DNA of 33,316 nt from Bacteroidaceae bacterium. Lineage in GTDB: Bacteria > Bacteroidota > Bacteroidia > Bacteroidales > Bacteroidaceae. A program made the position numbers and the translations under genes. Location of the stretch: the NCBI GenBank assembly GCA_017469925.1, contig JAFUFK010000028.1:1-33316 (forward strand), in the 5' to 3' direction. Positions 1-33,316 of the stretch are shown one piece after another (positions within the stretch are counted from its first letter, which is position 1; each line of letters begins with the position of its first letter). Under the pieces are notes generated by a model. It was not told where the DNA came from and made no database searches. It saw nothing but the letters and a program-made list of their open reading frames with translations.

Positions 1-6
1 CTTTTT

Positions 7-139
7 GATTCTTGTTCCAGAAATTTCGCCAAAAATAACTCTCAAGATGATAGAAGTTGATGCTCGCGTTTTGGCGCGGGCTGATACTTGTATTTGAGAG
101 AACGGCGTTTGGCGATGCCTCTGGAACGGATACAGAATC
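7..139. ncRNA. Rod-like imperfect inverted repeat, possible structured RNA
   Basis: Six nested helices can be read directly: 7-12 with 134-139, 15-21 with 120-126, 27-33 with 108-114, 39-45 with 94-100, 54-57 with 86-89, and an apical stem 62-68 with 75-81 (one G-T pair, loop TTTTGG). All share one axis and are separated by short internal loops, giving an unbranched rod. A short T tract (152-156) follows on the plus strand, which would fit transcription in that direction, but the 5' side runs into the window edge and no promoter can be seen. It could be a 6S-like regulatory RNA, the folded end of a mobile element, or a read-through terminator. The identity is inference; only the pairing is seen. 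Confidence 0.4.
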
Positions 140-247
140 AGACTCGCGCCATTTTTATTACATATTAACGATATTTAACGCTATCGGCGCCACATTTTGG
201 GCAAAACCTACGTATATATAAATATAGAAGAAGCAAAACAAGGAAAT

Positions 248-1540
248 ATGAACAAGAAAACCATCATCACCATACTGTTTGCACTTGCCGCCTTGGTGGG
301 GCAGGCACAAGTGAAATGCCACATTGAAGGCAAGTTTGTTGATAACAAATGGGGCGATGAAGTCGTCATCTGCAAGATGGGGACAGACCTGCGCGTCAAT
401 GATGCACCAGAATGGCACCACAAGGCCGTGAATGGTCGCTTCGAGTGCGACATTGAAACGGATGTTCCTGAAATGTACGAGGTCATACCCTATAAACAGT
501 ATGTAGAGACCGCAAGTTATTATTATGGATGGTTCCTTGTGGAGAACGGAACGGTAAGGATAGAAATCTACGGCGACAAGTCTCCAAAGATAGAGAGTAC
601 AGGCGACGAAGGCCGATTGCATCAAGCGATGGATAGCGTTGCAGGTGTTCGTTTCCGTAACGAAATGGAGAGGATAAACCGCGAGTTGGAAGAACACAAG
701 GAAAAATACTTCAAACCCGAATTTCTGTCACTCATGCAGATAGCGGAGAATCTTGACAGAGAGAGTCTGCCCAAGGCATACGTTGACAGCATTGAGCATG
801 TAATGGATTTCTACTATGACAACGAACGCGAGAGTTACACAGATGAAGGTTGGCAGTTGTTCCAGCGTGCCAATAGTTTAGATAGTCTCACCTATCCGTT
901 CCGGTCAGAATACTATGCCGAACATCCCATGCTGTGGGCTTATTACCACGTGTTGCAGTCTATCGAAATGCTCAAATTTGCAAACGTATACCATAATTTC
1001 GATGCCACTCCCCATGAGCAAATGGTCGCACTCTACGAATCAAAACTATACAATTTGTACAAGGGTCATCCCATTCACGAGCAGATTACCACAGCCCTGA
1101 CAGCCCTTCGCTTTCAGCCCGGCAAGCACTACATCGACTACAATGTCCGCAACACCGATGGTCAAATCGTTCCCATTTCCTCACTCATCCGAGGAAAGGT
1201 TGCTCTCATTGACCTCTGGGCATCGTGGTGTGGTCCCTGCCGTCGGCACAGCAAGGCCATGATTCCCGTCTATGAACGATATAAGGATAAGGGATTCACG
1301 GTCGTTGCCATTGCCCGTGAACGCAAGCGAGAGGATATGGAAAACGCAGCGAAGAAAGACGGCTATCCTTGGCAGAGCCTCTTGGAACTGAACGACGAAA
1401 ACGATGTGTGGCGCAAAAACGTAGCCGGCAATGGCGGAGGTGCCATGTTCCTCATCGACCGTGACGGCACCATTCTCTCCACCTCTACGGATGCTGAAGA
1501 ACTGGAACCCATCATCAAGAAAGCACTGAATATTGAATAG
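248..1540 (+). CDS. Secreted TlpA-like thioredoxin-fold protein (tandem copy 1)
   Basis: This 430-residue exported protein has a signal peptide MNKKTIITILFALAALVGQAQ, an N-terminal beta-rich region resembling DUF4369 (about 22-110), a helical linker, and a C-terminal TlpA/AhpC-type thioredoxin domain (about 295-430). The redox motif WASWCGPC is at 324-331 (Cys328, Cys331). The family reduces or isomerises disulfides in the periplasm. The start at 248 is chosen over an in-frame upstream start at 197 because it begins the signal peptide and matches the start of the two following paralogues. The stop is 3 bases before the next ATG, so the three genes are probably one operon. Oddly, the loop before FLIDRDG, where thioredoxins carry a cis-proline, reads NGGGAM with no proline. 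A clear promoter was not found. The substrate is unknown. Confidence 0.88.
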   Translation: MNKKTIITILFALAALVGQAQVKCHIEGKFVDNKWGDEVVICKMGTDLRVNDAPEWHHKAVNGRFECDIETDVPEMYEVIPYKQYVETASYYYGWFLVENGTVRIEIYGDKSPKIESTGDEGRLHQAMDSVAGVRFRNEMERINRELEEHKEKYFKPEFLSLMQIAENLDRESLPKAYVDSIEHVMDFYYDNERESYTDEGWQLFQRANSLDSLTYPFRSEYYAEHPMLWAYYHVLQSIEMLKFANVYHNFDATPHEQMVALYESKLYNLYKGHPIHEQITTALTALRFQPGKHYIDYNVRNTDGQIVPISSLIRGKVALIDLWASWCGPCRRHSKAMIPVYERYKDKGFTVVAIARERKREDMENAAKKDGYPWQSLLELNDENDVWRKNVAGNGGGAMFLIDRDGTILSTSTDAEELEPIIKKALNIE

Positions 1541-1543
1541 ACG

Positions 1544-2638
1544 ATGAATAAGAAAACCATCATCACCGCACTGCTCGCCCTCGTCGTAATGGCGGGACAG
1601 GCGCAAGTGAAATGCCACGTAACGGGTACGGTTGCCGAAGGGACTAAGGCCGTCAGACTTGTCGTCTACCGCGATGGTACTGACCCGAAGGACAGCCCCT
1701 TGCAACTGACTGTGAAGGATGGGCGTTTCGAGTGCGATGTGGAGGACACACAGATTGAACGGTGGCACGTCGTGGACTTCGGCGAGGTTTTGGAGAAAGG
1801 CATGACGAGCCGTAGCGATGCATTCTTTTCCGAGAACGGGGCGACTGTCACCATCCGTCTCAATGGCGACAAGTTCAAGGTCACTTCTACGGGCAAGGAA
1901 TATCAGCAATGGCAGGCAAAGGAGCAAGCCGCCAATGCAAAATTCCGACCACTATATGAGGCACTGGACGAAAACGACGAGGCGGCAATGAACGAACTGG
2001 AAAACCAATACCATCAGTGGACGCTCGACTACTACGAAACTCACCCGATGCTTGGTTTCCTACTTGAACTGAACGGGCGGCTTAAAAGTTTCCACTACAA
2101 TGACACTGGGCTTGCCGCCATGCTCGACATCTATCATCGCCTTTATGCCGACCTCTACACTGACCATCCCGTTCACCTACGTATTGCTGAGCAGGAGGCC
2201 ATTGGTTATCAAATGTTCGGTCGCAAGTATAGCGATTACGACATCCGCACGATGGATGGGCAGCAAGTCCGCGCTTCCAACTATTACAAAGACCGCCTGA
2301 CGCTCGTCATCTGCTGGGCATCATGGTGCGCTCCCTGTATCCGCGAGGCTAACGACATCATTCCCCTTTACAACCAGTATCACGACCGAGGTCTGAACGT
2401 ATTCAGCCTTGCCCATGAGTTCAAATCGACCGATGCCATGTGCAAGGTCGTCGAGCGCAACGGCTATCCGTGGCCCTGCCTCGTTGACCTCGACGACGAG
2501 TTCGGAGTGTTCAAGAAGCACGGCACCGCCAACAGTGCCCTGTTTCTCATCGACCGCGATGGCACCATCATCGCCGTACCCAACAGTGTAGAGGAACTCG
2601 AACAGCAGTTACAGAAGATTTTTAAAGAAAACAAATAA
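1544..2638 (+). CDS. Secreted TlpA-like thioredoxin-fold protein (tandem copy 2)
   Basis: This 364-residue paralogue of the preceding gene has the same architecture: signal peptide MNKKTIITALLALVVMAGQAQ, a DUF4369-like region (it shares AQVKCH and the RFECD motif with copy 1), a linker, and a thioredoxin domain with WASWCAPC at 258-265 (Cys262, Cys265). It shares with copy 1 the GYPW..L..L.DE stretch and the FLIDRDGTI strand. As in copy 1, the cis-proline position is replaced (TANSA before LFLID), so both may form a subfamily with altered substrate binding. It begins 3 bases after the copy 1 stop without a visible ribosome binding site, consistent with translational coupling. It is expected to work in the periplasm or at the outer membrane; the partner protein is unknown. 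Confidence 0.88.
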   Translation: MNKKTIITALLALVVMAGQAQVKCHVTGTVAEGTKAVRLVVYRDGTDPKDSPLQLTVKDGRFECDVEDTQIERWHVVDFGEVLEKGMTSRSDAFFSENGATVTIRLNGDKFKVTSTGKEYQQWQAKEQAANAKFRPLYEALDENDEAAMNELENQYHQWTLDYYETHPMLGFLLELNGRLKSFHYNDTGLAAMLDIYHRLYADLYTDHPVHLRIAEQEAIGYQMFGRKYSDYDIRTMDGQQVRASNYYKDRLTLVICWASWCAPCIREANDIIPLYNQYHDRGLNVFSLAHEFKSTDAMCKVVERNGYPWPCLVDLDDEFGVFKKHGTANSALFLIDRDGTIIAVPNSVEELEQQLQKIFKENK

Positions 2639-2650
2639 GAGAAACGTACA

Positions 2651-3805
2651 ATGAACAAGAAAACCATCATCACCGCACTGCTCGCCCTCGTCTGGGTGAC
2701 GGGGCAGGCACAGGAACGCGTTATGGCATTCGAGCCTGTTGACAGCGTGGATTTTACTATCGAAGGAACAGTGACAGAGTCAGCTGATTCTGTTTCCTTG
2801 AGCGTAATTGATTACCACCCTGATTGGCAGAAGAGTTTTCCTGTAAAGAACGGCCATTTCTCAATCAAGGCGCGATTGCCGGAATACGCATACGTCAGCC
2901 TAAAGGATATGCCGAAAACCACAAGCAGCATCTCCTTCATGATTGATGAATCACCAATCAATGTTAATCTCCCAAACGGTACGGTGACTGGTTCCGAATT
3001 GAACAACAAACTAAATCAATATGAGCATCTTCAGTGGGTACTCGACAAGGAGAATGTTGCTGTCGGGAAGCGTCTCTCGTCTGAGCAGCGTGACTCCATT
3101 ATGGCTCTTTTCAACCATCAGATAGATGTGCCTGAGACGGGCATGGTAAAGGAGGCTTGGCTGAAATATCAGGAGATTCGCAAAAGTGAGAAGGAGAATC
3201 TCCAACGTGCCATCTATGACAATCTCGACAATATGATTCCGGCCTTTTACCTCTTTACGAACTATATGGACTTCAACTACGAGGAGTTATGCGAACTCAT
3301 GCGAGAAGACCGTCCTTACGCGAATCATTATAAGATGGAGAACGCATGGAACTTTTTCTTAGACCTAAAACTTCACCACGAGGATATGAAGTTCAATGAC
3401 TGTGAGGTGGTGGACGCAGAAGGCACGGTGCATCGTCTTTCTGAATTTGTAGGAAAAGGAAACTATGTGCTGGTTGACTTCTGGGCATCATGGTGTGCGC
3501 CTTGCATTGCCAGTATGCCTAAGATGGAAGAACTCATACAGAAGTTTGAACCCCAAGGCCTTATGATGTTCGGTGTTTCTATAGACGAAAATGAGGGTGC
3601 ATGGAAAGCGGCATGTGAACGTCTGGGTTATTCGTGGCTGAAATTCCGCAGCAACCAGACAAAAGGCAAACTCTCTGTTAAGGAAGCCTTTGGAGTTAAT
3701 GCCGTTCCCCTGTCCGTGCTGATTGCTCCAGATGGCACCATTATCGCCCAAAATTTAGGAACGTGGGATTGGGATAAGAAACTCGCAGAGATTTTCAGCG
3801 AATAG
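2651..3805 (+). CDS. Secreted TlpA-like thioredoxin-fold protein (tandem copy 3)
   Basis: This 384-residue exported thioredoxin has the signal peptide MNKKTIITALLALVWVTGQAQ, an N-terminal DUF4369-like beta domain (about 32-120) and a C-terminal TlpA domain with WASWCAPC at 278-285 (Cys282, Cys285). Unlike copies 1 and 2 it retains the cis-proline motif (NAVPLSVLI), so it looks like a conventional thiol-disulfide oxidoreductase. Its mature sequence is clearly more distant from copies 1 and 2, yet its first 42 bases differ from those of copy 2 at a single position. It lies 12 bases after copy 2 and is the last gene of the run; the next gene is convergent. Family membership is secure and the physiological substrate is unknown. 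Confidence 0.9.
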   Translation: MNKKTIITALLALVWVTGQAQERVMAFEPVDSVDFTIEGTVTESADSVSLSVIDYHPDWQKSFPVKNGHFSIKARLPEYAYVSLKDMPKTTSSISFMIDESPINVNLPNGTVTGSELNNKLNQYEHLQWVLDKENVAVGKRLSSEQRDSIMALFNHQIDVPETGMVKEAWLKYQEIRKSEKENLQRAIYDNLDNMIPAFYLFTNYMDFNYEELCELMREDRPYANHYKMENAWNFFLDLKLHHEDMKFNDCEVVDAEGTVHRLSEFVGKGNYVLVDFWASWCAPCIASMPKMEELIQKFEPQGLMMFGVSIDENEGAWKAACERLGYSWLKFRSNQTKGKLSVKEAFGVNAVPLSVLIAPDGTIIAQNLGTWDWDKKLAEIFSE

Positions 3806-3908
3806 TTGTTCTATTACTGACAACATCCTACCTTGACATCCCTTGCTGGAACTTCTGTATGTGCCCATCTATAGCATAGCACCCCGTTTCTTGTCATTGG
3901 GGGACAAA

Positions 3909-3927
3909 CAAAAACATTTGGTTTTTG
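3909..3927 (-). terminator. Weak A/T hairpin after thrC
   Basis: A 7-bp stem (3909-3915 with 3921-3927) and 5-base loop lie just beyond the thrC stop on the minus strand. The stem is CAAAAAC/GTTTTTG and is followed by TTTG. It sits in the 126-base convergent gap between the last thioredoxin gene and thrC, in which nothing else stands out. The stem is A+T-rich, so it is only a weak terminator candidate. Confidence 0.3.
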
Positions 3928-3931
3928 AGGA

Positions 3932-5302
3932 TTATTGCCTCATCAAGTAATCCCGGAAGTCCTGGAATTCCTTGGTCATGGGCGTGCTTTGCTTCCGGCC
4001 CTGCATGAAGGCGGCGAGGCGGGCGGGAATCTCCAGCGGCTGGCCGGTGATGCGCTCTACCGTATCCTTGAACTTGGCAGGATGGGCCGTCTCGAGGAAG
4101 AAACCGACCTCGCCAGGGCGTAACTGCTCCTTTAGGGCACGATAGCCACAGGCACCGTGGGGGTCGAGCTGGTAGCCCGTATCGCAGAGGCACTGGCGAA
4201 TGGTCTCGGCTATTTCTTCATCTGTATATGTGGCACCGGAGATGTCTTGGCAGATGGCTTCGTGGCTATGGCCGTAGAGGTCGAGGATGCGGGCGAAATT
4301 GCTGGGGTCGCCTACGTCCATTGCATTAGCCAAGGTCTGGACGCTGGGGCGCGGCCGATACTCGCCAGTCCGTAGGTACTCGTAGAAGACATCGTTGCGG
4401 TTGTTGGCGGCAATGAAGCGCGAGACGGGCAGTCCCATGCGCTTGCCGAACAGGGCGGAACAGATATTGCCGAAATTGCCCGAGGGGACGCAGCATACCA
4501 ATTTACGATTTGACAATTTACGATTTACGATTTGTGCCACGGCCCAGAAGTAGTAGAACGACTGGGGCAGGAAGCGGGCGACGTTGATACTGTTGGCCGA
4601 GGTGAGGCGCATGTGGCGGTTGAGGTCGGCATCCATGAAGGCGGACTTCACGAGTCGCTGGCAGTCGTCGAAGACACCATCGACTTCGATAGCGGTAATG
4701 TTCCGGCCGAGGGTCGTGAACTGGCACTCCTGGATGGGCGAGACCTTGCCCTTGGGGTAGAGCACATAGACGTGAATACCCTCTACGCCCAGGAAGCCGT
4801 TGGCCACGGCCGAACCCGTGTCGCCCGAGGTGGCCACGAGGACGTTTACGGACCCTCTCCCTAAATCCCTCCCCCATGATTGGGAGGGACTTAAGTTACT
4901 CTTTTTCACTCCTCCCCCATTATAGGGGGAGGTTGGGAGGAGGGTCTGCAGCAGGCGTGCCATGAATCGGGCACCAACGTCCTTGAAGGCCAAGGTGGGG
5001 CCGTGGAAGAGTTCGAGCGAGTAGATGTTTTCCTCCACCTCCACCAGAGGGCAGTCGAACGAGAGCGTGTCGCAGACGATGCGACGAAGGTCTTCGGCAG
5101 GGACGTCCTCGCCAAAGAAACAGTCGGCCACGCGATAGGCGATTTCCTGAAAAGAGAGGTCAGCCATCTCGTCGAAGAATTCCTTCGGCAGGGGCTTGAT
5201 ACGTTCGGGCATGTAGAGTCCGCGGTCCTCGGCCAGTCCACGGACGACGGCCTTCTCCAGTGTGGCAAGCGGTGCCTGATGGTTGGTGCTATAATAATTC
5301 AT
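3932..5302 (-). CDS. thrC: Threonine synthase
   Basis: ThrC is a PLP enzyme converting O-phosphohomoserine to threonine in the cytoplasm. The 456-residue product has the family N-terminus (YYSTNHQAPLATLEKAV), the PLP lysine in LAFKDVGARF (Lys107), VLVATSGDTGSAVANGF, and the phosphate-binding VPSGNFGN. It is the last gene of thrA-apgM-thrC. Two stretches look foreign. Residues about 120-151 (4851-4945) are a palindromic G+C-rich insertion where homologues have a much shorter loop, and the NRKLSNRKL stretch is written in a 7-base tandem repeat (4500-4535). The ATG itself lies in the first unit of another heptamer array, and an in-frame TGA sits two codons upstream, so the start is effectively forced. 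All catalytic motifs are intact, so the enzyme is presumed functional. Confidence 0.96.
   Translation of the reverse strand: MNYYSTNHQAPLATLEKAVVRGLAEDRGLYMPERIKPLPKEFFDEMADLSFQEIAYRVADCFFGEDVPAEDLRRIVCDTLSFDCPLVEVEENIYSLELFHGPTLAFKDVGARFMARLLQTLLPTSPYNGGGVKKSNLSPSQSWGRDLGRGSVNVLVATSGDTGSAVANGFLGVEGIHVYVLYPKGKVSPIQECQFTTLGRNITAIEVDGVFDDCQRLVKSAFMDADLNRHMRLTSANSINVARFLPQSFYYFWAVAQIVNRKLSNRKLVCCVPSGNFGNICSALFGKRMGLPVSRFIAANNRNDVFYEYLRTGEYRPRPSVQTLANAMDVGDPSNFARILDLYGHSHEAICQDISGATYTDEEIAETIRQCLCDTGYQLDPHGACGYRALKEQLRPGEVGFFLETAHPAKFKDTVERITGQPLEIPARLAAFMQGRKQSTPMTKEFQDFRDYLMRQ
4500..4535. repeat. Heptamer-type repeat inside thrC
   Basis: About five units of the form ACRATTT (plus-strand reading, one unit 8 bases long) lie in frame in thrC and encode VNRKLSNRKL immediately before the VPSGNFGN motif. 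The position corresponds to a variable surface loop in threonine synthases, so the repeat has replaced or formed that loop without disturbing the fold. Confidence 0.7.
4851..4945. repeat. Palindromic G+C-rich insertion inside thrC
   Basis: Two hairpins can be read: CCCTCCC at about 4867 with GGGAGGG at about 4882, and CCTCCCC at about 4911 with GGGGGAGG at about 4925. The outer edges (ACCCTC near 4852 and GAGGGT near 4940) are also complementary. It is translated in frame as a Ser/Pro/Gly-rich stretch between ARLLQ and VNVLVATSGDTG. It resembles a short non-autonomous palindromic element tolerated within a coding region. A related C-rich palindrome lies in apgM at 6097-6146. Confidence 0.65.
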
Positions 5303-5383
5303 AATTCATAATTCACAATTCATAATTCACAATTCATAATGCATAATTCATAATGCATAATTCATAATGCATAATTCATAATG
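5300..5383. repeat. Twelve-unit CATAATT heptamer array over the thrC start
   Basis: Twelve consecutive 7-base units (CATAATT, with variants CACAATT and CATAATG) run from 5300 to 5383. The first unit contains the thrC start codon on the minus strand (5302-5300). Each unit carries an ATG and a TGA on the minus strand, in rotating frames. The array is complementary to the shorter array at 5432-5459, so the apgM-thrC gap can form a long hairpin. Confidence 0.9.
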
Positions 5384-5431
5384 CACTAGTTGTTTTTAAT
5401 CTTACATACTCAATATCAAGGCGTAGCCCTA

Positions 5432-5459
5432 ATTATGAATTGTGCATTATGAATTGGTT
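5432..5459. repeat. Inverted heptamer array over the apgM stop
   Basis: Four degenerate heptamers (ATTATGA, ATTGTGC, ATTATGA, ATTGGTT) lie in opposite orientation to the 5300-5383 array. On the minus strand they encode the last residues of the ApgM-type protein (NQFIMHNS) and its stop, so the natural C-terminus was probably replaced by repeat-derived sequence. Confidence 0.75.
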
Positions 5460-6653
5460 AATAAATTCGTCGCCTTGGAGCAGGCCGTAGGCACCCCGTT
5501 GGCAGGCCTGCTCGTCGAAGGTTTGTACCTGGTCGGGCTCGATGCCGGGATAGTAGATGCAGAAGGGAACAGGCTCGGCAGTGTGCGTCCGGTGGGCCAC
5601 AGGTGTCGGGTGGTCGGGCAAGAGAGCAATGGAGAGGGCTGGGGGGAGAGTCCGCAATATGGGCCCTACGAGCCGTTTGTCGAGGGCATCGATGCAACGG
5701 AGTTTCAGTTCCAGATTGCCGTCGTGACCAGCCTCGTCGCAAGCTTCGACGTGGAGATAGACGAAGTCGTCGGTGCGGAGGGCGTCGATGGCAGCCTGGG
5801 CTTTAGCCTCGTAGTCGGTGTCCCAAAGGCCTGTGGCACCGGGCACATTGATGACGCGCAGGCCGGCATACCTGCCTATGCCACGGATAAGGTCAACCGC
5901 CGTAATGACGGCACCAGAATGAATCTGAGGGAAGCGTTCCATCAGGGTCTTCATCCGAGGGCGGTAGCCCCCACCCCACGGCCAGATGCTGTTGGCGGGG
6001 TCCATGCCCCGCGCCATGCGCTCCTTATTCAGCGGATGGTCGCGCAGGAGTTCCTGACTGCGAAGTATCAAGTCGTTGAGCAATCGAGCCGTCTCCTCTG
6101 CCCCCTCCCCATTAAGGGATAGGGAGGGCCTGGGGGTCCTCTCGCACCAGGGCTGCAAGGGTATGTCGTGAGGCGGCGTGCAATCGACGTGCTTGTTGCC
6201 ACCCTTGATGACCAAGAGGTTGCGATACTGGACGCCCGTATAGAAGTGGATACGGTCGGTAGCCAGGTGTGCATTGAGATGGCGGATGAGGACGTCCGAC
6301 TCCTCCGTCGTCAGATGGCCACAAGAGTGATTCTTCAGCCGTTCGCCCTCGAGACAAACGAAGTTGCAACGCATGGCCAGGTCGTCGTCGGCTAAGTCCA
6401 CCCCGATACTGGCAGCCTCCAAGGGGCCTCGGCCTTCGTAAACGAGACGTTGGTCGTAGCCAAGGATGCTGCTATTGGCCACTTCGCTGCCTGGATGGAA
6501 GCCATCGGGCACCGTCCGGAGCATTCCGCATCGTCCATTACGCGCCAGAAAGTCGAAGTGTGGGGTGTCGGCATATTGCAGGAGGGTCTTGCCGCCCAAC
6601 TGCTCGACAGGCCAGTCGGCCATGCCGTCGGCTAATATAATAAGGTGTTTCAT
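5433..6653 (-). CDS. apgM: ApgM-type phosphoglycerate mutase family protein, probable homoserine kinase
   Basis: This 406-residue cytoplasmic enzyme belongs to the alkaline-phosphatase superfamily branch called archaeal-type 2,3-bisphosphoglycerate-independent phosphoglycerate mutase. Visible motifs are the N-terminal metal site (IILADGMADWP), the nucleophile serine region (GSEVANSSILGYD), HVEACDEAGHDGN, and the C-terminal metal ligands (LLPDHPTPVAHRTHT). Its ATG overlaps the thrA stop (ATGA) and thrC follows, while no GHMP-type thrB is present here. Since thrA makes homoserine and thrC needs phosphohomoserine, the context argues that it phosphorylates homoserine; I recall such an assignment for a Bacteroides relative. 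Residues about 170-186 (RTPRPSLSLNGEGAEET) are encoded by a palindromic insertion at 6097-6146, and the tail NQFIMHNS by a heptamer repeat. The family is certain; the kinase role is inference. Confidence 0.92.
   Translation of the reverse strand: MKHLIILADGMADWPVEQLGGKTLLQYADTPHFDFLARNGRCGMLRTVPDGFHPGSEVANSSILGYDQRLVYEGRGPLEAASIGVDLADDDLAMRCNFVCLEGERLKNHSCGHLTTEESDVLIRHLNAHLATDRIHFYTGVQYRNLLVIKGGNKHVDCTPPHDIPLQPWCERTPRPSLSLNGEGAEETARLLNDLILRSQELLRDHPLNKERMARGMDPANSIWPWGGGYRPRMKTLMERFPQIHSGAVITAVDLIRGIGRYAGLRVINVPGATGLWDTDYEAKAQAAIDALRTDDFVYLHVEACDEAGHDGNLELKLRCIDALDKRLVGPILRTLPPALSIALLPDHPTPVAHRTHTAEPVPFCIYYPGIEPDQVQTFDEQACQRGAYGLLQGDEFINQFIMHNS
6097..6146. repeat. Palindromic C-rich insertion inside apgM
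   Basis: CCCTCCC and GGGAGGG arms flank a short A+T-containing loop, with further G/C-rich sequence outside. It is translated in frame as part of the ApgM-type protein between the PLQPWCE region and RLLNDLILRSQ. Its composition matches the insertion in thrC at 4851-4945, which suggests one family of short elements. Confidence 0.55.
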
Positions 6654-9082
6654 GCCAAACTCATAATATCCGCAAACACACCCGCCGCCGTCACACTGGC
6701 ACCAGCACCGTAGCCCTGAATGAGCATGGGGTACTCGTTGTAGCGGGCCGTCGTGAGCAGGATGATGTTGTTCGAGCCTTTCAGGCCGTAGAAGGCATGT
6801 GACTGGTCGAACTCCTGCAAGGAAACGCTTCCGTGCCCGTCCTCATACTTCGCCACGAAGCGCCAGGCGCGATGGTTGCGCTCGAGGACTTCACGACGAC
6901 GCTCGAAGTCGGCATCCAACGCCGGCAGGTTGCGCCAGAATTCCTCCAGCGACCCCTTGAAGAAGGAGTCGGGAATCAGCAGTTGAGACTCCACGTCGCT
7001 CTGCTCTATCTCGTAGCCCGCCTCGCGAGTCAGGATAACCAGTTTGCGGATAACGTCCTTGCCCGAGAGGTCGATGCGTGGGTCGGGCTCGCTGTAACCC
7101 TGGGCCTTGGCCATGCGCACGGTCTCGCTGAAGGGGATGTCGCGACTGATGGTGTTGAAGATGAAGTTGAGCGTACCGGAGAGCACGGCCTCGATGCGCA
7201 GAATCTTGTCGCCCGAATTGACGAGGTCGTTGATGGTACGGATAATGGGCAGACCGGCCCCGACGTTGGTCTCGAAGAGGAACTTCACGCCACGCGTCTG
7301 GGCGATGTGCTTCAGTTCACGGTAGTTGCGATAGCCGCTGCTTGCGGCCACCTTGTTGGCAGCCACCACGTGGATGTTGTGGTTGAGGAAGTCCTTGTAG
7401 AGTCCGGCCACCTCTTCGGAGGCCGTGCAATCGACGAAGACAGAGTTGAAGATATTCATGCCGATGACCTCGTCGCGCAGGCGACGGATATTGCTCTCGG
7501 GAGCCTCCTGCAGTTGCTGGCGGAAGTCTTCGAGGCGGAGACCCTCGCGACGGAACATGGCCCGCCGGCTGCTGGCAATGCCCACTACATTGAGTTTGAG
7601 ACGCTGCTCGCGCATGAGGATTTCCTGCTGCTGGCAAATCTGCTCCAACAGGCTTCCGCCCACCGTACCCACGCCACAAACGAAGAGGTTCACCTCCTTG
7701 TATTCCGAGAGGAAGAAGGAGTCGTGGATGGAGTTGAGGGCCTTGCGCAGGAACTTCTGGTTGATGACGAACGAGATGTTGGTCTCCGAGGCACCCTGGG
7801 CACAGGCAATTACGGAGATGCCGCTACGGCCCAGCGTGCCAAAGAGTTTACCGGCGATGCCGGGCGTGTGCTTCATATTCTCGCCCACGATGGCCACGGT
7901 GGCCAGTCCGCTCTCGGCTTGCATGGGGAACATTTTGCCGTCACGTATCTCCTTATCGAACTCTTCGTTCAGCACGCGGCAGGCCCGCTCGCTATCTTCC
8001 TCGCGCACGCCGATACTGCTGCTGTTCTCCGACGATGCCTGACTGACCATGAAGACGCTAATCCCGTTGTCGGCCAGACAGGAGAAGATGCGTTGGTTGA
8101 TACCAATGACGCCCACCATCGAGAGGCCCGCAATCGTGATGAGGCTCGTGCCCTTGATGCTCGAGATACCCTTGATGCTGCGCACGTCGTCCTTCACACA
8201 GTCTTTGATGATGGTGCCTTCCGCCTCCGGATTGAAGGTGTTCTTGATAAGTATCGGTATGTTCTTGACGCAGACGGGATAGATGGTGGGTGGATAGACC
8301 ACCTTTGCCCCGAAGTTGCAGAGTTCCATGGCCTCTACGTAGGTCAATTCGGGTATGGGGTAAGCCGTCTGAATAACCTTCGGGTCGGCGGTCATGAAGC
8401 CATCGACGTCGGTCCAAATCTCCAGTATCTCGGCATCGAGAGCCGCAGCAATGATGCTGGCCGTATAGTCGCTTCCGCCCCGTCCCAGGTTGGTCACCTC
8501 ACCGCTGTCCTTATCGGTGCTGATGAAGCCGCCGACGATGAGGGGTGAGAGGTGAGAGGTGAGGGGTGAGAGGTGCTGCCGCACGAGTTCGTTGGTCAGT
8601 TCCGTTGCCAGAATGTCCTTGCCACTCTGGCGCTGGGTCTTGATGAACTCGCGACTGTCCATCCACCGCGCATCGCGAATAAGGGCCGCCACAATGTGAC
8701 TCGACATGCGCTCGCCATAACTGACGATAGCGGCCAACGTCTTGGGACTCAGGTCGCGAATCAGGAATACTCCCTGGAAAATGCTTCGCAACTCGCCCAG
8801 CAGAGCACGGACCGACACTTGCAGCGTCTCGCGACGTTCGCCTTCGGGGATGATGCTTTGTATCAGTTCCTCGTGGCGACGGGCTATGTCACTAAACGAG
8901 TCGAGATAGTGGACGTCGCCCTCGACGGCCAACGTCGAAGTACGAATCAAATCGTCCGTGATACCACCTAAAGCCGAAACTACGACAACGACAGGCACCG
9001 TCTGGCACTCGACTATTCTTTTTACCTCTAAAATGCTTTCTGCGGAACCTACGGATGTCCCGCCGAACTTTAATACCTTCAC
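6650..9082 (-). CDS. thrA: Bifunctional aspartokinase / homoserine dehydrogenase
   Basis: ThrA (810 residues) phosphorylates aspartate and, after a separate aldehyde step, reduces aspartate semialdehyde to homoserine. The N-terminal kinase begins KVLKFGGTSVGSAESI and contains GRGGSDYTA. Two ACT-like regulatory segments follow (near TIAGLSMVGVIG and VAIVGENMKHTPGIAGKLF), then the homoserine dehydrogenase domain from about residue 465 with the nucleotide-binding GVGTVGGS, and VLSGTLNFIFN. Length is normal for the fused enzyme. The start is GTG at 9082, forced by KFGGTS. The stop overlaps the apgM ATG. Residues about 170-181 (LSPLTSHLSPL) come from a five-unit heptamer repeat (8541-8575). It begins 19 bases after the DUF4861 gene, so it may be co-transcribed with it; TAGATTTG at 9117-9110 could be a weak internal -7 box. 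Confidence 0.97.
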   Translation of the reverse strand: MKVLKFGGTSVGSAESILEVKRIVECQTVPVVVVVSALGGITDDLIRTSTLAVEGDVHYLDSFSDIARRHEELIQSIIPEGERRETLQVSVRALLGELRSIFQGVFLIRDLSPKTLAAIVSYGERMSSHIVAALIRDARWMDSREFIKTQRQSGKDILATELTNELVRQHLSPLTSHLSPLIVGGFISTDKDSGEVTNLGRGGSDYTASIIAAALDAEILEIWTDVDGFMTADPKVIQTAYPIPELTYVEAMELCNFGAKVVYPPTIYPVCVKNIPILIKNTFNPEAEGTIIKDCVKDDVRSIKGISSIKGTSLITIAGLSMVGVIGINQRIFSCLADNGISVFMVSQASSENSSSIGVREEDSERACRVLNEEFDKEIRDGKMFPMQAESGLATVAIVGENMKHTPGIAGKLFGTLGRSGISVIACAQGASETNISFVINQKFLRKALNSIHDSFFLSEYKEVNLFVCGVGTVGGSLLEQICQQQEILMREQRLKLNVVGIASSRRAMFRREGLRLEDFRQQLQEAPESNIRRLRDEVIGMNIFNSVFVDCTASEEVAGLYKDFLNHNIHVVAANKVAASSGYRNYRELKHIAQTRGVKFLFETNVGAGLPIIRTINDLVNSGDKILRIEAVLSGTLNFIFNTISRDIPFSETVRMAKAQGYSEPDPRIDLSGKDVIRKLVILTREAGYEIEQSDVESQLLIPDSFFKGSLEEFWRNLPALDADFERRREVLERNHRAWRFVAKYEDGHGSVSLQEFDQSHAFYGLKGSNNIILLTTARYNEYPMLIQGYGAGASVTAAGVFADIMSLA
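8541..8575. repeat. Five-unit heptamer repeat inside thrA
   Basis: Five perfect 7-base units (AGGGGTG or AGAGGTG) occur in the order 1-2-2-1-2. On the minus strand they encode the Leu/Ser/Pro-rich LSPLTSHLSPL in the aspartokinase domain just before GGFISTDKDSGEVTNLGRGG. Change by a single unit would shift the thrA frame. Confidence 0.88.
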
Positions 9083-9101
9083 GTTATGTTACCTTTGTTT
9101 C

Positions 9102-10022
9102 TTATTTCACAAATCTATGTCTGAGCCAGCGGAACCAGTCTTTCGCCGAATGGAAGGCCTCGCCCTCCTCCTGCATGTCTGAAGCTGCTGCCAGCCAGTA
9201 GCGGATATGCCCGTCCGTGGGATGGACAAGGCAGAGATAGTTGAGTTCGTCTTCGCGCACCTCCACCAAGTTCTGTTTATCGATGCGGACGCCAATGCCC
9301 AGCGTCTCTACCAGTTCGGGATGATTCTCCTTGTCGGGGACATTCGAGCCCCACGAGCCTACCAATCCGCGACGGTCCATGAAGCCCTGATTCTCCGACT
9401 CCAGTTTCTGCACGCCGGTGGCAAAGACATCGTTGTCCGTACAGCCTTCTATCCAGACGTCAACCCTGACGTCGCGATGGCCACGGACTGCCGTGAATCG
9501 CTGTCGGAACTCTAAGAGTCGGCCCTGATACGCCCAGTCTTTGGCGTAGATTTCCACAATTGCCGTATCAGGGCCTTCATTAATGACACGCTGACCACGC
9601 GCCCTGACGGGATTGACGAACGTGGGCTTCCCGTCTTCGAAACTGCGAAAGGAGCCTGCGCCCACACTGGGACCGACGAAGAGGATGTCCTCGCCAAAAC
9701 CTTGCGCCATCAGTTCGGGCGACGAGTAGAAATTGATGCTGTCCAGTTCCATCTGTGCCCGCTTCTTGCCATAGAGGTCAACACTCTGGCGATGATCGAC
9801 ATAGACGCGGAAACCGATGTATTCGTTCTCCCACATGGCACCATGACCATAGACGGCATCATACATTGCCAGTTGGGGCACGTCGCCCTGAAACTCTACT
9901 TGGTTCACTCGGGGGAACCTGTACTTGCGGTCCCACAACTTCATGTGGGCATGCACCTGAGCCCCTACATTAGTCCAAGCGACCAATGCAAAGAGGAGCA
10001 TCATGAACTTTCTTGCCTTCAT
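9102..10022 (-). CDS. Secreted DUF4861-type protein
   Basis: This 306-residue protein has the signal peptide MKARKFMMLLFALVAWTNVGAQ. The mature part begins with a short charged segment and continues with VYGHGAMWENEYIGFRVYVDHRQSVDLYGK, a pattern I associate with DUF4861, a beta-rich family of unknown activity found in Bacteroidetes glycan-degradation clusters. ATG at 10022 is chosen because the only upstream in-frame option, TTG at 10031, lies inside the -7 promoter box (10036-10029). It stands 67 bases after a GH105 gene and in the same run as a GH20 gene, with a PL26-like lyase across the divergent promoter, so a role in pectin or other acidic-glycan breakdown in the periplasm is plausible. 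The reaction is unknown. Confidence 0.75.
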   Translation of the reverse strand: MKARKFMMLLFALVAWTNVGAQVHAHMKLWDRKYRFPRVNQVEFQGDVPQLAMYDAVYGHGAMWENEYIGFRVYVDHRQSVDLYGKKRAQMELDSINFYSSPELMAQGFGEDILFVGPSVGAGSFRSFEDGKPTFVNPVRARGQRVINEGPDTAIVEIYAKDWAYQGRLLEFRQRFTAVRGHRDVRVDVWIEGCTDNDVFATGVQKLESENQGFMDRRGLVGSWGSNVPDKENHPELVETLGIGVRIDKQNLVEVREDELNYLCLVHPTDGHIRYWLAAASDMQEEGEAFHSAKDWFRWLRHRFVK

Positions 10023-10028
10023 TGCCTG

Positions 10029-10036
10029 CAAAGGTA
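10029..10036 (-). promoter_or_regulatory. Promoter -7 box for the DUF4861 gene
   Basis: TACCTTTG on the minus strand matches the Bacteroidetes TAnnTTTG element and ends 6 bases before the chosen ATG, which would leave almost no untranslated leader. A convincing TTTG -33 partner is not visible, so it is a moderate candidate. Confidence 0.5.
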
Positions 10037-10098
10037 CGGATTATTTTTGGGATATCGGTAAGATTCTGAGCGCTTTTTGCCACTTCGCGCCTCTGCCG

Positions 10099-11481
10099 CT
10101 ACTTCACGGCCTCGCCCTGACCGTCCTCCGTCACGTAGAAGAGGGGGCTCTCGTTGGTCTGTTCCTGCTCGTAATAGTGCAGGCCTGAGTCGTTAGTACG
10201 AGGATGCCAACTGTCGAGCAAACGAAGCATTTCGGCTGCGGCCCAAATGGCAGGGCCATAGCCGTGGGCAGCAGCCGCGGAGACGGGACGATAGTAGTAG
10301 AAGGCAGGGTCGAAGGCCATGCCTGTGCCTACGCAGGTTCCAGCGACCTTGCCATCCTCTGTGATTTGGGTGGCCAAGGCATTCCATCCGAGCTGACAGA
10401 CCGGACCGTAAGTAATGCCCTCGAGCCAGCCCTGATTGATGGCGCGGGCTATAGAGTAAGTATAGATGGCCGTGGCCGAGGTCTCGAGATAGGAATCGCT
10501 GCGGTCGAGCAACTGATGCCAGAAGCCTTCGCTCGACTGATAGGAAGCCAAGCCCTGGACGTGCTTACGCAACTGTTCGAGGATGAAGGGACGGTCGGGG
10601 TGGTCCTCAGGCAACATATCGAGCAACTCTACGGTAGTCAGCAACGCCCATCCGTTGGCACGTGCCCAGTGATAAGTCGGTTGTTGTTGGAGGCCTTCGA
10701 CGTAACCGTGACGATAGAGGCCCTTCTCGGGTAGCCACATACGGCTGACGAAGTTCCGGTACATCGTGGCAGCCTCGTCGAAATACTTCGGCTCGCCCTC
10801 ATAGATGGCGCGATAGGCAATGGTGGGAATGCCCATATACATGTCGTCGAGCCAAATGGTGTTGTGCTGTGGGCGATGGCGGGCAAAGGTGCGGTCGGGC
10901 AGGCGATATTGCCGGTTCTCTACGAAGTCGAAGTAGTTGTCGATTACCTGTGACAAATCTTCTTTCTTAATTCTTAATTCTTCATTATTGACTGCCTTCA
11001 TCATCGCCGTACACATGGTGCCGCAGTCGTCGAGGGCACGCGGATGCAGGATTTGCTCCATCTGGGCATCCTGACACTCCTCCTGTTCGCGGAAACGGGG
11101 AGCCACCTCAGCAATGAAGTCGAAACGTGTCCTGACGTAGTCGCTATACTTCTGGTCGCCCGTCACTTCAGCCGCAACCAGCAAGGCCTGATAGGTAATG
11201 CCCCATTCGTAAGAACCAATGCGGAAGGCTCCGCGTTCGAGCGTGCCGTCGTCCTTCAGGGCATGAGGGGTCTGGGCATCGACATACTGGAAGATGCGGT
11301 CGAGTGCTGCCCGAACGTCCTCCTTCGTCACCTCCCCGTAAGGAATCTTGTAATCGGGCTTCAGGAGATGGAGCGGGGTCGTCGAGTCGTTAATTTCTGG
11401 GGCGGATTCACCTTTGTTACACGATTGCAGGGCAAGGATTGCCATACACAGGGTAAGAACCGTTAAGATTGTCTTCTTCAT
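10099..11481 (-). CDS. GH105-family unsaturated rhamnogalacturonyl hydrolase lipoprotein
   Basis: GH105/GH88-type enzymes remove the unsaturated uronic acid left at the non-reducing end by pectate or rhamnogalacturonan lyases. The 460-residue product starts with a lipoprotein signal (LTLCMAILALQSC, Cys21) and has an (alpha/alpha)6 barrel with WLDDMYMGIPTIAYRA, TYHWARANGWALLTTVELLD and SYLETSATAIYTYSIARAI, matching YteR-like enzymes. Residues about 164-174 (NNEELRIKKED) come from a heptamer repeat (10964-10991) and are probably a tolerated surface loop. It begins 7 bases after the GH20 stop and precedes the DUF4861 gene. The substrate, unsaturated galacturonyl-rhamnose, is inferred from the divergent PL26-like lyase. 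It is probably anchored in the outer membrane or facing the periplasm. Confidence 0.9.
   Translation of the reverse strand: MKKTILTVLTLCMAILALQSCNKGESAPEINDSTTPLHLLKPDYKIPYGEVTKEDVRAALDRIFQYVDAQTPHALKDDGTLERGAFRIGSYEWGITYQALLVAAEVTGDQKYSDYVRTRFDFIAEVAPRFREQEECQDAQMEQILHPRALDDCGTMCTAMMKAVNNEELRIKKEDLSQVIDNYFDFVENRQYRLPDRTFARHRPQHNTIWLDDMYMGIPTIAYRAIYEGEPKYFDEAATMYRNFVSRMWLPEKGLYRHGYVEGLQQQPTYHWARANGWALLTTVELLDMLPEDHPDRPFILEQLRKHVQGLASYQSSEGFWHQLLDRSDSYLETSATAIYTYSIARAINQGWLEGITYGPVCQLGWNALATQITEDGKVAGTCVGTGMAFDPAFYYYRPVSAAAAHGYGPAIWAAAEMLRLLDSWHPRTNDSGLHYYEQEQTNESPLFYVTEDGQGEAVK
10964..10991. repeat. Heptamer repeat inside the GH105 gene
   Basis: Four units (TTCTTAA, TTCTTAA, TTCTTCA, TTATTGA) lie in frame and encode NNEELRIKK on the minus strand. 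They are far more A+T-rich than the surrounding gene. A similar peptide, NELRMKK, occurs at the start of the FadL-type gene at 17740. Confidence 0.75.
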
Positions 11482-11488
11482 GTGCTTA

Positions 11489-14251
11489 TTATTGTTTTTT
11501 AATTACTTTTCTCCCGTCTTTTATGTAAATGCCAGTCTTGGGGATATCGACACGGCGTCCGCTCAGGTCATACACGGAGAGCGGATAATCTGTTGTCCGT
11601 TGCCTGTCTCCGACATCGTCAATTCCGTCCGAGAAATCGGCTTGTCGAATGGCAAACTGACATCCTGTATCCGTGGTATTGGTTCCCGAGCCCCAGTTAT
11701 AGACTTGATAGTTCAGGCCCGGATTGGTTTGGTTGAGTTGTACCGAACCAGAGGTCACAATGAGATAGCCCAGCGTTGCAGCAGCCTTAAGCGTCCAACC
11801 CTTTGTGGGCGAAGTGGCCACGGTTCGCACTTGTGTGTTGTTGCTGGACGATGGGGAAATGTACGAAGCGTCGCTACGATTTACGATATCGAATGTGCCG
11901 TCGTTACGCTCCACGAACTTCCACATTGCCCGAGTGGCCGTTGGACTGGTCCCGCCCGTAACTCCAGCCCCCCCGCCGTTGCTCTGGACGTAGCGATTGT
12001 CGCGCAGAGGGGTGCTGATGGTGTACCAGTAAGTGTAGCGTTCGTCGCTTGATTGGGGCAGGATGCGGTCCGACGTCGAGTTACAAACCTCGAGAAAGGT
12101 ATCGTATGCCGTCTGCAACCGTTTGCGTTGTTCCTGACGCTGTTCAGGGGAAAGGGTCTGGTCGAGAGTTGGTTCCACGTCTGAGAGTATCGCATTAAGT
12201 TCGTCAGCCAATGAGGCTGGCAGGTAACCAGGTTCCGTGCCCAGACGTTCAGCAATGGAATGACGGGCTTCGTCGATGAGGGTCGATAACTCCTCGGCCT
12301 CCTCGTCAAGGTATTTCTTGGGCGAATAGATAAGTCCGTCCAGTGCATCCCGTCCTTCCACATCGGTCAAGACGAAAGTGAACATCCACTTATTCAGCCT
12401 CACTCCGTCTGCCGATGCATACGGCAAGTCCATCAAGACCTTGTTCCATCCTTCGCGCAATTGAATCCTGACGGGTTTGCGAGCGGTAAAGTTCTCATTC
12501 CCCAACGGCACCTCGTTGTCGATGCTCCGGCCGGCATTGGTCCACGTCGGACCGGGAATCTCCTCATCGTTGACCCACAGGCGCGAGCCCTTGCGGTCCC
12601 ATTTGCCATTCTCGGGAGCCTTATCCTTCTCCGAGCGACCATAGTTCTGGAACTCCACAAGCGCGCCGGCCTCCTGTGCCTTGGGCGAATAGACGTAAGT
12701 CCAGGCCTGAGCCTTCATGCCCAACTGGGGATTAGCAAAGAGGCTTGGTACGATGGTTCCCCAAGTGTGACGAAGATAAACACCTGCACCTCGGGCTGGC
12801 ACGGTATCTCCGTTACAGGCTACGAGCCAGCGCACATTCGACTGACGGACGTAGGGGATGGGGGCTTCCTTCAATGAATGGGCCTTGTGGAACAGGAAGC
12901 GACGCTCCCAGTCGGCGAACTCCTCAAATTCTTCTCCCGAGTTGGGCAACGTCGTACCGCCCACCTCAATGTATTGTCGTCCGCCACCCTTCCAAGCACG
13001 TTCCGAGGCAGCCAGCACGTTAGCATAGACGTTATTCTGGCGCATAATGCCCTCTTCGGTCTCAACGTAGCGATCGTTCCAGACGGCTGTAATCTCCCCT
13101 GCCACCTCCTTCGAGCCCTGTTGCTCGTAATAGACATTGCTCTTGTAGATACCCACGAGGTCGGCAAACACGTCGAAATGATTGACGTAATTATAGCGGC
13201 AATCGATGTTGGGCATCCCCGAGATTTTCTTTCCTGCCGTACTCCACATCTGAGTCATGTCGGCCCCTGTCTGAGTCGTAATGGTCACGCCGCTGATGGG
13301 ATTCCACACCACCACGCGCTTACCCAACTCATGCAGTTGGTCCGTTATGATTTTGAGGAAGTTGGGATACGTAATGGCCTGCTCGTCGGCTCCGATATGG
13401 ATGTAGGGAGCATCGGCAAACACGTCAGCTACCTCGCTCAGGATATTCTTCAGTTCCTCCATGCCCTGGTCGGTCTGCATCGAATGGCCCATAGCGCGCT
13501 GGAAAGCCTGACTATGCCCTGGCATATCTATTTCGGGGATTACCTTTATGCCATAATCGGCAGCCAGGCTTACCACTTCACGACATTCCTCTTGGGTGTA
13601 ATATTGCCCCACGAAGCGAGTCATCGAAGCGGCCGAGGTCAACTGAGGATACTTCTTAACCTCAAAGCGCCATGCCTGATTCTCCGTCAGATGCCAGTGG
13701 AACGTGTTGACTTTGAACCGTCCCAGCAACCGGATTTGGCGTTTCAGTTCCTCTACCGAGATGAAGCTTCGCCCCACATCGTGCATCCACCCTCGTAACT
13801 TGAATGCTGGCCAGTCCGTCACGTCACAAGCTTCCAGTACATCGCCGTCCTCCGCCATTTGGGCAAGGGTCTGAAGTGCACGGATGACACCTGTCTCCGT
13901 AGCAGCCTCTATAGCGATAGCCGTTTCGCCGACACTCAGGTGATACGACTCGTCAGGAAAGCCAGCCAGCTCGTAGTCACGAGCCCCCGGGACGGTCTGT
14001 CCCGTCACATTGACGGTCAGTTTCGGGAACCCTTCATACTGAGTCAGACTTTGTCCCATGAGATTCTCTATGGCCCTGGCGAGGCGCTCGGAGACGGGTT
14101 CGCTACAAGTCAGTTTTCCTACCAGTCTAAGTGGTTGCCCTGCAGCCACTCGCTCTATCTTCTTAGGGGTGGGAAGCAGATTATCCATACTGGCCCAACT
14201 GGGCGTCAGCCATAAAAACAGGCACATAAATAGTAACGGCAGTCGTGTCAT
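11489..14251 (-). CDS. Secreted GH20 beta-N-acetylhexosaminidase with C-terminal sorting-like domain
   Basis: GH20 enzymes release terminal GlcNAc or GalNAc by substrate-assisted catalysis. The 920-residue product has a signal peptide ending in SWAS, a GH20b-like N-domain (about 20-140), and the catalytic TIM barrel (about 150-440) with LRGWMHDVGRSF, TFHWHLTENQAWR and HIGADEQ, whose Asp289-Glu290 is the catalytic pair. A beta-sandwich region follows (about 470-650), then a helical segment and a lectin-like stretch (YTYWYTISTPLRDNRYV). The last 30 residues (VYDLSGRRV, GIYIKDGRKVIKKQ) resemble Bacteroidales C-terminal secretion tails. ATG at 14251 is preferred to GTG at 14257; GGAG lies a few bases upstream. 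It is the first gene of the minus-strand run, with its own promoter at 14310-14280. Confidence 0.93.
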   Translation of the reverse strand: MTRLPLLFMCLFLWLTPSWASMDNLLPTPKKIERVAAGQPLRLVGKLTCSEPVSERLARAIENLMGQSLTQYEGFPKLTVNVTGQTVPGARDYELAGFPDESYHLSVGETAIAIEAATETGVIRALQTLAQMAEDGDVLEACDVTDWPAFKLRGWMHDVGRSFISVEELKRQIRLLGRFKVNTFHWHLTENQAWRFEVKKYPQLTSAASMTRFVGQYYTQEECREVVSLAADYGIKVIPEIDMPGHSQAFQRAMGHSMQTDQGMEELKNILSEVADVFADAPYIHIGADEQAITYPNFLKIITDQLHELGKRVVVWNPISGVTITTQTGADMTQMWSTAGKKISGMPNIDCRYNYVNHFDVFADLVGIYKSNVYYEQQGSKEVAGEITAVWNDRYVETEEGIMRQNNVYANVLAASERAWKGGGRQYIEVGGTTLPNSGEEFEEFADWERRFLFHKAHSLKEAPIPYVRQSNVRWLVACNGDTVPARGAGVYLRHTWGTIVPSLFANPQLGMKAQAWTYVYSPKAQEAGALVEFQNYGRSEKDKAPENGKWDRKGSRLWVNDEEIPGPTWTNAGRSIDNEVPLGNENFTARKPVRIQLREGWNKVLMDLPYASADGVRLNKWMFTFVLTDVEGRDALDGLIYSPKKYLDEEAEELSTLIDEARHSIAERLGTEPGYLPASLADELNAILSDVEPTLDQTLSPEQRQEQRKRLQTAYDTFLEVCNSTSDRILPQSSDERYTYWYTISTPLRDNRYVQSNGGGAGVTGGTSPTATRAMWKFVERNDGTFDIVNRSDASYISPSSSNNTQVRTVATSPTKGWTLKAAATLGYLIVTSGSVQLNQTNPGLNYQVYNWGSGTNTTDTGCQFAIRQADFSDGIDDVGDRQRTTDYPLSVYDLSGRRVDIPKTGIYIKDGRKVIKKQ

Positions 14252-14279
14252 AATCACTCCTTTTTAATGCAATATTGGG

Positions 14280-14310
14280 CAAATATAGTAAAATATTGAC
14301 AATTGACAAT
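14280..14310 (-). promoter_or_regulatory. Promoter for the GH20 gene
   Basis: TATATTTG (14287-14280) matches TAnnTTTG, and 19 bases upstream stands ATTG (14310-14307) as a -33 element. The ATTG belongs to a heptamer repeat that also supplies the -33 of the divergent plus-strand promoter. Confidence 0.6.
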
Positions 14311-14329
14311 TGATAATTGCCAATTATTT
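14295..14329. repeat. ATTGACA heptamer array in the divergent promoter region
   Basis: The units are ATTGACA, ATTGACA, ATTGATA, ATTGCCA and a degenerate ATTATTT. Because ATTG/CAAT recurs on both strands, the array offers alternative -33 elements for both divergent genes; one unit more or less would move them by 7 bases. Confidence 0.8.
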
Positions 14330-14339
14330 CCTATTTTTG
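14309..14339 (+). promoter_or_regulatory. Promoter for the PL26-like lyase gene
   Basis: ATTG (14309-14312), a 19-base spacer and TATTTTTG (14332-14339) match the Bacteroidetes consensus. The ATG follows 20 bases later. The upstream in-frame TTG at 14303 lies within the -33 region, which argues against starting there. Confidence 0.65.
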
Positions 14340-14359
14340 CGCTAAACTGGTTTTATTTT

Positions 14360-16948
14360 ATGAGAAATCGCACCACCCTGCGCCTTGCGCTCCCCCTTTG
14401 TATTTTGTCTTCAGTACTCTGCCAGCACATCGGCGCCACTCAGGTCCCCCTCCACTGGATAGGCGACATCCCCAGCCACGACCGGCCCGTTACACTGGGC
14501 ATACCCTTTGCAAAGGGCGAAATGAAGGCCTCATGGCAAGGCCTCATCATAGCCGACGGCCAACAGCTCGCTACCGACTTCTGGCCACTTGCCTACTGGC
14601 CAGACGGGAGCATCAAGTGGGGCGCCGTGGCCGCCGTAGTTCCCCAAGGTTCCAAGGAACTGGCTTTTAGCGCCTCGGGAAAGGCTGTCCCATCAAACCA
14701 TACCAACAGGGACAGCGGGGTCAACCTGCTCGTAAATACGGGCCCACTCCAAGCCTATTTCTCACCACGGGGCGAGTCGCTTATCGACAGTCTCGTTCTC
14801 GGCGGCACGACCATTGCTACCCACGGCCATCTGGTATGCGCCACACAAAGCGAACCATACCAAGAGGGCCTCTCAGCACTCCATTTCCGCCGCTATGTGA
14901 GCCGCGTCGATACAGCCTACATCGAGCGCCAAGGCCAGGTGCGCACCGTAGTCCGCATCGACGGCCACCACGCCGACGACCGACGCCGGTGGCTGCCCTT
15001 CTGCGTCCGCCTCTATTTCTATCAGGGAAGCAGTGAGGTCAGGATGGTCCATACCATCATCTACGACGGCGACCAGGACCACGACTTCATCCGTTCCCTC
15101 GGCGTACGCTTCGAGATACCCTTGCGCGAACGGCTCTACAATCGCCATGTAGCCTTTGCCACCGAGACGGGCGTTTGGGCCGAGAGCGTACAACCACTTT
15201 CCGGGCGACGGGTACTCGACAACAATCCGCAATACGAAACCGACCAAGTAGCTGGCAAGCGCATTCCCGAAGCCGAGAGTTTCGATGAGAAAGGTCGCGA
15301 ACTGTTGCACAACTGGGCCTCGTGGAACTCATTCCGTCTCAGTCAGCCCAACGACCAAGGCTTCAGCATCACCAAACGTGCCCACCCGAACAACCCATGG
15401 ATAGGCACACAGACAGGACGTCGTGCCCCAGGCTTCGTATTCCTGGGCGACGTAAGTGGTGGCTTAGGCATCTCGGTCAAGGATTTCTGGCAGAGTTATC
15501 CCGCATCTCTGCAAGTGGACAGCGCCACCCACGAGCGGGCCCTGCTGACAGCCTATCTGTGGAGTCCCGACGGGCCCGCCATGGACCTCCGCCACTACGA
15601 CAATGTGGCCCACGACCTCATAGCCTCGTACGAAGACGTGCAGGAGGGCATGTCCACCCCATACGGTATTGCGCGCACCAGCGAACTCACCCTCCTCCCC
15701 CTTGCCCGCTATCCCGGTAAACGAGCCATCGCCGAGCAGGCTCACAGACTCGCGGCAGAGTCGCCCCTTCTGCCCACTCCCGAGTACCTCCATTCCCGCC
15801 ACGCATTCGGTATCTGGTCGTTGCCCGACACCACCAGCGAAGCCCGCCGGCGCGTCGAGGCACAGCTCAGCCAATACCTCTCCTACTACCTCCTCCAGCA
15901 AGACCAGCACCATTGGTACGGATTCTGGAACTATGGCGACTTCATGCACCAGTACGACCCCGCCCGCCACCAGTGGAAGTACGACGTCGGCGGCTTCGCC
16001 TGGGACAACACCGAACTGGGCTCCGTATCGTGGCTCTGGTACAGTTTCCTGCGCACGGGGCGCCCCGACCTCTGGCGGCTGGCCACTGCCATGACGCGCC
16101 ACGTCTCCGAGGTCGATGTCTATCACCTCGGGCCGATGGCCGGACTCGGCTCCCGCCACAACGTCTCCCACTGGGGCTGCGGAGCCAAGGAGGCACGCAT
16201 CAGCCAGGCCGCCTGGAACCGCTTCCAATACTACCTGACGGCCGACGAACGGCTGGGCGACCTCATGACTGCCGTGTGCGATGCCGACCAAATGCTCTAC
16301 ACCATCGACCCCATGCGACTGGCCCTGCCACGCGAAAAATATCCCTGCACCCAACCTGCCCGACTGCGCGTAGGTCCTGACTGGCTGGCTTATGCCGGCA
16401 ATTGGATGACGGAATATGAACGCACGCTTAACCCGCTGTACAAGCAAAAGATTCTGGCTGGTATGAAGAGTATCGCCCAACTGCCCCACGGCATCTTTAC
16501 CGGTCCTGGAGTGCTGGGTTACGACCCGGCCACGGGCATCCTCTCGTGGGAGGGCGACCGACAGATTACTCACACCGAACACCTGACCACTATCATGGGG
16601 GGCTTCGAGATACAGCACGAACTCGACGAACTCCTTCCCAACCGATCCTGGCAACGCACCTGGCTCGAGTATTGCCGCGACTACCACAGGCGGACTCAAA
16701 ACTCGTTTCGGGTGAGCCGCCTCAAGGCCTATGCTGCCTGGCGACTTGGCGACGAGCAACTGGCACACGAGGCTTGGCGCGACATGTGGACCTACAGCGG
16801 CCGTCTCCAGCACTACCCCTTCCAGCCCCGTCGCGTCGCCGGCAGCGATGTCCCCGAACCCCTCGACGAGAGTCCGCTGACCACGACCAACGACTGCGCC
16901 CTGTGGAGCCTCGAGGCCATCTTCATGCAGGAGGTCATACCCGAATAA
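14360..16948 (+). CDS. PL26-like exo-rhamnogalacturonan lyase family protein
   Basis: This 862-residue exported protein has a signal peptide (MRNRTTLRLALPLCILSSV, ending near GATQ) and the three-part layout of the PcRGLX family: an N-terminal beta domain (VTLGIPFAKGEM, WPLAYWPDGSIKWGAVA), a central beta-sandwich (about 130-420, with VRLYFYQGSSEVRMVHTI), and a C-terminal alpha/alpha barrel rich in aromatics (HWYGFWNYGDFMH, WDNTELGSVSWLWYSF). The founding member cleaves RG-I backbone exolytically by beta-elimination, leaving the unsaturated ends that GH105 hydrolyses. The divergent GH105 gene fits. ATG at 14360 is chosen because the upstream TTG at 14303 lies in the promoter and heptamer array. 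Family assignment is from remembered motifs, so the substrate is inferred. Confidence 0.8.
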   Translation: MRNRTTLRLALPLCILSSVLCQHIGATQVPLHWIGDIPSHDRPVTLGIPFAKGEMKASWQGLIIADGQQLATDFWPLAYWPDGSIKWGAVAAVVPQGSKELAFSASGKAVPSNHTNRDSGVNLLVNTGPLQAYFSPRGESLIDSLVLGGTTIATHGHLVCATQSEPYQEGLSALHFRRYVSRVDTAYIERQGQVRTVVRIDGHHADDRRRWLPFCVRLYFYQGSSEVRMVHTIIYDGDQDHDFIRSLGVRFEIPLRERLYNRHVAFATETGVWAESVQPLSGRRVLDNNPQYETDQVAGKRIPEAESFDEKGRELLHNWASWNSFRLSQPNDQGFSITKRAHPNNPWIGTQTGRRAPGFVFLGDVSGGLGISVKDFWQSYPASLQVDSATHERALLTAYLWSPDGPAMDLRHYDNVAHDLIASYEDVQEGMSTPYGIARTSELTLLPLARYPGKRAIAEQAHRLAAESPLLPTPEYLHSRHAFGIWSLPDTTSEARRRVEAQLSQYLSYYLLQQDQHHWYGFWNYGDFMHQYDPARHQWKYDVGGFAWDNTELGSVSWLWYSFLRTGRPDLWRLATAMTRHVSEVDVYHLGPMAGLGSRHNVSHWGCGAKEARISQAAWNRFQYYLTADERLGDLMTAVCDADQMLYTIDPMRLALPREKYPCTQPARLRVGPDWLAYAGNWMTEYERTLNPLYKQKILAGMKSIAQLPHGIFTGPGVLGYDPATGILSWEGDRQITHTEHLTTIMGGFEIQHELDELLPNRSWQRTWLEYCRDYHRRTQNSFRVSRLKAYAAWRLGDEQLAHEAWRDMWTYSGRLQHYPFQPRRVAGSDVPEPLDESPLTTTNDCALWSLEAIFMQEVIPE

Positions 16949-17125
16949 ACGCCTGAACTAATTCTCGAGCGCAATATTTACAACTTCTTAGCATTAAGTT
17001 TGTTACATACTACTTTTTACGACTTTCATGCTTCCGCATTGGGGGGATTATTCTCTGCAATATACACATAATTTTTCATTCATGACGTATCGTCCCCGAA
17101 AAAAGTAGGGCCAACCGCCCCCTGC

Positions 17126-17283
17126 GCTACAGTGCTACAGTGCTACAGTTAGAAATGAAAGGTACAACAAAGTCATCGTAGGATTTTATTATATATATAT
17201 TATGTATAATATATATATAATAACACTTACTTTCTTTCCGTTCATCAGTCGAGTATTGAACTGTAGCACTGTAGCACTGTAGC
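17126..17283. repeat. Nested palindrome: 25-bp inverted repeats around a 38-bp A/T palindrome
   Basis: The left arm (17126-17150) is three tandem GCTACAGT units plus T, and the right arm (17259-17283) is its exact reverse complement. Between them lies a separate near-perfect palindrome of TA/AT steps with 18-bp arms (17186-17203 and 17206-17223) around a GT centre. The stretch 16949-17730 otherwise has no credible long gene. I have an unverified memory of GCTACAGT-type repeats near VirE/HU-type gene cassettes in Bacteroidales, so this may be the edge of such a cassette. Confidence 0.9.
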
Positions 17284-17373
17284 AAGAGGTTTCGTCAATC
17301 GCTTGTATATCAACCAATTAATATTCTACGCCCCGAGAAATGTAGCCCCTTTCGCGCCCCCGCGCCCGCGCGT

Positions 17374-17405
17374 TTTGCACATGCCCCGAAAATGTAGTAC
17401 TTTTG
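17374..17405 (+). promoter_or_regulatory. Strong consensus promoter with no adjacent gene
   Basis: TTTG (17374-17377), a 20-base spacer and TACTTTTG (17398-17405) match the Bacteroidetes consensus fully. Transcription would start near 17412 and give a leader of about 145 bases containing TTAACCC-type repeats (about 17507-17541) before the 13-codon ORF at 17558. Confidence 0.7.
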
Positions 17406-17557
17406 CATAGGCAAACGGGAAGGAACGCCCCGGCGAACGTCGCGAAACGCCACGGCAAGCCCCGCCCCGTGCCAAGGCGAACAACAACAACGATTACTAA
17501 CCCCGCTTAACCTGTTAACCCCATTAACCCGTTAACCCCTTAAAAACATTTACAACT

Positions 17558-17599
17558 ATGGCAAACAAGACAATTGGAAGCATCAAGTACTGCCCTTGA
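17558..17599 (+). pseudogene. Thirteen-codon ORF, probable truncated gene start
   Basis: ATG at 17558 opens a frame reading MANKTIGSIKYCP and then TGA. It is preceded by a strong promoter and a long leader, the layout of a normal gene, but the reading frame ends at once and the next promoter begins within 50 bases. The simplest reading is the 5' remnant of a gene whose body was deleted. A regulatory leader peptide is possible, although no amino-acid bias is evident. Confidence 0.4.
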
Positions 17600-17631
17600 C
17601 ATAAATCAAGAAAATGCGCACTTTGCGGCGA

Positions 17632-17656
17632 TTTGTGCAACGGAAACTTGCACAAA
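17632..17656. promoter_or_regulatory. Operator-like palindrome at the FadL-type promoter
   Basis: Nine-base perfect arms TTTGTGCAA (17632-17640) and TTGCACAAA (17648-17656) flank a 7-base centre. The right arm overlaps the -33 element of the promoter at 17647-17679, so a dimeric regulator binding here would be expected to affect that promoter. Confidence 0.55.
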
Positions 17657-17679
17657 CCAGCGAAAAGTGTGTACCTTTG
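17647..17679 (+). promoter_or_regulatory. Promoter for the FadL/OmpP1-type gene
   Basis: CTTG (17647-17650), a 21-base spacer and TACCTTTG (17672-17679) form a near-consensus promoter about 50 bases before the first possible ATG. Confidence 0.65.
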
Positions 17680-17730
17680 CAGCCGATTTTGAGCAACACG
17701 GGCAGTGTGTGCTCATGAAGATAAGGAATT

Positions 17731-19107
17731 ATGAACCAAAACGAATTACGTATGAAAAAGGTATTAGTTGCGTTTGCAATTTTCAGTTTCCAACTTTCGG
17801 CTTTCAATACGGCGCTGGCGGGCGGCCTGGTGACGAACTCGAACCAAAACGTCAGTTTCCTGCGCCAGATGAGCCAGGACGGTATCATCGACATCACAGG
17901 CCTGTACCTCAATCCTGCCGGTACGGCCTTCCTCAGCGACGGGTGGCACGTGTCGGCCAGTTGGCAGAATGCGAAGCAGAGCCGCGACATTGTGACGGAG
18001 TTCCCCCTGTTCCAGTACAACCAGCAGCAGCCCTACACTCCTCATAAGTTCGAGGGCGACGCCTATGCCCCCGTGCTGCCTTCGTTCCAGCTCTCGTATA
18101 ACCACGACCGGTGGAGCCTCAATGCCAACTTCGCCCTGAACGGTGGCGGCGGCAAGTGCGAGTTCGACCAGGGGCTGGGTTCGTTCGAGGCACTGTACTC
18201 GGGCACCATCCTTTCGGGTGTGAGTCAGGCCGGCATGTTGCCCTACTTCCAGGGCTACTCGCTCGATGCCTATATGAAGGGCCGCCAGTACCACTTTGGC
18301 CTGACGCTGGGTTCGACCTACAAGTTCCGGGAGAATCTGGCCGGCTTCGTGGGCCTGCGCGCCATCTATGCCACCTGTAACTACAATGGCTACGTGCAGG
18401 ACGTGAAATATACCGTCGCCGGCAACACCATCCCCGCCAACAGCGACCTGGCCCTGAACTGCGACCAGACGGCCTTTGGCTTCACCCCCATCCTGGGCTT
18501 GGACTACCGCATCAACAAGCACTGGAACGTGGCCGCAAAGTATGAGTTCGAGACCCGCCTACGCCTGAAGAACAAGACGGAGATGAACGACTTCGGAAAG
18601 GCTCAGGTGGCCCAGGGCAACACTACGCTGGCCCAGTTCGAGGACGGGAAGAAGGTGGAGGCCAACATCCCGGGCATCCTGAACGCCGGCGTCATGTATA
18701 GCCCCACCGACGAGGTGCGCCTGATGGCTGGCTGGCACTACTACTTCGACAAGGCTGCCAAGCAGTACGGCGACAAGCAGAAATTGATTGACAAGAACAC
18801 GCAGGAGTTTTCGGCCGGCGTCGAGTACGACGTATGTAAGTGGCTGACGCTGAGCGCATCGTGGCAGAACACACGCTACGGACTTGGCGACGAGTACATG
18901 AACGACCTCTCGTTCAACTGCTCCAACAACATGCTGGGCGGCGGCGTGCGCATCCATCCCAGCCAGCGCTTCAGCATCGACGTGGGCTACATGCACACCT
19001 TCTACCGCGACAAGACGGTAAGCACCCTGACGGCTGCCGGCATGAAGACCGACACCTACAGCCGCAAGAACCGCGTACTGGGTATCGGAGTGAACGTGGA
19101 CTTTTGA
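17731..19107 (+). CDS. OmpP1/FadL/TodX-family outer-membrane porin
   Basis: This 458-residue outer-membrane beta-barrel resembles FadL-type channels that pass hydrophobic compounds. Visible features are a signal peptide ending ALAGG, the N-terminal hatch pattern (SQDGIIDITGLYLNPAGTAFL, resembling the NPA motif of FadL proteins), alternating amphipathic strands, and a C-terminal strand ending VNVDF with terminal Phe, as in barrel assembly signals. An inner ATG at 17752 (MKKVLVAFAIF) is an equally likely start, because the seven residues before it (MNQNELR) look repeat-derived. The signal peptide segment SFQLSAFN is written in four 7-base repeats (17780-17807), and the stop TGA falls within an 8-base repeat (19104-19127). 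The ligand is unknown. It probably stands alone transcriptionally. Confidence 0.85.
   Translation: MNQNELRMKKVLVAFAIFSFQLSAFNTALAGGLVTNSNQNVSFLRQMSQDGIIDITGLYLNPAGTAFLSDGWHVSASWQNAKQSRDIVTEFPLFQYNQQQPYTPHKFEGDAYAPVLPSFQLSYNHDRWSLNANFALNGGGGKCEFDQGLGSFEALYSGTILSGVSQAGMLPYFQGYSLDAYMKGRQYHFGLTLGSTYKFRENLAGFVGLRAIYATCNYNGYVQDVKYTVAGNTIPANSDLALNCDQTAFGFTPILGLDYRINKHWNVAAKYEFETRLRLKNKTEMNDFGKAQVAQGNTTLAQFEDGKKVEANIPGILNAGVMYSPTDEVRLMAGWHYYFDKAAKQYGDKQKLIDKNTQEFSAGVEYDVCKWLTLSASWQNTRYGLGDEYMNDLSFNCSNNMLGGGVRIHPSQRFSIDVGYMHTFYRDKTVSTLTAAGMKTDTYSRKNRVLGIGVNVDF
17780..17807. repeat. Heptamer repeat in the FadL-type signal peptide
   Basis: Four units (TTTTCAG, TTTCCAA, CTTTCGG, CTTTCAA) encode most of the hydrophobic core FSFQLSAFN. 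Gain or loss of one unit would abolish export by frameshift. Confidence 0.7.
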
Positions 19108-19132
19108 GAAATTGAGAGATTGAGAACGTAAT

Positions 19133-19172
19133 TTGCGGATTATTTGCTACCTTTGTGGCAGATAATCCGCAA
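19133..19172. promoter_or_regulatory. 11-bp inverted repeat enclosing the GH5 -7 box
   Basis: Perfect arms TTGCGGATTAT (19133-19143) and ATAATCCGCAA (19162-19172) flank 18 bases that contain TACCTTTG (19148-19155), the -7 box for the GH5 gene; the -33 is weak. The arms could be a dimeric operator, or a hairpin in read-through RNA from the upstream porin gene. The ATG lies 11 bases after the right arm. Confidence 0.6.
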
Positions 19173-19182
19173 TTGCTGTTCT

Positions 19183-20481
19183 ATGAGACGTTTTCTTATC
19201 CCTCTGCTGGCCCTGCTGCTCGTGGCTTGTAAGTCGCAAACACACTTCATCACCGTTCGCGACGGACAGCTCTATGAGGGCGACAAACCTTATCGCTACG
19301 TCGGCACCAACCTCTGGTACGGCGCCATACTGGGCAGCGAAGGACAGGGAGGCGACAGGGAACGCCTTTGCCGGGAACTCGACAGCCTGAAGTCGCTGGG
19401 CATCACGAACCTGCGCGTGCTGGCAGGGGCGGAAGGGCTGACCGATGCTGCCGACCACATACAGCCCACCTTACAACCCCGTCCCGGAGAGTACAACGAC
19501 ACCCTGCTCGCGGGCCTTGACTACCTGATGGCCGAAATGGGCAAGCGCGGCATGCGAGCCGTGCTCTATCTGCACAATGCCTGGCAATGGTCGGGCGGCT
19601 ACGGCACCTATCTGGAGTGGGCTGGAATGGGCAGGCCGGCACCGGCCTCCGTCTGGAACGCATACACCCGGCACCACAGCCAGTTCGTGCGCTCCGACTC
19701 TGCCCGTGCCATGGCCCTGCGCCACACGCAATTCATCGTAGGACGGAGGAACACCATTACGGGCAAGGCCTACCGCGACGACCCCACCCTGATGGCCTGG
19801 GAGGTGTGTAACGAACCACGTCCCTTTGCCCGCGACTCGGAGACGAAGGCCTGCTTCCTGACCTGGATACAGGAGCAGTCGGAGGCCATCAAGGCCATCG
19901 CCCCCCACCACCTCGTCACTACGGGAAGCGAAGGAAAGTTCGGTTGCGAGGGGGACATCGAGCTATTCGAACGCGTCCACGCCCAGCCCTGTATCGACTA
20001 CCTCTGCATTCACATCTGGCCCTACACATGGACGTGGCTGGGTCCCTTCATCTCCCCCAACAGCGAAGCCAAACGTCGCCAACCTGCCCTGATGCTGGAA
20101 CGCGGCGTCGAGGCGGCTTGCAAGGAAACGGAAGCCTACATCGACGAACACCTGCTGGTCGCCCGGCGACTGCAGAAGCCCCTTGTACTGGAGGAGTTTG
20201 GTTATCCGCGCGACGGTTTCGAGATTGCCGTGGGCACCCCCGTCACTGCCCGCGACCGCTACTATCGCTTCGTGCTCTCCCATGTAGGCCGAAAGGGTCT
20301 TTCGGGCTGCAACTTCTGGGCCTGGGGCGGCAATGCGCTGCCCGTTCATCCCATGTGGCAGCAATGGGACCCCTACACTGGCGATCCTGCACAGGAGGAA
20401 CAGGGGCTATACTCCGTCTTCCAGAGCGACTCCACCACCCTCTCCGTCATCCGAGAGGCCATCCGGGAGGCGCGCTTCTGA
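19183..20481 (+). CDS. GH5 family (mannanase-like, GH5_7 type) lipoprotein
   Basis: This 432-residue lipoprotein (MRRFLIPLLALLLVAC, Cys16) has the (beta/alpha)8 fold of GH5: NLWYGAILGS and LGITNLRVLAG near the N-terminus, the acid/base glutamate in MAWEVCNEPRPF (Glu211), IHIWPYTW, and the nucleophile in PLVLEEFGYPRD (Glu337 or Glu338). The pattern is closest to endo-beta-1,4-mannanases of subfamily 7, which cut mannan, glucomannan or galactomannan. The ATG at 19183 is preferred because the upstream in-frame TTG at 19144 falls in the promoter palindrome. No other mannan gene is nearby, so the exact substrate is unsettled. It is expected at the outer membrane. There is no clear terminator before the next gene. 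Confidence 0.87.
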   Translation: MRRFLIPLLALLLVACKSQTHFITVRDGQLYEGDKPYRYVGTNLWYGAILGSEGQGGDRERLCRELDSLKSLGITNLRVLAGAEGLTDAADHIQPTLQPRPGEYNDTLLAGLDYLMAEMGKRGMRAVLYLHNAWQWSGGYGTYLEWAGMGRPAPASVWNAYTRHHSQFVRSDSARAMALRHTQFIVGRRNTITGKAYRDDPTLMAWEVCNEPRPFARDSETKACFLTWIQEQSEAIKAIAPHHLVTTGSEGKFGCEGDIELFERVHAQPCIDYLCIHIWPYTWTWLGPFISPNSEAKRRQPALMLERGVEAACKETEAYIDEHLLVARRLQKPLVLEEFGYPRDGFEIAVGTPVTARDRYYRFVLSHVGRKGLSGCNFWAWGGNALPVHPMWQQWDPYTGDPAQEEQGLYSVFQSDSTTLSVIREAIREARF

Positions 20482-20579
20482 CTCCCCCCCCTCCATAGCA
20501 GTTTTAGGCCCCGCACACGACTTAACGTCTCATTCATACCCCTATTTTGTCTCAGATAACATTTTTTATACGTTAAGAA

Positions 20580-20618
20580 TTCGCCATCCAGTTTTTTTTG
20601 GCTAACTTTGTCGCCAAA
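20580..20618 (+). promoter_or_regulatory. Promoter of the CotH-type gene, -7 box inside a small palindrome
   Basis: TTCG (20580-20583), 19 bases, and TAACTTTG (20603-20610) give a promoter with a good -7 and poor -33. The -7 box lies in the loop of TTTGGC (20597-20602) and GCCAAA (20613-20618). A perfect 10-base palindrome GCGCATGCGC (20622-20631) follows in the leader. Confidence 0.55.
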
Positions 20619-20676
20619 TATGCGCATGCGCGCACGACAATTATACAATACAAAGATAGCTAACTAACTGAGCACT

Positions 20677-23600
20677 ATGAGAAACAGTTTGAGATACTTG
20701 GCCACAGCCTTCGTGCTATGCTGCATGGCCACGAGCCTGAGGGCAGCCCAATGGATTGACCTGACAAGCCAGTGTATCGTAAACCCCACCTTCGCCGGCG
20801 ACGACGTGACGACGGGATGGCAAGGTACGCCGTTCGGCCAGGCCGGACCACGCGAAAACGCCGAACACTACAGCAAGACCTTCGACACATATCAGGTCAT
20901 TACCGGACTAACCCCAGGGCATTATCGTGTAAGCGTGCAGGCATTCTACCGCATGGGCGATTCCAATAACGACTATTCGCTATGCTCGTCGGGCAACTAT
21001 CAGGACTACCAGCACGCCCAACTCTATGCCACTTCGTCCGAAGAGGACGCCTACACCCCAATCGTGCCTGCCTCGAGTGCGGCCCTGGACGAGAGCCTGG
21101 GCGGAGCGACAAGCCGAGTCGGTGGCAGCGGCGGCTGGTGGGCACAGGACGGCAAGTACATCCCCAACAACATGGAGGCTGCCTACTACTGGATGGAGGC
21201 CGGATACTACCAGAACTCCGTCGAAGTGGAAGTGGGCGACGACGGCCAACTGCGTATCGGCGTGCGCAAATCGACCACCATCGGCAGCGACTGGATGTGT
21301 CTCGACAACTGGCAACTGGAGTACTACGGCGAGGTGACAAACGTTGAGAGCATCACGCTGAGCAGCACACGCATGAACTTGGTACCGGGCGAGCAACGCC
21401 AACTGACGGCGACCGTCGCACCCAAGAATGCCACCATCAAGAGCGTAACCTGGGCAAGCAGCAATACGAGCGTGGCCACGGTGGACGCCGGGGGCAACAT
21501 CACCGCCCTCGCTACCGGACAGGCTCGGATTACGGCTACAGCCACCGATGGCAGCGGAGTGTCGGCCACCTGCACCGTCACCGTCACCAACAACTCGGGC
21601 GGACTGGCACGCGTCATCGTCAGCGAGATACAGAGTGCCAACATCGACCGCTTCGTCGATCCCTCGTGGAACTACGGCGGATGGGTGGAACTCTACAATC
21701 CCGGTACGTTGGGCGTAACCCTGACAGGCTGCTGGGTAAGCGACGACCCTGCGAACCTGCAAAAGGTACACATCTCACAGCCTATGGCCATTCCGGCCAA
21801 GGGCTACTACGTGCTGTGGTTCGACCACCACGACAAGTATTGCCTGACGCAACTCGACATGAAGCTCGATGCCGAAGGGGGGACCCTCTACCTGAGCGAC
21901 ACAAATGGCAACCTCATGGTGGAACAGGCCTATCCGCCCACCGTCGCTCGCTGTTCCTACGCCCGCAAGTCGGTTGACGGACAGGAGTGGGGATGGTCCG
22001 ACACACCCACGCCAGGCCAAGCCAACGACGGCATGACCTATGCCGACTTCCGCCTGCCCGCACCCGAGGTGGACCAGCCCACTCAAATCTTCGGCTCGCG
22101 ACTGACCGTCTGCGTCAACATCCCCGAGGGCGCCACCCTGCGCTACACCACCGACGGCAGCACGCCGACGGCCACGAACGGAGAGACCTCGCAGGACGGA
22201 CTCTTCTACCCCACCGAGACCACGACATACCGCTTCTGCCTCGTCGGAGACGGCTACTTGCCCAGTCAGGTCGTAACACGCACCTACATACTGGAGGACA
22301 AGACCTTTGCCCTGCCCGTCGTCAGCGTAGTGGGCAGCGACTATAACCTGTATGGCGACGACATGGGTGTCCTCGTCAAGGGTAACGGCAATGGCCGGCC
22401 AGGCAACGGACAGTCGTCACCCTGCAACTGGAATATGGACTGGGACCGCCCCGTCAACTTCGAATACCTGACCACCGACGGCCAGATGGTCATCAACCAG
22501 GAGACCAAACTGGAACGCTGCGGCGGTTGGAGCCGTGCCTGGAATCCTGCCGCCTTCAAGATTAAGGCGAACAAGGTCTTCGAGGGCCAGAGTTTCCTGC
22601 CCTACCAGTTCTTCGAGGAGAAACCCTACCTGAAGCACAAGACCCTACAGATTCGCAATGGCGGCAACGACAACACGTGCCGCATCAAGGACCCCGCCCT
22701 GCAGGAAATCGTATTCCGCTCGGGACTGAACATCGACTGCCAGGCCTATCAACCCGTAATGCACTACATCAATGGCCGCTATGCCGGCGTCATCAACGTG
22801 CGCGAGCCGAACAACAAGCACCTTGTCTATGCCAACTACGGACTCGACGAGGACGAAATCGACCAGTTCGAGATGTCGCCCGACTCGGGTTACGTGCAAA
22901 AGTGCGGCACGTACGAGAGTATGCAACGCTGGTACGACCTATCGGCCGAGTGTGGCACGAGCGACGAGGCCTACGAGCAAATCAAGCAGATGGTCGATAT
23001 CGACGAGTATTGCAACTACATGGCCGTAGAGTTCTACCTCGGCAACTGGGACTGGCCACAAAACAACGTAAAGGCCTACAAACCCATCATGGAGGGTGGC
23101 AAGTTCCGCTTCGTACTGTTCGACCTCGACGGTTCGTTCAGCACCAGCACGCCCTTCGACACCTATGCCGGTAAGCAGAACTACACCTTCGACCAACTAT
23201 ACGGCGAACCCGTCAACCGCATCTCGAAGGAGATTGAGGTCGTGACCATCTTCTTCAATATGCTGAAGAACGACGAGTTCCGCAAGCAGTTCATCGACAC
23301 CTATTGCCTCGTGGCCGGCTCAGTATTCGAACCGACACGCTGCCAGGAGATTGTCAACGAACTGGCCAACCGCGTAAGCGACAGCCAGAACATCTGGAAC
23401 GAAGTTTACTGGGCCAACAGCACGCCCTGGAACACGGCAAATACCATCAATAACACGCTGACGGCCAACCGACAGACGTCGATGGTGAGCAACATGCGAA
23501 GCTACTCGGCCTTTCAACTGAGCGCGGCAACGCCACAGACCGTAAGACTGAGTACCAACATCCCCGAAGCCCGACTGATGGTGAACAACCTGCCCGTGCC

Positions 23601-25107
23601 CACGAACAAGTTCAACGGACGACTCTTTGCACCCGTTACCTTCCGTGCCCAGGCCCCCGCAGGCTACAAGTTCCTCGGCTGGAAACTCGTAGAGGGCAAC
23701 AGCAGCAACGCCGAAACCATACTGCCGGAAGCCAGCATCTGGGAATACTACGACCAGGGCTCGCTCGACGGTCAGGACTGGACGTCGGCCAACTTCACGA
23801 CCAACGGCTGGGGCAGCGGAAAGGCTCCCCTCGGCTACTTCGTCGGCGGCAGTCGTGAACACAATACCGTACTCGACTACGGAGGTTCGACCAGCGACAA
23901 GCGTCCGACCTACTACTTCCGCAACAGACTGACACTCAGCGAAACTCCCGGTGAAGGCGACGTCTTCACCCTGAACTACGTCATCGACGACGGATTCATC
24001 ATCTACGTCAACGGCACAGAGGCCGGCCGCTACAACATGCCCAGCGGAAACGCATCGTATAGCACCTTTGCCACCACGTATGCACACGGCAATCCCGACA
24101 GCGGCGAACTGACGCTCCCCACCTCGCTCTTCAAGAAGGGTACGAACCAGATTGCCGTCGAGATTCACAACAATGCGGCCAACTCGACCGACGTCTATTG
24201 GGAGTGCAGCATCACTCGGGCTACGGAGAGCACCGTGGGGGGCTACGTCTGTGCAGACGAAGAATACGAAATGCCCACGGGCAACATGGTGCTGGAGGCT
24301 TGCTATGGCGAGATGACGGAAGAGGAGAAGCAGGAGGCCGAGATTAGCACCACACCCGTAGTCATCAACGAGGTCAGTGCCGGCAACAGCATCTACATTA
24401 ACGACTATTTCAAGAAGGACGACTGGGTGGAACTCTACAATACGACCGATGAGGACATCGACCTCGAAGGCATGTACCTGACCGACCGTAGCGAGAAGCC
24501 CACCAAGTGCCAGATTTCGGCCAAGGGCACGAAGGCCAGCACCATCATCCCGGCTCATGGTTTCAAGGTCGTATGGTGCAGCAAGCGACAGACCGATACG
24601 GAGTTGCACGTCGATTTCAAGCTCGACAACCTGGATGGCACCGTCGTCCGCCTGATGGCTCAGGACCAGAGTTGGGCCGACAGCATCGTCTATTGCGCGC
24701 ACAATGGCGACCAGACCGTAGGCCGCTATCCCGATGGCGGCAAGGCCATCTACCTGATGACACAGCCCACCATCCGCAAGTCGAACACGCTGAACAGCTA
24801 TGCCCAGGAGTGGGAATATGTAGCACCGGTTGACACGACCAATGCCATTCGCTCCACCTTCGCCAGTCGCAGTGGCGGCATGAGCATTGCCTACAGCGGC
24901 GAGCAACTGCTCGTCAAGAGCGAGGAAGACCCGTCGGTCGCCGTAGCCGTCTATGCCGCCAGCGGTGCGATGGTGATGAACCTGCACCTGAATCTGGAGG
25001 CCGGGCACGACCGCATCAGCGTGGCCTCACTGCCGGCCGGCATCTACGTGGCTCGCGTCCGCGACAACGAGGGCAACGAGTGTGCAACCAAGTTTGCCAA
25101 GAAGTAA
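20677..25107 (+). CDS. Giant secreted CotH / lamin-tail mosaic protein with C-terminal sorting domain
   Basis: This 1476-residue exported protein is a mosaic. It has a signal peptide (to about 23), a carbohydrate-binding-like N-domain (about 24-213), a bacterial Ig-like BIG2 domain (about 223-303, TLSSTRMNLVPGEQRQLTA), a lamin-tail domain (about 312-445, GGWVELYNPG), a chitobiase-C-like domain (about 465-540, LRYTTDGSTPTATNG), a CotH region (about 545-870, with FRFVLFDLDGSFS), an insert sandwich domain (about 1030-1190, WEYYDQGSLDGQDW), a second lamin-tail domain (about 1229-1360, DDWVELYNTTDEDIDL), and a tail (about 1421-1476, VYAASGAMV, SLPAGIYVARV) typical of type IX secretion cargo. Spore-coat CotH is a protein kinase; activity here is inference. 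Surface display on glycan or cell wall is likely. The next ATG follows the stop directly. Confidence 0.88.
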   Translation: MRNSLRYLATAFVLCCMATSLRAAQWIDLTSQCIVNPTFAGDDVTTGWQGTPFGQAGPRENAEHYSKTFDTYQVITGLTPGHYRVSVQAFYRMGDSNNDYSLCSSGNYQDYQHAQLYATSSEEDAYTPIVPASSAALDESLGGATSRVGGSGGWWAQDGKYIPNNMEAAYYWMEAGYYQNSVEVEVGDDGQLRIGVRKSTTIGSDWMCLDNWQLEYYGEVTNVESITLSSTRMNLVPGEQRQLTATVAPKNATIKSVTWASSNTSVATVDAGGNITALATGQARITATATDGSGVSATCTVTVTNNSGGLARVIVSEIQSANIDRFVDPSWNYGGWVELYNPGTLGVTLTGCWVSDDPANLQKVHISQPMAIPAKGYYVLWFDHHDKYCLTQLDMKLDAEGGTLYLSDTNGNLMVEQAYPPTVARCSYARKSVDGQEWGWSDTPTPGQANDGMTYADFRLPAPEVDQPTQIFGSRLTVCVNIPEGATLRYTTDGSTPTATNGETSQDGLFYPTETTTYRFCLVGDGYLPSQVVTRTYILEDKTFALPVVSVVGSDYNLYGDDMGVLVKGNGNGRPGNGQSSPCNWNMDWDRPVNFEYLTTDGQMVINQETKLERCGGWSRAWNPAAFKIKANKVFEGQSFLPYQFFEEKPYLKHKTLQIRNGGNDNTCRIKDPALQEIVFRSGLNIDCQAYQPVMHYINGRYAGVINVREPNNKHLVYANYGLDEDEIDQFEMSPDSGYVQKCGTYESMQRWYDLSAECGTSDEAYEQIKQMVDIDEYCNYMAVEFYLGNWDWPQNNVKAYKPIMEGGKFRFVLFDLDGSFSTSTPFDTYAGKQNYTFDQLYGEPVNRISKEIEVVTIFFNMLKNDEFRKQFIDTYCLVAGSVFEPTRCQEIVNELANRVSDSQNIWNEVYWANSTPWNTANTINNTLTANRQTSMVSNMRSYSAFQLSAATPQTVRLSTNIPEARLMVNNLPVPTNKFNGRLFAPVTFRAQAPAGYKFLGWKLVEGNSSNAETILPEASIWEYYDQGSLDGQDWTSANFTTNGWGSGKAPLGYFVGGSREHNTVLDYGGSTSDKRPTYYFRNRLTLSETPGEGDVFTLNYVIDDGFIIYVNGTEAGRYNMPSGNASYSTFATTYAHGNPDSGELTLPTSLFKKGTNQIAVEIHNNAANSTDVYWECSITRATESTVGGYVCADEEYEMPTGNMVLEACYGEMTEEEKQEAEISTTPVVINEVSAGNSIYINDYFKKDDWVELYNTTDEDIDLEGMYLTDRSEKPTKCQISAKGTKASTIIPAHGFKVVWCSKRQTDTELHVDFKLDNLDGTVVRLMAQDQSWADSIVYCAHNGDQTVGRYPDGGKAIYLMTQPTIRKSNTLNSYAQEWEYVAPVDTTNAIRSTFASRSGGMSIAYSGEQLLVKSEEDPSVAVAVYAASGAMVMNLHLNLEAGHDRISVASLPAGIYVARVRDNEGNECATKFAKK

Positions 25108-25698
25108 ATGAAACGTATCCTCTACATCCATGGCTTTGCGTCGGCAGGTTCGTCGGGCACGGCCACACATCTGCGTAACGTACTCTACGAAAGTGGCGTC
25201 GAGGTAGTCTCGCCCGACGTTCCCGTCATGCCCAGCGAGGCCCTACCCTTCCTGAAACAGAAGGTGACCGAACTGACACCCGACCTCATCATCGGCACAT
25301 CGATGGGCGCCATGTATGCCGAACAACTCTACGGCACACGACGCATACTGGTGAACCCCTCGTTCCACATGGCCCGACTGCTCACCTTCCGCGGTCTCGG
25401 ACGTCGCGACTTCCTGAACAAGCGCGAAGACGGGGCAAAGGACTTCAAGGTCGATAAGGAGATGATTGCCCAGTTCCGCGAGATCGAGAAGACCACCTTT
25501 AGCGGCATAACGGAGGAGGAGAAAGCGCGCGTATGGGGATTCTTCGGCAAGAACGACAAGAGCGTCAATTGCCAACCTGAGTTCAAGAAGGCTTACGGTA
25601 CCCGGCACTTCCGCCTCTTCGACGGAGAGCACCGACTGAACGACGAAGTCCTGAAGCACGAGATTCTGCCTCTCGTCAGGGAGTTGCTGGAACTATAA
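25108..25698 (+). CDS. YqiA/YcfP-type alpha/beta hydrolase
   Basis: This 196-residue cytoplasmic alpha/beta hydrolase starts KRILYIHGFASAGSSGTA, has the nucleophile elbow GTSMGA (Ser65), Asp150 in FFGKNDKSV and His175 in FDGEHRL, forming the expected triad. The YqiA family comprises small esterase-like proteins whose natural substrates are poorly defined. Its ATG is immediately after the TAA of the 1476-residue protein, with no gap, so translation is probably coupled and the two are co-transcribed. Its 3' end overlaps the convergent PAP2 gene by 6 bases, with a terminator-like hairpin within the PAP2 coding region. There is no signal peptide, so a direct partnership with the secreted neighbour is uncertain. 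Confidence 0.85.
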   Translation: MKRILYIHGFASAGSSGTATHLRNVLYESGVEVVSPDVPVMPSEALPFLKQKVTELTPDLIIGTSMGAMYAEQLYGTRRILVNPSFHMARLLTFRGLGRRDFLNKREDGAKDFKVDKEMIAQFREIEKTTFSGITEEEKARVWGFFGKNDKSVNCQPEFKKAYGTRHFRLFDGEHRLNDEVLKHEILPLVRELLEL

Positions 25699-26460
25699 GA
25701 CCAGACTGCACGAAAGGCCTGCGGCCTTTTCGTCATGGAGATAGAAGGGAGCGGCCACCATCAGGGGCGTGCTCTCTTTCTTTTTGTCGATACGGAACAG
25801 GCGTTTCCAGACGGGCAACATCCAATAACCGGCATCGGCACACAGGATGCCTACGCCTGCACCGGCAAGCACGTCGCCCACCCAGTGGCGCTTGTTATAG
25901 ACGCGCATGAAGGCCACACCCGTAGCCAGCGCGTATGCGGCCGAGCCGTAGCCCCAACCATACTCGATGCGCATCATCTCGGCACCGACGAAGGCTGTGG
26001 CCGTGTGGCCAGAAAAGAATGATTTGTCGCCATCGCTGTCCGGACGCTGCTCGTTGACGAAATGCTTCACACTCCGTGTCACACCGACCATAAGCACATT
26101 GGCTGTGGCCGATGCTATCAGACGATCGCGGAAGTTGTGCTTCGACTTCACTCCCGTCAGTCCCAATAGAGCATGAACTGCCGACGGGACGTACTGCAAG
26201 CCGTTGTCAATCTTGCAAGTATTCCAACCGCGATTCATGTCGTCACGCGCCTTCTCGCCAAGCAACTTGGTGGGCGACCCTTCGGCCAGTCCCCACGTCC
26301 CCAGACCTATCAGCACGGCAGGGGCAATGAGTTGTCGGGGTCGGAAGTAGGTCGTCGTCTCGTGCCGGGGCTGCATCGAGAGCGTAATCGAATCGCCCTG
26401 TGCCCAAGCGGGCAAGACGGTTAGCAGGGCGAGGAGTAGGGTCAGTGCTGTTCTTTTCAT
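25693..26460 (-). CDS. PAP2-family membrane-associated phosphatase
   Basis: This 255-residue exported or membrane protein has a signal peptide (ending PAWAQ) and all three PAP2 signatures: KHFVNEQRP, SFFSGHTA and RVYNKRHWVGD, with several hydrophobic segments between them. The family hydrolyses lipid phosphates such as undecaprenyl pyrophosphate, phosphatidylglycerol phosphate or lipid A phosphates at the periplasmic side. Its ATG overlaps the stop of the upstream outer-membrane barrel gene (ATGA), so it is the last gene of a three-gene minus-strand operon starting at 29763. The pairing with two outer-membrane proteins suggests a role in envelope lipid or polymer handling, but nothing in the sequence fixes the substrate. 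Confidence 0.9.
   Translation of the reverse strand: MKRTALTLLLALLTVLPAWAQGDSITLSMQPRHETTTYFRPRQLIAPAVLIGLGTWGLAEGSPTKLLGEKARDDMNRGWNTCKIDNGLQYVPSAVHALLGLTGVKSKHNFRDRLIASATANVLMVGVTRSVKHFVNEQRPDSDGDKSFFSGHTATAFVGAEMMRIEYGWGYGSAAYALATGVAFMRVYNKRHWVGDVLAGAGVGILCADAGYWMLPVWKRLFRIDKKKESTPLMVAAPFYLHDEKAAGLSCSLVL
25712..25730 (+). terminator. Hairpin terminator after the YqiA gene
   Basis: AAAGGCC (25713-25719), loop TGC, GGCCTTT (25723-25729), then T. It would end plus-strand transcription while lying within the 3' coding part of the convergent PAP2 gene (DEKAAGL). Confidence 0.6.
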
Positions 26461-28838
26461 AAGTCAATCTTCAGTGTACCTATCAGGCCGCGCGGGATGG
26501 TAAGCGTCATGTTCTTACCGCGCCCGCCATCGGCCTCCGAGGGGAAACACATTTCGTTATATACATTACCAAAGTCGTAGAGGTTGTAGCACAACAGGGT
26601 CAGGCTCATAGGGCACTGACGAATCGTCCACTTCAGGCGGGCATGCAGGTCGATGTTGAACAGGGCACTCTCGCGACAGCCAAAGTCGCCGTCGGTGGGA
26701 TTGATGCCTTTCGTGCAGCCCGGCCGGATGGCCACCTGTGTGTGCCCGTCGCCGTCGGTGTGCGTCGAGGTGTAGAAGTAGGAGAAGGGTTGCCCGTCGG
26801 TCCATCGTCCGTTGATGCCAAACTGGAAGTGTTTGTTTACATTATAGGCGAGATATATGCGGCAGACGTACGCCTTGTCCTGGTCCAGACGGCCTACGCC
26901 CGGGTAACGTCCGTTGGGATTGCCCGCGTTGTTGCGGGTATTCGGGTTGGCCGTCGATTCGGACAACACCCCGATGTCATTCGCCGCAGGACCATTGCCG
27001 AGGGCAGAAAGACCCACACCCATCATCGACTGCCACGAGAGGCTGAACAGGAACTTGCGTCCGCGATAGGTGTAGCGCGACGTCTGCAACATGTAGTAAG
27101 GCGTGTTGGTCAGGAAGCCTTCGCCCATCAGTTCCGTAGGCTGACTGTCCACGATGTAGTCTCTCTCGCCTGGATTCAGGTAGTAGTAGCCGTCGTCCGC
27201 CAGGAATCCGTTAGCCTCCTCGCCGTCCCGGAAGCGGGTCATCCACGTGTGGTAGAACTTTTTATACGTCTGTAGCAGTGCAACTTCGTGGCGTCCGAAG
27301 TGAAACGATATAGGGATTCCAACCGAGACATAGGCGGGTTGGGCCACATGCGACGCGAGGTTTCGGCTCCCCCCTCCCGATGTCGTGAACAACACGTCGG
27401 AGCCTTCGTAGAAGACCTTCGCATTCATATAGTCGTTGCTCAGGTATCGTATGTCCTCTATGTTGTAGCTCACGCGGTCGTGGCTCAGCGTCAGCCCAAG
27501 CCCAAACCACCTTACGGGGCGATAGTCCAGTTGGAAGGCTGCCTGAAGGTTGGGCGAGACCTTCGTCTTGTCGGCCAGCAACATGCCGTCGAGCGTAAGA
27601 TTCACTTCACCCCGCATGGTCAGCTTATCCGAGAAACGATGTCGTGCCTCCAGCCCCACGCGGTTCTCCAACAGTCCCGACGCAAAGGCCCGACTCGTCC
27701 ACTCGTAGTGGTACAGAGGCGTGGGGGTGGGCTCAAGCGGTCGCTGCATATAGACCTCGTTCTCGAACGTCTCGCGCCGGGGCGAGAAGTATAGGAAGGA
27801 ATTATAGCCATCGGCCTTCACGCTTAGCCACTCGCACAGAGGCTTCTGGTAATTCAGCGCCCACGTCAGTTCGTGCGTATTGCCGTCGGCCATCCAAGGT
27901 TCCAGCGATTCTCCGTCTTGGTCAATAAGGTTGCGGGCAAACTGCTGGTCGTCGTGCCGCACCACGTTCGTAGCCCAGGTCAGTCCTGTCGTCAGCCCTC
28001 TGCGCTTGGCATATACCGATGCGCTGTAGGTGCGCAGTTGGGCCACCTCGTTTCGGTTGAAGTAGAACTCCGACCCGTAGTTGTCCTTACCCGAGAAGTT
28101 CACGAGATAGCCTACCCTATCCAGTCTCCGGCCCGATGGCAACTGCCCGTCCATCTGCACCTTATAGTACTCTGCCGGATACAAGGGCGCACTCCTCAAG
28201 AGCCCGTCCTGGTCGTAGTTGGGATATTGCTGCTGCCCCAGACTTGCGTACAGGTGCTGGCGATAACGTCGGCCCCCGCTGTCGCGCAGCGTGTAAGCCA
28301 CGTCCATCGTGCCTTGTCCCCTGACATACTGACGCCGATGTATGGTCTGCGGGTCGTTGCAGCGCTCCGTGCCGGTATTATGAAACAGGTGGACAATACC
28401 CTCCGTCGTCCGATTGATTCCGCCCAAGTTGCCTCGGTTCCACGACAGTTGGGCATAATCGCCAGCCAACGTGTCGAGCTCGAAATCCAATACGGAGCCA
28501 TGAGGGTCGAGCCGCAGGTCGTATTGTTCCATGTTGGGCACATAACTTGTCGAGCCCGGGGTAAAACGATTGTCGATGCGGAACCCATCCAGGTAATAAC
28601 GGTTCCAGCGATACGAATTGCCATCAACCGAAAACATCAGTTGTCCCGACTCGTCCCACTGCCCCAGGTGGAGACCCTGATAGACCGTGTGGTCGCTCAG
28701 GCCGTCGAGCCAATGGGCCAAATGCCCCTGATGATAGAAGTCGCGGAAAAACTCGGCCTTTATCGAGTCATTATATGTCTGAGCCCAAGCCGAAGAAGCC
28801 ACGAGCCACACCACGAACGCCACCACCCCCTTTCTCAT
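26457..28838 (-). CDS. Large outer-membrane beta-barrel, TonB-dependent-receptor-like
   Basis: This 793-residue protein has a signal peptide (MRKGVVAFVVWLVASSAWAQ) and dense alternating aromatic/polar strands across its whole length, ending LIGTLKIDL. An N-terminal region (about 60-150; SVDGNSYRWNRYYLDGFRID) recalls a TonB plug with its DG turns but is degenerate, and neither a carboxypeptidase-like N-domain nor an obvious TonB box is visible. No SusD partner is adjacent. It begins 7 bases after the stop of a 305-residue barrel-like protein and overlaps the PAP2 start by 4 bases, so the three are probably translated together. It may be a noncanonical TonB-dependent transporter or an export barrel. 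The family assignment is tentative and the outer-membrane location is fairly secure. Confidence 0.78.
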   Translation of the reverse strand: MRKGVVAFVVWLVASSAWAQTYNDSIKAEFFRDFYHQGHLAHWLDGLSDHTVYQGLHLGQWDESGQLMFSVDGNSYRWNRYYLDGFRIDNRFTPGSTSYVPNMEQYDLRLDPHGSVLDFELDTLAGDYAQLSWNRGNLGGINRTTEGIVHLFHNTGTERCNDPQTIHRRQYVRGQGTMDVAYTLRDSGGRRYRQHLYASLGQQQYPNYDQDGLLRSAPLYPAEYYKVQMDGQLPSGRRLDRVGYLVNFSGKDNYGSEFYFNRNEVAQLRTYSASVYAKRRGLTTGLTWATNVVRHDDQQFARNLIDQDGESLEPWMADGNTHELTWALNYQKPLCEWLSVKADGYNSFLYFSPRRETFENEVYMQRPLEPTPTPLYHYEWTSRAFASGLLENRVGLEARHRFSDKLTMRGEVNLTLDGMLLADKTKVSPNLQAAFQLDYRPVRWFGLGLTLSHDRVSYNIEDIRYLSNDYMNAKVFYEGSDVLFTTSGGGSRNLASHVAQPAYVSVGIPISFHFGRHEVALLQTYKKFYHTWMTRFRDGEEANGFLADDGYYYLNPGERDYIVDSQPTELMGEGFLTNTPYYMLQTSRYTYRGRKFLFSLSWQSMMGVGLSALGNGPAANDIGVLSESTANPNTRNNAGNPNGRYPGVGRLDQDKAYVCRIYLAYNVNKHFQFGINGRWTDGQPFSYFYTSTHTDGDGHTQVAIRPGCTKGINPTDGDFGCRESALFNIDLHARLKWTIRQCPMSLTLLCYNLYDFGNVYNEMCFPSEADGGRGKNMTLTIPRGLIGTLKIDL

Positions 28839-28845
28839 ACTCTCA

Positions 28846-29763
28846 CTATTTTCTCAAAATATTCAATCGATAAGCCAGCCCTAAGCGAACCTGGTGGTAG
28901 GGATAGTCGCGCAAGCCATAGACATACGAGGACACAATGTCGAACTTCTTCACATGGAAGGCCACGTCGGTTCGCAGGACGGCAGGACGGTCGTGAGCCA
29001 ACTCTCCGCCATGACTGGCACTATGCTCCCAACCCGAATACCCGGCCAGACTCTGCGCGAGGTCGAAGTATCGGTTCTCCCACTTCACCATCACACCATA
29101 TTGCACGGCATCGTCCTGCCTTCCGTTGTCCGTCTGCCAGCACAGGAAACCCGTCGAAAGGGCCAGACGCACGTTGTGTCCCCACTGCTTGCTATGTCCG
29201 ACATCCCACGACTTGGCCACCGAAGTATCGAAGAAATAACCCGGCGAATCATAGTATCGAGCCCAGTAGAAATAGTTGCTCGAAGCCGTCTTCAGAGCAG
29301 CACGGACCACCCAGTCGGGGCGCCACCCACGCTCGGTAAGCAAATGCATGTCAACACTCACATACACATCGCCCGGCACATGGCCTTTCTTTGCCCCCGC
29401 CAGGTTCTCTTCTTCCACGTGACAGCGCCTCAGATTCGCCTCCGTATTTCTCCACCATTCGGTCACGGGCATCCAAACCGACAGGTTCGCACGCCGCGTC
29501 CACAGCGGAATGTTCACCCGCAGACTGATGTCTGTCGTATGGCCGCCATGACGTCCGTTGAAGTAGTCACCGGCCACCTCCATACGCAGGTCACCCTCCA
29601 CACGCCCATCCATAACCTCAGGGACAGGGAAGGCGTTCGGACCAAAATACTCAGGCGAAACCAGCGTGGCAGTATTCAGCGCAGGCTTGTCCAATGGCGT
29701 CTGGGCGACCATCATAAGAGGCCACACGAGCAGGATTAGCAGGATGTTACGTTTCACTTTCAA
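28846..29763 (-). CDS. Outer-membrane protein of unknown function
   Basis: I do not recognise the family. Counting from the TTG at 29763 the product has 305 residues with a signal peptide (KVKRNILLILLVWPLMMVAQ) and many short amphipathic strands with aromatic ends (LSVWMPVTEWWRN, ARYYDSPGYFFD, LGLAYRLNILRK), so a small outer-membrane barrel is likely. The start is unsettled: TTG 29763 and GTG 29757 both fit the signal peptide, while a longer frame to 29805 runs through the promoter (29806-29775) and cannot be right. It is the first gene of the operon with the 793-residue barrel and the PAP2 phosphatase. Alternation of aromatic residues argues against an enzyme. Confidence 0.7.
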   Translation of the reverse strand: MKVKRNILLILLVWPLMMVAQTPLDKPALNTATLVSPEYFGPNAFPVPEVMDGRVEGDLRMEVAGDYFNGRHGGHTTDISLRVNIPLWTRRANLSVWMPVTEWWRNTEANLRRCHVEEENLAGAKKGHVPGDVYVSVDMHLLTERGWRPDWVVRAALKTASSNYFYWARYYDSPGYFFDTSVAKSWDVGHSKQWGHNVRLALSTGFLCWQTDNGRQDDAVQYGVMVKWENRYFDLAQSLAGYSGWEHSASHGGELAHDRPAVLRTDVAFHVKKFDIVSSYVYGLRDYPYHQVRLGLAYRLNILRK

Positions 29764-29774
29764 TGACTCCGTTA

Positions 29775-29806
29775 CAAAGATAGTGCAAACCGAGCGAAAA
29801 AGCAAA
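29775..29806 (-). promoter_or_regulatory. Consensus promoter of the barrel-PAP2 operon
   Basis: TTTG (29806-29803), a 20-base spacer and TATCTTTG (29782-29775) match the Bacteroidetes consensus exactly. The leader before the start codon is only about 5-12 bases. The promoter is part of a dispersed repeat that recurs at 33026-33085 in front of the toxin-antitoxin pair. Confidence 0.85.
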
Positions 29807-29960
29807 TTTCATTTGCATTTTTCCGAGGTGAAGCCTATCTAAGAGGCTCGAAGAGACTCAAAGATAGTGAAAACCGAGCGCAACGCCTCGGTGCATCCTA
29901 TCCTCGACGTAGTCAGAGATAGTGGACATTGCCTCGATGCACTCTATCTCGTCGGCTCAC
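29775..29960. repeat. Three degenerate units of a promoter-bearing repeat
   Basis: Units begin at 29775 (CAAAGATAGTGCAAACCGAG), 29859 (CAAAGATAGTGAAAACCGAG) and 29914 (CAGAGATAGTGG) and each ends with a CTATCT or CTATCC-like element after a CCTCGG or CCGAGG box. Only the first keeps both promoter boxes on the minus strand. A further copy of unit 1 lies at 33026-33085. The stretch from 29961 to 30038 is T-rich with TTCTRTTCG-like repeats and no gene. Confidence 0.75.
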
Positions 29961-30038
29961 GCACCAAGGATTTCCTGTCCTTACCTGTAAAGAATTCTGT
30001 TCGGTTTCTATTCAGCTCTGTTCGCTTACATTCCTTTT

Positions 30039-30307
30039 CTATTCGATTTCTGTTCGCTTTTCTATTACCTTTGGTACCGTAATCTTCAAAAGGATCTCGT
30101 CTTTTCTGAATGACGGGATATCTGCGCCATTAGCCTCCTGTTCACGGCTGATACGATCAAATCCCTCGCCAAACTCTTTGACAAAGTGATATGCTTTAAG
30201 GAATGCCGCTATTTTCGGATTTGGATTTCCGTCCCCTTGATATTATACGCTTTGGGTAACAAGCATTGACCGTCATCTCTTGTATGACAAACTCTGGGTA
30301 ATTGCAC
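30039..30307 (-). pseudogene. Decayed COG2865/AlbA_2-type ATP-binding regulator gene
   Basis: Three pieces in order on the minus strand are recognisable from the C-terminal half of Bacteroidetes ATP-binding/AlbA_2 regulators: CNYPEFVIQEMTVNACYPKR (about 30307-30248), then YNIKGTEIQIRK in a second frame, then NPNPKIAAFLKAYHFVKEF followed by GEGFDRISREQEANG and DEILLKITVPKVIEK (about 30227-30039), ending in TAG. A frameshift separates the first two. The second and third overlap on the same bases in different frames, marking an internal deletion that removed the intervening residues. The N-terminal half is absent. Assignment is from remembered family motifs. Confidence 0.65.
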
Positions 30308-30467
30308 TTTGTCCGCCTAGCTGCTGGCCGACGAGGAAGCCCGTCTGCTCAATCAAGGAGGCGATGCCCAAGGCTGGGTAGCCCGAGGGACTCAGACCAA
30401 AAGAATAATTCCTACTCCCTATGAAGACCTTACACAATAATTCTTCAAGTTCTCCGTCAGAACGCCC
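30308..30467 (-). other. Short open stretch, unrecognised gene fragment
   Basis: The minus strand is open for more than 50 codons, reading RSDGELEELLCKVF, then GSRNYSFGLSPSGYPALG and IASLIEQTGFLVGQQLGG. There is no start with a promoter and the frame runs into the decayed gene at 30307. It looks protein-like, but I cannot name a family; it may be another remnant from the same decayed accessory segment. Confidence 0.25.
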
Positions 30468-30512
30468 TTAATTTCATCGCCCCAAACTCATGGCTTGGGG
30501 CGATGAAATTAA
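30468..30512. terminator. Perfect 18-bp hairpin downstream of the lipoprotein gene
   Basis: Arms 30468-30485 and 30495-30512 are exactly complementary, with a 9-base loop (ACTCATGGC) and a core CGCCCC/GGGGCG. It lies 20 bases after the minus-strand lipoprotein stop. There is no T tract on the minus side, whereas T-rich sequence follows on the plus side. Terminator is the likeliest role; a folded recombination site is an alternative. Confidence 0.6.
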
Positions 30513-30532
30513 TTAGAAGTTTTATTTGAAGA

Positions 30533-31102
30533 CTATTTTTTTACATGTAAACTTTGAGAACTCAATAAAAACGAATTTATCTCTTCAATGAACGCATCTT
30601 GCCTTTTACGAACGGCACCTATTTCACTGGGAGCATAAATGACAGAATAGTAGAGGGTAGAATTTAGCGTGTACTGACCAAGACCCACAGTGTTGTTACC
30701 TTCCTTTGTTAGGAAGATAAGGTAATCGTCAACTTCTCCTACGTATCTATACCTTTCATCCAAATAGCCAAAGATCTCATTAAAACTAACCTTACTACAA
30801 GGCACATAAACTCCTACATACTGTAATTTTGAATCATTAAACACATATACAGTTGCAAACTCCTTATATTTACCACTATATATTAAATAGACGTCATCCT
30901 CATCATCAATTTTATAACCATTCATGAAAGACTTGACATAAGCTTTCGTAGCCCCCCACTTTAAACATGGTTCCTTGAACGTTGAGTATTGATATGGATT
31001 TGTACTATTCTGCGGTTCATTGTCATCATCACCACATGAAATCAGGAATGTGGTTGTCATTGTTAGTAACACCAACAAAAGAGATTTTAGTATTTGTTTC
31101 AT
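30533..31102 (-). CDS. Small lipoprotein of unknown function
   Basis: This 189-residue protein has a lipoprotein signal ending FLISC (Cys23), followed by GDDDNEP; acidic residues just after the lipid Cys are typical of surface-exported Bacteroidetes lipoproteins. The mature part has short beta strands (VYLIYSGKYKEFATVYVF, LQYVGVYVPCSKV) and no recognised motif. It begins 4 bases after the stop of a 261-residue secreted protein, so the two form an operon. Codon and base composition are visibly more A+T-rich than the neighbouring enzyme genes, which suggests recent acquisition. Confidence 0.75.
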   Translation of the reverse strand: MKQILKSLLLVLLTMTTTFLISCGDDDNEPQNSTNPYQYSTFKEPCLKWGATKAYVKSFMNGYKIDDEDDVYLIYSGKYKEFATVYVFNDSKLQYVGVYVPCSKVSFNEIFGYLDERYRYVGEVDDYLIFLTKEGNNTVGLGQYTLNSTLYYSVIYAPSEIGAVRKRQDAFIEEINSFLLSSQSLHVKK

Positions 31103-31106
31103 TTTT

Positions 31107-31892
31107 CTATTTTTTTATGGGAAATATTTTCATATAATTGTAATCTGTAATTTTCAGAATTCCTTTCTCATCTAATTCGGCTATTGCTTCTACTTTCTTA
31201 CAATCATCATTATAGTATGCAACAGAATAATAACCCTTCCTTACTTCCTCGAAAACAGCTTTAACATCAGCGGAAGCCCAGTTGGGATTGTCTGTCTCCA
31301 ATATAATAGCGACATACTTATTCCCCTCTTTAATAATTCCCAATTTATAGAAAGTACTTCCTATATTCTTATATATACCTTCTATTTCATCAAGCTCTTT
31401 TGTTGAAAGATATTCATTTATTTGTTCTGCCGTCCATGCTGAAATTGATGATGACGGAATCTGTGAAATAGGTGTTTTATCTGGGTCGAATTGATAGGGA
31501 CATTTCAATACTATTTTCAAGGCGTTTTTCCCCGCTCGAGCCAATTCGTTATCTGCTTTAAAGCCCCAATTCGCGTGCCCACTTAAAGTCATCACATTTT
31601 CTCCTAGCATATTATTAATTACAATTGTAACAAATGTTCCCACACTATGCCTAACCTCATAACTCCATGAACATATTAGAGTAGCCATCCTTTCCTCTCT
31701 CTTTGTAGGCATACTTGATTTCTGCTTGATAAATGTAAAGCCCTTATTGACAAAACAATTTTCTATTTCTTGTTCAATTCCCGATCCTTCACGTGACGAT
31801 TTTAGATACAAGTATTTATATCCATCTAGGTCTTGGGCATTTACAATGAGTGAACATAATGCAACTACTAATAAAGAAATAACATGTCTCAT
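31107..31892 (-). CDS. Secreted protein of unknown function
   Basis: This 261-residue protein has the signal peptide MRHVISLLVVALCSLIVNAQ. ATG 31892 is chosen because the upstream in-frame start at 31934 would put 14 charged residues before the signal. The N-terminal half has a strand/helix pattern (GYKYLYLKSSREGSGIEQEI, MATLICSWSYEVR) and a central DELARAGKNALKI-like helix; the C-terminal half is mixed alpha/beta (STFYKLGIIKEGNKYVAIIL). No family is recognised. It precedes the small lipoprotein by 4 bases and is A+T-rich like it. A structured RNA candidate ends about 60 bases upstream and could be a separate transcript or its leader. Confidence 0.7.
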   Translation of the reverse strand: MRHVISLLVVALCSLIVNAQDLDGYKYLYLKSSREGSGIEQEIENCFVNKGFTFIKQKSSMPTKREERMATLICSWSYEVRHSVGTFVTIVINNMLGENVMTLSGHANWGFKADNELARAGKNALKIVLKCPYQFDPDKTPISQIPSSSISAWTAEQINEYLSTKELDEIEGIYKNIGSTFYKLGIIKEGNKYVAIILETDNPNWASADVKAVFEEVRKGYYSVAYYNDDCKKVEAIAELDEKGILKITDYNYMKIFPIKK

Positions 31893-31951
31893 AAATAACT
31901 GATTTAATTTGTTTTTAATTTCGTTATAGTCCAATCACGTAGTATAGACAG

Positions 31952-32098
31952 AAAAAAACGTGGACCAAAACTTCGTTTATGCTCCTGAGGTATCGGCAAA
32001 CACCATGCAACCATATACGAGTAAAAGTCCACGCCATCGAGCGTGAACATTAACCTTACTCTTGGTTGCTCCATCTAATTTGCCGATTTTCAGGAAGC
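31952..32098 (-). ncRNA. Candidate structured small RNA (about 147 bases)
   Basis: Reading the minus strand from about 32098, a long-range helix pairs 32079-32087 with 31992-32000 (9 bp, perfect), 32090-32095 with 31983-31988 (6 bp) and 32097-32098 with 31981-31982. Inside it is a local hairpin of 8 bp (32041-32048 with 32027-32034, one G-T pair, 6-base loop). The strand then runs to GTCCACG (31965-31959) followed by seven T (31958-31952). GTCCACG is complementary to the 3' arm of the local hairpin (32033-32027), so that arm can pair in two ways. TAACTTTG at 32112-32105 is a -7 box whose start point would fall at the foot of the long helix. It resembles in outline the published description of Bacteroidales-1 RNA; identity is not verified. 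Confidence 0.6.
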
Positions 32099-32104
32099 AA
32101 GAAT

Positions 32105-32112
32105 CAAAGTTA
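32105..32112 (-). promoter_or_regulatory. Promoter -7 box of the RNA candidate
   Basis: TAACTTTG on the minus strand fits TAnnTTTG; no good TTTG lies 19-21 bases upstream. Its predicted start, about 7 bases on, coincides with the first paired base of the RNA helix. Confidence 0.45.
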
Positions 32113-32171
32113 ACGTTCTTTCTATGTGTCTTTATGTTTCTGTGCTATGTCATGTTTTTATAATTTTAATC

Positions 32172-32263
32172 GGGCTTCGCCCTGTTTAACGTTTAAAGTT
32201 TAATGGTTTATAGCGCTTCGCGCTGGTATTATCACTACGTGCTGGCATAAGCGCTGACGCGCT
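32172..32263. repeat. Tandem mini-hairpin repeats
   Basis: After a single GGGC-TTC-GCCC hairpin (32172-32182) come three tandem units of 20, 19 and 20 bases starting with GG and ending in GCT: 32205-32224 (AGCGC-TTC-GCGCT), 32225-32243 (CAC-TAC-GTG) and 32244-32263 (AGCGC-TGAC-GCGCT). The stems differ in sequence but keep pairing. They lie just downstream of the PIN gene and may stop its transcription. Confidence 0.65.
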
Positions 32264-32272
32264 GGTTAGAGG

Positions 32273-32710
32273 TTATGGGTTAGAGGGTCTATTATTTTGC
32301 TGTATATCTAACAGGGACATGAAATGGTCTAAAGTAGCTATTTCGACGCGAGGGAAATCTATTTGCTTCAAGACTTCGAAGTGTTTATCCTCGGTAACAA
32401 TATATTCTGCATTGGCAATAATGGCGCAATCGACAAATTTGTTGTCATCCGGGTCCTGATGGATAAGGTTGAAGTGAAAATGAGGGTCGTAGTGCAAGCA
32501 ATAGGGATTATTCAAGATAGCATCTACTACTCCTTCTGCCACAATCGGGTTGGCAACTCGCCCTATTACTTCCCGGTATTCACTGATTATCTCATTACTG
32601 ACACAAAGGCAATACAGCCCCATCTGGAATGATTTCCAAACAGGATAGTAAGGACTATGTCTGGATATCATCTGCAACAGGCAATTGGTATCTAACACTA
32701 TATTCCTCAT
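32273..32710 (-). CDS. PIN-domain toxin of a type II toxin-antitoxin pair
   Basis: PIN proteins are small Mg-dependent RNases. The 145-residue product has the family acidic residues: Asp7 in VLDTNCLL, Glu44 in ISEYREV, Asp94 in NKFVDCAIIANAEYIVTEDKHF with Asp108, and the spacing of COG1569-type putative toxins. Its ATG overlaps the stop of the upstream antitoxin-like gene by 4 bases (ATGA). The two genes are preceded by a consensus promoter. The C-terminal tail (QQNNRPSNP) runs into A/G-rich repeats and is probably not conserved. Target RNA is unknown. Confidence 0.88.
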   Translation of the reverse strand: MRNIVLDTNCLLQMISRHSPYYPVWKSFQMGLYCLCVSNEIISEYREVIGRVANPIVAEGVVDAILNNPYCLHYDPHFHFNLIHQDPDDNKFVDCAIIANAEYIVTEDKHFEVLKQIDFPRVEIATLDHFMSLLDIQQNNRPSNP

Positions 32711-33000
32711 TGCTGTGGCTTGTATGGAGTGCGGTAATGAGCGGTCTTCAGATCTTCAAGGGTTTGCTCGTTCCAAACCCCTTCTTCCCAAAGCCGATCC
32801 ATTTCCTTGTCAACGAGTTGGGCAAAGTAGTTGGAAATGGCCACTTTAAGTCCTCGTACCTCTTCGTCTGTACGCAGATGGGCGACAGCATTCAGCACCT
32901 CAATTTGCGCTGGAGTAAATACTGTATGGCCGTACAACGCCACGGGATCATTAGCCTGAAGTGGTTTCTTTTCTTCTAAGTGATATTGTTCGCTCTTCAT
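32707..33000 (-). CDS. Antitoxin-like partner of the PIN toxin
   Basis: This 97-residue protein is mostly helical and acidic/basic mixed (TPAQIEVLNAVAHLRTDEEV, FAQLVDKEMDRLWEEGVW). I recognise no DNA-binding motif with certainty. Position directly upstream of, and overlapping, a COG1569-type PIN gene is the standard arrangement for its antitoxin, and the length fits. The promoter at 33057-33026 leaves a leader of about 20 bases. The role is inferred from the context. Confidence 0.75.
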   Translation of the reverse strand: MKSEQYHLEEKKPLQANDPVALYGHTVFTPAQIEVLNAVAHLRTDEEVRGLKVAISNYFAQLVDKEMDRLWEEGVWNEQTLEDLKTAHYRTPYKPQQ

Positions 33001-33025
33001 ATGGCTACCATACTATATCCACAGG

Positions 33026-33057
33026 CAAAGATAGTGCAAATCGAGCGAAAAAGCAAA
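33026..33057 (-). promoter_or_regulatory. Consensus promoter of the toxin-antitoxin operon
   Basis: TTTG (33057-33054), a 20-base spacer and TATCTTTG (33033-33026) match the consensus exactly. The first 35 bases of this repeat copy differ from the copy at 29775-29809 at one position only, so both operons use the same mobile or duplicated promoter unit. Confidence 0.85.
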
Positions 33058-33088
33058 TTTTATTTGGACTTTTTCCGAGCGGAAGTAT

Positions 33089-33105
33089 TTTTGGCGAAGC
33101 CAAAA
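33089..33105. terminator. Small hairpin between the 5S terminator and the toxin-antitoxin promoter
   Basis: TTTTGGC (33089-33095), loop GAA, GCCAAAA (33099-33105). It could act as a second terminator for the rRNA operon, protecting the toxin-antitoxin promoter from read-through. Confidence 0.35.
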
Positions 33106-33141
33106 TATCTCCTCCCCATCAATGAAGAGGGCCCTAAACGA

Positions 33142-33174
33142 AGAAAGCCCCCGCATCTTACGATGCAGAGGCTT
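33142..33174 (-). terminator. Rho-independent terminator of the rRNA operon
   Basis: A 13-bp stem (33145-33157 with 33162-33174, two G-T pairs, loop GTAA on the minus strand) lies 13 bases after the 5S rRNA end and is followed by TTTCTT. This is a clear intrinsic terminator. Confidence 0.85.
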
Positions 33175-33186
33175 CCCAAAGAAAAA

Positions 33187-33291
<105 letters not shown>

Positions 33292-33316
33292 AAATGTCGG
33301 TGCAAGGTGAGCGCAA

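Follow-up and report, generated by a model that had tools for sequence, protein, structure and literature searches.

A stretch of 33,316 nt of Bacteroidaceae bacterium DNA (the window) carries, on its minus strand and just upstream of a gene for a 261-residue protein, a structured RNA that has diverged relatives across the phylum. Its action in cis as a 5' leader is well supported, and it is probably a transcription attenuator answering to some signal. Judging from the sequence, one strand would be shared by the apical hairpin and by a segment right before the U tract, and attenuation accounts for this most simply; termination itself we infer.

Fold and extent of the RNA

The minus strand of 32100-31945 folds with an energy of -54.3 kcal/mol. 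Dinucleotide shuffling gave -37.15 (sd 3.55) over 200 sequences, none of which did equally well (z = -4.83; 0/200). Together with the covariation in alignment A1 (see below), this bears out the discrete structured RNA proposed in the initial annotation. Read 5' to 3', it consists of a small hairpin (AAGC-N4-GCTT), the first strand of P1, hairpin A, an arm of P3, P4 and P5, hairpin B, the return strand of P1, a linker, the 3' segment and a T tract (Table 1). The T7 tract and the inner hairpin, here P5, lie where they had been placed. A long-range helix of 17 bp had also been described: the pairing stands, the single helix does not, as P1 abuts a loop-loop pairing between hairpins A and B. The covariance model R1, whose training set includes this copy, scores it at 154.9 bits (E 4.1e-28, search within the window).

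The 5' end had been put at 32098 on the strength of a -7 box (TAACTTTG, 32112-32105). This motif is not kept in relatives, and its site is that of their 5' hairpin, which is paired in 93.8% of cells in A1. Since, in addition, conserved promoter-like blocks lie further upstream in the close group, an end at 32098 is not supported and one near 32120 is more likely. In that group 114 copies have ACAT, which in 85 of them starts 12-14 nt 5' of AAGCG, and YATG lies 22-25 nt 5' of ACAT in 65 of 91; such spacing was not seen in the distant group. At the other end, conserved pairing extends beyond the T tract, to the complement at 31934-31926.

Table 1. Positions of the leader RNA copies, their parts and the adjoining genes in the window
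Feature	Position	Strand	Details
Leader RNA, copy 1	31952..32120	-	covariance-model span, 5' hairpin site through T tract; ~170 nt
Promoter-like blocks (YATG ... ACAT)	32122..32156	-	5' of RNA; spacing kept in close group only; putative promoter
5' hairpin position (AAGC-N4-GCTT in relatives)	32105..32118	-	mispaired in window copy; resembles TAnnTTTG -7 box
P1, 5' strand	32090..32100	-	partner 31988-31980; double-sided changes in 6/8 P1 pairs
Hairpin A	32077..32091	-	loop 32087-32079 pairs with hairpin B loop; own-versus-swapped loop pairing tests
Arm, P3/P4 5' strands	32054..32069	-	double-sided changes in 6/6 P3 pairs; P4 pairs change on one side only
P5, apical hairpin	32027..32048	-	32048-32040 / 32035-32027; 97.5% of cells paired in A1
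Arm, P4/P3 3' strands	32007..32026	-	covariation in A1
Hairpin B (GGU...ACC)	31989..32004	-	loop 32000-31992 kisses hairpin A; A1 helix 3 and swap tests
P1, 3' strand	31980..31988	-	covariation in A1
3' segment TTGGTCCACG	31959..31968	-	partners: P5 3' arm (pairing i) or 31934-31926 (pairing iii)
T tract, intrinsic-terminator-like	31952..31958	-	from sequence; kept in relatives
Downstream complement TTGGACTAT	31926..31934	-	between T tract and start codon; pairing -9.5 kcal/mol here
261-aa protein, signal-peptide-like N terminus	31107..31892	-	T tract to ATG 59 nt; no family assigned
Leader RNA, copy 2	1..155	+	divergent; 5' end cut by contig end; R1 71.4 bits, E 4.3e-12 in window
430-aa exported TlpA/AhpC-TSA-like thioredoxin-fold protein	248..1540	+	Pfam AhpC-TSA E 7.1e-13; after copy 2

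Relatives and compensatory change

Blastn with 32140-31900 finds four places in the RNA's own genome at E < 1e-20, the query site included. At E ≤ 1e-10, 22 of 61 genomes have a match, again counting the RNA's own; most matches start about 20 nt 5' of the RNA, near the start of the query, and stop either at the T tract or within a few nt downstream of it. Forty-one distinct copies were taken out, near-identical ones being merged, and 40 of them form A1 (the truncated L047 was omitted). With R1 the RNA's own genome holds nine copies at E ≤ 0.01. At E ≤ 1e-4 the model finds the RNA in 101 of 139 genomes of the genus, where the copy number reaches 17 in a single genome, in 94 of 295 genomes of the order (66 of 184 genera) and in 27 of 296 genomes of the phylum (11 of 140 genera), so the dispersed relatives that had been suspected do exist; its best score in 100 kb of AT-rich phage DNA was 10.6 bits (default filters). 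Stricter filters applied to searches over 40 genomes. Removal of two antisense matches from 191 left 189 distinct copies, four with too little flank, hence 185. A pattern scan of contigs from named genomes returned at least 119 stretches, and among the matches listed the carriers are Bacteroidales MAGs and one isolate, titled Prevotella, Prevotellaceae, Bacteroidaceae, Muribaculaceae, Alistipes etc., many of them from rumen. Two exact sequence patterns found nothing in viral contigs, and one query copy (L067) gave a single record with a 46-bp match among 50,697 phage records and no match among 72,556 plasmid records. In copy 2 of the window, P5 and the 3' segment are both altered to CGCG-type letters with their complementarity kept. 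Another divergent copy in the same genome lies 5' of an EcoRI-type adenine methylase gene (L178).

The 46-pair structure is paired in 94.0% of the cells of A1; shuffling the columns lowers this to 84.3%, and sliding the structure by 1-3 columns to 36-44%. Double-sided changes occur in 20 pairs, chiefly in P1 and P3, and in 5 of the 8 loop-loop pairs (helix 3), and T.G pairs are conserved on the RNA strand (columns 88-106 and 24-164). The diverse alignment A5 went from 78 rows to 77 (76 references and L240), of which 69 were passed on to A7. In the 68 of 69 sequences used, loops A and B pair at -7.77 kcal/mol with their own partners versus -2.64 with swapped ones (0 of 5000 permutations); in some rows the parser behind these figures made hairpin B too short. 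A second parser, which picks hairpin B by its best pairing with its own hairpin A, requires a standard third stem pair and parsed 68 of 69, gives -11.25 versus -4.49; as it favours own pairs, its stem counts (T-A 58, C-G 8, T-G 2 of 68) are no test. With this parser hairpin A has a stem of at least 4 in 94% of the 68 copies, against 23% with shuffled flanks. The own-versus-swapped tests hold neither phylogeny nor composition fully constant. This covariation supports a predicted domain made of a closing helix P1, two hairpins joined by a loop-loop kiss and a long arm with P5 at its tip. A check for compensation in the helices had been proposed at the outset, and the changes in P1, P3, the kissing loops and pairing (i) are indeed compensated, the opposite of what would speak against such an RNA.

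Alternative pairings of the 3' segment

The 3' arm of P5 (32035-32027) is common to P5 and to a pairing with the 3' segment, pairing (i), which excludes it. In the window the arm's CGTGGAC pairs with GTCCACG 5' of the T tract at -12.8 kcal/mol, as had been claimed. Over 77 of the 78 diverse copies, pairing (i) averages -13.95 kcal/mol with own partners and -12.41 with swapped ones (0 of 5000), and -7.47 with shuffled segments. The P5 duplex averages -14.55 versus -12.97 (77 diverse copies), so to judge by the means of -13.95 and -14.55 the two helices are nearly isoenergetic. When 73 of the 77 copies are divided into three groups, own pairs are better in distant Bacteroidales (n = 23; -13.82 versus -12.73, 0 of 5000) and outside Bacteroidales (n = 28; -15.64 versus -13.92, 0 of 5000); in 22 close copies from the window's clade, where both strands are almost invariant, the values are -11.75 and -11.70 (1254 of 5000). 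Pairing (i) shows no double-sided change in A1 either, and because the strands are invariant in the window's clade its support there comes through homology only. The mutually exclusive pairings anticipated for this RNA thus hold up through compensatory change outside that clade. Pairing (i) is weak in three copies (the second copy of L009, L219 and L066), and in the window it encloses about 60 nt, long for an intrinsic terminator. As in an attenuator, two exclusive helices have a strand in common and one of them lies directly 5' of the U tract.

The 3' segment has a further partner in the complement between the T tract and the start codon (pairing iii), at -10.12 kcal/mol for own versus -8.36 for swapped partners in 23 distant copies and -5.74 versus -5.33 in 158 parseable close copies (0 of 2000 in each). 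A local terminator hairpin (ii), ACGTAGAC/GTCCACGT, is paired in 95% of cells in the window's clade, but we demoted it because its pairing is interrupted in the window copy, and in the 23 distant copies it does not outscore shuffled sequence (-5.77 versus -6.00; close copies -6.46 versus -5.61).

As the swap tests leave relatedness in, the strongest single case for the exclusive pairings is a diverged homologue of the gene. Among 120 other genomes of the genus the 261-residue protein has one homologue, 41% identical (genome G013), and directly 5' of it R1 finds a match of 21.8 bits (E 0.0016, filters off; next best in the locus 8.1). This score alone is insufficient, since the antisense strand of the window copy reaches 19.4 bits with R1, and it is position and pairing that carry the argument. 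The G013 leader folds with z = -4.76, and 79 nt separate its T tract from the ATG. Its letters are changed almost throughout relative to the window copy and its architecture is the same, with duplexes of -12.0 (P1), -11.3 (kissing loops), -14.8 (P5), -17.1 (i) and -13.5 kcal/mol (iii), energies that come without a control. That place and pairings are kept despite new letters argues that the RNA has been inherited with the gene and that its pairings are under selection.

Genomic context

The role as a leader of the 261-residue gene, initially offered as one of two guesses, is supported: the RNA has the position of a 5' leader to the gene that it would control, presumably on a common transcript. 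A same-strand ATG ORF follows within 400 nt in 182 of the 185 copies (median start 57.5 nt, quartiles 47 and 72), and by a crude rule the first ORF looks exported in 145 of 185. When ORFs of at least 100 aa are considered (171 copies), the nearest one downstream is on the same strand in 159, on the opposite strand in 7 and absent in 5, with a median start at 58 nt; 130 of the 159 begin 30-110 nt downstream. Signal-peptide-like N termini are found, by the same kind of crude rule, in 100 of 122 target genes versus 211 of 648 other ORFs at the same loci.

Pfam and NCBIfam searches covered 145 of the 156 eligible downstream proteins, the first 25 families being tallied. By Pfam these are chiefly BspA-type LRR_5 (26), LRR_8 (16), dockerin (11), T9SS sorting tails (5) and OMP barrels (4), with DNA methylases and DarT among the single cases; by NCBIfam they are the LRR adhesin HupY/LrrG (21), Gli349 (17), PARCEL-repeat surface proteins (13) and T9SS sorting domains (9). 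No metabolic theme appears among the 25 downstream Pfam families listed. Upstream, 120 proteins of 171 passed the filters and include toxin-antitoxin-type families, in which one protein may count twice: HepT-like (9), nucleotidyltransferases (7), DUF2442 (7), ParE (7), HEPN (5), YafQ (4) and PIN_3 (3). PD-(D/E)XK transposase-type nucleases (3) and resolvases (2) are also present. In the window, a PIN_3 toxin-like gene (145 aa) overlapping a 97-aa partner with no Pfam match lies directly 5' of the RNA (32273-33000, minus strand), likely a toxin-antitoxin pair; four window proteins submitted to PADLOC had no match. At 32170-32270, in the stretch from the PIN gene to the RNA, are short GC-rich near-repeats (GCGCTTCGCGCTGG, ACGTGCTGG, GCGCTGACGCGCTGG) that resemble small REP-type hairpins, and a 5S rRNA gene stands at the contig end (33184-33292, minus strand), perhaps as the end of an rRNA operon.

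Ten of the 28 copies outside Bacteroidales have no ATG ORF of at least 50 aa within 300 nt. In genomes that appear Flavobacterium-like the RNA often has a divergent small gene on one side and, on the other, a gene that starts about 200-700 nt downstream, and two such downstream genes that were scanned encode SusC-like TonB-dependent receptors (Plug, CarbopepD_reg_2). In one series of these (L212-L238) several of the divergent upstream small genes look HTH-like by eye, and a regulator-RNA-transporter unit is possible there. In two copies (L145, L186) the first ORF after the RNA is small, HTH-regulator-like by eye and not exported-looking.

Discussion

Attenuation by this leader would proceed as follows. 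While P5 holds, the 3' segment would stay free and RNA polymerase would read through, after which the segment may pair with the second complement near the start codon (pairing iii). If instead the P5 3' arm is taken up by the 3' segment, the resulting stem would lie directly 5' of the U tract and would end transcription. The kissing-loop domain would bias the choice between P5 and pairing (i) in response to some signal, and the genes under control would be accessory ones, mostly for exported or surface proteins.

The main rival is a leader acting on translation or mRNA stability, in which pairing (iii) would be the regulated step and the U tract would serve as a loop or bind a protein. It has some appeal, as (iii) encloses the T tract, ends 5' of the ATG, outdoes every swap in both groups and has a counterpart, without a control, in the G013 leader. 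We nevertheless consider it unlikely: nearly all copies tested have, 5' of the U tract, a G+C-rich segment able to pair with the P5 3' arm, as an intrinsic terminator requires. Next comes a small RNA that acts in trans, has a promoter and a terminator of its own and adjoins genes only incidentally. The promoter-like blocks of the close group and the T tract do bound the element, outside Bacteroidales the next gene is often 300-700 nt away, and multicopy small RNAs exist in Bacteroides, as the accessible text on FopS describes (PMC11697453). Cis action is favoured over it by the fixed distance to a same-strand gene in most copies and by inheritance together with one gene despite a nearly complete change of letters, and a covarying complement in the following 5' UTR also speaks against action in trans, which we regard as improbable.

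The copies are dispersed, up to 17 per genome, next to accessory and toxin-antitoxin genes, with the few transposase-type nucleases and resolvases upstream, all of which would suit a DNA recombination or mobile element (integron-attC-like or MITE/REP-like) that functions as a folded single strand. Against this stand the T.G pairs conserved on the RNA strand, the kissing loops, the T tract, the fixed spacing to the gene start, the lack of an integrase among the 25 families listed downstream and the 25 upstream, and the leader kept with a diverged orthologue; an element of this sort is very improbable, and the integron-attC reading in particular was rejected on these grounds. A chance palindrome or an assembly artefact, which the closeness of copy 2 and several relatives to contig ends might suggest, is hardly credible given 189 distinct copies in many genomes with compensatory changes, and the covariation already refutes it.

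Beyond the single locus, we see the case as evenly balanced for an uncatalogued, phylum-wide Bacteroidota switch class, often multicopy, that would sense through intramolecular kissing loops, let three elements (P5 arm, T-tract segment, start-region complement) compete over one segment and in this way gate a large set of non-homologous accessory surface-protein genes by one common signal. If this is true, many unrelated surface genes (BspA-type LRR, dockerin, lipoproteins and, in Flavobacterium-like genomes, SusC-like transporters) would be under one RNA switch, which would span gut, rumen and other Bacteroidota and would have been missed by Rfam-based annotation. It would offer a handle on the timing of accessory surface-protein display, a common regulon definable from sequence alone and, for structural studies, an RNA class whose natural covariation is unusually rich.

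Comparison with known RNAs

The Rfam scan suggested initially (Rfam 15, gathering score) matched only the 5S gene in the window, and at E ≤ 10 the region 31800-32300 returned only chance snoRNA rows. Across 39 distinct loci (20 + 20, one common), very diverged and non-Bacteroidales ones included, the leader RNA has no match at the gathering score. Bacteroidales-1 (RF01693), the identity first considered, is therefore not borne out; like Flavo-1 (RF01705) and 6S-Flavo (RF01685) it is also a structured Bacteroidota RNA, according to the accessible part of PMC2864571, and none of the three matches the leader in the window or at the 39 loci at that score. A literature search whose reach excludes subscription papers and preprints found no description of the leader RNA. 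The 2021 human-microbiome RNA catalogue lists Bacteroidetes motifs in its accessible part (PMC8040213), and an unnamed entry there may overlap it; a term search within the text of PMC11109978 did not find the relevant taxa.

As described in the accessible portions of their reports, FopS RNAs of Bacteroides are multicopy, about 65-70 nt long, and act in trans on susC start-codon regions through an R1 seed (PMC11697453), and GibS, of 145 nt, also acts in trans on start-codon regions (PMC7366714). Both are structured Bacteroidales RNAs like ours, which those descriptions set apart by its length of about 170 nt and its fixed place 5' of a same-strand gene. Rfp18 of Flavobacterium psychrophilum, strongly folded, conserved in Flavobacterium and affecting secreted-protease mRNAs in the accessible account (PMC9723704), resembles the leader, by description, in its fold and its link to secreted proteins.

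With trp-type attenuators and terminator riboswitches such as the purine class, the leader has in common a folded leader, a strand in two exclusive helices, a U tract and a gene just downstream. Purine riboswitches have intramolecular kissing loops too. Riboswitches are marked by a conserved ligand-binding core; what is conserved here is a kissing-loop domain. In contrast to those systems, the strand that enters both helices comes here from an apical hairpin (its 3' arm) on an arm between two kissing hairpins, an extra covarying complement follows the U tract, and there is neither a known aptamer nor an Rfam match. The kind, a leader attenuator, is known, and the class appears to be new.
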